Source: a virus
Length of the DNA stretch: 48,466 nucleotides
Direction: 5' to 3' (one strand)
Virus record (IMG/VR): IMGVR_UViG_3300037258_000827
Coordinates: 1-48,466 of that record
A program made the translations under genes and the position numbers. Below, in pieces: positions 1-48,466 of this stretch (within the stretch, counting starts at the first letter, position 1; each line of letters starts with the position of its first letter). The notes under the pieces were generated by a model that was not told the origin of the DNA, searched no databases, and saw only the letters and a program-made list of their open reading frames with translations.

Positions 1-208
1 CTTTTCCTTGGCCCATAGAACCCTCAGATATTTCATATCCGAAGGTGACAGTATCACCTGTCTTGCTTTCACCACCTGCTCTATTTTACACCAGACGCCG
101 AATGCTCCCCATAGAGAGCTTGGGCAATCGGCAAGAGGAATTAGACCACTGTCTAATAGCTCTCCATTACAGTCTGTTACTCTGACTGGAACAACCCAGA
201 ATCGTCGG
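1..208. repeat. Terminal redundancy, left copy
   Basis: These bases recur at 48259-48466. The only difference I find is C at 81 against T at 48339. The repeat cuts through a small minus-strand gene that becomes whole only when the ends are joined. That favours a circular or circularly permuted molecule over a fixed direct terminal repeat, because a fixed repeat would leave both gene copies broken. The mismatch may be population variation or a sequencing error. Confidence 0.95.
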
Positions 209-213
209 TTCAT
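1..213 (-). CDS. Small unknown protein spanning the genome join (5' part)
   Basis: The start ATG is at 213-211 behind a strong GGAGG. Seventy-one codons run without a stop to base 1. Joined to 48258, the frame adds one Thr codon and TGA at 48255-48253, giving a 72-residue protein (begins MNRRFWVVPV, ends LWAKEKT). No domain is recognised. It is a compact protein with two Cys and several Trp and no membrane segment. Its ATG overlaps the stop of the upstream gene (ATGA), and its own stop overlaps the ATG of the lipoprotein-like gene, so it belongs to a tightly coupled early operon. Confidence 0.8.
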   Translation of the reverse strand, partial: MNRRFWVVPVRVTDCNGELLDSGLIPLADCPSSLWGAFGVWCKIEQVVKARQVILSPSDMKYLRVLWAKEK

Positions 214-416
214 ACCTTTTCCTCCAGAGCGCTCTCGGCTTTCTTAATCGGCGCTGAGCCATAAGAAGAACCGTTTATCGCGCTTCGAATGTGTGCCGCC
301 CAGTAAGCTTCAGCGTACATCCGATCATCTGATGAGAGCTTTTCAAGGCAACTGTCAATTGCCTTGTTGATCTGCCGCTGGCACGAGAGCATCGCTCGAG
401 CTTGCCTCTTGTTCAT
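210..416 (-). CDS. Small early protein, unknown function
   Basis: The product is 68 residues (MNKRQARAMLSC to ALEEKV), hydrophilic and probably helical, with no recognised domain. The chosen ATG at 416 sits behind AGGAGATTCACCG, a variant of the leader shared by several minus-strand genes. A longer in-frame reading from 488 lacks such a site. The stop overlaps the ATG of the join-spanning gene (ATGA). I cannot assign a function. Confidence 0.7.
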   Translation of the reverse strand: MNKRQARAMLSCQRQINKAIDSCLEKLSSDDRMYAEAYWAAHIRSAINGSSYGSAPIKKAESALEEKV

Positions 417-484
417 CGGTGAATCTCCTGTGTGAATCAAGTCGGCGGCACTCACTCTGCGAGAGAAAATGCCGCCTGCTGGAT

Positions 485-637
485 TCACTCAGCCTTGTAC
501 TTATAGCTTCCTGACGACTGCAACTGGCGAGACTTCTGTTTCGCCTGATTTATCGAGGGAAGGATCTCCCGAGTCGCCGGCATATTGCCCACCGCATGAT
601 AGAGAAGCACGTTCGCAATTCGCTGGAAAGTTTTCAT
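485..637 (-). CDS. Very small early protein (50 aa)
   Basis: An ATG at 637, seven bases behind GGAG, opens a 50-residue frame (MKTFQRIANVLLYHAVGN... ending SYKYKAE). It is basic, with 'LLYHAVGNMPATREILPSI' as a plausible amphipathic region. It lies in the same direction as, and just before, the gene starting at 416. It is preferred over the overlapping Cys-rich frame 773-501 because of its better ribosome site and more ordinary composition. Function unknown. Confidence 0.5.
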   Translation of the reverse strand: MKTFQRIANVLLYHAVGNMPATREILPSINQAKQKSRQLQSSGSYKYKAE

Positions 638-773
638 TTCGTTTCTCCAAGTGATTCCGCTCACGGGATATTACCCGCATAGTGGCTGTGTTGAAGTCAT
701 TAGGACCAAGTGATTCCGGACAGTCACAGCCTAGCCCGATGCCGGCATTGACTGAGCAAAGTGGATGATGCAC
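501..773 (-). CDS. Doubtful Cys-rich ORF after the first hairpin-SD module
   Basis: A GTG at 773 follows GAGGAG at good spacing, directly after hairpin copy 1, the same arrangement as two other genes. The 90-residue product is rich in Cys, Ser and Asn, resembles no family I know, and fully overlaps the 50-residue frame 637-485. It may be a decayed gene that kept its translation signals. It is reported because the start region is clearly conserved even if the product is not. Confidence 0.25.
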   Translation of the reverse strand: MHHPLCSVNAGIGLGCDCPESLGPNDFNTATMRVISRERNHLEKRNENFPANCERASLSCGGQYAGDSGDPSLDKSGETEVSPVAVVRKL

Positions 774-784
774 ACTAGCTCCTC

Positions 785-809
785 ACGCCGCAGAGCCGGC
801 GGGTTATTT
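785..809 (-). repeat. Hairpin-SD module, copy 1
   Basis: The plus strand reads ACGCCGCAGAGCCGGCGGG followed by TTATTT. CGCCG and CGGCG pair around a 6-base loop CAGAGC. On the minus strand a stop codon (AAATAA) comes just before the stem and GAGGAG just after it, followed by GTG at 773. Copies 2 and 3 are at 48013-48037 and 48213-48231. Copies 1 and 2 match over 25 nt. Confidence 0.8.
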
Positions 810-981
810 CGACTGCATTGTCCTGTGTGAATCCAGTGCCGCAAAACCGGCTGATGCAATCTCAAAGCCATTCCTATCATCCCGAGTCTTCTCCATCAAT
901 GCCGGCATGATAACACGTCGGCACGAAGCCGGGCAATCAAGCGATGTATCCCTCCATTCATTCCTTTCATCATCATCACTT

Positions 982-1011
982 CTATCATCCCTCCTCCTAT
1001 CATCCCTCCTC
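982..1011. repeat. Two perfect 15-bp tandem repeats plus partial third
   Basis: CTATCATCCCTCCTC occurs at 982-996 and 997-1011. A third copy begins at 1012 and runs into the left arm of the large inverted repeat. It is noncoding and resembles origin iterons in size, but the sequence matches no iteron I know. Confidence 0.85.
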
Positions 1012-1022
1012 CTATCATCATT

Positions 1023-1239
1023 ATTACTCCTCCACGATACCCATTAATTTCCCCAGGAGCGCTGATCCTCAGTGCCGTTCTGGCCCTGCGTACTAGCGCG
1101 CCTTAGATCGTTTATTTATTCTTAAAAAAAAAAATAAAAATAAAACTACAGACGCGCTCAGGCGCCTACTAAGGCAGTGGCCTATATATCTCTGAGGATT
1201 ATTCCTGACGGAAATTAATGGACATCGTGGAGGAGTAAT
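1023..1239. repeat. Long inverted repeat enclosing an A-rich tract
   Basis: The left arm 1023-1052 starts ATTACTCCTCCACGAT. The right arm 1210-1239 is its reverse complement with two mismatches over 30 nt. The 157-bp loop contains 11 consecutive A residues within an A/T stretch, and nested shorter pairs such as GCCTTAG at about 1100 with CTAAGGC at about 1170. This could be an origin, a cruciform or a packaging or recombination site. Confidence 0.8.
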
Positions 1240-1245
1240 GATAGC

Positions 1246-1312
1246 GATGACAATGATGATGATGATGATGATGACAATGATGATGATGATGATGACAATG
1301 ATGATGATGATA
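1246..1312. repeat. ATG/ACA microsatellite
   Basis: Runs of ATG (7, 6 and 4 units) are separated by ACA, directly after the right arm of the inverted repeat. A shorter TCATC-type run lies just before the left arm (about 968-980), so trinucleotide repeats flank the whole structure on both sides in complementary sense. On the minus strand the frame would read as poly-Ile/Val, which I do not believe is a gene. Confidence 0.85.
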
Positions 1313-1390
1313 CATTCCTGAGCCATTAGCTCAGAGATAAACCATCGCACACTAGCTCAGGGACATCCCTGTCCCACTGCGCGTTTGCGC

Positions 1391-1927
1391 TTAGAGCCCT
1401 GCGAGCAAGGCATCCGCGTCTACATCCTGACTCATCTCTCCCCTGAGCCTATCTGCCACTTCCTTATATTTCGCCAGAATCGCCGTTCTCTCTGCCGCCC
1501 TCAATCCTGCCACGAATTCCCGAATTCTCTCTGGCGTCTTGTCAGTGTGCACTTCCTGCAGCACTCGTGCCGCTAGGACTTCGTCCGTCCCAATTGCTCG
1601 TGACTTAACGGGCGACCAGTCCTGTGTCCCTGTCATATAGTGCTGCACCAGCCTGTCCATTGCCGCCAGTTTCTCTTCCGGCGAGGCGAATCGTTTCGTA
1701 TCCTTGTCAAACGGCAGTGCCGCCGCGTCGGAAATGCGCTGTATCCATCCATGGATCTCAGCCCGCTTGCGCAGGTTTTCGTGGGCCTTTGTCAGGTCCA
1801 AACTCGTCTCGCCGACAATCGCCCCCGGCTTGTCCGGCTCAATGCTCTTGCCTCGTGCCTGGAAGGTTATGACGTTGCCGTCGACCTTGTGCGTGATCGT
1901 GGAATTGCTCTTTGCCTTGGTCTGCAT
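1391..1927 (-). CDS. Early protein with DxDALLAGL tail (paralogue A)
   Basis: The product is 178 residues. The ATG at 1927 follows GGAGACTCACC, the shared early leader, so I reject the upstream in-frame starts. It has a basic N-terminus, a short strand-like segment (VITFQARG), a long helical part (KAHENLRKRAEIHGW, IREFVAGLRAAERTAI) and ends VDADALLAGL. The pattern of 'EKLAAMDRLVQHYMTG', 'TPERIREFVAGL' and the last ten residues aligns by eye with the protein at 43506-44147, so the two look paralogous. It is the first gene of the minus block. No enzymatic motif is seen; function unknown. Confidence 0.85.
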   Translation of the reverse strand: MQTKAKSNSTITHKVDGNVITFQARGKSIEPDKPGAIVGETSLDLTKAHENLRKRAEIHGWIQRISDAAALPFDKDTKRFASPEEKLAAMDRLVQHYMTGTQDWSPVKSRAIGTDEVLAARVLQEVHTDKTPERIREFVAGLRAAERTAILAKYKEVADRLRGEMSQDVDADALLAGL

Positions 1928-2107
1928 GGTGAGTCTCCCGTCGGCGACATTGCCGGCTCGGCTGATATACATGCAGGTTCCGTGCCAACGTGTAACTTAT
2001 TGATTTCATTAGTGTGGCGAAAACGCAACGTAAAGAAACCTGACAAACCCCGTCAATCATGGACCTGCCGCGTCACATTTGGACCTAAATTGTCGGCATT
2101 CTTTACA

Positions 2108-2188
2108 GCACTGTTTTGGTGCAGAGACATTGGCCGTGCCGACGGCATGCACTGTCTTAGTGCAATTACTACGCACTACATTGGTGCA
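2108..2188. promoter_or_regulatory. Three tandem operator-like dyads
   Basis: GCACTGTTTTGGTGCA (2108-2123), GCACTGTCTTAGTGCA (2149-2164) and GCACTACATTGGTGCA (2173-2188) share the 16-bp form GCACT-n6-RGTGCA. Start-to-start spacings are 41 and 24 bp. Repeated imperfect palindromes between divergent operons are typical operators. The binding protein is unknown; candidates in this genome are the HTH protein at 47625, the LuxR-type protein at 7060 and the small RHH-like protein at 42092. Confidence 0.75.
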
Positions 2189-2199
2189 TGCCGCTGACG

Positions 2200-2293
2200 T
2201 TTGACATAATGCATTACAGCGTTGTTCGTACGCCACTTGTCTCGTGCCGGCAACTTGACATAACACCTCCCGCTTGGCCCAGTTTTACATAAT
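2200..2293. promoter_or_regulatory. Three TTKACATAA boxes
   Basis: TTTGACATAAT (2200-2210), CTTGACATAAC (2254-2264) and TTTTACATAAT (2283-2293) are repeated directly downstream of the operator dyads. Each contains or resembles a -35 hexamer (TTGACA), but no TATAAT stands 16-18 bp downstream. They may be binding sites for an activator or a phage-specific promoter class rather than plain -35 boxes. Confidence 0.6.
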
Positions 2294-2363
2294 GCCGCCT
2301 GGGGGGAAAATCGCTGACCACCCGCGCGCCCGACAACGCTTTTTATTGCCCTGACTCTGCACT

Positions 2364-2404
2364 ATTATTGTCCCCAATTTTATCCATAGAATCATCCCCA
2401 ATAA
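2364..2404. promoter_or_regulatory. Dispersed intergenic dyad element, copy A
   Basis: The core AATTTTATCCATAGAATC is flanked by GTCCCC and ATCCCC, with ATTATT and AATAA outermost. Three relatives lie at 15008, 32196 and 43052, all between genes. Here it stands about 130 bp before the first late gene. It is a candidate operator or promoter of the late block. Confidence 0.7.
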
Positions 2405-2537
2405 CCCGGCAGACCGGGCTAGTATGCAGTGTGCAATACCCGGCGGCTTGAGGTCTCGTGCCGACCGCTTCGGTTGAGGGACTGGTGTGTTCTCGCCTGG
2501 AGCTTGTCGGCTGGATTCACAAAGCAATTCATTCCAA

Positions 2538-3233
2538 ATGAATTACTTGATTGCGGAATATTTGAAGCTATGCGATGATTGCCGGCGACCAATTCCTTTC
2601 ACTGGAAACCGGGGTCAAGACAGTGTGAATGCGAAGACAGATCCCTTGCTGGATCAGCTTCTCTGGGAATCTTCCACGGCTTCTGGGCCGTCGGCTGGGA
2701 CAGGTGTGCCGGCATCTCTTCCCCTTGTTCCCGTTCGAGAGAGCGTCATCCGAAAGCTCTCTTACACCCACGACGCTCTGATCGACATGATGATTGCCCG
2801 GCCAGAGCTCTCTCAAGGAGCTTTAGCCCTGCACTTCGGCTACACGCAAGGCTGGCTCTGCCAGGTAATGGCCTCCGATGCCTTCCGTGCCCGGCTTGCG
2901 GAACGCAAGGACGCCCTGGTCGATCCGATTCTCAGGCTGGAGATTGAGGAGAGACTGAAGGGAATGATGGAGAGATCTATGCAGATCTTAATGGATCAGC
3001 TCTCCGGCCCGTCGGCAACTGTTCCTTATCAGCTCGCAATCAGAGCTTTAGAGGTCTCCTCCAAGGCCGCCGGCTTCGGTGCCCGACAGACGAAGGTTGA
3101 TGTCAACCTGGATGTTGATGTCCATCTAGATACTCTTGGCGGTCGGCTGACTAACCTCCTCGCGAGGAAGCGAGCCGAGATCCCTCCTACTATCATTGAC
3201 GGGACTTGCGAAGAGTCCCCCAGCGAGGATTGA
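2538..3233 (+). CDS. Small terminase subunit candidate (HTH protein)
   Basis: The product is about 231 residues. The central segment 'LSYTHDALIDMMIARPELSQ' followed by 'ALHFGYTQGWLCQVMASDAF' reads as a helix-turn-helix of the kind found in phage small terminase subunits, and a helical region follows that could oligomerise. The expected role is to recognise the packaging site and regulate the large subunit. The start is uncertain: ATG 2538 has no clear ribosome site, and GTG 2487 is an in-frame alternative. It is unusually far (4.7 kb) from the large subunit. A transcription regulator is the main alternative. Confidence 0.6.
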   Translation: MNYLIAEYLKLCDDCRRPIPFTGNRGQDSVNAKTDPLLDQLLWESSTASGPSAGTGVPASLPLVPVRESVIRKLSYTHDALIDMMIARPELSQGALALHFGYTQGWLCQVMASDAFRARLAERKDALVDPILRLEIEERLKGMMERSMQILMDQLSGPSATVPYQLAIRALEVSSKAAGFGARQTKVDVNLDVDVHLDTLGGRLTNLLARKRAEIPPTIIDGTCEESPSED

Positions 3234-3234
3234 A

Positions 3235-3537
3235 GTGCGAACGATTAATACAACGCTCTCCGCCGCTGGCAACTCCCCGGCGCTTCCTCTTGACTACCGT
3301 GTCTCTCCTTTCGAAGTGACGATCGAGACCTATCTCACTGGCGCAGCGAACTTCACGATTCAGTATACAACAGATGATCTCCTCTTAGGAGCTCCGACGA
3401 ACTGGATCAATGCCACCGGCGGCACAGCGGTCTCTGCGAATACAGAAGTCACTCTGATCTCTCCAGTCACTGCCGTCCGACTGGTGTACAATTCTGGTTC
3501 CGGCTCTGTCACCATGGCCGTCCTCCAGGCTGGATAA
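3235..3537 (+). CDS. Small beta-rich virion protein
   Basis: A GTG at 3235 sits behind GAGG at the end of the previous gene, giving 100 residues. The pattern 'LSAAGNSPALPLDY', 'NFTIQYTTDD' and C-terminal 'SGSGSVTMAVLQAG' is that of a small structural protein seen next to head or fibre genes of many podo- and siphoviruses. It has no signal peptide or catalytic motif. It is probably a head or fibre accessory protein, and the exact role is unknown. It immediately precedes the large surface protein. Confidence 0.65.
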   Translation: MRTINTTLSAAGNSPALPLDYRVSPFEVTIETYLTGAANFTIQYTTDDLLLGAPTNWINATGGTAVSANTEVTLISPVTAVRLVYNSGSGSVTMAVLQAG

Positions 3538-3576
3538 TAGTGATCGTTAAGGGGAGCTTGATATTGGGAAGGGAAA

Positions 3577-5619
3577 ATGACTAAGACCGTCGTTGCCAAG
3601 GGCTATACGCTCTATAGCTGGACTGACGGCACCCATAGGAGCTATCCGCAGCTTTCCCGCCCGCTTGGCTTGAATCTCGCGATGGGGGAGTATTACGACA
3701 CCCAGCTCCCGTTCCTCAACGTGCTCCTACAATCAGGGAACGGGTATTCAGATGGTGTGGGTGCGATATGGGTCACGCGCAATGGGAGCAATGCCGATAC
3801 GAGCGAGGAGCAGTATCTACAACTTGACTCCAACGGCTACCTCACTTCTCTCACCGCAAGTCCCACGCCCGCCGGCGGTCAGGTCTTTACCTATGTCGAT
3901 TGCGCGACGCTTGTCGATGTCGCACTCGGCAATAATGCGACGTACCAGTATCCGGCCGATACCTATGTCTTTCAGTGGCAGGGAAAAGGCACCTTCGTTT
4001 TCGAGGGCGATGTCACCTCCCTTGCCAGCGCCTCTTCGGGCTGCACGATCAGCGGGCTACAGGTCGCGAGCACGAATGCCTGGGGAACGGTCAATAGTGT
4101 CACGCTCAAAGGCTCAGGGGCGGGCGGGATTCTTGCCCCGACCAATGCGGGGATTCGATTTAAAACCACGGCCATACCGGATTCTGGCAACTATCCGAAG
4201 GCCATGGCGATCGTGCAATCGACGTATCTCTCTAACTACAACGGCGGCCAGGTCTTTCACCCCACGTTTTTAAACTGGCTAGCCTCGTGGCCCATCGCAT
4301 CGCTTCGGTGCATGAAGCCTCAGAAAACAGAATATGAGGTGGTGGGAGGGCCTTTCTCCTACATCTTCGCCTGCACACTCTCGGCCAATCCCGCATCGGG
4401 CAACACCTCGGCGGTCTTATCCTCCACGACACCGATAAATCCGGGCACGCGCACGATCACGCTTGAGAACGGCCAGACGCTCTTGGCGACCTTCACTGCC
4501 GGTAGTACGACGGTCAGCTTTGGTACCGCGGTATCGAGTAACTGCACCTCCGCTTACTTCTATCTGCATCAAACATCAGGCTTCAGCGACCGGCCGCAGG
4601 TGGGGGATGTCTCCTATGCGCTATCCAAGGGCTGGCCACTTGAGACCTGCTGCGCGCTTGCTAATGCTCTCAACGCAAACCCCTGGATCAACATCCCCTT
4701 GAGCTGGCAGCAAGCCACCGACTGGGGAAGTGCGGCCGGGATCATTCAGTCAACGCTTAATTCCAGTCTCCTTAGCTACATCGAAGGAGGGAACGAGGCG
4801 GCCTGGAATACGGCCTATGCCATCCAGCATTGGCTCCTCGATAAAAGCGCAAACCTGTGGGGCAGTGCGAATGAGGATGCGGCGAGCTATTACGGGATGA
4901 CGGTCTCGCTTATCGCCGATGAGTTCGCGAGCACCTATGGAAACCCAGGATTTGATAACAAAATCTCCGTGCAGATGGGCGGCCAGGCCGCCAATACCGC
5001 CGTCATCGTCGATGCTCTCACCACTCCAAAATGGACGGGCAATACCCCTCCCTGGCAGCGCACTTCGGCGAGTGGAGAAAAGACGATTAAGGCTCCCGCG
5101 ATTGCCCCTTACTTCGGCAATGGGCCGATCCCATCAGCCGACTATACCTTCATCGAGTCCCAGGGCGATCCGGTGGGAACCTTTATCGGGTCATTTACCG
5201 CAAATCCTTACGCGGGCAACACCTTCACGAGTAACGGCTCCACGGCACTGCCGGCAGGGGGCTGGTTTGGCTACTGCGCCGCGCAGGTTGCAGCGACCTT
5301 AACGGCGGTCGCCACCTACGGCTATACGGTCATCAACTTCTACGAATGCGGGCAGCAGTTCGATAACAGCAGTTCCGGACAAGGGACGTTTCTAGTTCAA
5401 GCCGCGCGCGACTCGCGCATGCAGGCGGCGTTCTATGCGTTCTTTGCCGCCATGGTCACCGCCGGCTGTACCGGGGTCATGAATCTCTTTGATTTCTGCG
5501 AATTCTACAGCAGTGCTGCCAACGGCGCGCAATGGGGCGCGATCGAATCCGTCATGCAGCCGCTATCACCCGCGCCACCGAGATGGTTAGGCGCGGCGCA
5601 GTGGGGCAACGCACAATGA
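3577..5619 (+). CDS. Large virion surface protein with probable clan GH-A glycosidase domain
   Basis: The product is 680 residues, with a GGGAAGGG ribosome site before the ATG. The N-terminal ~350 residues are Ser/Thr/Gly-rich and beta-like, as in fibres. The C-terminal half has the layout of a TIM-barrel retaining glycosidase: 'WINIPLSW' near residue 370, 'YIEGGNEAAW' with a Glu near 407 in the acid/base Asn-Glu position, and 'INFYECGQQ' with a Glu near 590 in the nucleophile position. This suggests a tailspike or depolymerase that cuts host surface polysaccharide. Substrate unknown. It is an unusual spot for such a gene, between the terminase subunits. Confidence 0.65.
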   Translation: MTKTVVAKGYTLYSWTDGTHRSYPQLSRPLGLNLAMGEYYDTQLPFLNVLLQSGNGYSDGVGAIWVTRNGSNADTSEEQYLQLDSNGYLTSLTASPTPAGGQVFTYVDCATLVDVALGNNATYQYPADTYVFQWQGKGTFVFEGDVTSLASASSGCTISGLQVASTNAWGTVNSVTLKGSGAGGILAPTNAGIRFKTTAIPDSGNYPKAMAIVQSTYLSNYNGGQVFHPTFLNWLASWPIASLRCMKPQKTEYEVVGGPFSYIFACTLSANPASGNTSAVLSSTTPINPGTRTITLENGQTLLATFTAGSTTVSFGTAVSSNCTSAYFYLHQTSGFSDRPQVGDVSYALSKGWPLETCCALANALNANPWINIPLSWQQATDWGSAAGIIQSTLNSSLLSYIEGGNEAAWNTAYAIQHWLLDKSANLWGSANEDAASYYGMTVSLIADEFASTYGNPGFDNKISVQMGGQAANTAVIVDALTTPKWTGNTPPWQRTSASGEKTIKAPAIAPYFGNGPIPSADYTFIESQGDPVGTFIGSFTANPYAGNTFTSNGSTALPAGGWFGYCAAQVAATLTAVATYGYTVINFYECGQQFDNSSSGQGTFLVQAARDSRMQAAFYAFFAAMVTAGCTGVMNLFDFCEFYSSAANGAQWGAIESVMQPLSPAPPRWLGAAQWGNAQ

Positions 5620-6881
5620 CCCTCTCTATCGAAGGCGCAATCGGTGCTGCCTGGTCTGCTGGGACGACACTTGTACTTCCCGGCCTTACTACGACGGCTT
5701 CCAATGAGCCCATTATTGTTCTCCTCACACGTAACGGGGGTGCTCCTACCATAGGGGTCACTTCTGCCCATCTCACGTTTACCAAGCGGGAATCTACCGC
5801 GGTCTCCAATGCTCTCGATGAATGGGTAGCACTTGCTTCCGGACCGCTGACTTCTGAAATCATTACTTGTACATTTACGAGTACTCCGACATATGGTGAG
5901 GCATGTGCGTTTGGCGTACTGGGCGCCCCCGCGTCGAGTTATTTCGATACCAATGCCAGTATTCCTCTGGAATCAACAGCCTCTACGACGCCGACCTTTT
6001 CAACGACTGCTACAAACACCATCGTATTCGGTGCCGTAAGATCAGGTAGCAGTTCACCCACTGCGGGGGCGGGTTGGACCTCAATCTATAGCCCCTCGGG
6101 CGGCTTCTTCCTCGCGCAATATCAGGTATTTTCCTCAGCCCAAAGCGGCACCTCGTTTGCCGGAACAAGTCTTGGAACGCCAAATGGTTGGGTTGTGGAC
6201 GCGATCGTCTCTGCCACACCCTCTGCTCCAACGATCAGCTCCGTCAACGGTGGCAGCGCAATTCAGGAGGGTGCCACGGGCGTCGCGGTGGTGGGTACGA
6301 ATTTCGCTTCTGGCATGACAGGCGCCATCATACAGAGCCTCAGTGGTACGGCTGGGCCGAGTGTCCCACAGACTACGACATTCGTAGATACTACAGATGC
6401 CACGTTTAACTTATCCATGGAACCTGGATCTGGCGACCAGCTAGCCTACTCCGACGCCATCTACACACACAAGTTCCAGGCGACGGTGAGCGGCAGCAGT
6501 GGCTCTGGTTCTATTGCCGGCGGTTTCACTCCTCCAACCGGCATCATCTTCGAGACGTTAACCTCCATCAATCCTTCTTCCCCGGAGCGCATCACTGCAA
6601 TCCCGGATCTAGTGATTAATGATCAGCTAAGAGCATCTGGAAACAGTGCCGGCACGGCGCCGGTTCCTACCGGCCTGTCCATAAATCCAGATGCTACTTA
6701 CCAATTCGCAAATGGAGATCCAGCTGAGAATTTCTGGGTTAGCGTCTATGATTCTGTAAACTTCGTCTGGAGTGTCTATGCTCTTCAGACCACAGGGCCT
6801 GTTACAGCTCACGGGGTAGTTGGTCCTGGGGTAGTCGGCACGGGAGTAGTTGGAAGCTCCGTCGTGGGGATCGGGGTTTAA
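5616..6881 (+). CDS. Fibre-like surface protein with C-terminal VVGxG repeats
   Basis: The start ATG overlaps the previous stop (ATGA). The product is 421 residues, low in charge and rich in Ser, Thr, Gly and Ala. A C-terminal half segment around 'APTISSVNGGSA' resembles an IPT/TIG-type beta domain. The last ~20 residues repeat GVVGPG, GVVGTG, SVVGIG. It has no signal peptide. It is most likely a fibre or head-surface protein partnering the preceding glycosidase-like protein, as the overlap suggests co-translation. Confidence 0.6.
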   Translation: MTLSIEGAIGAAWSAGTTLVLPGLTTTASNEPIIVLLTRNGGAPTIGVTSAHLTFTKRESTAVSNALDEWVALASGPLTSEIITCTFTSTPTYGEACAFGVLGAPASSYFDTNASIPLESTASTTPTFSTTATNTIVFGAVRSGSSSPTAGAGWTSIYSPSGGFFLAQYQVFSSAQSGTSFAGTSLGTPNGWVVDAIVSATPSAPTISSVNGGSAIQEGATGVAVVGTNFASGMTGAIIQSLSGTAGPSVPQTTTFVDTTDATFNLSMEPGSGDQLAYSDAIYTHKFQATVSGSSGSGSIAGGFTPPTGIIFETLTSINPSSPERITAIPDLVINDQLRASGNSAGTAPVPTGLSINPDATYQFANGDPAENFWVSVYDSVNFVWSVYALQTTGPVTAHGVVGPGVVGTGVVGSSVVGIGV

Positions 6882-6887
6882 TTTAGT

Positions 6888-7016
6888 AGTCGGGGGCGGA
6901 CAGTGAACGGAAAGAAAGCTAAGATAGAGAGACGAGAAGTGAAGCGACTCCTTAATGCGCGTATTGGGGAAGCTCAGCGTCTCAAGCTTACTTTCCTCAT
7001 AGGCCCGCCCCCGACT
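6888..7016. repeat. 12-bp inverted repeat flanking a small gene
   Basis: AGTCGGGGGCGG at about 6888 and CCGCCCCCGACT at about 7005-7016 are exact reverse complements some 105 bp apart. They bracket most of the small basic ORF at 6903. They could pair in the transcript and affect translation of the gene in the loop. Confidence 0.75.
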
Positions 7017-7067
7017 GTGAGCCAGTTCAAGCACTTCCTCCGAAAACAAAGGAGGCTTCATGCCTAA
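6903..7067 (+). CDS. Small basic ORF (54 aa)
   Basis: A GTG at 6903 opens 54 residues (begins VNGKKAKIERREVK, ends KQRRLHA) that fill the gap between the fibre gene and the LuxR-type gene. It is strongly basic, so nucleic-acid binding is conceivable. The stop lies five bases past the next ATG, and that gene's AGGAGG is inside it. No family is recognised; support is frame continuity and coupling only. Confidence 0.45.
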   Translation: MNGKKAKIERREVKRLLNARIGEAQRLKLTFLIGPPPTVSQFKHFLRKQRRLHA

Positions 7068-7257
7068 GCTCTCCCCCAGAGAACGACAAGTTCTAGAAGG
7101 CGTCTCTCGAGGCCTTACTGCGAAAGAGATTGCGAAAGAACTTGGAACTGCCACTAGGACAGTTGAAAACCAAAGGCGAACGGCGTATGACAAACTCGGT
7201 TTCCAGGGAAAGCCGATCATGAAAACCATTCTCGAGGCGCTTAATCATGCCAGCTAA
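7060..7257 (+). CDS. Stand-alone LuxR/GerE-type helix-turn-helix protein
   Basis: The product is 65 residues, essentially only the DNA-binding domain: 'LSPRERQVLEGVSRGLTAKE' then 'IAKELGTATRTVENQRRTAY'. The LSPRE start, the LTAKEIA helix and the recognition helix with TVENQR are diagnostic of the LuxR/GerE family. No sensor or receiver domain is present. AGGAGG precedes the ATG. It lies at the head of a run of small genes before the large terminase, so it may activate late transcription; that role is inferred. Confidence 0.85.
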   Translation: MPKLSPRERQVLEGVSRGLTAKEIAKELGTATRTVENQRRTAYDKLGFQGKPIMKTILEALNHAS

Positions 7258-7384
7258 ATTCAACAAGTGCGTCCGCTCTGGCGGTCGGGTGAGGACGAAG
7301 AGGCTTTCTGGAGGGAAATATATCCATCTCTGTTTCAAGGGGAAGAAGTCCTCGGCGGGGGAAGTTAAGAGGAAAAAGCGGTGA
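7247..7384 (+). CDS. Small basic conserved phage protein (45 aa)
   Basis: The ATG at 7247 lies inside the end of the LuxR-type gene. The product begins MPAKFNKCVRSGGRVRTKRL, contains 'GKYIHLCFKGKKS' and ends in a Lys/Arg cluster. Such short 'MPAKFxxCV' proteins are common beside phage packaging genes, with unknown role. Cys at 8 and 29 might bind metal. Its stop overlaps the next GTG. Confidence 0.7.
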   Translation: MPAKFNKCVRSGGRVRTKRLSGGKYIHLCFKGKKSSAGEVKRKKR

Positions 7385-7614
7385 AGGTTATTCAGCTGAA
7401 AACCGTAGCAGTAATGGATAGGGAAGCTATTGAGAAGATAACTGCTGCTCTATCTCAGAAAGCGGAGGGCGGAAAAATTAGATCTCTTCTTGTCTTTTAT
7501 CTGGATGAAGAGAATACCCCTTATCTCTTAGAGTCACAAGGAATGACTCTTGCCAATATGGCTTATGCAGTAGAATGTATCCGCCGTCGGTTACAAGCCT
7601 GGATGGATGCATAA
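7381..7614 (+). CDS. Unknown small protein
   Basis: The start is GTG in an overlap with the preceding stop; an AGAGGAAAAAG stretch serves as ribosome site. The 77 residues (MKVIQLKTVAVMDREAIEKI to RRRLQAWMDA) appear to mix strands and helices, with 'SLLVFYLDEENTPYLLES' as a possible central beta segment. No domain is recognised. It sits in the coupled small-gene run before the large terminase. Confidence 0.65.
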   Translation: MKVIQLKTVAVMDREAIEKITAALSQKAEGGKIRSLLVFYLDEENTPYLLESQGMTLANMAYAVECIRRRLQAWMDA

Positions 7615-7928
7615 TGAGTAGAGATATCTGGCAGCCGAAGCCTCCTTCTTCCACGAAGAAATATCCCTTTAACTTCATTTCCGACCTTGCCGTTGGGGAG
7701 ACCGTTTCTGCTGCCACGGTGACCGCTACAGTTTGGTCCGGGACAGATGCCAACCCGTCGGCAATTATCTCTGGTGCCGCCGGCATCGCTTCTCCCGTCG
7801 TCACTCAAACTCTCACTGGTGGCCTTGCCGGCAACATCTATTCCGTCGTCTGCACGGCAACAACCTCTGCCGGCCAGACGCTCATTCGTTCTGCCTATCT
7901 CGTTATCAGTCCTTCCTCTGTTCCCTGA
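7614..7928 (+). CDS. Beta-sandwich virion protein, LtfC/p132/Gp6-like
   Basis: The product is 104 residues. The start 'MSRDIWQPKPPSSTKKYPFN' with 'DLAVGETVSAATVTATV' and 'YSVVCTATTSAGQTLIRSAY' fits the small phage beta-sandwich family found near terminase genes (head or fibre accessory proteins). ATG and TGA overlap the neighbouring genes by one base each, so it is translationally coupled to the large terminase. The exact virion position is unknown. Confidence 0.65.
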   Translation: MSRDIWQPKPPSSTKKYPFNFISDLAVGETVSAATVTATVWSGTDANPSAIISGAAGIASPVVTQTLTGGLAGNIYSVVCTATTSAGQTLIRSAYLVISPSSVP

Positions 7929-9379
7929 TGCCTAAACTCACTGCAGAGTTAATAGAGTCGATGTCGGGGGTCTATCTCTCTCCCCGCTACGATTCCCCTC
8001 AGCCAACTCCCGACTTCCATCGAGAGTGCTGGAATCGCTATTGCTCGGACGCTCCGGCAGCTGCGACGGCTGCGCCTCGAAACCATGCTAAGTCGACTGC
8101 TCTAACGCACGACTACATACTCGCAAATGTGTTGTGGAGAGCGGAGCCCTACGTCATCTTAGTCGGAGCGTCCGAGGATCTGGCGATTGAGCATCTGGGA
8201 GATATTGCAACGGAGTTGAGAGAGAATGAAGAGCTCATTGCTGCTTTCAAGATCAAAGAGTTTGTCCAGGATCAGAAAACTGACATCATCGTCGAGTGTG
8301 TTGACGGCTATCAATTCAGAATCATCGCTCGTGGAGCTGAACAGAAGATCCGGGGAAAGAAGTGGCGGGGTCGCCGGCCAGGATTAATCGTCTGCGATGA
8401 TCTGGAAGACGATGAACAGGTTGAAAACCGAGATCGAAGGAAGAAGTTCCGTCGCTGGTTCTTTAGAGCCTGCAAACAAGCCCTGAGAGACGGAGGAAAG
8501 ATTCGCGTCCATGGAACTATTCTTCATGTTGATTCCCTTCTGAATCATCTGATGAGGAATCGCTCCTGGGCCAGTGTGCTATACAAGGCCCACAAGAGCT
8601 TCTCCAATTTCTCCGAAATCCTCTGGGAAGAGAAGTTCCCTGAATCTCGCCTTCGAGGCATTAGGCAAGAGTTCATAGACGAGGGAGATTCTGCTGGATA
8701 TAGTCAGGAATATCTCAACGATCCTCGGGATAATGAGGATTCCTACTATCAAGAGAACTGGTTCGTGCCGATGACTCCTATCGACCGGGAAATCTTCAAG
8801 CGCTTTGGCGCGGGAGTGGACTTTGCCGTCTCTAAGGCTGACACTGCCAATCGAACTGCTATCGTCGTCGGTGGTAAGGATCTCAATAACATCCTCCACC
8901 ATGTGGACTTCCGTGCCGCCAGGATGGATTCCAAGGACATCATCGACGCGATTTTCGAAGTCCATGCCCTATGGCAACCTGAATGGTGGTTTGTCGAGGA
9001 CGGAGTTATCTGGAAAACCCTCTGGCCGATGTTCAGGATCGAAATGGTCCAGCGAGACACCTTCCTCAACTTCATCCCAATGTCCTGTTCAAAGGACAAG
9101 GCTGTCCGGGCAAAGCCGGCACAGAAGAGAATGAAGGCTGGCGGGAGCCGATATGATAAAGAGCATCCTGAGTACCTGGATTTCAAGGAAGAACTCATGC
9201 TCTTCACTGGCGTTGCTGAAGCGCCGGCTGACGACTATCACGACTCCCACGCGCATCTGAATGCCGGCATGCAGGAGATCACTGTCGATGATGAAGACGA
9301 AATTCCTGAAGAGGACCGAGTCCTCCGTCGAAATGATCCGAGAAAGCAAGCCGGCCGCTCTGCCACTACGGGGTACTAA
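7928..9379 (+). CDS. terL: Large terminase subunit
   Basis: The product is 483 residues, a packaging ATPase and nuclease. APRNHAKST at about residues 49-57 is the variant Walker A of the APRGHAKST terminase group. 'LIVCDDLEDDE' near 153 is Walker B with the catalytic acid, and 'GTILHVDSLL' near 205 fits a coupling motif. The nuclease domain starts at 'GVDFAVSKAD' near 297, with a further 'DDYHDSHAHL' acidic/His patch near 435. It translocates DNA into the prohead through the portal encoded next and cuts concatemers. Length is ordinary for the family. Confidence 0.93.
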   Translation: MPKLTAELIESMSGVYLSPRYDSPQPTPDFHRECWNRYCSDAPAAATAAPRNHAKSTALTHDYILANVLWRAEPYVILVGASEDLAIEHLGDIATELRENEELIAAFKIKEFVQDQKTDIIVECVDGYQFRIIARGAEQKIRGKKWRGRRPGLIVCDDLEDDEQVENRDRRKKFRRWFFRACKQALRDGGKIRVHGTILHVDSLLNHLMRNRSWASVLYKAHKSFSNFSEILWEEKFPESRLRGIRQEFIDEGDSAGYSQEYLNDPRDNEDSYYQENWFVPMTPIDREIFKRFGAGVDFAVSKADTANRTAIVVGGKDLNNILHHVDFRAARMDSKDIIDAIFEVHALWQPEWWFVEDGVIWKTLWPMFRIEMVQRDTFLNFIPMSCSKDKAVRAKPAQKRMKAGGSRYDKEHPEYLDFKEELMLFTGVAEAPADDYHDSHAHLNAGMQEITVDDEDEIPEEDRVLRRNDPRKQAGRSATTGY

Positions 9380-11488
9380 ATGAACGCTGTAGTCCTGCCA
9401 TTCGTCTCGAAGCTGAAGATCAATAAGGACTTCCTACAGGCTCCTGATCTAACCGATCGGCTGAAAGACGAGGATCTGAAGAAGCTTGGCGATCTCTGCT
9501 TCTCTGGCTACGCCAAGGATCTCCGGTCCCGAGGACCTTGGCTGAGAAGGAACTCTGCCGCCTTAGACTTCGCCATGCAGATTGCGAAGGATAAATCCTT
9601 CCCCTGGCCAAATTGTGCCAACGTCATCTTCCCTCTTATCACAATCGGCGCGCTGCAGTTCTCCGCCAAGGCCTACCCCAGTCTCATGCAGGGGCCAGAT
9701 CTGATCAAGTATCGCCTTCGCGATCCCGACCCGACGGGCCAGCTGCTCAAACGTGCCCAGCGAGTCGGTCGGCACATGTCTTGGCAGATGATGGAGGAGG
9801 ATGAGTGCTATGAGGAAGAGCATGATAAGCTCCTTATCTATCTCTCTGTCGCCGGCACCGCATACACCAAGACCTTCTTTTGCCCTAACGAGAAGACGCC
9901 ACTCTCTGAGTTTGTAACTGCCAAGGATCTGATTGTTGACTATTGGGCAACGTCACTGGAGAAGGCGGCGAGGAAGACTCAGTGTCTCACAATGTATCGG
10001 AACGATATCTATGAAAGGGTCATGGACGGGACCTATCGAGATGTGCGGGATGAGAAGTGGTACGAGAGGCCGGCAACCCCGCCTCCTCGAGAGGCCAATG
10101 AGGACGAAAGAGATGGAATCTTCCCCGCTGAGCCTGATGAAGATTCTGCCTATCAGTTCCTCGAACAGCACCGCCTTCTCGATTTGGATAAGGACGGCTA
10201 TGCTGAGCCCTATGTCGTCACCCTCGATCGCGAGTCAAAGTCCGTTGTCCGCCTGGTCTCTCGATTCGATCGGGAAGAGGACGTAGAGCGGAACGCTGCG
10301 GGGAAGATTACTCGAATCCACCCGACAGAGTATTTCACTCAGTGGTCTTTCATCCCTCCAATGGATGGAAGTCTAATGGGGATAGGATTTGGGACACTCT
10401 TAGGCCCGATCAATGAGACAGTGAACTCGAGTATCAATCAACTCTTAGATGCCGGCACACTGAACATGGCAGCCGGTGGCTGGCTTGGCCGAGGAGCTAA
10501 GCTTCGCTCAGGAGAAAATAGCTTCGATCCTTTCCAGTGGAACCGCGTCGATGCTACTGGCGATGATCTGCGGAAGTCTATTGTCCCTCTCGAGACGAAG
10601 GAGCCGTCTCAGGTAATGTTCTCTCTCATAGAGATCCTGATTCAATACGCCTCCCAAGTCAGCGGTGCGACGGAGACACAGGTTGGGGAGAATCCTGGTC
10701 AGAACACTCCTGCCGAGACCTTCCGTGGAATGAATGAGAATGGACAGCAGGTCTTTTCCTCCATTTTCAAACGAACCTGGAGAGCAATGAGAGGAGAGGC
10801 AAGGATTCGCTATGAAATGAATGCCCGATTCCTCCCCCTCTCCCGATCGTTCGGTCCAGAGGCAAGCCGGGTATTCGCCTCGGATTATAGCGGATCTTCC
10901 CGCTCGATCGCTCCTGTCGCCAATCCCAATGTCGCCTCTGCAACAACGGCAATGTGGCAGGCCGACTCCCTCATCCAGCGGGCCTATTCAGTTGACGGCT
11001 ACGACAGAGATGAATGCGAAAGGCTCTGGCTCCGATCCCGACGGATAGAAGGTAGCGAGGCACTGTTCCTTGGTGCCGGAAAGACTCCTCCCCTTCCAAA
11101 CCCAAAGATGGCGGTGGAGAATCTCAAACTCCAGACGAAGAAGATGGAGCTGGATGCAAAGCATCAGCAGTTCCTCATGGACCTGATGGAAAAGAGAAGG
11201 CTTCTCAATGCACAGATATTGAATCTCGAGTCACAGGCAGTTTCCAATCTTGCCGGCATCCATGGAGACGCCGCTGCAAGAGAGCTCGAGCAGTTCGAGC
11301 TAGTTCTGGATAATCTGAAAGATCATCAGAAGATGCTCAACGATCATATTGAGGCAATGACTGGAGGTAATTCAAATGCGGCTCCCAACACTGGAGGAAT
11401 TCCAGGGGTGGCTGGCGGACCCCCTAACTCAGGAGTTCCTGCACTCGCTGCACCTTCGCCGGGAGGGAATCAAGGAGCAGCTGGTTAA
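9380..11488 (+). CDS. Portal protein
   Basis: The product is 702 residues and starts directly after the large terminase stop. Its size, position and segments such as 'DYWATSLEKAARKTQ', 'VSGATETQVGENPGQNTPAE' and a long helical C-terminus (about 590-670) match the ~700-residue portals of podoviruses with P22-like tails. It should form the dodecameric ring at the head vertex that joins packaging motor, head and tail. The Gly/Pro/Asn-rich last 40 residues are dual-coded with the next gene. Confidence 0.88.
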   Translation: MNAVVLPFVSKLKINKDFLQAPDLTDRLKDEDLKKLGDLCFSGYAKDLRSRGPWLRRNSAALDFAMQIAKDKSFPWPNCANVIFPLITIGALQFSAKAYPSLMQGPDLIKYRLRDPDPTGQLLKRAQRVGRHMSWQMMEEDECYEEEHDKLLIYLSVAGTAYTKTFFCPNEKTPLSEFVTAKDLIVDYWATSLEKAARKTQCLTMYRNDIYERVMDGTYRDVRDEKWYERPATPPPREANEDERDGIFPAEPDEDSAYQFLEQHRLLDLDKDGYAEPYVVTLDRESKSVVRLVSRFDREEDVERNAAGKITRIHPTEYFTQWSFIPPMDGSLMGIGFGTLLGPINETVNSSINQLLDAGTLNMAAGGWLGRGAKLRSGENSFDPFQWNRVDATGDDLRKSIVPLETKEPSQVMFSLIEILIQYASQVSGATETQVGENPGQNTPAETFRGMNENGQQVFSSIFKRTWRAMRGEARIRYEMNARFLPLSRSFGPEASRVFASDYSGSSRSIAPVANPNVASATTAMWQADSLIQRAYSVDGYDRDECERLWLRSRRIEGSEALFLGAGKTPPLPNPKMAVENLKLQTKKMELDAKHQQFLMDLMEKRRLLNAQILNLESQAVSNLAGIHGDAAARELEQFELVLDNLKDHQKMLNDHIEAMTGGNSNAAPNTGGIPGVAGGPPNSGVPALAAPSPGGNQGAAG

Positions 11489-11633
11489 AGGAAACTTCTG
11501 GGAAGAGGGCGATACACTGGATCAAGTCGGCATGAAGTGCCTGCTTGAAACCGCCAAGTCCGACATCCTGGAAGAGATCACAGAAATGGATTATGATAGT
11601 TTATGTTCACTAATGAAAGAGGCAGAGAGATGA
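11376..11633 (+). CDS. Small acidic protein overlapping the portal gene
   Basis: The product is 85 residues. GGAGGT stands six bases before ATG 11376, so the 113-nt overlap with the portal gene in another frame looks genuine. It is helical and acidic ('LEETAKSDILEEITEMDY'-like composition) with no recognised domain. Its stop overlaps the GroES-like start, linking it to head assembly. Small genes at this place are common in related phages, role unknown. Confidence 0.7.
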   Translation: MRLPTLEEFQGWLADPLTQEFLHSLHLRREGIKEQLVKGNFWEEGDTLDQVGMKCLLETAKSDILEEITEMDYDSLCSLMKEAER

Positions 11634-11938
11634 AAAATGAGACAGGTCTACACCCCAAAGGCGTAGCCGTGCTGATCGAGCCGTATGAGCCGGAGGCGAA
11701 GACTTCCGTCATCGAGCTTCCCGACCAGGTCAAACAGCGCTTCGCTATGATCGAGGCAAGGGGCATCGTCTTGGAGGTCGGCCCAGAGGCTTGGAAAGAT
11801 GAGAAGGTTCCTCGAGCCTCTCCTGGAGATAAGGTCCTTGTAACCAAGTATGCCGGCTACGCCGCACAGAGCCCGAAGAATGGTCGGCTCTACCGCCTGG
11901 TAAACGATCGGGATGTCTTCTGCGGAATTGAAGAGTGA
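11630..11938 (+). CDS. GroES-like co-chaperonin
   Basis: The product is 102 residues with the order of a Cpn10 chain: N-terminal 'HPKGVAVLIEPYEPE', a mobile-loop region 'SVIELPDQVKQRFAMIEARG', 'GIVLEVGP', 'PGDKVLVTKYAG', and the closing 'YRLVNDRDVFCGIEE'. Known phage GroES homologues (T4 gp31 is the classic) work with host GroEL to fold the capsid protein. Its place between portal and scaffold supports that role. Family membership is read from the sequence; the folding role is inferred. Confidence 0.85.
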   Translation: MKNETGLHPKGVAVLIEPYEPEAKTSVIELPDQVKQRFAMIEARGIVLEVGPEAWKDEKVPRASPGDKVLVTKYAGYAAQSPKNGRLYRLVNDRDVFCGIEE

Positions 11939-11948
11939 GGTAAGAGTC

Positions 11949-12860
11949 ATGAAACTGTTTGAAGAAGCTGATGAAGGTGGTGCCGGCGGGTCTGGTGGAG
12001 ATTCCATTTCCCCTCAGCAAGAGCAACAGGCTCGGCAACTCGGCTGGGTTCCTCAGGATGAATGGAAAGGCGCCTCGGAGAAGTGGCAGCCGGCCGACAA
12101 GTTCCTCGAGAGAGGGGAGGAGATCATGCCGATTCTGAAGGCGAACAATCGCCGGCTGAGTCAGCAGCTCTCTTCCCAAGGAGCTCAAGTCACTGCCCTG
12201 CAACAGCAAATCGCTGAGCAGAACGAAGTTCTCTCCGCATTGAAAGAGTCAAATGACGAGATTGCGAAGGAGAGAAAAGAAGGCCAGATTCGCGATCTGA
12301 CAGAGCAGATCAAAACTGCTCGCACTGCTGAAGACGTTGGGCTGGAATCTCGGCTTCAAGCTCGGCTGACCAACCTCACTAGAGAGGTTGAAGAGGAAGA
12401 GGAAGTAAAGCCGGTTAAAAAGCCTGTTCCAGTTAACCCAGCCGCCTATCTCGAAACCGAGTGGTGGCAGGGCTGGCAGGCCGACAATTCTTGGTACGGC
12501 CAGGACAAAGACAAGACTGAGCTTGCCGACATCATCAGTATTCGCATGCGGCAGAATCCTGCCACGGCGAATCTGAAGGATAGGGAGTTCCTCGACAAGA
12601 TGACGACAGAAGTCTCTCGCTTAACCGGCGCCAATTTGAATGGCAGTCGTGCCAGGGCAAAGGTGGAAGGCAGCGGCAATCGTGGTGGGTCTGGTGGAGG
12701 AGTAGACGACTCCAGATATTCCGACCTTCCTACTTCAGCGAAGGAACAGTGTGCCAGGCAGGTGAAGAAGCTGGTCGGCACGAAGCCTGGCCAGTTCAAA
12801 ACAGAAAGGGACTACCAGATCTATTACGCTAAGATGTACTTCGGGAAGGTGCCGTCATGA
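11949..12860 (+). CDS. Scaffolding-like protein
   Basis: The product is 303 residues, highly charged. A coiled-coil prone stretch ('NNRRLSQQLSSQGAQVTALQ' onward to about residue 135) is followed by an acidic run EEEEE and a Gly-rich linker ('GSGNRGGSGGG'). Position two genes before the head proteins, acidity, coiled coil and lack of other motifs suit a scaffold that guides prohead assembly. A GAGG site precedes the ATG. A head-tail or chaperone role is possible. Confidence 0.65.
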   Translation: MKLFEEADEGGAGGSGGDSISPQQEQQARQLGWVPQDEWKGASEKWQPADKFLERGEEIMPILKANNRRLSQQLSSQGAQVTALQQQIAEQNEVLSALKESNDEIAKERKEGQIRDLTEQIKTARTAEDVGLESRLQARLTNLTREVEEEEEVKPVKKPVPVNPAAYLETEWWQGWQADNSWYGQDKDKTELADIISIRMRQNPATANLKDREFLDKMTTEVSRLTGANLNGSRARAKVEGSGNRGGSGGGVDDSRYSDLPTSAKEQCARQVKKLVGTKPGQFKTERDYQIYYAKMYFGKVPS

Positions 12861-13435
12861 GTGGAGAAGAGAATGCGAAGCCGGACGCAAATCCAGCTAA
12901 CAAGACAACGGAAGCTGAAGGCGCCCGCCGACGTATTCCTATGTCCGTGCCGATGCGTCGGCTGCAGGTCCCTGCGATTCCCGGCTTCCACTCTCACTGG
13001 TTCAATGAAGACCAGATCCCTCGTGCCATCCAGGGCGGGTACGAGTTCGTGGAGTACAATGAAGTCCCTGTAAATCAAAGAACGATCGGCTCGAGTTCAG
13101 ACATCTCAGGCAATCAAGATCTCGGCTCTCGAGTCCGCATTGTTTCCGGCCTTGGCTCAGATAACAAGCCAATGCCGCTGATCTTAATGAAGATCAAAAT
13201 GGAATGGTATTTGGAGGATCGCGCGCTGATTGCTCGGCGAAACGCGAAGCAAATTCAAGGCATCTTCCGGGGAGAAGTTATTCCCGGAGCAGAACAGGCA
13301 TCAGCTGAGGACCAGGATCTCATGTACGTGCAGACGGATAGAACCAGTATTGGCGGACAGGCCGGCAGTGGTTTCGTCCCTCGCGACAAGACTCCTCTCC
13401 TCAATCGCACTCCGAGGAAGAAGATTCAACGGTAA
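12857..13435 (+). CDS. Head-module protein, unknown role
   Basis: The product is 192 residues. 'RRLQVPAIPGFHSHWFNEDQ', 'YEFVEYNEVPVN', 'DLGSRVRIVSG' and 'LILMKIKMEWYLED' match a family often found between scaffold and capsid genes in phages of this gene order. It has no catalytic motif and a basic C-terminus. It overlaps the scaffold stop (ATGA), so it is co-translated with it. Minor head protein is the likeliest role. Confidence 0.6.
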   Translation: MSGEENAKPDANPANKTTEAEGARRRIPMSVPMRRLQVPAIPGFHSHWFNEDQIPRAIQGGYEFVEYNEVPVNQRTIGSSSDISGNQDLGSRVRIVSGLGSDNKPMPLILMKIKMEWYLEDRALIARRNAKQIQGIFRGEVIPGAEQASAEDQDLMYVQTDRTSIGGQAGSGFVPRDKTPLLNRTPRKKIQR

Positions 13436-13459
13436 CCTCTCAACTTTTGGAGATTGGTA

Positions 13460-14077
13460 ATGGGCAATGCAAACAAGCCTACCGGTCTCTCCCCGGTTAA
13501 GTATCTCTCCGGGGCGAACTGGAATGGCAAGACTCGTGTCTTCTGGCTGGACTCAACCAGCGTAAATGCAATGTACGTGGGAGACCCCGTGACATTGGTG
13601 GCGGGACTGGATGCCGCCTACGCGCATCAGACGATTGACCGCGCGACTGCAGGGAGCGTGATGACCGGCGTTGCACTGGGCTTCGGCGCAGCCGGAGATG
13701 GTGCACAGAGAACAGGGCCTTTCGTGGATCCTGCGAATCTGACTCTGACCTTTGCCCCGGCGGCAAAGACTCAGGGTTACTTCGTCGCTGTCGTGGATGA
13801 CCCGAATGTCATCTATGAAGTCCAGGAGGACGGCGTCGGCGGAGTTATGACCCTCGCAGCAGCGAGCAAGAACGCAAACTTTATCTACGCGGCTCCAGCC
13901 GCCGGGGCGACGTTCTCAGGCGTTATGCTCGATTCATCCACTGCGGCAGTGACGGCAACCTTGAACCTCAAGATCTTGGGGCTCAAGCAGTCGCCGGACA
14001 ACGCCCTGGGCGCTAACGCCAAGTGGTGGGTCAAGATCAACAATCATTCCTACATCGCCGGCGTAGCCGGGGTCTGA
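13460..14077 (+). CDS. Head decoration protein candidate
   Basis: The product is 205 residues; GGAG precedes ATG 13460, preferred over the in-frame GTG 13454. 'NANKPTGLSPVKYLSGANW' opens a beta-rich Gly/Ala chain, as in decoration-type proteins encoded just before the capsid gene of podoviruses. It is expected on the capsid outer surface, as a stabiliser. The assignment rests on composition and position. Confidence 0.65.
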   Translation: MGNANKPTGLSPVKYLSGANWNGKTRVFWLDSTSVNAMYVGDPVTLVAGLDAAYAHQTIDRATAGSVMTGVALGFGAAGDGAQRTGPFVDPANLTLTFAPAAKTQGYFVAVVDDPNVIYEVQEDGVGGVMTLAAASKNANFIYAAPAAGATFSGVMLDSSTAAVTATLNLKILGLKQSPDNALGANAKWWVKINNHSYIAGVAGV

Positions 14078-14087
14078 GGAGAAAAAC

Positions 14088-15008
14088 ATGGTCGGTGGTC
14101 CAATCAATACTGGCACGCATCCTCAAGCCCTTTGGCCTGGGGTACATGCCTGGTGGGGAATGAAGTACGAGGAACACCCGGTGGAATACCCGGACCTCGT
14201 AGACGAGGAGAACTCGGAAAAGGCCTATGAGATCGACGTGATGTCGACTCCGTTCGGCCAGGCTCCGGTTAAGGAAGAAGGTGGTGATTTTTCCTATGAC
14301 TATGAAGGTCAGGGGCCGACTCAGCGATACACGCCGGTGGCCTATGGCCTGGGCTATATCGTCACTTACGAAGAGAGGAAGAACAATCTCTACGAAGAGC
14401 TCTCCAACCGACGTGCCGGGCGGAACGCCTTCTCAATGCGGCAGACGATTGAGAATGTAGTAGCGGCTGTCTACAACGATGCCTTCACCGGCAACGTTTT
14501 CAAGTTCGCCACGGGGCAGACCCTTTGCTCTCAGACCCAGCCGAATGTGACAGGAGGATCCTTCTCAAACGAGCTCTTCCCAGGAGCAGATCTCTCTGAA
14601 GCAGCACTGGAGGACATGTCGATCCAGGCAATGCAGATGCAGGATGATAGGGGGAATCTGATCTCCACCATCCCGCTCTCCCTGCATATCGCCGTGACCA
14701 ATCTGTACAATGCCAACAGGATCATGAAGAGCATTAAGCAGAGCGGCACTGCGAACAACGACCTCAATGCACTGAAGGAGCTCGGCGCGTATCCGAAGGG
14801 AATCAAGATGAACCACTACTTCACGAACCAGCAGGCCTGGTTCTCTCGGACGAATGCGCCCGAGGGGATGAGGATGTTCTGGAGAGAGAAGCCGAACTTC
14901 GATCAGGACAACGACTTCGACACAAGGAATGCGAAAGCAGCGTCATTCATGTGGTTCTCTGTAGGATGCAGTGAGCCTCGGTCGATTCTGGGATCAAACG
15001 GACCGTAA
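14088..15008 (+). CDS. Major capsid protein
   Basis: The product is 306 residues behind a clear GGAG. The order decoration-then-capsid, the size, and segments such as 'EKAYEIDVMSTPFGQAPVK', 'RYTPVAYGLGYIVTYEE', 'NAFSMRQTIENVVAAVYND' and 'NDDLNALKELGAYPKG'-like sequence fit HK97-fold capsid proteins of this type. It should form the icosahedral shell. It is followed by a dyad element and a strong hairpin, as expected after a highly expressed gene. Confidence 0.85.
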   Translation: MVGGPINTGTHPQALWPGVHAWWGMKYEEHPVEYPDLVDEENSEKAYEIDVMSTPFGQAPVKEEGGDFSYDYEGQGPTQRYTPVAYGLGYIVTYEERKNNLYEELSNRRAGRNAFSMRQTIENVVAAVYNDAFTGNVFKFATGQTLCSQTQPNVTGGSFSNELFPGADLSEAALEDMSIQAMQMQDDRGNLISTIPLSLHIAVTNLYNANRIMKSIKQSGTANNDLNALKELGAYPKGIKMNHYFTNQQAWFSRTNAPEGMRMFWREKPNFDQDNDFDTRNAKAASFMWFSVGCSEPRSILGSNGP

Positions 15009-15049
15009 TTATCGGGGACGATTTTACCGATAGAATCGGGTACAATAAT
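15008..15049. promoter_or_regulatory. Dispersed intergenic dyad element, copy B
   Basis: The core GATTTTACCGATAGAATC is flanked by GGGGAC and GGGTAC, with ATTATC and AATAAT outermost. It starts at the last base of the capsid stop codon. See copies at 2364, 32196 and 43052. Confidence 0.7.
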
Positions 15050-15090
15050 CCTCGGAGGGCTAACCCCCTCCGAGGCCTTTCCAGGCCTCG
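15050..15090 (+). terminator. Terminator or attenuator-like hairpin after the capsid gene
   Basis: CCTCGGAGGG (15050-15059) pairs with CCCTCCGAGG (15066-15075). The second arm can instead pair downstream, CGAGGCC (15071-15077) with GGCCTCG (15084-15090). No long U tract follows, only CCUUUCC. Mutually exclusive stems suggest partial termination or an mRNA stabiliser between capsid and tail genes. Confidence 0.65.
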
Positions 15091-15104
15091 AGGAGATTTT
15101 CTTA

Positions 15105-15830
15105 ATGCAACCCTCACAGACCCCCGTCCGGTTCTTCACCGGCGTCTGCACGGACCAGCCCTTTCAGCCGCTTGCCTTTTATGGCAACCGGAATCCCTTT
15201 TTCTACCATGAGTGGGAAGATGACTTCGATGGAGTGAATGCCATCTACACTCAGACCAAGACCACTGGTACAGTCGTCGCGGTGGCTGGAGATGGTGGAC
15301 TTGCCGCCTTTACAACTGCTGCGACGATCAATGATCTTACCTCGATCCAGCTCCCTGCCGCCAGCTTCCCGTTCGTCGCAGGGAAGAAGAGCTTCTTCCT
15401 CACTAGGCTGAAGATCGACGACGCGACGAACGCAGGGTTTAATGTCGGGCTGATGAACACGACGGCAACCCCTTTCGCTCCAACCGACGGGCTCTTTTTC
15501 AAGAAAGCTACTGGTGCGACGACACTAGTCCTGGCCTCTCTCGTCGGCTCTGCCGCGACCAACATCGCGATTCCAGCGGCTTTGTATCCAGTCGCCAATA
15601 CGTTCATCGACCTGGGCTTCTACGTCGATAGGAATCAGAACGTCCAGGCCTTCGTCGGCTTCCCGCTGATTGGATATGCTCAGCAGAACGTCGTCCCGGT
15701 CGGGCCGATGGCTCGAGGGGCGCCTGCTCTGACAGCAGTGAATCTGAACTTCACTCTTGCTCTAGTCGCCGGCACGGCGGCTGTCAGAACAATGACAGTT
15801 GACTCTGCTATGGCTGCGAAGGAGCGATAA
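15105..15830 (+). CDS. Structural protein following the capsid
   Basis: The product is 241 residues behind GAGGAG. The N-terminus 'VRFFTGVCTDQPFQPLAFYG' precedes a beta-rich body with strands such as 'KKSFFLTRLKIDDATNAGF' and 'TLVLASLVGSAATNIAIP'. The overall look resembles jelly-roll head or decoration proteins. No enzymatic residues are seen. It is a virion component of unknown place. Confidence 0.6.
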   Translation: MQPSQTPVRFFTGVCTDQPFQPLAFYGNRNPFFYHEWEDDFDGVNAIYTQTKTTGTVVAVAGDGGLAAFTTAATINDLTSIQLPAASFPFVAGKKSFFLTRLKIDDATNAGFNVGLMNTTATPFAPTDGLFFKKATGATTLVLASLVGSAATNIAIPAALYPVANTFIDLGFYVDRNQNVQAFVGFPLIGYAQQNVVPVGPMARGAPALTAVNLNFTLALVAGTAAVRTMTVDSAMAAKER

Positions 15831-15833
15831 GAA

Positions 15834-16217
15834 ATGGAGACTGGGCTGAGGGTCAAGATCCCTCAACAAGGAAAGAAACATGCTGTGATAGTCGCCTCTG
15901 GCTATCTAGATGGTGATGCTGCCATCACACTCTTCAGCATAATGGATCTGACTCCTCAGCCCACTTCTTTATACCTTACAGAAGCCATTTGGGGGCTTCA
16001 AGGAAAACTTGGAGTAAACCTCTTTTGGGGAATGAGAGGGAGTAAAGAGGAAGAGCTTTTGCTCCCTATGGAATCAAGGGGGAGATTCGATTTCTCTGCC
16101 TTTAGAGGACTTGCCTCTCCAAAGGACTGGGATGGAAACGTGATCCTCCGCTCCTTTGGCTGTGAAAAGAGAAGTCATCTTCTCTTCATCCTTCATATGG
16201 AGAAGGCTGATGGCTAA
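15834..16217 (+). CDS. Unknown protein before the tail adaptor
   Basis: The product is 127 residues (METGLRVKIPQQGKKHAVIV to HMEKADG) with mixed composition and no recognised motif. It starts four bases after the previous stop and overlaps the start of the next gene by eight bases. Head-tail joining protein is plausible from position only. Confidence 0.6.
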   Translation: METGLRVKIPQQGKKHAVIVASGYLDGDAAITLFSIMDLTPQPTSLYLTEAIWGLQGKLGVNLFWGMRGSKEEELLLPMESRGRFDFSAFRGLASPKDWDGNVILRSFGCEKRSHLLFILHMEKADG

Positions 16218-16932
16218 TATTACATCGGCGCTGTTCAACACTGCCGATCGCATGATTCGCTTCGCGATGAAGGACTGCCTCATGCTTCAGGAGGGGCAGG
16301 ATCCAAATGGAGAGCAATATCCAGATTGGTTCTCGGCTCTTCAGGATCTGATCAATTTCTACCAGACTGAAGGGAAGAAGCTATTTCTCCTTCAGGATCA
16401 AGCGGTTCCTCTGGTTGTGGCTAAGGGAGAATACACCTTCTTCCCAGCCGGCGACGTAGTGATGACTAAGCCAAATCAAGTGGACATGGCTTATTACCTC
16501 GACGCCGAGAGCAACTCCCGGCCAGTGTATCCAATCGCCTGGCATGACTTCCTCCGCTTGTCTAATCGGACACAGACTGGCCAGATCATCAACTACTTTG
16601 CCGACAAACAGGCAGGGCAGATCAACGTCACTTTCTATCTCATTCCAGATGCAACTGCTGCAACCGGAACAATGCATCTTCTCCTTCGAACTGCTGCGCA
16701 GTCTCTGGTTACACTGAACGATAAAATGCTCTTCCCCACTGAATGGTTCAATGCCCTGCATTGGGGTCTTGCTGCACAGAAGTGTCATGGCTGCCCCGAC
16801 GCTGTGATTAAGCGAGTAGAACAGTGGGCGGTATATTTCAAGGACAAGCTCGAGGGCTGGGATGTGGAGGATGCACCGGTGGTGTTTAAGATGTCAGGGA
16901 TGCATAATTATTCTGGCCGGAGATTTAAGTGA
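16210..16932 (+). CDS. P22 gp4-like tail adaptor
   Basis: The ATG at 16210 (product MANITSALFNTADRMIRFAM) is preferred over an in-frame start at 16156 because GGAGAAGG precedes it. The 240 residues contain the N-terminal helical pattern with 'GQDPNGEQYPDWFSALQDLI' and the later 'ALHWGLAAQKCHG' seen in P22 gp4-type tail accessory factors. It should bind the portal ring and close the head after packaging. The following gene is gp10-like, the order found in P22-type tails. Confidence 0.7.
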   Translation: MANITSALFNTADRMIRFAMKDCLMLQEGQDPNGEQYPDWFSALQDLINFYQTEGKKLFLLQDQAVPLVVAKGEYTFFPAGDVVMTKPNQVDMAYYLDAESNSRPVYPIAWHDFLRLSNRTQTGQIINYFADKQAGQINVTFYLIPDATAATGTMHLLLRTAAQSLVTLNDKMLFPTEWFNALHWGLAAQKCHGCPDAVIKRVEQWAVYFKDKLEGWDVEDAPVVFKMSGMHNYSGRRFK

Positions 16933-18317
16933 GCTTTGATAAGCCCCTTCGTCTCCCGCTGCTTTCCAAGCTAGCGAACAGAGACAACACTCTGTTATCC
17001 GACGCCCGACTGGTCAATGGCATCGCCGAGCCAGGGGATAATGATAAAGACTGGCAGATTAGGAAGCGATTTGGCTTCGCGCTCTCCGCAACACCGAGTG
17101 CCGGTACGGCTGGCCAGGGGCAGTTTGGCTGGAAAGGGAATAACTATTCAATCTTCGGTGGAGTTCTTTATCAAGGTGTGACTCCAATCGGGACAGGACT
17201 GGATCAGACGAATGGCATTTATCGCTTTCTAATCGTCGGGAATAGTCCAGGTTATCTTGTGATGGGGAATGGAGTTAAGGCCTATTGGTACGACGGCACG
17301 ACTTTCGCTCAAATTACTGATGCGAACTTCCCGGCGAGCTTTGTAAAAGGCTTTGCTTACCTTGATTCCTTCATGTATGTCATGGATGGACAGGGGCAGA
17401 TTTGGGAGTCGACGAACTCAGATGATCCGAGGACCTGGACTGCAACAGATATGATCCGAGCTCAGATAGAGCCGGATGCTGGCATGGCTTTGTCAAAGCA
17501 AATCAACTATGTCATTGCATTAAAAGCCTGGACAACGGAGGTTTTCTACGACGCTGGGAATGCTGCTGGCAGTTCCCTTGGCTCAATTGCAGGATCAAAG
17601 CAGCCCTTCGGCTGTGCCTCAGGCGATCTCGTCCAGCAGATGAACGATATGTTGATCTGGGTATCACAGGATCAGAGCAACACCTACCAAGTCGTCGTGA
17701 TGCAGCAGCTGCAAATTCAAGTCGTCTCGACTCCTCCTGTTGAGCGTTTGCTCCAGGGAGCGAATTTCTCTGGCGCCTATTCTATGCTGCTCAAGCATGC
17801 TGGGCACATAATCTTCATCGCGACGATTCCGTCAAGCAATCTAACTCTCGCCTACGATATTCCTTATGGCCTCTGGTATATCTGGACAGATGTAAACGGA
17901 AATTTCTGGCCTTTCTGCGCAGCGTCCTATCTCCCTGGTGAGAGACTCATCCAGAGCCCGACGACAGGTGCGTATTATTCCTTTGACATGGATTACATCC
18001 TGCCGAATGATAATGGAGTGATAGTGCCGGTAGATATCTACACTCCAAACTTCGACGCAGGGACAGACAGGAAAAAGACTCTCTCTCAGATCCGTTTCCA
18101 GGCCGACCGGCAGCCTGGCTCGCTGCTATACCACCGAAACTCTGATGATGACTATAGAACCTGGACAGGGATGAGGAGAATCGACCTATCCGAGAATCTC
18201 CCCATTCTTACGAACTGTGGAGACTTCCGCCGACGGGCATGGAATTTCAGGCATCAAGCCAACACTTCTCTTCATCTCAGAGCAATCGACCTTCAAATGG
18301 CCGAGGGGACTTCGTGA
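16929..18317 (+). CDS. P22 gp10-like packaged-DNA stabilisation protein
   Basis: The product is 462 residues from a GTG overlapping the previous stop. The N-terminal 'LPLLSKLANRDNTLLSDARL' and repeated beta segments ('YLVMGNGVKAYWYDG', 'SFMYVMDGQGQIWESTNSDD', 'VSQDQSNTYQVV') match the tail hub protein that plugs the channel in P22-like phages. The Gly- and aromatic-rich blades look propeller-like. It acts in the tail machine below the adaptor. Confidence 0.75.
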   Translation: MSFDKPLRLPLLSKLANRDNTLLSDARLVNGIAEPGDNDKDWQIRKRFGFALSATPSAGTAGQGQFGWKGNNYSIFGGVLYQGVTPIGTGLDQTNGIYRFLIVGNSPGYLVMGNGVKAYWYDGTTFAQITDANFPASFVKGFAYLDSFMYVMDGQGQIWESTNSDDPRTWTATDMIRAQIEPDAGMALSKQINYVIALKAWTTEVFYDAGNAAGSSLGSIAGSKQPFGCASGDLVQQMNDMLIWVSQDQSNTYQVVVMQQLQIQVVSTPPVERLLQGANFSGAYSMLLKHAGHIIFIATIPSSNLTLAYDIPYGLWYIWTDVNGNFWPFCAASYLPGERLIQSPTTGAYYSFDMDYILPNDNGVIVPVDIYTPNFDAGTDRKKTLSQIRFQADRQPGSLLYHRNSDDDYRTWTGMRRIDLSENLPILTNCGDFRRRAWNFRHQANTSLHLRAIDLQMAEGTS

Positions 18318-19042
18318 GCGACTTCCCCGCTATTCCTAAAGTTCCTCTTGTCGACCCGACGACAGGGATGATGAGTGTCCAGTGGCAAGGATATTTCACC
18401 ACACTGAACCGAGCAATGAACGCTCTTGGCGGCGTGCCGGCAACCCCGACTTCTACACCAGTCTTAGCCCTGGCCTGGAAAGGTCCTTGGGTCTCGACTA
18501 CAACCTATTTTCCTGGAGACGAAGTCTCTTACAATGGAGACTTTTATCGAAGCATTTTAGAGAGCCTCAATGTCAATCCTTCAAACGCAACTTTCTGGCT
18601 ATTGTATACTGTAAACACTCCAGGCATCATATCAAATGCTGCAACCTATACGATTGTCCAGAACGACAATGCATCAGGCACTATCGGCCCTGGTGTAACA
18701 GGTAAGCAGAACTTAGGTGTGGTTGTCAATCCTGTCTCTCCTGCTTACGACTGCACGGCTATACTCACAGCAACAATTCAGGCTGATCAGCCGACAGGTA
18801 CACTAGGGGATGTTAAAGTTCTAGTTGGCTTTGCTGACAGCGGATCTGGATTCTCATACTCCCCACAAGAGACAGGGATTACTTCTACCACTTTCGCTTC
18901 CTACACTCTCCAGTGGCAATTTGCTCATCTTGGCTCTAATGCTGGACACGGCCAGGCGGCAATCTTCTTCGACGTGGGGGCTAATACGGATATTGCTAAC
19001 TGGCAGACGGCGACTATTCAGGTGGAGTATATAATCAGATGA
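18314..19042 (+). CDS. Tail protein with CBM5/12-like chitin-binding type module
   Basis: The GTG at 18314 overlaps the gp10-like stop (242 residues); the longer frame from 18239 lies inside that gene. 'WKGPWVSTTTYFPGDEVSYN' followed by 'GDFYRSILESLNVNPSN' and 'FWLLY' is the W..Y..GD.V.YNG.Y...N..P...W pattern of CBM5/12-like modules in tail proteins. The C-terminal half is beta-rich. It is likely a tail tip or fibre-attachment protein that touches cell-surface glycans. Confidence 0.65.
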   Translation: MSDFPAIPKVPLVDPTTGMMSVQWQGYFTTLNRAMNALGGVPATPTSTPVLALAWKGPWVSTTTYFPGDEVSYNGDFYRSILESLNVNPSNATFWLLYTVNTPGIISNAATYTIVQNDNASGTIGPGVTGKQNLGVVVNPVSPAYDCTAILTATIQADQPTGTLGDVKVLVGFADSGSGFSYSPQETGITSTTFASYTLQWQFAHLGSNAGHGQAAIFFDVGANTDIANWQTATIQVEYIIR

Positions 19043-19248
19043 TCCGTCGATTCCACTATTATCATAAAGAGACGGGTATTCTTCACTCCCGAACTATCGC
19101 TATTAACATTCCTGACGATCTTGTTCTTGACTGTGTGGTGAAGAACCAACCTCCTGATCACTGCTATATCGAAGGCGAGTTCCATCCCAAACAGCACAGA
19201 ATTGACCCGAAGACCAGAAAGGCCGTTTTGATTGGAGAATCTACGTGA
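19039..19248 (+). CDS. Small tail-associated protein
   Basis: The product is 69 residues (MIRRFHYYHKETGILHSRTI; 'HPKQHRIDPKTRK' near the C-terminus). The ATGA overlap with the preceding tail gene and the GTGA overlap with the following ejection protein place it in the tail cassette. Similar short H/K/R-rich tail proteins are common; no mechanism is known. Confidence 0.65.
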   Translation: MIRRFHYYHKETGILHSRTIAINIPDDLVLDCVVKNQPPDHCYIEGEFHPKQHRIDPKTRKAVLIGEST

Positions 19249-21194
19249 GCACAGACTCTTCCTATTCCGACGATCTAGATAGCGACTGGCTCTCAAGTCT
19301 AAATGACTCGATCTCCAGCGATCCTGGCCTACAGACCTCTTCCTTCTCGCCAGATAATTCTGGAGCTTTCACAGGCTCCTCCGCGAATATGGAGTCTGGC
19401 CTGGCCGGGTTTGCCGCCCAGTCGCCGGGGCTGAATAACTTCAATGTCAACGCCAATTATGGCTCGGCGGCATCAGGAGCAGGGGGAATTCTCTCTGGCC
19501 TTTCAGGCCTACTTGCCAGTGGCAGCGGGGGAGGGACGACTTCCAGCCTCTTGAATTCCATCCTTGGACTGGGAAGTGGTATCTATGGCCTTAGCCAGGC
19601 CAACAATCTTCAGGGCCTATCAACCGCCGCTATTGCCGCCTCGAATCCATTCGGTCCTTATCGAGCCCAGTACGCTAATCAGCTAAGCAGTCTGATGGCG
19701 AACCCGAGTTCGATCTTCTCCAATCCTGGCTATCAGGCGTCCTTTGATCAAGGCTCCCAGGCCGTCGCTCGGCAGATGGCAGGGTCTGGCTACGCAGGAT
19801 CAGGGAATGAGGCGATTGCACTGCAGCAATATGGACAGAGCTTCAGCAGCAACTATCTAACTCAGCAAGAGAATCTCCTCTCTGGCCTTGCCGGCGCGAA
19901 TATCACTCCCAATCCTGGTCCAGGACTCAGTGGATATAACGCTGGGATTACTGCCTCTGGCAATGCCTTGGGTAGCCTGGGCTATGGCGCTACCATGGCT
20001 GCAGCGGCAGCTGGAGGTGGAACAGGATCTGGCACTACGGCTAACCCAATGGGAAATTTTAGCTCCGCTGGCGGGGAAGCCGCCACAATCGGTGCCGCCG
20101 GGCAGTTAGCTACTGGAGTGAGTGGACTATATGACTCTTTGTCTGGTTCAAACGCTCTTTCAGGAGTCGGCAATGCTGCAGGAATTGCTGGAGGAATCGC
20201 GTCAGGCACGCCTATCGGGTATACCGGAGCTGCTATCAATGCTGGCCAGCTTGCCGGCAAGGCCGGAGCTTTCGGTTCTGATTCTGGAACTGCAGCAACT
20301 GGACTCCAGGACCTTGGAGCAGGTCTCGGAATCTATCAGGGAATTGAGCGAGGTGGTGTTATCGGAGATACACAAGCGGCGACAGGAGCGGCGAGGCTGG
20401 CAACGAGCGCTGGATACCTTGGTGGATCTAGTGGCGCTCTCGCCTCCAAGCTCCCGATCGTTGGGGCCGCCCTTGGCGCCTATCAATTCGCCACGCAGGA
20501 CACAAAGTCCGGCGCCACTGGAGCAGATGCCCTCGGCGGTGCAGAGACCGGGGCCGAGGTTGGTTCGGCGTTCGGGCCGCTGGGTACGTTAGTTGGAGGG
20601 GTTATTGGTGGGGTCGCGGGAGGAGTAGCTTCAGCCTTTGGCCCAGGGAGAATGGATCCAGAGAATATCAATTGGGATAGCTACGCCTCTGCCTTTAGCA
20701 GTAATCCTGCTGATGTTAACAGTGCAAGTCCGACACAGAACTATCAAGCTCTTGCCGGCATCTTCGATGCGAGAGGAAGCTCTCTGCCCTTTTACCAGAC
20801 ATATGGTAGAATGGGAGAGAATCAGTTCATGACTGATATGACTTCTCAGATTAACCAAGCTGTTCAGAGTGGATCAATTTCTCAGACAGCTACCCCGCAG
20901 GATATTTATTCCCAGGTTGTTCAACCTTGGATTAATAAAATGTCCCCTCAGGGCTGGCAGCCGACGAACACAGTAGGCGGTGCACCTGAGCAGGGAGCAG
21001 TTGGAAACCTCCTGACAAATCTGATTGGGGAGTATCAGTCTGATTTGCAGGGAGGATGGACTGGTGTCGGAGGCCAACAGCCCTTCTCATCTCTTCCTAG
21101 CTTTGGTGGCGGGGCTCCTTTAACCCCTATTTCTGGAATAAACAAAGGTGGCAGTCCTTCTCTAGGTGCCGCCGGGAGAATTGCATATGCCTGA
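19245..21194 (+). CDS. Gly/Ala/Ser-rich internal virion (ejection) protein
   Basis: The product is 649 residues from a GTG. The composition is extreme in Gly, Ala and Ser, with amphipathic and small-residue helices, the segment 'SNPGYQASFDQGSQAVARQM', and a stretch near 440-465 of alternating Gly/Val/Ala that could cross a membrane. Position after the tail hub and before two other large proteins matches the ejection-protein block of podoviruses, whose products leave the head with the DNA and form a channel through the envelope. Confidence 0.65.
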   Translation: MSTDSSYSDDLDSDWLSSLNDSISSDPGLQTSSFSPDNSGAFTGSSANMESGLAGFAAQSPGLNNFNVNANYGSAASGAGGILSGLSGLLASGSGGGTTSSLLNSILGLGSGIYGLSQANNLQGLSTAAIAASNPFGPYRAQYANQLSSLMANPSSIFSNPGYQASFDQGSQAVARQMAGSGYAGSGNEAIALQQYGQSFSSNYLTQQENLLSGLAGANITPNPGPGLSGYNAGITASGNALGSLGYGATMAAAAAGGGTGSGTTANPMGNFSSAGGEAATIGAAGQLATGVSGLYDSLSGSNALSGVGNAAGIAGGIASGTPIGYTGAAINAGQLAGKAGAFGSDSGTAATGLQDLGAGLGIYQGIERGGVIGDTQAATGAARLATSAGYLGGSSGALASKLPIVGAALGAYQFATQDTKSGATGADALGGAETGAEVGSAFGPLGTLVGGVIGGVAGGVASAFGPGRMDPENINWDSYASAFSSNPADVNSASPTQNYQALAGIFDARGSSLPFYQTYGRMGENQFMTDMTSQINQAVQSGSISQTATPQDIYSQVVQPWINKMSPQGWQPTNTVGGAPEQGAVGNLLTNLIGEYQSDLQGGWTGVGGQQPFSSLPSFGGGAPLTPISGINKGGSPSLGAAGRIAYA

Positions 21195-22227
21195 TTCAGG
21201 CTTATATGGCGCACCAGCTGGGTCAATTGCCGCGAGCAATCAGATCGAAACTGAACAGGCAAATAATCTCTCCCTTGCGACAGGAAAGGTTGCGCTTCAG
21301 AAAGCGCAGGTTGACCTCGCTGCGCAAGAGAAAATGATGAAGATGATGTCGGGAGGAGGAGCAGCCGGGCAGAATGCCTCTGGAGGCACAGCAGGGGGCA
21401 CGGCGGATATGCTGGATACTCTGGCAGGCTATGCCGCCGCTGCAGGACTTCCGGAAGAAGTTAAGCAATATGCTTCAACAGCATCAACGATTCGGAGGAA
21501 TCAAGCCTACATCACAACACAGACGCTGAATAAGCAGATCAAGGAGAGTGGGACGTATGCCAATCTCTTGGATGATGTCCATGACCCGCAGAGCTGGCAG
21601 AGAGCTAATGCCTTGTTTGCCGTGCAGACAGGTCGACAGTCTCCCTTTGCCAAGCTGCCTTATAACCCGAAGATCGTCCAAGCGCTGAAAGAAGGCGCGA
21701 TCTCGGCTAAGGATAAGGCAACTATCGCCGCCTCGAGGGCAAGAGAACTGGCCTCTGATGCTCAGGTTAAAGTTGATAATGAGCGAATTAAGCTGTTAAA
21801 AATACAGGAGACAGAGACCCAGGCTCGTGCCGACCATCTGAATAAGATTGGAGGAGGGAAGCCGCCGACGGCACAAAATCTCTCAGCGATTACCGATCTC
21901 GTCGTGAGGGACTTTGGGAAGCAAGTTCCAATGGAGACGGTAAGAACTCTTGCTCGCCCTGTTGCAGAGAGAATGGATGAGATCCTTCGTACCTCCCCTG
22001 GCCTGCAACGTAGTCAGGCGGCAGAGAGAGCGTATCAGGAAGCAAAGGCTGAGGGCGACTTCGGTGGGCTGAGGAAGATGCCGAGTCAGAGAGGTACAAG
22101 AGAGAACCCTCTTCCCCTTCCTCAGGATCAAAGTAAATGGCAGCCGAACTTGTATTATACTCTTCCAAATGGCGAGGTCCGTTTGTGGAATGGAAAAGGC
22201 TTCCCTCCGACTGAAGGAGGACTCTGA
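21187..22227 (+). CDS. Second ejection/internal virion protein
   Basis: The start ATG is at 21187 behind GGGAG, overlapping the previous stop, giving 346 residues. It is helical and charged ('NQIETEQANNLSLATGKVAL', long Ala/Lys/Glu helices to about residue 230) with a Pro-rich C-terminus 'RENPLPLPQDQSKWQ'. No catalytic motif is seen. Its overlap with both neighbours and its composition suggest it assembles with them inside the head. Confidence 0.6.
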   Translation: MPDSGLYGAPAGSIAASNQIETEQANNLSLATGKVALQKAQVDLAAQEKMMKMMSGGGAAGQNASGGTAGGTADMLDTLAGYAAAAGLPEEVKQYASTASTIRRNQAYITTQTLNKQIKESGTYANLLDDVHDPQSWQRANALFAVQTGRQSPFAKLPYNPKIVQALKEGAISAKDKATIAASRARELASDAQVKVDNERIKLLKIQETETQARADHLNKIGGGKPPTAQNLSAITDLVVRDFGKQVPMETVRTLARPVAERMDEILRTSPGLQRSQAAERAYQEAKAEGDFGGLRKMPSQRGTRENPLPLPQDQSKWQPNLYYTLPNGEVRLWNGKGFPPTEGGL

Positions 22228-25200
22228 TGCCAACTTACACTGCAGATGAGGTCCTTCGGATGATGAAGGCCCCAATACTGCCGACTGCTAAACCGCTCAC
22301 TGCAAAGCCAGGGAAAGTTCTCTCCATTGCCGACGTGCAGAAGATGCAGCCTTCATCAGCGAAGCCTCTGACCGTCTCCCAACGCTGGGAGAATGCGAAG
22401 AGTGATGTAAAGGACTTTGTCGTCTCGGCGGCAAAGACTTATGAAAAAGGCGAGCAGGCAGGGCTTCGCCATCCAGTGGATTATTCCTGGGGCATGGCTA
22501 AGGGAATGCTCTCTGGCCTGGTTGATCTCGGCGGTCTGGCAGTGGAAGGCGTTTCGGGAGGAGCAAAGGCGCTTCTGGAGATGAAACACCCTGGGGAGAA
22601 CTTCCAGTCTGGAATGGATGCAGGAAAGAAGCTGGTTAACAAGATTGCCCCGACGATTCAGAAGCATCTTCAATCCAGTGGCCCTACACAAGACACTGCG
22701 AATCAAGTTCTGGGTATGATTCCTCAGGCGATCCAGGCAGCTGGAGATACAGGGTTTGACCTAACAGGATCTCCCTTTGTCGGCGCGGCAACGCAGGCCG
22801 TCGGCACACTGGTGAGCCTGTTAGGAATGAAAGGACTGACAGATCCTATTGCGGCCCTTCGACATTCTTCCGAAAGCGCTAAGCCGGTTGAAAGACCATT
22901 ACCAAGTCCCAGCGAAGAGCTATCTGCTGAGTTTGAAGGAGAGGACTTTGAGCCAGATGAGCCAGCTCCAGCCACTAAACATGCAGATGAGTATACTCCT
23001 CCAAGAGAAACAAATGTTAAGGAAATTAATAGTGGCTTACAAAAACAGCTGAAAGATATTGAGGATGAAAAAGAAGAGATAGAGAGCCGCATGTCGAATC
23101 TCACTCATGATCGACACGAGTCTGGACTTTCTCCAGGACAGGCTGATGCTCAGAGGGAAGCATTAGCAGCAAAGCATATGAAGCTGGAAGAACAAGCAAA
23201 GAATCTTCAGGGACGAATTACTCCTGCTTCTAAGCCGGCGGCTGTCGTAAAGCCACAGGAAAAATCTTTGGAGCAGCTCACAGCCGAGCTCTGGAATGTA
23301 GCTCATCAGACTCGAGAATCTCTCACCAGGACGGATCAAAACGCCTCTGGAGAATCCAGTGCCTCGTTAGAAGCTCAGTCTCGTGTCCGCGAGGAAGAAT
23401 CCCGTGGAAGAGCCAGATTCCTTGTCGATCCTGACGGAAAGGCCACTCCTCTCAAAGGAGTTGATGCCGCCGATGTCAAAGCGCCTTCTGGGCATATCAT
23501 CGTCCAAGCGAACGTTGGTGCCAATCCCTGGACTATCCTTGATCGTGGTGGCCTTCCATCGACACACGCGCAGGGGCTGCTGGCGAGAGCTGGTAAGAAT
23601 CTGGATGGAGCCCTTGCAGAATCTAAGGCAGGGAAGATCGGAGGACAACAGAGAATTGCTCCGCCGGCAAAAGTACAGAAGGAAGACCCGGTAGTGTTTC
23701 AGGAGAATGGAAAACTGGTTACGAGGTCTGTTGTCAAGCAGGCTTTCAATATCAGTGACAAGGCAATGTCCCTTCCAGGACTGAAATTCCTCCGTCTGCA
23801 TGCAGAGCAGACTCTGGAAGAGATTCAGCGGCACATCGCTCCCGAGTCACTCGGGCCAGAGGCCAAGGCCGCTGCCGCGATCCTGGCGAAGAATATGGCT
23901 GAGTCTCAGATGAGAGAGGCGAACTACTACACAAAGTCTGCCGTTCGCCGGTCGTTCTGGAATTCCAGGATGGACAATGCCGCCGACTTCATCCATCGAT
24001 ATGAGAAGGGGGGGAAGTTCGATGACCCTGTCCTCCAGAATGCCGCCGACGCTTATCGAGGCTGGAATACGAAGATCGCTAATCAGGACACTGTCGATCA
24101 TATCGAATATGAGCCGGTAGATAATTATCTCTTTCACGCATTTGAAAACGGGGATGAAGTTAAAGACTTCCTCGGGGCAAAGTATAGAGGTAAATGGGGA
24201 GATCCTGGGTTTACCAAGGACCGGGTCTTTGATCTCTATGATCAGGCTATAAAGGCCGGCTTCAAGCCAAAGTACACTAATCCAGAGGATATCATGCTGG
24301 CCCGGCAGCACGCCTCGGATATTGCTCATATGCGAATCCAGGCGCTGAGAGATCTTGCCGACGCTGGGTTGGCAGTTCAGATTAGAAAGGGGATGAAAGG
24401 CGCACCGGATGGCTTTGCCTCAGGAGAATTCCGTGCGCCTAATGGAGAGAGATACTGGGTTAATAACAAGGCGGCGCAGATTCTCCATAATGCCTGGAAC
24501 ACCAAGAGCCTCTGGCAGAGTCCTGGGGTTGCCGGCAAGACCTTCCGTGGAGCTATGTTCCTCAAGAATGCTCTAATCCCCTTCAAACTTGGCTTCAGCC
24601 TTTTCCATCCTCTCCACGTCGCGACGATTGATAATGCCACTGGCATGGTCCGAGCTTCAAAAGAGCTCCTCTCTGGGACAAAGTCTCCGACAGAGTGGAT
24701 GAGGGATATACTGAAATCGGCAACCTATGTCGATTCCATCGGCCAGACTCGTGCCGGCTACCGACTAATCAATCTCTGGAAAGGTAAGGTTCCTGAAGGA
24801 GAACTCACCGATGTCGACCGACAATCCCTTCAATGGATGGTTGAAGGTGGATTCGTTCCTGAAATGCCAGTCCAGTATCGTACAGGTGCGCTTGCGAAAT
24901 TCAAGGATGCTGTGCAACGGCACTCGGCAACTGCTGCCTGGCATGCACCATTTGCTGTTATTGATGCAATGCAGAAGCCTCTGTTCCAGGTCTGGATTCC
25001 GAGTCTCAAATCAGCTTCGTTCCTCTCTGACGTTAAGACAGCGATTGCGGCTGATCCGACACTGTTGGACAATCCACTGAAGAGACAGATTGCCTTTCGC
25101 AAACTTGCGAAGTCAGTGGATAATAGATATGGAGAGATGGCGTATTCCACGCTATTCTGGAATCGCTGGATGAAAGACGTGGCAGTTGCGAACACGCTTT

Positions 25201-26165
25201 CCCTAGGATGGCAGCTGGGCTTTTTGAGAGAATATGGAGGGGCGGCATCGGACCTGGGCGAGACACTGACGAAGAAGGGATCGCTTTCGACAAAGACTCG
25301 TGCCGGCCTTCTCGACCGGCCACTGTTCTCCTTATTCTACACAACCCAGGCACTGGCTTATGGCGGCCTTCTAACCTGGGCTATGACCGGCAAGCCGCCG
25401 ACTCAGCTGCTGGATTACGTCTACCCCAACGTCGGCACGGATAGGGAGGGGAAGACGAAGCGTGTCTCTACCATGTTCTACCCCAGGGAATTCTGGGCCA
25501 TTGCCAAGCATGTTCAGAACCAGGGTCTTCTAGGCGGTGCTGGCGACTTGGTTCGAAGCAAGAGCTCCGGCGTCCTCGGCCTTACTGCTGAATGGGCGAC
25601 AGGAGTCAACGGCCTTGGCCAGGAGATCCGTGATCCAAATTCTCCTCCATTTCAGAAGCTCGAACAGACGCTGGCGAATTCTCTGAGCGAGTTCGAGCCG
25701 ATTTCGCTGGAAGCGATTAAGCGTGGAGGGAATCCTGTGATGAGTACCCTGGGCTTCACTCCTGCACCTAGGTATATCACAGAGACGAAATCTCAGTCCC
25801 TGATCCAGCGAATGTATGATAAGTATTATCAGGGAAAGGAAACTCCCTATGACCGAGTTCAGAAGTCTAAGGACATGTCTGTCCTTCGTCAATCCTATGC
25901 CGATGCAGATCAGGATAAATTCGACTCAACTCTGGAGAAAATGAGGGATAAATTCCAGCTCTCCCCCAACGAAGAACAGAGGATTGTTCAGTCTCTTAAC
26001 GAGTCTAAGGACAGTGCCTATGTTAAGATGTTCAAGAGGCTCTCATGGCAGGAACAGAAACAAGCTCTGGACAAGATGACAGCCGACGAGAGGGAGACAT
26101 ATCTTCCCGTCTCGAATGTGGACCATCTCCGCTATTCCTACATCCCACCGGGGGACCAACAGTGA
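22227..26165 (+). CDS. Giant internal virion protein (1312 aa)
   Basis: This is the largest gene of the window. An N-terminal disordered Pro/Lys region is followed by an amphipathic part ('GMAKGMLSGLVDLGGLAVEG'), a charged coiled-coil region around 265-345, and a long helical C-terminal half with hydrophobic stretches ('FLKNALIPFKLGFSLFHPLH', 'TQALAYGGLLTWAMTG'). The second half resembles large phage polyvalent proteins with an LPD38-like domain. I see no lysozyme or transglycosylase signature. Ejection-channel protein is the best guess. Confidence 0.65.
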   Translation: MPTYTADEVLRMMKAPILPTAKPLTAKPGKVLSIADVQKMQPSSAKPLTVSQRWENAKSDVKDFVVSAAKTYEKGEQAGLRHPVDYSWGMAKGMLSGLVDLGGLAVEGVSGGAKALLEMKHPGENFQSGMDAGKKLVNKIAPTIQKHLQSSGPTQDTANQVLGMIPQAIQAAGDTGFDLTGSPFVGAATQAVGTLVSLLGMKGLTDPIAALRHSSESAKPVERPLPSPSEELSAEFEGEDFEPDEPAPATKHADEYTPPRETNVKEINSGLQKQLKDIEDEKEEIESRMSNLTHDRHESGLSPGQADAQREALAAKHMKLEEQAKNLQGRITPASKPAAVVKPQEKSLEQLTAELWNVAHQTRESLTRTDQNASGESSASLEAQSRVREEESRGRARFLVDPDGKATPLKGVDAADVKAPSGHIIVQANVGANPWTILDRGGLPSTHAQGLLARAGKNLDGALAESKAGKIGGQQRIAPPAKVQKEDPVVFQENGKLVTRSVVKQAFNISDKAMSLPGLKFLRLHAEQTLEEIQRHIAPESLGPEAKAAAAILAKNMAESQMREANYYTKSAVRRSFWNSRMDNAADFIHRYEKGGKFDDPVLQNAADAYRGWNTKIANQDTVDHIEYEPVDNYLFHAFENGDEVKDFLGAKYRGKWGDPGFTKDRVFDLYDQAIKAGFKPKYTNPEDIMLARQHASDIAHMRIQALRDLADAGLAVQIRKGMKGAPDGFASGEFRAPNGERYWVNNKAAQILHNAWNTKSLWQSPGVAGKTFRGAMFLKNALIPFKLGFSLFHPLHVATIDNATGMVRASKELLSGTKSPTEWMRDILKSATYVDSIGQTRAGYRLINLWKGKVPEGELTDVDRQSLQWMVEGGFVPEMPVQYRTGALAKFKDAVQRHSATAAWHAPFAVIDAMQKPLFQVWIPSLKSASFLSDVKTAIAADPTLLDNPLKRQIAFRKLAKSVDNRYGEMAYSTLFWNRWMKDVAVANTLSLGWQLGFLREYGGAASDLGETLTKKGSLSTKTRAGLLDRPLFSLFYTTQALAYGGLLTWAMTGKPPTQLLDYVYPNVGTDREGKTKRVSTMFYPREFWAIAKHVQNQGLLGGAGDLVRSKSSGVLGLTAEWATGVNGLGQEIRDPNSPPFQKLEQTLANSLSEFEPISLEAIKRGGNPVMSTLGFTPAPRYITETKSQSLIQRMYDKYYQGKETPYDRVQKSKDMSVLRQSYADADQDKFDSTLEKMRDKFQLSPNEEQRIVQSLNESKDSAYVKMFKRLSWQEQKQALDKMTADERETYLPVSNVDHLRYSYIPPGDQQ

Positions 26166-27472
26166 AACTCCTCATGATGGATCTTGAATCTTCCTGTGGA
26201 ATGGACTTGGTCATGCGCGCGCAGCAGCACGGACATGATGTAGTTTACTGGACTCCGGAGCCTGCTCCCGTCGGCACGGGTCTTGTGAGGAAGACACAAG
26301 ACTGGGAGAAATACATGAAGTGGGCGGATCTGATCGTCCTGACAGGGAACTGCAACTATCCTAAAGGATTTGAGGAGTATTTCACCTCTGGCTTCCCAAT
26401 CTTCGGCACACCACCGAAGGCGGCGGAGTTGGAACTGGATAGAGGCAAGGGACAGGAGATTTTGAAGAAATATGATATCCCTGTCCTGCCTTATAAAGTC
26501 GTCTCATCGGTGAGAGAGGCGCAAGAGCTCTTGGTAAAAGAGGGCCGGCCGTTCGTTATGAAGCCTTGGGGAGGAGAGGGAGACAAGGCTATGACCGCCG
26601 TTCCTCGGTCAGTGAATGAAGGGCTCTACATCCTCGAGTGCTGGAAACAGAAGGGCCTCTTCAAAGGCCAGCTCATGATGCAAGAGAAAGTGGAAGGAGT
26701 GGAAATTGGAATCTCCGCCTTCTTCGGCCCTGGTGGGTTTACAAAGGCGAAGGAAGAGTCCTTTGAACATAAGAAGTTCCTGAACGATGACCTGGGAGAG
26801 AATACTGGGGAAATGGGCACAGTCATCCGACATGTGGATGAGTCGAAGCTTTTCGATCTTCTCCTCGATCCGCTGAGTGATTATCTCCACCTTGTCGGCC
26901 CGGTGACGGATGTTAGTATCAACTGCATCATTGATGGGGAAGGAACACCCTGGCCACTGGAGTGGACGATCCGCCTTGGCTGGCCGGATTTCTGCATTCG
27001 ACAGCCACTGATTTACTCTGACCCTCTGATCTGGATGGCAGATTTGGTCTATGGGAAGGACAGTCTTCATATTTCAAAGGACGTTGCCGTCGGCGTCTTA
27101 ATGGCACATGGGGACTTCCCCAGGGAAGAGGATGATGCGAAGGAGTGGTCAGGATTCCCTGTCTCTTTAGGAAGTGATCATAATTCAAACTGCGTCCACT
27201 GGCAACAGGTTATGATGGGGGAGGTACCGAGGGAAAGTGGGAAGAGGATTAAAGAAAAGACGGTTATGGTCACTGCAGGGCAGAGACCACTGATCGCAAC
27301 TGGAACAGGGGAGGTTGTGAAGGTTGCTGCGAAGGAGGCTTATAGGACGGCTAAGGCAATTCGCTGGCCTTCTAATGTAATGTATAGGACTGACATAGGA
27401 AAACGGCTGGAGAAGGATCTCCCACTGATTCAGAAACACGGCTTCGCTAAGGGGATGAGGTACGACAGATGA
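26162..27472 (+). CDS. PurD-like ATP-grasp ligase encoded in the virion module
   Basis: The GTG at 26162 overlaps the previous stop (436 residues). Landmarks of phosphoribosylamine-glycine ligase occur in order: 'PFVMKPWGGEGDKAM', 'QEKVEGVEIGISAFFG', 'DDLGENTGEMGTVIRH', 'VAVGVLMAHGDFP', and the C-terminal 'AYRTAKAIRWPSNVMYRTDIG'. The metal-binding E-F-N of PurD is E-W-T here, and GDPE is altered to GWPD. It probably ligates an amine or amino acid to a carboxylate using ATP, but the substrate may differ from purine synthesis. No other purine gene is nearby. Confidence 0.75.
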   Translation: MKLLMMDLESSCGMDLVMRAQQHGHDVVYWTPEPAPVGTGLVRKTQDWEKYMKWADLIVLTGNCNYPKGFEEYFTSGFPIFGTPPKAAELELDRGKGQEILKKYDIPVLPYKVVSSVREAQELLVKEGRPFVMKPWGGEGDKAMTAVPRSVNEGLYILECWKQKGLFKGQLMMQEKVEGVEIGISAFFGPGGFTKAKEESFEHKKFLNDDLGENTGEMGTVIRHVDESKLFDLLLDPLSDYLHLVGPVTDVSINCIIDGEGTPWPLEWTIRLGWPDFCIRQPLIYSDPLIWMADLVYGKDSLHISKDVAVGVLMAHGDFPREEDDAKEWSGFPVSLGSDHNSNCVHWQQVMMGEVPRESGKRIKEKTVMVTAGQRPLIATGTGEVVKVAAKEAYRTAKAIRWPSNVMYRTDIGKRLEKDLPLIQKHGFAKGMRYDR

Positions 27473-28026
27473 ACGCTCGTGTAGGCCCAGCTGACTTTTA
27501 CGAAGATGGAGGATGGAATCTCATCTGTTCCATGTGTGGGAGGAAGATGAAATCTTCCGAGGCAGTTAAGAACTGGCAGGGAATGTGGCGACATCAGAGA
27601 TGTAACGAGCCGAGACAGACACAGGACTTCGTCCGAGCGCTACCGGATAAGGAGACTGTCCCCTTCTCCCAGCCGCCGAGTATTAACTACCTTCAAATCG
27701 ACCTCGTCCTTCCAATAACAGCTTCTCTGTTATACACTCCTTTCATCTATACAGATGCCGGGAATATCCTCGCTACGGATAGTGGACTGGGATTCACTAC
27801 GATCGCGGCACTTCCGTTCACTGCCTTTGCTAGTATCCCTGGCTGGGTGGATATCCAGTCGATACTCTGGACCTGGCAATCGGGCGGAGTGGGAATCGCG
27901 ATCAACAGTCCAAATACAGCGCTCACCACTTTTACTCTCACTGACATCACTGATTCTGGTGTTGCGCTTTGTACTGTGACAAGCACCGAAGGTGGCGTCG
28001 GCACAGCAACCTGCAATATCAATTAG
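27469..28026 (+). CDS. Tail-region protein with N-terminal zinc knuckle
   Basis: The product is 185 residues. 'LICSMCGRKMKSSEAVKNWQ' with 'WRHQRC' gives C-x2-C and H-x2-C pairs, followed by 'RQTQDFVRALPDKETVPF'. This is a known phage family whose usual form reads CDVCG...RHPQDF. The remainder is a beta-rich Thr/Ser domain. ATGA overlap with the PurD-like gene. Virion position unknown, near the fibres. Confidence 0.7.
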   Translation: MNARVGPADFYEDGGWNLICSMCGRKMKSSEAVKNWQGMWRHQRCNEPRQTQDFVRALPDKETVPFSQPPSINYLQIDLVLPITASLLYTPFIYTDAGNILATDSGLGFTTIAALPFTAFASIPGWVDIQSILWTWQSGGVGIAINSPNTALTTFTLTDITDSGVALCTVTSTEGGVGTATCNIN

Positions 28027-28034
28027 GAAGGACA

Positions 28035-28472
28035 ATGGGCACTACAACAATTACCGCTCTTCCAGCTGGCTCATCTATTGTAGGGACTGAACCGCTCCCT
28101 GCAGATCAAGCTGGAGCGACAGTTAAGTTCACTCTGTCTACGATCTTTGCCTGGGTCTTTAGCCAGTTAGCTCCAACGTATTCTGCTGCCGTCCTTGCCG
28201 GCCCGAATAATGTAGTTCTTCCTGGAGCAGGGGACTATGTCTTCAGTGTGAATACCTCCGCTGGAATTGTTACCTATTCCGGCTTCGTCTCACAGAGAGA
28301 TGGGCAGAAGCTAACCTTCATCGCGAATGGAGCGAATGGGATAAAGTTCCTTGCTCTTCAAACATCTAATGCCGCCAATCAGATTCAAGCAGCTGGGGAG
28401 ACGGATATTGTAGGGGGAGATTCTATTACACTTCGATATTCCAACGGCTTTGGAAAGTGGCTATTCACATGA
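28035..28472 (+). CDS. Small fibre or tail protein
   Basis: The ATG at 28035 follows AGGAAGG (145 residues); an in-frame start at 27969 lies within the upstream gene. The N-terminus 'TTITALPAGSSIVGTEPLPA' followed by 'TLSTIFAWVF' is typical of the attachment segment of phage fibres. A single beta-rich domain ends 'ITLRYSNGFGKWLFT'. It is likely a short fibre or an adaptor for the next protein. Confidence 0.6.
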   Translation: MGTTTITALPAGSSIVGTEPLPADQAGATVKFTLSTIFAWVFSQLAPTYSAAVLAGPNNVVLPGAGDYVFSVNTSAGIVTYSGFVSQRDGQKLTFIANGANGIKFLALQTSNAANQIQAAGETDIVGGDSITLRYSNGFGKWLFT

Positions 28473-29503
28473 AAAAACTGATCTCGATTCTTCTCCTGTT
28501 TGCACTCGTCGGCACGGCACAGGCACAGAGATATCCTTACTTCGGTCCGGCGAATGGGATTCTCAAAGGGCAGACTACAACCTATCAAACAACGGCGGCA
28601 GTAGCCTCTGATATCATGGCGCTGCTGAATCCAACAGTACATGGAGTTCTGATTGGAGAAGGAACAGGTCCTCTGCTCTCTTTAGCCATGTCTGCGGATA
28701 CACTTCTTCAAGGAACCGGGGCTGACCCACAGACAGTTACACTTCCTGATTGTGCTATAGCCCTTACTTACTCAACCTCTACACATTCTTTTGGCTGTGC
28801 TGCTGGTGGTTCAGGGACAATCAATTCAGGAACAACATCGCAGATAGCAGTTTATCTAACTGGCGGAACAACACTAAGTGGAAGTGCAAACGCATCTCTA
28901 ACTTCGGCCGGAGTTCTAACACTTGGTGGCATTCTTGTTCTTAACGGGGGAGTAGCAGAGCAAAAAAACGCTACAGTTGGAACAGCTGTTCACAGTATAT
29001 TTGGAAGTGTTGCTACAGGAGGTTCTGGGAGCACAACTCTTCCTTATGTATACTATAATCTAGGAGGAATTGGTCCTTCTGACTGGTCTGTTAACGGGGC
29101 TTATATAGGATTTAATACAGCTTCTGGGTATACTGGAAATATCTACGACGTCCATATCAACGGTGGCCTTTCCACCGCGTCTCTATCTGCCGCCGGCATC
29201 TCGACAGTAACTGGTTGTTCAGGTTGCACTAAATCCGTCGGTGCGCCTTTTACCATATCCAGCTGTGGAACACCTACAGCAGCTGGAGGGCCGGCGGCAG
29301 GCTCTTTCACAGCTGGCTCGACCAGCTGCAATCCTGTGATCACCTTGTCAGCAGCCGCCCATGGCTGGCACTGTCGGGCCGACGACGAGACGACGAATAT
29401 TACTTTCCGTCAGACTGCACATTCGACTACAACTGCAACACTGACTGCTAGTGGAGCAGTTACTACCAGCGACTCAATCCTGGTAGATTGCTCAGGATTC
29501 TGA
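28469..29503 (+). CDS. Fibre-like protein with a secretion signal
   Basis: The start ATG overlaps the previous stop (344 residues). The N-terminus MKKLISILLLFALVG then TAQAQ is a textbook Sec signal with an AQA-type cleavage site, unusual for a virion fibre. The body is Gly/Ser/Thr-rich and beta-like. The C-terminal 'GWHCRADDETT' with 'SILVDCSGF' resembles a terminal domain of phage fibre proteins with paired Cys. It may be exported to the periplasm and act there, or be a fibre whose signal anchors it. Confidence 0.6.
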   Translation: MKKLISILLLFALVGTAQAQRYPYFGPANGILKGQTTTYQTTAAVASDIMALLNPTVHGVLIGEGTGPLLSLAMSADTLLQGTGADPQTVTLPDCAIALTYSTSTHSFGCAAGGSGTINSGTTSQIAVYLTGGTTLSGSANASLTSAGVLTLGGILVLNGGVAEQKNATVGTAVHSIFGSVATGGSGSTTLPYVYYNLGGIGPSDWSVNGAYIGFNTASGYTGNIYDVHINGGLSTASLSAAGISTVTGCSGCTKSVGAPFTISSCGTPTAAGGPAAGSFTAGSTSCNPVITLSAAAHGWHCRADDETTNITFRQTAHSTTTATLTASGAVTTSDSILVDCSGF

Positions 29504-29514
29504 GAGGAATTATC

Positions 29515-29967
29515 ATGGCTGATCTGATCACGATTATCTTCGACCAATTGGATAAGCTACTGCCAATGCAGTATCGCGTTCGTATCGTCTCTTGTGCAGC
29601 TCTCGTTGGTCTACTCGCATTTGGCTTCTGGTCGATTCGTAACTTCTCAACCAAAGATGACGTGCAGCAGTCAGTCCTTACCGCCATCGCTCCACTCACT
29701 GCCACCATAGCCGCTGTTCAAAATACCGCGACTTTGGACCGAAATCGCTTTGACAGCTCGTTAAATTTCTTGTCGCAGCAGTCGATTGAAGCGGCGATTA
29801 CTGCAAAGGTCAAACTACGATGTCTGTCCTCAAGTGGTGATCAGCGTGTAGACTTGACTGATGACATTCAGCGCCTGGAGGATAAATACTTCACGCTGAC
29901 CCACGGTCAAGGCTATCCACAGCCTACTTGCTATGAAGCTGGCGTGGACACTAAACAGGGGCAATAA
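29515..29967 (+). CDS. Lysis-cassette membrane protein (holin or i-spanin candidate)
   Basis: The product is 150 residues behind GAGGAATT. One membrane segment lies at about residues 31-48 ('VSCAALVGLLAFGFW'), preceded by an amphipathic N-terminus and followed by a long hydrophilic helical tail with two Cys. One membrane span plus a periplasmic tail, directly before the lysozyme, suits an inner-membrane spanin or an atypical holin. Confidence 0.6.
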   Translation: MADLITIIFDQLDKLLPMQYRVRIVSCAALVGLLAFGFWSIRNFSTKDDVQQSVLTAIAPLTATIAAVQNTATLDRNRFDSSLNFLSQQSIEAAITAKVKLRCLSSSGDQRVDLTDDIQRLEDKYFTLTHGQGYPQPTCYEAGVDTKQGQ

Positions 29968-30410
29968 TGAACGAGGTAGATATCTGTCAGGCAAGGATGA
30001 AAAAGAGAGAGGAAGGGGATAAGCAATTTCCTTACAATGATACTACAGGGAAGAGAGTTACCTGCAAGCCGGGAGGGAATCTTTCCATAGGTCAAGGGAT
30101 TAATTTGGAGTTCGGCCTGGATGAGGAAGAGAGAGACTGGCTTACCAGGCATAGGTTGCTGGCACATGATGTATGGCTGGAGAAACTTGCTTGGTATATC
30201 TCACTGGATACAGTGAGGAAGAGCGTCTTCCTGGATATCTCTTACAATGCCGGCGACGGCGGGCTTCTCCATTTCCCTCACTTGATCGCTGCGGCAGAGA
30301 GGAAAGACTGGGCAGAATGCCAGAAACAGTGCCATGTTAAGAACCAGCAGCTGGATGAGCAGAGATATACCCCACTGGGGAAGATCCTTGTAACAGGAAT
30401 TGATCAGTAA
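29967..30410 (+). CDS. T4-type lysozyme (GH24 endolysin)
   Basis: The product is 147 residues. The catalytic triad spacing is visible: Glu16-Gly, Asp25 nine residues on ('REEGDKQFPYNDT'), then 'NLSIGQGINLE' in the place of the TIGIGH motif, with Ser40 where T4 has Thr26 and an insertion of about nine residues before it. 'DISYNAGDGG' matches the later conserved 'FNxG' region. It lacks a signal peptide, so it needs a holin. It cleaves the glycan backbone of peptidoglycan at the end of infection. Confidence 0.85.
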   Translation: MNEVDICQARMKKREEGDKQFPYNDTTGKRVTCKPGGNLSIGQGINLEFGLDEEERDWLTRHRLLAHDVWLEKLAWYISLDTVRKSVFLDISYNAGDGGLLHFPHLIAAAERKDWAECQKQCHVKNQQLDEQRYTPLGKILVTGIDQ

Positions 30411-30425
30411 TATTTGGAGAACGCC

Positions 30426-30818
30426 TTGAAGAATCTTATACGAATTGCCGCATTTGCTACGCTGCTTCTCTGTGGAACAGCTCTAGCCCAGACTTCTGGT
30501 ACAGCTACTTGGGCCTATGTAGCTCCAACGCAGTACACCGATTTGACCGTGATTTCGAGTACCGCAGTCATTACGTACAATCTCTATGTCGGCACCACTG
30601 GCCCGGGTAGCGAAGCTGCGACGCCAGTGCAGACTGGTATTAGGTTCACGAGCGCGATCACTTCCGGCTACACCGCGACCGAGCAGGTTTGTGGGTATGT
30701 GACCGCGGTAGTGGCGGGCATTGAGTCGCCGCATTCGCTTGAGGCGTGTGAGGCGTCACCGCCTGCTGCGAAAGTGCCAGGTGCTCCGGGCGGACTCACT
30801 GTTGTGATGACGCCATGA
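30426..30818 (+). CDS. Secreted Fn3-like small protein
   Basis: The TTG at 30426 sits six bases behind GGAG (130 residues); TTG 30414 is an in-frame alternative. 'MKNLIRIAAFATLLLCGTAL' plus AQ is a Sec signal. The mature part ('TATWAYVAPTQYTDL', 'TEQVCGYVTAVVAGIES', C-terminal 'PGAPGGLTVVMTP') resembles a shortened fibronectin type III-like domain with one Cys pair. It is exported to the periplasm, within the lysis region. Role unknown. Confidence 0.55.
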   Translation: MKNLIRIAAFATLLLCGTALAQTSGTATWAYVAPTQYTDLTVISSTAVITYNLYVGTTGPGSEAATPVQTGIRFTSAITSGYTATEQVCGYVTAVVAGIESPHSLEACEASPPAAKVPGAPGGLTVVMTP

Positions 30819-31009
30819 AACTCGATGCGTCCAAGTCCGCTGGCGCGCTCGTCGGCGGCGCAGTTGCACAGATTGCCTGTGCGTCTCTCAAACACTTCGC
30901 AAGTCTCCCCCTTGATTCAGTAACGGAGTCCTCTATTACTATTCTCTGTATCTTTTTGGCTTCCCATCTAATCCCAAACGAACTGCCGGCACAGCCGGTG
31001 AAAGGTTGA
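30815..31009 (+). CDS. Small membrane protein, holin candidate
   Basis: The product is 64 residues with two hydrophobic segments ('SAGALVGGAVAQIACASL' near 8-25 and 'SSITILCIFLASHLI' near 39-53), a short turn, and a charged C-terminus. Size and topology suit a class II-type holin. It lies four genes into the lysis cassette, with ATGA overlap to the secreted protein. Confidence 0.55.
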   Translation: MKLDASKSAGALVGGAVAQIACASLKHFASLPLDSVTESSITILCIFLASHLIPNELPAQPVKG

Positions 31010-31011
31010 TT

Positions 31012-31389
31012 ATGACTAACATCAATATTCCTTTCCTGGTCAAGGTCTCGACCGATCTCCTGATCAGTCTCGAGGTAAACAAGGACGGAGCTGCGAAGGT
31101 ACAGGAGAATGCGCAGACTGTCGTCAGCATTGGAAATGCTGTCGTGCAGTCAAATGGAGATCCTGCCACGATCATGACAGCGATTGATACTGCCCTTGCT
31201 GCGAGCACTGCTGATCCGGCGAAGGCTGCAGCGATTCAGACGATCATTGCTTGGGTGGGCACGAAGGCAGCAGCACTCCAGGCACTGGCTTCTGGCTCCC
31301 TGACAGCAGCAGAGGTTACGACGATCCTCGTCAGTGCCGCGAGCGAAGCGGTAAGCGTTGCGCAGAAGTATCTGCCGGCGGCAAAATGA
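31012..31389 (+). CDS. Ala-rich helical protein, unknown
   Basis: The product is 125 residues (MTNINIPFLVKVSTDLLISL to KYLPAAK), Ala/Thr/Val-rich and helical, without obvious membrane spans or motifs. Its stop overlaps the start of the papain-fold candidate. Related proteins occur beside phage lysis genes, with no known role. Confidence 0.6.
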   Translation: MTNINIPFLVKVSTDLLISLEVNKDGAAKVQENAQTVVSIGNAVVQSNGDPATIMTAIDTALAASTADPAKAAAIQTIIAWVGTKAAALQALASGSLTAAEVTTILVSAASEAVSVAQKYLPAAK

Positions 31390-31919
31390 CCCTTCCTCGT
31401 ATCATAGTCGTAGCTGCGCCAGGCCTCGCTTCCAAGGCGATAGAGGACTTTGGTGGCTGGTCACACATGGGGAATCTGCTGACGGATGATACAGTGCTGG
31501 ACGCTCGTGCCGATCGTATGACCTTTGGAGGGAAAACAATAGAAGCTGGAGTGCAGCTTCGGCCGGCACACTATCTCGATTCAGAGCCCAGGTGGGCGAT
31601 CTATGAATTCGGCACGGAAGAGATGTATGGAGCCTGGGCAATGGCAGGGCTGAAGCAGATTGGAAAGCCTTACGACATGAAAGGGATAAATCGCTTTGGA
31701 GAGGGACTCATCACAGGAGATGAGTCTGATTCTAACTATAACCCTCTCAATCCTGCCTCGAGTACAGCTTGGTTCTGTGATGAGCTGTCCATCTACATGG
31801 CCTGGCAGTGCAGGTATTTCAACTTGCCGGCGGGGTATCTGCCCTTTCTCCAGACTCCTGGAGCTGCGCTCAATCTCTTCCTTGGAGCTGGAGCGAAGCT
31901 GATTGCGAGTAAGAGCTAG
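31386..31919 (+). CDS. Permuted papain-fold hydrolase candidate (YiiX/NlpC-like)
   Basis: The product is 177 residues. 'GGWSHMGNLLTDDTVLDAR' puts His27 early, and 'STAWFCDELSIYMAW' puts Cys131 at the start of a helix, the order His then Cys typical of circularly permuted NlpC/P60-YiiX enzymes ('sHvGi' ... 'yCSEL'). Such enzymes cut amide or ester bonds in peptidoglycan peptides or lipids. It is the last late gene. Its TAG stop shares CTAG with the converging minus-strand gene. Confidence 0.6.
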   Translation: MTLPRIIVVAAPGLASKAIEDFGGWSHMGNLLTDDTVLDARADRMTFGGKTIEAGVQLRPAHYLDSEPRWAIYEFGTEEMYGAWAMAGLKQIGKPYDMKGINRFGEGLITGDESDSNYNPLNPASSTAWFCDELSIYMAWQCRYFNLPAGYLPFLQTPGAALNLFLGAGAKLIASKS

Positions 31920-32182
31920 CTAACTAACCTGTGCCCTGGAGATTCGTCTGGGGCACTTCTTACAACCTGAGGCATGCCGGTTTTCAAAGCGACGCAGATT
32001 GCTTCAGCAATGTCGGAAGTATCTTCTATAGCTTCATAGATCAACATCCCTTTCCTGGGATCGAAGACAGTGGTGCAGACGATAGTTCGCACGAGGTTCT
32101 CACCATGCTTCTGAACAGAATTGATCTGGTCGGCACGATGCCAGATGTAAGTTCCGTTGGGAAGCGTCCAGCGAATTAGCAT
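31916..32182 (-). CDS. Last gene of the minus block, unknown
   Basis: The ATG at 32182 follows GGAGACTTAAC, close to the shared early leader, so I reject the longer frame from 32233. It is 88 residues (MLIRWTLPNGTYIWHRADQI to SPGHRLVS) with a possible small beta-alpha fold ('VRTIVCTTVFDPRKG', 'EDTSDIAEAICVAL'). Copy C of the dispersed dyad element is directly upstream, so it may be expressed separately from the replication genes. Confidence 0.65.
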   Translation of the reverse strand: MLIRWTLPNGTYIWHRADQINSVQKHGENLVRTIVCTTVFDPRKGMLIYEAIEDTSDIAEAICVALKTGMPQVVRSAPDESPGHRLVS

Positions 32183-32195
32183 GTTAAGTCTCCTG

Positions 32196-32237
32196 ATTAT
32201 TGGGGACAATTCGATCGATGGAATCGGGGACAATAAT
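32196..32237. promoter_or_regulatory. Dispersed intergenic dyad element, copy C
   Basis: The core AATTCGATCGATGGAATC is flanked on both sides by GGGGAC, with ATTATT and AATAAT outermost. It fills the gap between the DUF3987-like stop and the last minus-strand gene, about 14 bp before the latter's ATG, so it overlaps the expected 5' leader. Confidence 0.7.
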
Positions 32238-33430
32238 CACTTACCCCTGAGCCACGGTCCCTTCTCCGTAACAATGATCTCAACCAAGCCGGCACGAATG
32301 GCGCCGGTGAAGATGCCTTCGATGTTACGAGCATCAGGGAAATGCTGATGGACGAACTGATAGGCAATGGAATATGGAACGCCTTCGGGTTTCACCCTGA
32401 CGAACTGGATGAAGCGGTCTACCTGTGTCGCCTGTACCGACTTCCCGATCTTTGAGAAGACCTTCGGCATATCCTGTTCCAGGTCCGAGACCATCGAGTT
32501 CGCGAGGGCGAGGTCGTCGGCAAGGATAATTCGTTCATCGCGTTGGGCCGCTGCCAATACCATCGCCAGTTTGTGGATATGCGTCTGCTTTCTTGCAAGG
32601 TATCCACCAAAACGGTCATCACCCTCGAGCCCTGAAGGCGGCTTACTATTGTGCCTTTCATACCAAATCTTTCCCCAATCAAGTGCAGCAGAGTCAAGCT
32701 TGTAGGGACCAATAATAGATTTAGCGATGTACTCAAGGTCAGAAGAAAGCCGTGCAGCAATATCTGCGATTCCCGCCGGCACACTAAGATGCGGATATGC
32801 AACAAGCTTATCTTTTTTGTCAGTGTATACGAAGAGACAGCGGGATGTGAAGCCGCCGCCAATGACATGCTCTGGGAAATTACCAGCAATCCAAGACGGC
32901 GTTGTGCAAGCAATGAGGTTGATCCAAGGATTCTCAATCGTGTCATTTCCTGAACCTTTTGTCATCTTTCTCAGGGCGCCTGTTTTGGCGTCCCAGAGAG
33001 TGATTAAGAGGTCGATCATGTCCCTGTCCGACGGGTTAATAAGGTTACCAAACTCCGATGACTCAAGCGTAAGAGCGCACTGTGTGAGGTATTCTCCGTC
33101 AAGTTCGAAAGCCTCAGACGCGCCTGCAAACGCAGTAACGAGAGCAGGCCAGGTAACAATGTCAGGGCCAAAGTTAATTCCTGGAACTCGACGGAGTAAC
33201 TCAATCGCAATCGACACGGTTGTGGACTTGGAGACGATTCCTGGCGGGGCCACGAAAATGATGTAGTGGTTCGGATACCACTTAAAATATGCCATGTCGA
33301 TCCAAACTTTCCTCCGCAGCGCGCCGGCCAGAGCGGATACTCCAGACCAGAAATGCATCCGCTTAGGAGCTTCGGAGAAAGAGGCGTATTCGACATAGGC
33401 TTGTAGCCAATCGGGGAAGTTTCGGGACAT
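32237..33430 (-). CDS. DUF3987-like replication ATPase
   Basis: The product is 397 residues with GGAG before the ATG. 'FWSGVSALAGALRRKVWIDM' and 'FVAPPGIVSKSTTVSIAIEL' (a GxxxKS/T-type phosphate loop near 62) are typical of DUF3987 proteins, helicase/primase-like ATPases of phages. 'DLLITLWDAKTGALRK' and 'PWINLIACTTPSWIAG' fit the Walker B and sensor region. It follows the DNA polymerase by 12 bp. It probably serves as the replicative helicase or loader, since no DnaB-type helicase was found. Confidence 0.75.
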   Translation of the reverse strand: MSRNFPDWLQAYVEYASFSEAPKRMHFWSGVSALAGALRRKVWIDMAYFKWYPNHYIIFVAPPGIVSKSTTVSIAIELLRRVPGINFGPDIVTWPALVTAFAGASEAFELDGEYLTQCALTLESSEFGNLINPSDRDMIDLLITLWDAKTGALRKMTKGSGNDTIENPWINLIACTTPSWIAGNFPEHVIGGGFTSRCLFVYTDKKDKLVAYPHLSVPAGIADIAARLSSDLEYIAKSIIGPYKLDSAALDWGKIWYERHNSKPPSGLEGDDRFGGYLARKQTHIHKLAMVLAAAQRDERIILADDLALANSMVSDLEQDMPKVFSKIGKSVQATQVDRFIQFVRVKPEGVPYSIAYQFVHQHFPDARNIEGIFTGAIRAGLVEIIVTEKGPWLRGK

Positions 33431-33442
33431 TACCTTCTCCGT

Positions 33443-36025
33443 TCAGCAATTCCCCCAGGAGATTGGGGAAGAGGTGACACTGAACGGAATGACAAGTGGG
33501 TCTTCATATGGGATTGTAACATGAGAGCAGGCAAGGATGCCAGCAAGCGATTTATCACGAAGACGAGAGGGGAACTGGCCGCCGAGGGAGTCGTGGACTT
33601 GGATCAAGGTCTGGACATCATCAGGACCGAAGTCCATCGTTCCACGAGTTAGCTTCTCGTCGATATTGAGCCAGATCTTATTGATGACTATAGAGACTGT
33701 GGATTGTGGGAGCCATGCGACAGCCTCAGGCAGGATAGTATCAACCCTATCGAAGATGTACCATCTGTACCCGAAACGATTCTCCACGAAATGGAACTGC
33801 CCGATTTGTTTTTCAACTCTATTATGCCATCTCTGGATACCAGGATGCGCTCCAAACCAAATTTTCTGAGCTCTGTCCACTTCATGGATAGTTCGGCCAG
33901 TGTGGGCAGCCATTGTTCTGGCACTTCCAACGTAGTTTGTTCCATGACAGAACACTTTTGAGAATTCTCTGACATATTTAAGTGGTCCTCTGTGATCAGG
34001 GTATTTTGGATGGCTCTCGACAAGTTCGGAGAGTTCAGGGGGATCTTTTCCAAGCAGTGTAAAAGAGTTGAGTAAGTGAATATCTACGCCTTTCTTAAGA
34101 GCGTCTTTGAGAAGTTCATCTTCTGCCTCCCAAGCTACGACCTGAAGGTCAGCTCGATCAAGGTCTCCATTCCACCAGTCATGTGATGGATCTGGTACAA
34201 ACATTGCCCGGAGATTTGGCAGAGCATAGGGATCTCCAATCGCGGCGATATTCCCCCGTGCCTTAGCTTTACCAACACTCTTAGATTTCTCCGAAGGAAT
34301 GTTCTGTAGATTTCCACCTGAATCGAATGCGTCTTCTGAAGACGAGAGACGATAAGTGACAGGGGCGGACTTTCCACTGGCAGAGCCTCCGATGTTGTAG
34401 GAACAGCGCATTCGGCCGTCGTAAGAGAGCGGCTTCTGAAGGAAGCTGGAGAGGAATACGCCGAGGGTTCGGATGTCAGAAATGCAATTGATAACGGGCT
34501 TGAGGACCGGCTCTCGCTTGGCGATGGTTTGAAGAGCATCGTCGTTGAGAGTGACTCGTGCCGGCTGGCCCTTTTTGGCCCTGGTCATGACAGGAGTCTG
34601 GCCGAGGTCCTGGTAGAATAGCTTCTGCATCTGACCGTTAGGGCCGTTGGAGCCGGGGTTGAGAGGATAGCCGAGAACGTCGATTAAGAACTGATGCCGT
34701 TTGGCACTCTCCTCCATTACTTCCAGGATGAGTTCGTCCCGCATTTTCAGATCAATGCGCACGCCCTTGAGCATGGCCTTGAGAACTGGCCAGAAGAAAG
34801 CTTGTTGCTGAGCATAGACAGCCTCGAGTTTCAGCTGCTTCGCAATATCGATCTCAGTGACACCGCACTCATCTGTATAGACACAATCTTCACAGTTGTA
34901 GAACCAACCAGGATCCTCGCCGGCGGCTGTGTCTAGCTCTTTCCCTTCATCCTTCCACCAAACGTAATAGTTGCAATAAAGTGAAGCTTGATAGGAGATC
35001 TTTTTCGGCAGGTCGCTGAAGAGCGAATGCTGCGCAATCATCGTGTCCTGAAGATTACGCGTTCGCATCGCTGGGACGAAGTGCCACCAACGCCAAGTGT
35101 ACTGACTATCATAGAGTAGATTCTGGCCGACGACGAATACATACTTATGCGTGAGCAGTCGACAGAGAAGGAATACAATCTCGCTTTCCTCTTCTTCAGT
35201 CCAATATCCCACCTGTCTCTCAACACACATAAACGGGATACAGAGCGCTTCAGTGAGACTCCACGAAATTCCTGCACAAGCAATGTGGCTTGAGCGAGTC
35301 TCAAGGTCGAACGACAGTCGTAACTGCTCTCCACTTTCAAGTCGATTGAATAGCCACTGGAGTAAGGAGACTGTGAGATTAAAAGAGGGACGAATGTGGA
35401 ATTGCCAAGCTGGTTTCGGGTAATCTTCTCCGTTGATAAAACGCTTAGCCCGCCGGAAGTCAGATATGACAGCCGGCCGGTGGGGCCACTCACGAAGCAC
35501 TGCAGCGGGATGGATAGTGGGAATGACCTTTCGATCGGGGAAGTCGGTGGCATAGAGCATACTCCCTCGCCAGTTGGTGATGCCCCACTTTCCTGTAAGT
35601 GCCCACATGGAGGCGTTGCCGACTGGGATGATGACATTTGGCTTTACTTCTCTGATCTCACTCTTCAGCATCTCGTATCCTTCGACGAGATAAGGATGGA
35701 CTAGCTGGCCCCGCATTAAGAAGAATTTCCTCGGATCGAAACCAGCGTCTATTCTCTTCTGATCATCCTTTGTTATCTTCTTTGAGAATTTAAGGGAGTC
35801 TCTCATCCAGAGCTTCATCTCATTGTCTGGCGGACAATAGCGAGCGAGGTTAGTGACGAAGCACTCATTCCTCTCAATGCCGGCCTCCTTGAGCATCTTA
35901 GTGAGCTCCCAGCCAGAGGTGCCGACGAACGGCTTCCCCTCCCGGACTTCCGTTTCGCCGGGAGCTTCGCCTACTATCATTATTCTAGCTGGAACTGGCC
36001 CGTCAGGGCGGACGGGGTTAGTCAA
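33443..36025 (-). CDS. Uracil-DNA glycosylase fused to family A DNA polymerase
   Basis: About 860 residues from a TTG with GAGGAG upstream. Residues ~12-195 are a family 4/5-type UDG: 'GEAPGETEVREGKPFVG' and 'IHPAAVLR', but only Cys55 and Cys64, too few for the usual Fe-S cluster. The 3'-5' exonuclease follows: DLE (240-242), 'GQNLLYDSQ' (~300), 'YNCEDCVYTD' (~375-384). Polymerase motifs: 'TYRLSSSED' with 'NLQNIP', motif A 'GDLDRADLQ' (Asp620), motif B R685-K689-H693-Y697, motif C 'VHDSLG' (~809). It replicates the genome and can probably remove uracil. Histidine replaces the usual Phe/Tyr/Leu in motif B. Confidence 0.88.
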   Translation of the reverse strand: MTNPVRPDGPVPARIMIVGEAPGETEVREGKPFVGTSGWELTKMLKEAGIERNECFVTNLARYCPPDNEMKLWMRDSLKFSKKITKDDQKRIDAGFDPRKFFLMRGQLVHPYLVEGYEMLKSEIREVKPNVIIPVGNASMWALTGKWGITNWRGSMLYATDFPDRKVIPTIHPAAVLREWPHRPAVISDFRRAKRFINGEDYPKPAWQFHIRPSFNLTVSLLQWLFNRLESGEQLRLSFDLETRSSHIACAGISWSLTEALCIPFMCVERQVGYWTEEEESEIVFLLCRLLTHKYVFVVGQNLLYDSQYTWRWWHFVPAMRTRNLQDTMIAQHSLFSDLPKKISYQASLYCNYYVWWKDEGKELDTAAGEDPGWFYNCEDCVYTDECGVTEIDIAKQLKLEAVYAQQQAFFWPVLKAMLKGVRIDLKMRDELILEVMEESAKRHQFLIDVLGYPLNPGSNGPNGQMQKLFYQDLGQTPVMTRAKKGQPARVTLNDDALQTIAKREPVLKPVINCISDIRTLGVFLSSFLQKPLSYDGRMRCSYNIGGSASGKSAPVTYRLSSSEDAFDSGGNLQNIPSEKSKSVGKAKARGNIAAIGDPYALPNLRAMFVPDPSHDWWNGDLDRADLQVVAWEAEDELLKDALKKGVDIHLLNSFTLLGKDPPELSELVESHPKYPDHRGPLKYVREFSKVFCHGTNYVGSARTMAAHTGRTIHEVDRAQKIWFGAHPGIQRWHNRVEKQIGQFHFVENRFGYRWYIFDRVDTILPEAVAWLPQSTVSIVINKIWLNIDEKLTRGTMDFGPDDVQTLIQVHDSLGGQFPSRLRDKSLAGILACSHVTIPYEDPLVIPFSVTSSPISWGNC

Positions 36026-36404
36026 CGAAGGCTCCTCGGGAGAGGAGGAAAGTACAGGATCTATCTAGATCTTCAGGATCGACATTCCAATACGGCTTTT
36101 TAAGTAATTGGAGTTCTTCCTTTTCTGCCTTAATGCCTGAAGAATCATCAAGGCCGGGAAGGACAAGGAACCAGGCCATGGAGCAGGAACGAAGGAAGGC
36201 AGCATCCTGCTTCCACCAAAAGAGATAATCGCCGGGGAGGCAATGAGAGACGGATACTGGATGCCAGGCGGCGATTGGGCAGTAGACAGGGATCTTGTGG
36301 CCGGCGATCTGGGCTAGGGCCTTTAAGACTTTTTCGTAACGGTCCTGACGAACAGCCGGGTCTGAATGGGAGTAAGGACTCCCGAGGTAGAGGAAGGTTG
36401 TCAT
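36018..36404 (-). CDS. DUF1937, nucleoside 2-deoxyribosyltransferase-like
   Basis: The product is 128 residues; the ATG follows GGAGACTCACC. 'FLYLGSPYSHSDPAVRQDRY' and 'LPGLDDSSGIKAEKEELQLL' are the two signature segments of DUF1937, with the conserved Ser and Glu of the deoxyribosyltransferase fold. It may exchange or hydrolyse the base of a deoxynucleotide in phage nucleotide metabolism. The stop overlaps the polymerase start by eight bases. Confidence 0.8.
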   Translation of the reverse strand: MTTFLYLGSPYSHSDPAVRQDRYEKVLKALAQIAGHKIPVYCPIAAWHPVSVSHCLPGDYLFWWKQDAAFLRSCSMAWFLVLPGLDDSSGIKAEKEELQLLKKPYWNVDPEDLDRSCTFLLSRGAFVD

Positions 36405-36414
36405 GGTGAGTCTC

Positions 36415-37734
36415 CTATTTCAGGGATTCAAGACGCTTGCCGGCAATCCCAGCCGCCGAGGCGTCTTTCTCTATTCCCGTAGCCAGTACTTTAAGTTCAT
36501 GGGCGGCTGGGAAAATCGGGCCAGAACCACAAAAGGGGTCAAGAGCAGTATCGCCAGGGCTAATACTACGAAGCAATAGATCGCGGTAAAGACCAACAGG
36601 CTTCTGCGCATGATGACCCAGATTCTCTTCTGAAGGATAGACCAGAACATCGGAGTATAACCTCGTGACTTTTCTATCGCCTTTAACTGCGAAGAGGATG
36701 GCTTGCCATTTCCTCTGTGGCCCGTGCTCAGGCCAGGGTGCCCGCATGCCGGAGGGATTGATCCAGATGAGAGGGGTTCGGAATACTCTCCAGCCTTGAA
36801 TTTCTATCAGGAGCTTCAGCTCGTGGAAGTGATCTATGTCACAGAAACAATATAGATGGGCAGAAGGCTTTGTAATCCTCTCTGTGAGACAGGAGAAGTC
36901 CTTCATCAAGGCTACCCAGGATTCGTAGCTATCATCGTAGAAGTGACCGCCAGGAGTCTTGCCGCCGGAGTCAGAGAAATCTTGAGCATCTATTCCGTAA
37001 GGAGGATCGGTGATGATCACGTCGAACTGTTTTCCTTGTTCACAGAGCGTACGCATTATCTCTATACAATCTCCCTGGAGGAGAGTGTGGCAGGCACTGG
37101 TGAATGTCGGCCCGAGGCGAGTAGCGAGTTCAGCGTTCTTCTGCGCCTCTTCCTTTCGCTTGAGTACTTTAAAAGCCTCGTTTATGTTCTTCGCAGCTGC
37201 GACTTCAGGGATGTGAAGGTTGCGAGAGACGATGATTTCCTTTCTGGTGAGGTCTTGAGAGCCGGCAGAAGCCCCGTGGACTTCTACAGAGAGCTTCTTA
37301 ATAGAAGGAGGCAACTCGCCTCGACGCTCTGCCTGGCCGGCACGGACCTCTTGAAGCTTCTTCATCGCTAAAGCGCGGTCTTGCCAAGAGAGATCCTCTC
37401 GCTTAATATTCTCTTCCAGCTCAATAGCAAAGGCCTCGATTGGGTCAATCTCGCCGAGATAGTTGCAAGGCAACTGGTCTTCAGGAAAGTACTCAGTCCC
37501 ACATTTGACTTGCCGGCCGGTCCCCCAGAGATACTTGATTGCATTCAATCGCCTCCAGCCGGCGACCAGGATGGTCTGCTCTTTATCATCCTTTCGGATG
37601 ATTAGAGGATGGAGGAGGGAGTAGGTGTCGATTGAATCTCCCAGCTCGATAATAGCCTCGGGAGTAAACTCCTTCCTCTGGCGTTCCACTGGGATAACGA
37701 GCTCGGAGAGAGAGATTCTGCGAACAATTGTCAT
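36415..37734 (-). CDS. ParB-like domain fused to a DNA methyltransferase
   Basis: The product is 439 residues. N-terminal ParB/sulfiredoxin-type domain: 'PLIIRKDDKEQTILVAGWRR' and 'ELEENIKREDLSWQDRALAM'. The methyltransferase follows with DPPY at 243-246 and 'DPFCGSGPIFPAA' near the C-terminus; catalytic motif before SAM motif is the beta-class order (N6-adenine or N4-cytosine). It probably protects phage DNA from host restriction, and the ParB part may guide binding. No partner endonuclease is adjacent. Confidence 0.85.
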   Translation of the reverse strand: MTIVRRISLSELVIPVERQRKEFTPEAIIELGDSIDTYSLLHPLIIRKDDKEQTILVAGWRRLNAIKYLWGTGRQVKCGTEYFPEDQLPCNYLGEIDPIEAFAIELEENIKREDLSWQDRALAMKKLQEVRAGQAERRGELPPSIKKLSVEVHGASAGSQDLTRKEIIVSRNLHIPEVAAAKNINEAFKVLKRKEEAQKNAELATRLGPTFTSACHTLLQGDCIEIMRTLCEQGKQFDVIITDPPYGIDAQDFSDSGGKTPGGHFYDDSYESWVALMKDFSCLTERITKPSAHLYCFCDIDHFHELKLLIEIQGWRVFRTPLIWINPSGMRAPWPEHGPQRKWQAILFAVKGDRKVTRLYSDVLVYPSEENLGHHAQKPVGLYRDLLLRSISPGDTALDPFCGSGPIFPAAHELKVLATGIEKDASAAGIAGKRLESLK

Positions 37735-37749
37735 TTCTTGACCACCCCG

Positions 37750-37777
37750 AAAGAAACGAGGGGCGGAGAGCCGCCCC
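37750..37777 (-). terminator. Rho-independent terminator after the SSB-like gene
   Basis: Read on the minus strand, GGGGCGG-CTCT-CCGCCCC (37777-37760) is followed by TCGTTTCTTTC. A 7-bp GC stem, 4-base loop and T-rich tail lie in the 60-bp gap before the methyltransferase gene. Confidence 0.75.
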
Positions 37778-37794
37778 CCGGGTTTGCTTAGATA

Positions 37795-38250
37795 TTACAC
37801 CTTCGCAACCGTATCTACTCGATCGTAGATATCCCCTTCATACGGCTCCTGCTTGATCCGACACTTCACTGCCCGACCTTCCATTGAACGGGGGGAGAAG
37901 GCTACGCCGTCCTGGTTCATTCCCAGAGCATCTCTCCAGCGACGGAGCCGACCGTTCTTCCCAGGAGCCTGGTCGATCATTCCCTGATCTGTGACATCCA
38001 GCATCACGCCGTCGAGCAAGATGACCTTGGGGAAGCCGACGAGCTGAGCAGCAACGGTCGGATTCTGAGAGAGGTCGAACTCGACGGGGATCTGGAGACG
38101 CGTCCAGGGCTTTCCATCCTTCTCGCCCTGTTTGATATCGACCTTCCCAATCGTGCCGACGAGCTCTACACCAGCAGGGATGGGAGGACGCTTCACGAAG
38201 GCAGTTGTGACGGCAGAGTCGAGAAGGAGATTTGGATCGAATTGAGACAT
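37795..38250 (-). CDS. SSB-like replication/recombination protein
   Basis: The ATG at 38250 opens 151 residues beginning MSQFDPNLLLDSAVTTAFVK. 'PAGVELVGTIGKVDIKQGEK' with 'WTRLQIPVEFDL' reads as an OB-like beta core, as in phage single-strand binding or DUF669-type proteins that accompany Sak4-like ATPases. It should coat single-stranded DNA. It ends RVDTVAKV and lacks an acidic SSB tip, whereas a different protein (44260) has one. The upstream leader carries six WATACA boxes. Confidence 0.6.
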   Translation of the reverse strand: MSQFDPNLLLDSAVTTAFVKRPPIPAGVELVGTIGKVDIKQGEKDGKPWTRLQIPVEFDLSQNPTVAAQLVGFPKVILLDGVMLDVTDQGMIDQAPGKNGRLRRWRDALGMNQDGVAFSPRSMEGRAVKCRIKQEPYEGDIYDRVDTVAKV

Positions 38251-38253
38251 TTT

Positions 38254-38343
38254 TGTATACTCTGTATAATAAAGTTGGTTGATTTCTGATCTGTATAAGC
38301 TACGTTTGTATTCGAGTGTATTACCTCGTCTGATGAATGTATT
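38254..38343 (-). promoter_or_regulatory. Six WATACA boxes in the leader of the SSB-like gene
   Basis: On the plus strand TGTATA occurs at 38254, 38263 and 38292, and TGTATT at 38307, 38317 and 38338. They fill the 105-bp gap between the ATPase stop and the SSB-like start. TTTATTATAC near 38264-38273 (minus) could serve as a -10 region. A protein- or RNA-binding array that controls this gene is plausible. Confidence 0.55.
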
Positions 38344-38355
38344 TGCCTTGAACAC

Positions 38356-39237
38356 TCACTTCACACCAGCGGTCAGCCGGCCCCCACGGCTTGTCCACTT
38401 GTCTAAGATCTGTTTGAAATCTGGAACGATGTTCTCTGCAACGGGGAGGTTTCGGGTCTTTAGGTCGCAGAGAGCATTGGCTGTGGACCAGGTCCAGACG
38501 GTTCCCGTCCTGACGGAGAGGATCACGTCAGAGAACATCGGGGGAATCTTTGGAGGGAGAGCTCGACCGAGGGAAGAGACGGTTACCTTGATCCCGCCCA
38601 TAACCTGATCGACTTCTCTTTCCACATGGGAGATGAGGATGAAATGGCAGGGGCAGCCGTCGGCCAATATGCGCAGGGGCTTCTCAACCTGATCCTGGGC
38701 AATGCCCCAATCTGCCTGGGATCGAACGGGCTTATTCCCGACAACCATGCTCATGGCCAAGTTCCCCATCCCTGTCAGACCGTCTATTACGATCGCACGA
38801 TTTGGCCCCCAGGAATCTACTGGGCCAAAGGTCTGGCCAGTGCGCTGGTCGGTGAAGTTCGAGAGAATTGTGAGGAACTTGAAATAGTTGTTTTTCTTAT
38901 GCCGCTCGAAGTCCTGTTTCTTGTGAAGAGATTCCTGAGTGACCGAGCCGATCTCTTCAGCGCCTTTGGCAAGAGCGGCAAAGCCGCCTTCCGGCTGGCC
39001 CAGACGATGCCAGTGGAGATTCGGAGGAATCGGCTTGCCTCGATCGGTGAAATAGCCGATGAGGGACTCCATGCCGCTCTCAAGGGCGAGGAAATAGACC
39101 TCGAGCTGAGGGGAGTAGTCGACTAGAGTGCCGACGGCATGGGTCTTTCCCGTGCCAGTAGGGCCTTCCAGTAATACATTGACGCCTGGTAAAGCCGAAA
39201 GTTCATTCGATACCGCGGCTTGGATCTGAGTGTTCAT
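38356..39237 (-). CDS. RecA-fold ATPase, Sak4-like
   Basis: About 293 residues from ATG 39237 (an in-frame TTG lies nine bases upstream). Walker A GPTGTGKT at about 25-32, Walker B 'NRAIVIDGLTGMG' near 168, and 'CHFILISHVERE' near 205 as sensor strand fit the short RecA-fold ATPases of phages (Sak4/AAA_24). With the SSB-like and nuclease genes beside it, it likely promotes annealing or recombination-dependent replication. Confidence 0.75.
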   Translation of the reverse strand: MNTQIQAAVSNELSALPGVNVLLEGPTGTGKTHAVGTLVDYSPQLEVYFLALESGMESLIGYFTDRGKPIPPNLHWHRLGQPEGGFAALAKGAEEIGSVTQESLHKKQDFERHKKNNYFKFLTILSNFTDQRTGQTFGPVDSWGPNRAIVIDGLTGMGNLAMSMVVGNKPVRSQADWGIAQDQVEKPLRILADGCPCHFILISHVEREVDQVMGGIKVTVSSLGRALPPKIPPMFSDVILSVRTGTVWTWSTANALCDLKTRNLPVAENIVPDFKQILDKWTSRGGRLTAGVK

Positions 39238-39634
39238 CTGTTTCAAATGCCTTTATGTGAAGAAGCAACTCTCTGCGAAGCAGGGGCTCGGGAAGGGTCT
39301 CCAGAAGGCCCCAGTCTATATCAAATACCACATCACTGTCAAGTAAGGAACCGGGGATTGGATGAAGGGAACGATCTGAAAAGCCGATTCGTTTTGTCGG
39401 CTTTCCACATCGTTCACAAGAGCAAGCGATGACTTGATATTCTTCCTCCCCGACCTTCTTCCCGTCGAGCTTGATCTCAGCCCAAGAACGACGGCAGAAG
39501 GGGCAGAGGAAGACTCTGGAGCGAGCAGGGTAGAGAGCGCCGAGGCCGGCATCTGTGCGATACATCTCCGGCCGCTTGGAGAGATGGAAGCCAAACGGGC
39601 CGGAGATGGAATACATTATAGTCTTGGTTGTCAA
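39203..39634 (-). CDS. Zinc-ribbon protein, unknown
   Basis: The product is 143 residues from a TTG overlapping the previous stop; ATG 39616 is an alternative start. 'FLCPFCRRSW' and 'IACSCERCGK' supply two C-x2-C pairs for a zinc ribbon. The C-terminal half is acidic and helical ('DIDWGLLETLPEPLLRREL'). It overlaps the ATPase gene by about 35 bases. A DNA-binding accessory of the recombination set is possible. Confidence 0.6.
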   Translation of the reverse strand: MTTKTIMYSISGPFGFHLSKRPEMYRTDAGLGALYPARSRVFLCPFCRRSWAEIKLDGKKVGEEEYQVIACSCERCGKPTKRIGFSDRSLHPIPGSLLDSDVVFDIDWGLLETLPEPLLRRELLLHIKAFETDEHSDPSRGIE

Positions 39635-39894
39635 TCTAAACCTGTCTCACCAGGTGCCGTCATCACAAGATACGCCATCTCAGTAAGGGTGCGCGATAGC
39701 TCTTGACGCCTGGCCTTAGACTTTGGCAGCCAGATTGTAACAGCACTACGATCATCGTCCGCTGGCGGGTGGTGCAGTATAGGTGATGAATGCAGCATCA
39801 GTTGTACTGCATGGTAGGTCACTCCTGTGTTGCTCTTTTTAGCAACCAGGCGCGTTTCGTTCGTGAGCTCTTGACTGTAGACATTGATTCTCAT
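39631..39894 (-). CDS. Small protein between nuclease and zinc-ribbon genes
   Basis: The product is 87 residues; AGGAGC stands before the ATG, which overlaps the nuclease stop (ATGA). It has beta-like N-terminal strands ('RINVYSQELTNETRLVAKKS', 'GVTYHAVQLMLHSS') and a helical basic C-terminus. No family is recognised. Confidence 0.6.
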   Translation of the reverse strand: MRINVYSQELTNETRLVAKKSNTGVTYHAVQLMLHSSPILHHPPADDDRSAVTIWLPKSKARRQELSRTLTEMAYLVMTAPGETGLD

Positions 39895-40886
39895 AGTTTA
39901 TGCTCCTTATGCTCCACAGGATTCCATCTCCTACGCTCAAAGTAAGTATTCAACTGCGCTTGCTGATCCTGCCAGAGACAGACGTCGGCAAATGTACATC
40001 TTCCAAACCCGGCACAGGCATCATCATAAGCATGTCGCCATCGACCTGTCTTCCAGACCCGGACGATTTCCTCTATCCAGTCCAGAGTCTCTTCATACCA
40101 GCGAGCCATCTGCCATTCAGGAAACATGACAATGGCTTGCTGAGTCTCGTACTTGGTCTTGAGGATGGAGACGCCTCGGATGATAGCGCCTTGAGCTTTT
40201 ATCCCACTCCGATCGCACCCCCAGACGTAGCCCAACAACTGCCCACGAAGGTCCCACTTCTTTGACCAGGTTGCTCCGAGGGAGGTTGTGGTCTTCTCGT
40301 CTGTCACCAGGATGGAGCCGCCGTAATTCTGAATTGCGTCCATCTTCCCGCAATAAAGGATCGGGTTGCCAGTGACTGGGTTGTTGATGGGGAGAGGCTC
40401 GGAGAAAGAGAATTCAATCGCCCGCTTGCCGCCGGGCATGAGGATGGGGTAGGCGTCGTCGTCGTTGAGGGAATAGTTCTCCCAGTAGAATTCGAAAGCT
40501 CCCATCATACGGTCGAGAGACTTCGCTGTGTCGGTCTCGAACTCTCCGTAGAAGGTCATCAAGGCTTGAAGGCCAAGGCCGATTGCCTCCTCACGGGAAG
40601 CCCGTGGGCCAGAAAAACGAGAATCCCAGCGGACTTTATCCCCACGGATGACTGAGGGATCTCCCGGCTCGAGAGCAACGACGGTGCCGGTGATCCGCTC
40701 TCCAGTGTAGAAGGCCTTGCGGGTGACTTCTAAAGCCTTTGCAAAGGCCCCGCCGGCATGGAGATGGACGGAAGGCTCTTTAGGCTTCCAGTCCTGGATG
40801 TATTCGAGGAAGAACTTGGCTGGGCAAGCTTTGAATGTTGCCAGCATGGAAGAGTCAATGAAATCAGGAAAATACGCGTCGCTCAT
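39891..40886 (-). CDS. PD-(D/E)XK nuclease, Cas4/RecB-like
   Basis: The product is 331 residues. 'YCGKMDAIQNYGG' and 'ILVTDEKTTTS' give the D...DEK catalytic core; 'LHAGGAFAKALEVTR' has a His/Gly segment before it. A lone Cys at 'KACPAKFF' and the C-terminal 'CAGFGRCTFADVC' are the four-Cys arrangement of an Fe-S cluster in Cas4/AddB-type nucleases. It probably resects DNA ends during recombination or degrades host DNA. Confidence 0.8.
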   Translation of the reverse strand: MSDAYFPDFIDSSMLATFKACPAKFFLEYIQDWKPKEPSVHLHAGGAFAKALEVTRKAFYTGERITGTVVALEPGDPSVIRGDKVRWDSRFSGPRASREEAIGLGLQALMTFYGEFETDTAKSLDRMMGAFEFYWENYSLNDDDAYPILMPGGKRAIEFSFSEPLPINNPVTGNPILYCGKMDAIQNYGGSILVTDEKTTTSLGATWSKKWDLRGQLLGYVWGCDRSGIKAQGAIIRGVSILKTKYETQQAIVMFPEWQMARWYEETLDWIEEIVRVWKTGRWRHAYDDACAGFGRCTFADVCLWQDQQAQLNTYFERRRWNPVEHKEHKL

Positions 40887-40893
40887 TTCAGAA

Positions 40894-41268
40894 CTACCTT
40901 TGCTTGCGCTGACGTGTGTATTCGTTCATGCAGGCTCTATGTCTAAAGCCAGAAGTAGAATACTTGTACATGGTAGCGGGGTCGCCCCACAGCCTACAAA
41001 AAGGGCACTTTCGCATGTTGACATTACCGGTCGCTTCTATCTCCTCAGTTCTCGTGTGCAAAAGCTTGTGGTATTCTTGATCAGGGCAGATTACAATATC
41101 TTCTGGATTTACCCTTCCGTTTTGACAGTCCACATGATGAACCTGAGCTCCTGACGGCAACGCTCTACCGAGAATTAACTCAGCTCTTAAAATATGCGAC
41201 CTTGTAACCAGTCCTGTAAAAGGACTTCTTTTTCTACCTGAATGCAGTCTTTTATCTGTTCTTGGCAT
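40894..41268 (-). CDS. HNH homing endonuclease
   Basis: The product is 124 residues behind GGAGGG. 'ILGRALPSGAQVHHVDCQNG' and 'VNPEDIVICPDQEYHKLLHT' form the HNH motif with consecutive His and the Asn/His metal ligands. C-terminal 'CPFCRLWG' plus later Cys adds a zinc-finger-like extension. Free-standing HNH genes spread by cutting related phages. It lies next to the nuclease gene and 420 bp from a second homing-type gene. Confidence 0.8.
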   Translation of the reverse strand: MPRTDKRLHSGRKRSPFTGLVTRSHILRAELILGRALPSGAQVHHVDCQNGRVNPEDIVICPDQEYHKLLHTRTEEIEATGNVNMRKCPFCRLWGDPATMYKYSTSGFRHRACMNEYTRQRKQR

Positions 41269-41282
41269 AGACCCTCCAGAAA

Positions 41283-41477
41283 TTAATCTGTTGACTCTGG
41301 CTGGTCGTTCCAGAGCTCATAATCCACCATCATTCGGTCGCCGAAGTGACAGACGCCACAGAGGCCAGAGGCTCTGATCTGTGTTGGCTGGTCGGGGTCT
41401 CTAACTCCTACAACAGGAGTGGACTCACAGACTTTGCAATCTATCCCGAAGATGGGAGTGAAGGTATCGGGAGGCAT
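41283..41477 (-). CDS. Small zinc-binding protein (64 aa)
   Basis: The ATG at 41477 overlaps the previous stop (TAATG). 'GIDCKVCESTPVVG' and 'GLCGVCHFGD' supply two C-x2-C pairs. The acidic C-terminus ends QPESTD. A longer frame upstream runs through the neighbour and is rejected. Function unknown. Confidence 0.65.
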   Translation of the reverse strand: MPPDTFTPIFGIDCKVCESTPVVGVRDPDQPTQIRASGLCGVCHFGDRMMVDYELWNDQPESTD

Positions 41478-41680
41478 TAGAGATCCGCCAGGAGAGCATC
41501 CGTGTCGATCACTTTCTTCGGCGACTTGCCGGCGGCCTTCTTCTGCACAGCAGCGGCCTCTCTTCCTTGGCGTAAGAGGATGATGGCTTGCTGCATGTCT
41601 TCCTTGGTGATGGAATTGTCCATAACCTTTCTCCTCCATTCAGCAAGCTTCTGAGTAACCTCAGGGCTGTACATAGTCAT
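41477..41680 (-). CDS. Small helical protein with DTDALLADL tail
   Basis: About 67 residues (start at 41680 or 41674). 'MYSPEVTQKLAEWRRKV', 'TKEDMQQAIILLRQGREAAA' and a Lys-rich linker precede the C-terminal VIDTDALLADL. Related small phage proteins have the same layout of helices, basic linker and acidic Leu-rich tip. The tip is nearly identical to the C-termini of the paralogues at 1391 and 43506. Confidence 0.75.
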   Translation of the reverse strand: MTMYSPEVTQKLAEWRRKVMDNSITKEDMQQAIILLRQGREAAAVQKKAAGKSPKKVIDTDALLADL

Positions 41681-41688
41681 AAATAATC

Positions 41689-42102
41689 TCACTCGTTAAA
41701 CTGTTTTTGCAGTTTAAGTTCTTGCTTAATGGTATTTTGTATTTCCCTTAACTTAGGGGAATACTCCTTTTTCTGTTTAATGTTTACTGTATGCAGTAAA
41801 ATTGCCAGAGTTGCCTCGTTATATTTTACAGTCATATACGGAGCTACTTTGCTTAAACAAGCACAAGCATCTTCTCTAGCAATACGCCATACCCATGTAA
41901 GTTTGTTTCCTGGCCTGTTATAGGCAGGATACATAGCTCCGCCGAATAACTCACGTAGCTGAAGCAAAGGCTCTGTTACAGTATTTAACACACTAACTGT
42001 AATAGCATAACTGCCATGTCCTCCTTCCAAATGAATACAGCCTTCTCCATCTATAAAACCGGCTGCCCAAGCAAGCTTTTCTCCTTTGGTTCTAAGCTCC
42101 AT
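41689..42102 (-). CDS. LAGLIDADG-type homing endonuclease
   Basis: The product is 137 residues with GGAG before the ATG. 'LAWAAGFIDGEGCIHLEGGH' is a LAGLIDADG motif (AGFIDGEG) with the catalytic acid; only one copy is seen, so it should act as a dimer. 'VSVLNTVTEPLLQLRELFGG' and 'KLTWVWRIAREDACACL' fit the family. The gene is visibly richer in A/T than its neighbours, which suggests recent arrival. Confidence 0.8.
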   Translation of the reverse strand: MELRTKGEKLAWAAGFIDGEGCIHLEGGHGSYAITVSVLNTVTEPLLQLRELFGGAMYPAYNRPGNKLTWVWRIAREDACACLSKVAPYMTVKYNEATLAILLHTVNIKQKKEYSPKLREIQNTIKQELKLQKQFNE

Positions 42103-42283
42103 TTGTCTTCTCCAGTTTCTGAAAGAACTCTCTCAAGAGTTCGCAGATAAATCTCTGATACGCGCCTTTCGGCACTCGTCCTTCAACCGAGGAGAGCAAA
42201 TAGAGATCCATCTTTGTCCTCAGATCCTCCGGTATCCAGACTCCTAACTTGATCGTCGGGATGATATTCGGCTTTCTGCCCAT
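42092..42283 (-). CDS. Small RHH-like DNA-binding candidate
   Basis: The product is 63 residues: 'IPTIKLGVWIPEDLRTKMDL' then 'YLLSSVEGRVPKGAYQRFIC' and an amphipathic end helix. The strand-helix-helix plan resembles ribbon-helix-helix regulators. Its start lies about 100 bases inside the preceding gene in another frame, with a weak ribosome site. Confidence 0.55.
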   Translation of the reverse strand: MGRKPNIIPTIKLGVWIPEDLRTKMDLYLLSSVEGRVPKGAYQRFICELLREFFQKLEKTNGA

Positions 42284-42659
42284 TTAACAGCTCTAAGAAG
42301 CGCTCTCGGAGCGCAATAGTTTCTTCAGGTGAATCTGGTCTTTCGACTTCAGTGGGAGAAAACCAGCCGCTACCAGAAACGACAAGAGTATGATGTGGCG
42401 GGTTCTCGGACTGAGCCGGCTGAAATCTTGTCCACTCTGGATGAACCTCGTGATGAAGTTCGATAAAGAGTCCAATCGGAATTCCAGAGGAATGGACGAG
42501 AAGGACAGTGAAGCAGGGCTTCCAGCGTTCTGGTTTTCCTTGAGCCTCGAGGGGAGGAATCTTGTGGCGATTTCGAGCTCGCTCTTCACGACGCTCTCGC
42601 GAAGCGACCCGGCGCTCACGGCGAACCTCGAAGAGAAGCTGATCGAGTGCATCTTTCAT
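42183..42659 (-). CDS. Unknown early protein with shared leader
   Basis: The product is 158 residues. The ATG is preceded by GGAGACTCACC, which supports the start. The N-terminus is very Arg/Glu-rich ('RRERRVASRERREERARNRH'), a beta-like middle follows, and the Asp/Gly-rich C-terminus ends SLFALLG. The last 101 nt also code for the RHH-like protein. Function unknown. Confidence 0.65.
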   Translation of the reverse strand: MKDALDQLLFEVRRERRVASRERREERARNRHKIPPLEAQGKPERWKPCFTVLLVHSSGIPIGLFIELHHEVHPEWTRFQPAQSENPPHHTLVVSGSGWFSPTEVERPDSPEETIALRERFLELLNGQKAEYHPDDQVRSLDTGGSEDKDGSLFALLG

Positions 42660-42680
42660 GGTGAGTCTCCGGTGGTGATA

Positions 42681-42875
42681 TCACTTCGGATAGTCCTTTG
42701 TTACTGCCTGAGTGAAATAGACGTCTATATTGGTATTCCCATAGCCGTCTCGACAGTGAGTTTGGTAACTGGTTACTCCTCCTTGAGGCTGCCAGCCGTC
42801 GGCGATGGCCTTGTTTACCAGATCAGCTAGACTATTAAGATCACCCTCCCACAAAATCTTATATTCCTTAATCAT
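42681..42875 (-). CDS. DUF1737 family protein
   Basis: The product is 64 residues behind GGAGGGG. 'IKEYKILWEGDLNSLADLVN', 'AIADGWQPQGGV' and C-terminal 'YFTQAVTKDYPK' fit the DUF1737 pattern (a small alpha-beta fold with the GWQPxGG turn). These are widespread in phages and bacteria, without known biochemical role. Confidence 0.75.
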   Translation of the reverse strand: MIKEYKILWEGDLNSLADLVNKAIADGWQPQGGVTSYQTHCRDGYGNTNIDVYFTQAVTKDYPK

Positions 42876-43051
42876 TTCGGCCCCTCCCGACGAGAGGTTG
42901 AGAAGAAGGAAGGATGGGAAGAGGTTCTCAGCCGACGACGAGGGTAAGGTCGGAATAGCCAGCCGGCGGTTATAAGAAGAACCGGGGTCAGAATGACCCT
43001 AGCGCCTTGAGAGAAAGAGAGATGGACCCACCAGTGCATAAAGACTCCCCG

Positions 43052-43093
43052 TTATTGGGGATTATTTTACCAAAAGAATCGTCCCCGATAAAT
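43052..43093. promoter_or_regulatory. Dispersed intergenic dyad element, copy D
   Basis: The core TATTTTACCAAAAGAATC is flanked by GGGGAT and GTCCCC, making it the most symmetric copy. It lies in the 245-bp gap downstream of the gene ending at 43121 and upstream of the DUF1737 gene. I see nothing else convincing in that gap. Confidence 0.65.
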
Positions 43094-43120
43094 CAAGTGA
43101 TGCACAAATGGGTCATCCCT

Positions 43121-43369
43121 TTATCGTGCAGTCTCTGGAAGGGAGATTACCCGTCCTATAGGCTGGAGTCGGTCGGTGAGGAAACTCGGGCCGATAATGT
43201 GCTTGCCGTTTTCAAGCGTGACATATCGGGCAAAGTAGCTGATACTTCGAACAGTCTTGTTCTCATCAATTATATCAGGTGTGATCTCTACTCTCACATC
43301 GTCCAGAATGACCTCCTTTCCATCTGAGAGATAGAGCTGATGCTTGGCCAGAGTTACGTTTTCTTTCAT
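43121..43369 (-). CDS. Unknown early protein (82 aa)
   Basis: The product is 82 residues behind GAGG. It is beta-rich ('HQLYLSDGKEVILDDVRVEI', 'YFARYVTLENGKHIIGP') and may form a small barrel. It is separated by a terminator from the upstream gene and followed by dyad copy D, so it may form its own transcription unit. Confidence 0.65.
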   Translation of the reverse strand: MKENVTLAKHQLYLSDGKEVILDDVRVEITPDIIDENKTVRSISYFARYVTLENGKHIIGPSFLTDRLQPIGRVISLPETAR

Positions 43370-43392
43370 CTAAGAGATCCTCTAAGGTGAGT

Positions 43393-43436
43393 TTTAAGTG
43401 CTTTCACTTAAAGGAAAAGGCGGCATTGCTGCCGCC
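43393..43436 (-). terminator. Terminator below the paralogue B gene
   Basis: On the minus strand GGCGGC-AGCAAT-GCCGCC (43436-43419) is followed by TTTTCCTTT. Directly after it a second, perfect stem TTTAAGTG-CTTT-CACTTAAA spans 43393-43412. The first is a standard terminator; the second may be an operator or a stabilising hairpin. Confidence 0.75.
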
Positions 43437-43505
43437 CTTACCCCGCCATCGGTGGAGACTCACCATAAGCCCCCGATGACTTGCAGAGGTTGGACTAACC
43501 CGCTG

Positions 43506-44147
43506 CTAGGCAAGCCCTGCCAGGAGGGCATCGGTATCGACGTGAGCGGTTTTTGCCGCCCGCTCCGCCTCGAGCTTCTCGACGATCGGCTTGATCTTTG
43601 GGGAGTTCTTCAGGGCGACCTTCTCGGCCTGAGACTTTCCAGAGAGGAACTCCTTCACCTGCTCGGCAGTCCGAGAGCCGGCGGCGAACTCGACCAGGGC
43701 TTTGATCAGGATAGAAGTGCCGGCCATCGCGCCGCCTTCACGCTTGACGTTCCACTCGCCCTTCTCGAGCCGCTTGACCAGATCCTCGACGGCAAGGACC
43801 TGATCGTCGAGTTCATCTTCCTTATACCCGGCAACCTCGTCACCGAGCTTCTGCTCAGCACCGTGGGCCGCGAACTTGAGGACGAGAGCCTCGGGGATCT
43901 TGAAAGAGACAGTCCGACCGTTGCGGAAGTCCAGGCGGATCGTCGGATGACCAGTGCCGTCGGCAAAGATCGAATCCTTCAACATCCGTCGCTTGCCGAC
44001 GAACTCGACCTCTCTCCCGTCCTCCATCTTCACCTTCTCCGCACCAGGCTTGGTAGCCTCAGCAGGAGCCCCGCCAGCGGCACCGTCGGCAATAGCGGCT
44101 TCCATCAGAGAGATGGCGAGCATTCCTGCAATGTTTCGATTCAGCAT
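43506..44147 (-). CDS. Early protein with DTDALLAGLA tail (paralogue B)
   Basis: The ATG at 44147 follows CTGGAG (213 residues); the longer frame from 44246 lacks a ribosome site. The middle has 'TIRLDFRNGRTVSFKIPEAL', then charged helices 'AVEDLVKRLEKGEWNV' and 'TAEQVKEFLSGKSQAEKVAL', ending VDTDALLAGLA. Helices, order and tail align with the protein at 1391-1927. The N-terminal ~25 residues are hydrophobic and Ala-rich but do not form a clear signal. Function unknown. Confidence 0.75.
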   Translation of the reverse strand: MLNRNIAGMLAISLMEAAIADGAAGGAPAEATKPGAEKVKMEDGREVEFVGKRRMLKDSIFADGTGHPTIRLDFRNGRTVSFKIPEALVLKFAAHGAEQKLGDEVAGYKEDELDDQVLAVEDLVKRLEKGEWNVKREGGAMAGTSILIKALVEFAAGSRTAEQVKEFLSGKSQAEKVALKNSPKIKPIVEKLEAERAAKTAHVDTDALLAGLA

Positions 44148-44259
44148 CTTAATTCTCCAGAAATTCGCGTGCCCTTTATTTTGGACGCGGCCACGCATCT
44201 CGTCGCGTGGAGGATCATATCGCATTGGAATGCGAGGCTCAATCAAGGGATTGAATTGG

Positions 44260-44691
44260 TTAAAAAGGGATGTCGTCGTCAGATGCTGATGGCGTCAAAG
44301 GAGGAGGAGGATTAAGAAGTCTCTCTATATTCTCTCCGTAATTTGCCCAGTTCACGTAGAAAAGCTCTGCGACAAGTCGCTCAATCGCAGTGGCGAAGGT
44401 GTGCTCGGAATGGTAAGGAGCCTTGGGGTCGTCACCTTCCTCCCCCTCGCCGGAGAAGTTCTTATCCCACTCGTCGACGGCAGACTGGGGGATGTCTCGG
44501 GCCTTACAGCCAAAGGCTTCAACCAATTCGTGGATGGCTATAAGGACGCTCTCGCGCCAGTCATAGGTATCCGAGACCTTAATGTTTAAAGTGTTTTCCG
44601 CTACCGAGGCTTCTGGATCGTCCCAGTACCAGTCCCCAGCGGTCGGATAGCGTTGCTGAGAATGGGGGATAACTTCTATCAAGATCTTCAT
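44260..44691 (-). CDS. HELVEA (zincin-like) protein ending in an SSB tip
   Basis: The product is 143 residues. 'LIAIHELVEAFGCKARDIPQ' (His54, Glu55, Glu58) and 'APYHSEHTFATAIERLVAEL' (His94, His97) are a conserved phage family with possible metal ligands, though not a full HExxH. After residue ~126 comes a Pro-rich linker and the last six residues DDDIPF, identical to the C-terminal tip of E. coli SSB (…DFDDDIPF). The body shows no OB-fold SSB pattern. The tip may recruit host SSB-binding repair proteins. Overlaps the previous gene by 113 nt. Confidence 0.75.
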   Translation of the reverse strand: MKILIEVIPHSQQRYPTAGDWYWDDPEASVAENTLNIKVSDTYDWRESVLIAIHELVEAFGCKARDIPQSAVDEWDKNFSGEGEEGDDPKAPYHSEHTFATAIERLVAELFYVNWANYGENIERLLNPPPPLTPSASDDDIPF

Positions 44692-44872
44692 AAGTTGCCT
44701 TGTAACAAGCCGCTGCCGGCATCTGATGATTTCGCTCTCCCCAAGAGAGGAGGACCTTCATGAATTCAGGAAAGATATCACAGGAGTTGAGAGGGAACTT
44801 GTACACTGGACCGGAAGAGGTGAGCTGGACGGCTAAGATCCAGACGTACAAGCTCCAGCTTGGCTTCTTCAC
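44579..44872 (-). CDS. Unknown protein overlapping the HELVEA gene
   Basis: A GTG at 44872, seven bases after GGAGG, opens 97 residues (MKKPSWSLYVWILAVQLTSS; 'VLLSWGERNHQMPAAACYKA'). The second half (from about 44691) is dual-coded with the next gene and looks less protein-like (Arg/Gly/Ser-rich), so the true product could be younger or shorter. No family is recognised. Confidence 0.5.
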   Translation of the reverse strand: MKKPSWSLYVWILAVQLTSSGPVYKFPLNSCDIFPEFMKVLLSWGERNHQMPAAACYKATYEDLDRSYPPFSATLSDRWGLVLGRSRSLGSGKHFKH

Positions 44873-44942
44873 GGTTTGTTCCTCCAAAACCAGTACCTTA
44901 ATCCAAGGCTACGGATAGCAAGAGATACTCTCTGCTGTACAG

Positions 44943-46367
44943 TTACAGACACAACACACTCAATACTGTACTGCCAAAGGTCAATTCTCGCGAAGAGCGA
45001 GTGATTGCGACGTAGAGGATATTGCGCTCTTGCCGCTCGGCAGCTTCGCCCTGAACCCACTTCGCCGGCATCAAGTCTGGACGCAAGATGTAAACCCGTT
45101 CTGCCTCCAGCCCTTTAGCCTTGTGAACAGTGGAGAATATCGGGCCGGTTTCGGAATCAGCGAGCTTTCTAAGGGAAGAGAGAATTTCTGAAACAGTCTT
45201 GAACTGTTCACAGAATTGCTTAATCGTCTCGTACTTGTCCAGAATGGAGGCTACTTTCCCTTTGAACCCCTTGGCCTCGGCGGCTGAGACTTCCTCTGCC
45301 TTCCAGCTTTCGACCTTTGAGAGCAAGTCGGCTGAGGTTTCACAGTTGAATTTGTGGATGAATCGTTGAAAATTCTCGAGGAATTGACTTCTAACCTGGA
45401 CAGGTATGCCTTTTCTAATGTGACGAAGAATTGCTCCAAAGAGCGGAGCGTTGGTTCGGGAGAGGATAAGCATTTCCGGAGGGAAGATGTCGGGATCTCG
45501 GTCGAAGTAATGGACCGCGCCTTCGATAGCCTCTGGAGCGGCCTCAATCTGCGGACAGTAACGCTGGGCCTCCCGGACAACGGCTCGAGGACAGCGATAT
45601 GTGATGGAGAGAGGGAGCTCAGTAGCTGAAAAATCTCTCTTAAAATCGTCCATTGATGAGTGCAGAGCACCACGGAATCCATAGATAGACTGCGCTCGAT
45701 CTCCAAATCCACAGACTCGTGACCGCATACGACGCAGGGCTTCATGTTGAAGTGCATTCGCGTCCTGCAGTTCATCGACAAGGACTCCCATGTAAGTTGG
45801 GAAAGAGAAGTTCTCATAAACTGGTACCCAGAGTTGGTCGTTGAAGTCGAAAATCTCTCGGATTGCAGCGGAGCGCTGGAAGAGTTGCCAGCTTGCCTCG
45901 GCGACGCTTTGAAGATCGACGGCTGGGACATCGAGGTCGTAAGAGTCGAGGAGATCGCTGAAGCTACTGGTATCGGAGTCCTCCGGCCGCCAGGCATTGC
46001 CTTTGGCAAGAGCCACGCCTCGGACCACGGCGGAGCCGTAATCCTTCATCACTTGACTCTCAGAGCCAAACATGTCTGAAGCGATCTTCCAGTCCTTAGA
46101 CTTATCCAAGACCGCCGAGCGATATCGGGAGAGATAGAGCTTGTGCCCGATTCCATTAAAGGTCACGGCATTCAGTCCTCGAGACTTCATCTCCATCTGA
46201 ATCGGCTTGTTGAAAGCGATGCAGAGGGGAGAATAGGGCAGTCGATTGACGAGCTCTTCTAGAGTGGTTGTCTTCCCCGATCCAGCAACAGCTTCAACCA
46301 TGAGATTGGAGACTGTCTCCGTGCCGGCAGAATAGATAGAGTCCTGGAAATGTGACCAGGTTTTCAT
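44943..46367 (-). CDS. UvrD/PcrA-like superfamily 1 helicase
   Basis: About 474 residues; GGAGGGGG precedes ATG 46367, preferred over the upstream in-frame start. Walker A 'AVAGSGKTTTL' (~26-36), motif II 'VLVDELQDAN' (DELQD for DExQD), 'GDRAQSIYGFRGA' (motif III), 'TYRCPRAVV' (motif IV), 'TVHKAKGLE' (motif V) and 'LYVAITRS' (motif VI) are all present. It unwinds DNA for replication or recombination. It is short compared with bacterial UvrD. Confidence 0.9.
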   Translation of the reverse strand: MKTWSHFQDSIYSAGTETVSNLMVEAVAGSGKTTTLEELVNRLPYSPLCIAFNKPIQMEMKSRGLNAVTFNGIGHKLYLSRYRSAVLDKSKDWKIASDMFGSESQVMKDYGSAVVRGVALAKGNAWRPEDSDTSSFSDLLDSYDLDVPAVDLQSVAEASWQLFQRSAAIREIFDFNDQLWVPVYENFSFPTYMGVLVDELQDANALQHEALRRMRSRVCGFGDRAQSIYGFRGALHSSMDDFKRDFSATELPLSITYRCPRAVVREAQRYCPQIEAAPEAIEGAVHYFDRDPDIFPPEMLILSRTNAPLFGAILRHIRKGIPVQVRSQFLENFQRFIHKFNCETSADLLSKVESWKAEEVSAAEAKGFKGKVASILDKYETIKQFCEQFKTVSEILSSLRKLADSETGPIFSTVHKAKGLEAERVYILRPDLMPAKWVQGEAAERQERNILYVAITRSSRELTFGSTVLSVLCL

Positions 46368-46651
46368 GCCCCCTCCTTTATCCAAGCTTCCATCTTTTCC
46401 TTCGAGCCCCAGCAGAGACTGGGTGCTTCGTTGTAAAAGAACTTGATATAGTCAAGGATATGTATCTGGTTAACTGAATCAGCTCTTTCAAAAGTTCCAC
46501 GGAGATCATTCTGGAGAAAGGCTTCGAGGAAGTCTCCTGGCCTTCGGTGAAGGACAATATAATTTGCCACTGCTTCCAGCATGTGCTCTGGAATATGTGC
46601 CTTCTCGGCAAACTCCTTGTAAAGAGCCAGCTTTTCATCATCTTCGTTCAT
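46364..46651 (-). CDS. Small conserved phage protein
   Basis: The product is 95 residues (MNEDDEKLALYKEFAEKAHI; 'VANYIVLHRRPGDFLEAFLQ'; 'LDYIKFFYNEAPSLCWG'). This helical family is often found in early regions of phages, with unknown role. It overlaps the helicase start by four bases and the upstream stop by four bases, so all three are co-translated. Confidence 0.75.
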   Translation of the reverse strand: MNEDDEKLALYKEFAEKAHIPEHMLEAVANYIVLHRRPGDFLEAFLQNDLRGTFERADSVNQIHILDYIKFFYNEAPSLCWGSKEKMEAWIKEGA

Positions 46652-46824
46652 GCCCCCGACTCCCTATCCATCATCTTTTCCAGATGGTCGGCCATCTGGT
46701 TGAGCTGCTTAGCTAAAGCTTCCAGATAAGCGATGAAGGGAATGTGGCCTGGATCGACTCGACGAGCAGTGCTCTGCACTTGCTTGCCGGCACGACGGAT
46801 AGCTGAGATTGGTTCAGTTTTCAT
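46648..46824 (-). CDS. Very small helical protein (58 aa)
   Basis: The ATG at 46824 overlaps the previous stop and its TGA overlaps the next ATG. Translation reads MKTEPISAIRRAGKQVQSTA to MMDRESGA. The N-terminus is basic, the C-terminal half a probable helix 'AYLEALAKQLNQMADHLEKM'. GGAT stands at ribosome-site distance. The double coupling makes it credible despite its size. Confidence 0.7.
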   Translation of the reverse strand: MKTEPISAIRRAGKQVQSTARRVDPGHIPFIAYLEALAKQLNQMADHLEKMMDRESGA

Positions 46825-47054
46825 GTTTTATCCCTTGGGAATAACCTCAAGACCAAATCGGGGGAGGACTGGAGAGTAGTGAAAGCATCTAGACTGATGC
46901 TCACAGATCCATCATGATTTATCCAAGCAGCACCGATCTTTCTCTTCTCCCCAGTAGCCTTGTTCAAGGCACTGAAAAGCAGATCCGGTGGCCTTGGGAA
47001 TTTCTCATCATCCACGGTACTCTGCCCTGTTACAGGCGTTTTTGTCTTAGCCAT
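46821..47054 (-). CDS. Small early protein, unknown
   Basis: The product is 77 residues; GGAGACTCACTA precedes the ATG, a variant of the shared leader. 'PPDLLFSALNKATGEKRKIG', 'AAWINHDGSVSISLDAF' suggest a small beta-hairpin domain. No known family. It is first of a four-gene coupled group ending with the helicase. Confidence 0.7.
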   Translation of the reverse strand: MAKTKTPVTGQSTVDDEKFPRPPDLLFSALNKATGEKRKIGAAWINHDGSVSISLDAFTTLQSSPDLVLRLFPRDKT

Positions 47055-47104
47055 TAGTGAGTCTCCTGCTTAACTCTCGAGCGCTCTCTGACAACGCTCT
47101 GGAG

Positions 47105-47359
47105 TTACTCAGAATCCCGTTCATTCTGATCGTCGTCAGATTCCTCCAGCTCCTCCTCATCCTCTTCGTCTTCCGCCTCGGCCACTGACACAACATCATG
47201 ATCGTCGCTTTCCAGCTCCCAATCCAAAGCGCACTTTTCTCCCACTGTCTCTTTCGCAATCTTCCCTGCTTTTTCAGAAGCCTCGTCCTCAGAGGCCGCT
47301 GATACTTCCAGCGTCGTCTTAAAGACAAAGCTCTTCTCAACTTCAACAAGATATTTCAT
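47105..47359 (-). CDS. Acidic small protein, DpnD/PcfM-like start
   Basis: The product is 84 residues behind GGAG. 'MKYLVEVEKSFVFKTTLEVS' and 'ASEDEASEKAGKIAKE' resemble small alpha-beta proteins that keep a strand-helix pattern. The last 30 residues are nearly all Asp/Glu/Ser. The acidic tail could mimic DNA. The competing basic frame over the same bases is a shadow. Confidence 0.65.
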   Translation of the reverse strand: MKYLVEVEKSFVFKTTLEVSAASEDEASEKAGKIAKETVGEKCALDWELESDDHDVVSVAEAEDEEDEEELEESDDDQNERDSE

Positions 47360-47607
47360 ATCAGCTCCGATAGTTCAGTTTCGTAGAAGAACAGAAGGTC
47401 GCCGGGAAGGAAGGGAACCTTGTGAGATTCCTTGAACCAGCATCTCACTTTCGGCCCGTAACAGGGATGAATCTTCGCTTCACTCCAGATTGCCGTCGAC
47501 ACGAGACAGGAAGGGATCTCCTTGAGATCCTCCAGAATCGCAATGTCGTGAGCTTGCAGTGCGAGTGCAGCTTCGCTTCTGTTGCCTTTGATTATCAGTT
47601 TCATCAT
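47356..47607 (-). CDS. Small early protein, unknown
   Basis: The product is 83 residues; GAGG precedes ATG 47607 (a second ATG follows directly). 'KLIIKGNRSEAALALQAHDI' reads strand then helix; later 'VRCWFKESHKVPFLPGDLLF' is beta-like with two Cys before it. ATGA overlap with the acidic gene downstream. Function unknown. Confidence 0.65.
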   Translation of the reverse strand: MMKLIIKGNRSEAALALQAHDIAILEDLKEIPSCLVSTAIWSEAKIHPCYGPKVRCWFKESHKVPFLPGDLLFFYETELSELI

Positions 47608-47624
47608 AAATGCCTCTTATCTCT

Positions 47625-48002
47625 TTACTCAAGAAACTTCTTCGCCCTTTCCGGCGCCATCAGCTCGTCTAATGCCTCGCCGGCCTTGTCCTCATTAAGC
47701 CTATTCATCAATTCCTCTTCCCTCTCAGGAGAGACTTCCGTGTCATGGAGGACCTTTGCAAGGGATTGATCAATCGCCTCCTGCGATGCCGGCGGGAGAT
47801 TGAATTTCTGCTCCCCCCTGGGACCTTGATATTGATTCCAGGTCTCCCCTCTAACAATCCTCCCAATTGTCCCGATTGAAACTCCAAACGCCCGGCATAG
47901 ACTCCCCTGCGTCTCGCCTTGCGAGTATCGCTCTCTAATCTCCAGAACCTGCCCTGGTTCCAGCACCGCAGCTCGAGTATTGAATCGACCAAACTTTGAC
48001 AC
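47625..48002 (-). CDS. Helix-turn-helix protein, candidate regulator
   Basis: The GTG at 48002 follows GGAGG directly after hairpin copy 2 (125 residues); the upstream ATG frame runs through the hairpin. 'EPGQVLEIRERYSQGETQGS' and 'LCRAFGVSIGTIGRIVRGET' form a clear HTH as in Hin-recombinase-like or homeodomain-like phage proteins, also common as a DNA-binding part of HNH proteins. A helical acidic C-terminus may dimerise. It is a good candidate for binding the operator sites near 2108-2188. Confidence 0.75.
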   Translation of the reverse strand: MSKFGRFNTRAAVLEPGQVLEIRERYSQGETQGSLCRAFGVSIGTIGRIVRGETWNQYQGPRGEQKFNLPPASQEAIDQSLAKVLHDTEVSPEREEELMNRLNEDKAGEALDELMAPERAKKFLE

Positions 48003-48012
48003 ACTGCCTCCA

Positions 48013-48037
48013 ACGCCGCAGAGCCGGCGGGTTATTT
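48013..48037 (-). repeat. Hairpin-SD module, copy 2
   Basis: Identical over 25 nt to copy 1. On the minus strand the lipoprotein stop (AAATAA) touches it on one side and GGAGG of the HTH gene follows on the other. Confidence 0.85.
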
Positions 48038-48256
48038 GACCACGAGCAGTCGGCTGGGAGCTGCAGAGCACTCCCAGACGGAAGGAATTTGAGCTGAGTC
48101 AAGATGACAGGAAAGGACCTCCTCACCGGAAGCCGGCGGCATGGAGGAACAGCCGCTGTTCGCGCAGAGAATGATGATTGCTGCGATTGCTAAGAGCAAC
48201 CGGTTAGCTCCCACGCCGCAGAGCCGGCGGGGTTCCACCCGCTGAGGGATCTTCAT
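48032..48256 (-). CDS. Small lipoprotein-like protein
   Basis: From ATG 48256 it is 74 residues. A more natural signal peptide begins at a TTG about 60 nt in, behind GGGAG after hairpin copy 3: LLLAIAAIIILCANSGCSS. Hydrophobic core then N-S-G-C fits a lipobox except for Asn in place of Leu. The remaining ~40 residues contain two more Cys and no known fold. It may be an outer-membrane lipoprotein such as an o-spanin or an exclusion protein, though it is far from the lysis genes. Confidence 0.6.
   Translation of the reverse strand: MKIPQRVEPRRLCGVGANRLLLAIAAIIILCANSGCSSMPPASGEEVLSCHLDSAQIPSVWECSAAPSRLLVVK
48213..48231 (-). repeat. Hairpin-SD module, copy 3
   Basis: ACGCCGCAGAGCCGGCGGG on the plus strand. 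On the minus strand GGGAG follows and then the TTG that opens the lipoprotein signal peptide. Unlike copies 1 and 2 there is no stop codon directly before the stem. Confidence 0.8.
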
Positions 48257-48466
48257 GTCTTTTCCTTGGCCCATAGAACCCTCAGATATTTCATATCCGA
48301 AGGTGACAGTATCACCTGTCTTGCTTTCACCACCTGCTTTATTTTACACCAGACGCCGAATGCTCCCCATAGAGAGCTTGGGCAATCGGCAAGAGGAATT
48401 AGACCACTGTCTAATAGCTCTCCATTACAGTCTGTTACTCTGACTGGAACAACCCAGAATCGTCGG
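48253..48466 (-). CDS. Join-spanning small gene, 3' part (partial copy)
   Basis: Same gene as at 1-213. The window ends inside codon 2, so the ATG and its ribosome site are missing here, while the natural stop TGA (48255-48253) is present. The difference at 48339 is within the repeat. The stop overlaps the ATG of the lipoprotein-like gene. Confidence 0.8.
   Translation of the reverse strand, partial: RRFWVVPVRVTDCNGELLDSGLIPLADCPSSLWGAFGVWCKIKQVVKARQVILSPSDMKYLRVLWAKEKT
48259..48466. repeat. Terminal redundancy, right copy
   Basis: Repeats bases 1-208 with T instead of C at 48339. It marks the point where the sequence closes on itself. Confidence 0.95.

Follow-up and report, generated by a model that had tools for sequence, protein, structure and literature searches.

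An SSB-type C-terminal tip on a non-SSB protein in the early operon of a Sak4-encoding phage

The C-terminal tip of SSB (SSB-Ct) is among the best studied docking peptides of bacteria, is a drug target and is regarded as a feature of SSB itself. In E. coli, SSB-Ct peptides bind with the carboxylate of their terminal Phe and with their aspartates to basic-hydrophobic pockets of RecQ, PriA, ExoI, RecO, RadD and DnaG. The E. coli tip is given as DDDIPF (PMC5872125, PMC5928155); its docking has been described for E. coli partners (PMC5872125), with RadD as one partner (PMC10238739). Among phages, Sak4 of HK620 requires the last six residues of the phage SSB, NDYPPF, in order to bind ssDNA coated with SSB, and its annealing activity is both stimulated by and dependent on this tip (PMC5928155). 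A literature search that covered few subscription journals returned no description of such a tip on a non-SSB phage protein.

The DNA considered here, hereafter the window, is the virus DNA of IMG/VR record IMGVR_UViG_3300037258_000827 (48,466 nt; positions 1 to 48,466). A 143-aa protein encoded on its minus strand (Table 1) ends in ERLLNPPPPLTPSASDDDIPF, followed by a TAA stop. The last residues read SASDDDIPF, of which the final six equal the E. coli SSB tip, and they stand at the very C-terminus, as in the SSB-Ct short linear motif. The arrangement NPPPPLTPSAS-DDDIPF likewise reproduces the SSB feature of an acidic tip with terminal Pro-Phe behind a disordered linker. This linker follows the family domain, which ends at residue ~126, and is the least confident stretch of the AF2 model of the protein. 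The exact tip behind a Pro-rich linker had already been reported in a sequence-only reading of this DNA, and we confirm it. No second SSB-type tip was found at any other ORF end within the window.

Table 1. Features of the window, and carriers of SSB-type tips in related phages (contig handles in place of positions).
Feature	Position or contig	Strand	Basis or remark
Zincin-like (HExxE; assigned with reserve) phage protein with SSB-type C-terminal tip, 143 aa	44260..44691	-	homologues span residues 1-126
Conserved domain, residues 1-126	44314..44691	-	57-sequence alignment; AF2; weak Foldseek matches
Pro-rich linker NPPPPLTPSAS, residues 127-137	44281..44313	-	missing in most homologues
C-terminal tip DDDIPF, residues 138-143, then TAA	44263..44280	-	sequence; permuted-tip control
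SSB-like protein, directly downstream of sak4	37795..38355	-	AF2, Foldseek; end VDTVAKV, without tip
Sak4-like ssDNA annealing ATPase, candidate tip reader	38356..39246	-	phrog_124 E 7.6e-14; 80 relatives
PD-(D/E)XK exonuclease, recombination operon	39891..40886	-	PF12705 E 2.6e-9, phrog_1218
246-aa protein adjoining the zincin-like gene, likewise in L305	43506..44246	-	synteny
UvrD-like helicase, upstream of the zincin-like gene	44943..46385	-	PF00580 E 5.9e-17, phrog_1967 E 8.1e-79
77-aa protein, tipless homologue of the L285 tip carrier	46821..47054	-	50% identity over 52 aa
Zincin-like carrier	L305		
Coiled-coil family B carrier	L292, L322, L324, L328, L337, L348, L355		
118-aa carrier, tip end ELDDVPF	L285		tipless window homologue 46821-47054(-)
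171-aa carrier	L356		
Related small proteins at the sak4 locus, carriers	L111, L358		

The body of the tip carrier is not that of an SSB, as the sequence-only reading had claimed. It has no SSB match in Pfam, PHROG or NCBIfam, and no library names it. In its AF2 model (mean pLDDT 95.1), three strands combine with four helices in a fold other than the OB fold, and the PDB matches listed by Foldseek contain no OB-fold SSB. On these two grounds an SSB fold was rejected for the 143-aa carrier, so that the protein is not simply an SSB. The body (residues 1-126) is a member of an unnamed phage family with the signature HExxE...GDDPxAPYxxEH. H54, E55, E58, D76, G86-D-D-P-x-A-P-Y93, E96, H97 and E104 are invariant in all 57 aligned members, and a degenerate DDPxAPYxxEH pattern retrieved 71 viral loci, of which all but one also have HExxE, the sole exception being cut by the contig end.

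The earlier description of this HELVEA-bearing body as zincin-like is weakly supported. The best PDB match in Foldseek is SPRTN (6mdw, E 0.09), PprI is matched as well, and viral models gave IrrE- and SprT-like matches (best E 0.012, IrrE-like). These matches are weak (TM 0.3-0.5) but mutually consistent. The zinc-binding catalytic motif HExxH, however, was not found: the family has HExxE, with E58 in 57 of 57 aligned members. As Glu replaces the second His of HExxH throughout, we use the term zincin-like with reserve, as a weak assignment from the predicted fold. In 64 of 106 loci the gene of this family adjoins a gene for a GARS-like ATP-grasp protein (~430 aa); the pair forms a conserved two-gene unit, to which some loci add large genes that are portal- and scaffold-like by appearance. 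The ATP-grasp gene of the window (26162-27463(+)) lies 17 kb away from the zincin-like gene and on the opposite strand.

The tip carrier belongs to an early operon on the minus strand. In order of transcription, its identified genes are those of the UvrD-like helicase, the zincin-like protein and the 246-aa unknown, then small ORFs, followed by the exonuclease, the Sak4-like annealase, the SSB-like protein, a ParB-methyltransferase fusion, a UDG-PolA fusion and a DUF3987 primase/helicase. In the UDG-PolA fusion (33443-36025(-)) the uracil-DNA glycosylase domain is N-terminal to a family A DNA polymerase, and the same fusion is present in contig L222 (3845-6478). The other fusion (36415-37734(-)) joins a ParB-N domain to an N6/N4 DNA methyltransferase and likewise has a homologue in L222.

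Three further minus-strand proteins of the window share a different C-terminal peptide: VIDTDALLADL (41480-41695), VDTDALLAGLA (43509-44294) and DVDADALLAGL (1394-1996). Contig L305 has ALADLDSM close to the C-terminus of two proteins. These peptides are possibly a second shared C-terminal docking tag of these phages.

The SSB-like ORF of the operon has no family match. Its AF2 model, built with 55 homologues, shows an OB-type fold (pLDDT 93.9), and its best PDB match in Foldseek is PrgE of pCF10 (E 1.2e-4), which strengthens the earlier guess that it is a real ssDNA-binding protein. As that reading had also stated, it lacks the tip; so do all 74 complete orthologues, which usually end in SVAKA or KGVAKL. 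The arrangement of HK620, with the tip on the SSB protein itself, is thus found in none of these 74.

Within the zincin-like family the tip is rare. Of 104 complete distinct members, one has an acidic-PF end, namely the window protein; the rest stop near residue 126 or carry unrelated tails. Nine homologues from cellular contigs have no tip, and no close relatives of the whole 143-aa protein, or of the UvrD helicase, were found in the viral contigs (viral_contigs, IMG/VR) or in phages. A combined pattern DDPxAPYxxEH...DIPF also retrieved no tip-bearing homologue. It missed contig L305 because the latter reads GDNAQAPYYRQH, and this contig was retrieved only through the scan for Sak4 and not through a pattern from the carrier gene. 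Its start lies inside a gene of the zincin family, which is thereby cut to a fragment of 67 aa and has the C-terminal end ELSSGSSIDPPPSEPLLDDDIPF. The gene order of L305 is that of the window (zincin homologue, homologue of the 43506 protein, exonuclease, Sak4, SSB-like), and in both the Sak4 gene (4906-5802 in L305) and the tip-bearing protein are encoded in one operon. The linkers of the two proteins have only prolines in common; DDDIPF is identical.

The tip is thus present in the window protein and in its syntenic L305 homologue and absent in those of L289, L301, L355, L222 and ~100 others. The sequence-only reading had named homologues without an acidic-IPF tail as what would refute it, and most of the family is indeed tipless; we consider this outweighed by L305. 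In a tree, the L305 fragment groups with the tipless L289 protein; a supported clade joins these two to L301 and L355 and leaves out the window protein. Because the tree places the two tip-bearing proteins apart, it suggests two separate gains of the tip as the simpler reading, although the L305 fragment is short. A shared origin of both zincin tips was set aside for this separation, which rests on the 67-aa fragment; a single gain followed by many losses may also account for the distribution.

Tips of this kind are not confined to the window. We searched the IMG/VR viral contigs for DDDIPF followed by TAA or TAG, the preceding residue not being encoded by a T-starting codon, and compared it with DDDPIF, in which two letters are swapped at equal codon degeneracy. 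DDDIPF-stop was found in at least 120 stretches versus 2 for DDDPIF-stop. Among 76 sampled DDDIPF ORFs, 16 match the Pfam SSB family and further ones belong to PHROG families of ssDNA-binding proteins; other functions are assigned to at least six, namely three SF2 helicases, an Erf annealase, a DnaB-like helicase and a DNA polymerase processivity factor (L101, L125, L131, L093, L149, L123). The tip also ends proteins of phrog_1811 (73-75 aa) in the four contigs L086, L095, L122 and L157. SSB-type tips on non-SSB phage proteins are therefore recurrent, and the window case, which had been taken as unique, is one of several: helicases, Erf, the clamp and the carriers of the window's own lineage all provide examples.

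For this lineage we assembled 80 Sak4 relatives, obtained by scanning with the Sak4 of the window and that of a relative, together with L111 and L222 (7,890 ORFs), and scored ORF ends of the form (D/E/N)(D/E)x(I/V/F/G)P(F/Y). Twelve ORFs end in an acidic tip, at 12 loci with one each and all on the coding strand; the window is the thirteenth. As L111 had been picked for its tip, the unbiased count is 11 loci (11 of 80 Sak4 loci). Three permuted or basic-tip controls on the same ORFs gave 0, 0 and 1, the single hit being a genuine tip, DDFPF. The tips sit on at least four unrelated carriers (Table 1), which are encoded directly upstream of exo in L292, L348 and L356. Family B proteins (~115-130 aa) have a GWI.L segment, a coiled coil and LLxLxAP before the acidic tip; related phages have tipless members, and the window has none of this family. 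When whole records of the lineage were scanned by pattern, only 4 of the 38 contained D(I/V)PF-stop. Most members are thus without a canonical tip, and it follows that the tip is dispensable and that Sak4 does not depend on it in general. Outside the lineage, a Sak4 profile that is itself lineage-specific gave 2 of 80 tip loci versus 0 of 71 control loci.

We propose that the DDDIPF tail probably works as an SSB-type docking peptide, carried by an accessory protein of the recombination operon, where it would provide the SSB hub in trans. The flexible Pro-rich linker would tether the docking peptide to a zincin-like accessory protein of the early replication/recombination operon, and, as the OB-fold SSB-like protein is itself tailless, the zincin-like protein would supply the tail in trans. 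A protein that ordinarily recognises SSB-Ct would receive the tip in its basic-hydrophobic pocket; through this contact, either the zincin-like domain would reach ssDNA or the bound reader would be drawn to the phage recombination complex. The likeliest readers would be the phage Sak4, whose HK620 relative needs the SSB tip, and the host SSB partners RecQ, PriA, ExoI, RecO, RadD and DnaG. Binding of the tip, the identity of its reader and its biological role are the parts that we infer as the best explanation. That the tip has moved onto another protein, as suggested by the sequence-only reading, is well supported, given that related phages carry it on other small early proteins and leave the OB-fold SSB-like protein tipless. 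More tentatively, the SSB tip may be a free-standing mobile tag of Sak4 phages with a tailless OB-fold SSB, present at most once per phage and gained independently on small early proteins (zincin-like, coiled-coil, small orphan), where it could serve as a hub in trans for phage recombination or for the capture of host factors.

A tip offered in trans could instead be directed against the host: as a free decoy it would compete with host SSB and block RecQ, RecJ, ExoI, RecO and RadD during infection. The exact host SSB consensus of the tip in the window, L305 and L111 is consistent with this, as are the patchy presence of the tip, which suits an accessory anti-host role, and a carrier body without a recognised enzymatic family. 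Yet SSB is abundant and multivalent, so that one monovalent tip would need high expression, and many tips of the lineage are imperfect (EIPY, GIPF, DFPF). Moreover, the tip occurs in the phage's exo-sak4 operon on varied carriers, which recruitment fits at least equally well, and we regard a decoy as unlikely. We are considerably more doubtful about a targeted metalloprotease, in which the tip would guide a zincin protease to repair proteins that bind SSB or, as in SPRTN, to SSB sites on DNA, for subsequent cleavage. The HELVE helix with the invariant H54, E55, E58, H97 and E104 would suit such an enzyme, and so would the best structural matches (SPRTN, PprI, viral IrrE and SprT models). However, the second zincin His is missing in every aligned member, the fold matches are weak at the E and TM values given above, and the wider family usually adjoins the ATP-grasp gene, sometimes portal-like genes, rather than repair operons. 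Cleavage of host factors, raised in the sequence-only reading, is accordingly very improbable.

The tip might also be read within the phage replisome, by the UvrD-like helicase, PolA or the DUF3987 primase/helicase, and so replace a tip lost by the SSB-like protein. The zincin-like gene adjoins that of the UvrD-like helicase, and the tips on phage helicases, a clamp and Erf elsewhere imply that the peptide is used in several settings; but the majority of the lineage has no tip, and the three proteins are purely hypothetical SSB-Ct readers, which makes this reading highly improbable. Least probable of all is a neutral tail, an extension by frameshift or read-through that spells DDDIPF by accident. 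The lack of any extension past residue ~126 in nearly all homologues would agree with it, but only ~2 exact permuted tips are expected by chance in the whole viral collection, an unrelated linker precedes the identical tip in the syntenic L305 homologue, and the enrichment is lineage-wide and restricted to the coding strand. The permuted-tip scan and the lineage controls rule out a chance origin as a serious candidate and leave it strongly disfavoured.

If phages attach the tip to proteins unrelated to SSB, then the partners of SSB can be recruited or blocked in its absence, and tips of this kind could flag uncharacterised phage proteins with a role in the recombination of host or phage.

Comparison with known systems separates what is shared from what is particular to this locus. 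PrgE of plasmid pCF10, an atypical OB-fold SSB, is the best structural match of the SSB-like neighbour, but with a sequence identity of only 12%, and the likeness is that of the neighbour and not of the tip carrier. SPRTN/SprT and the IrrE/PprI zincins share with the carrier a weak fold similarity and an HE-containing helix after a small sheet; they differ in having HExxH instead of HExxE, there is no significant sequence match, and the carrier family has a GDDPxAPYxxEH motif of its own, common to the 57 aligned members. The HK620 Sak4-SSB pair (PMC5928155) resembles the window in that Sak4 and SSB-like genes lie in one operon with an acidic-PF tip encoded nearby, but in the window the SSB-like protein is tipless and the tip is on the separate zincin-like protein. 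E. coli SSB, in contrast to the carrier, is an OB-fold ssDNA-binding protein with four long linkers per tetramer instead of one short linker; the tail of the carrier has the identical hexapeptide, a free C-terminal Phe and a flexible linker with prolines. The kind of interaction is already known, and the transplanted, apparently mobile tip is the new part.
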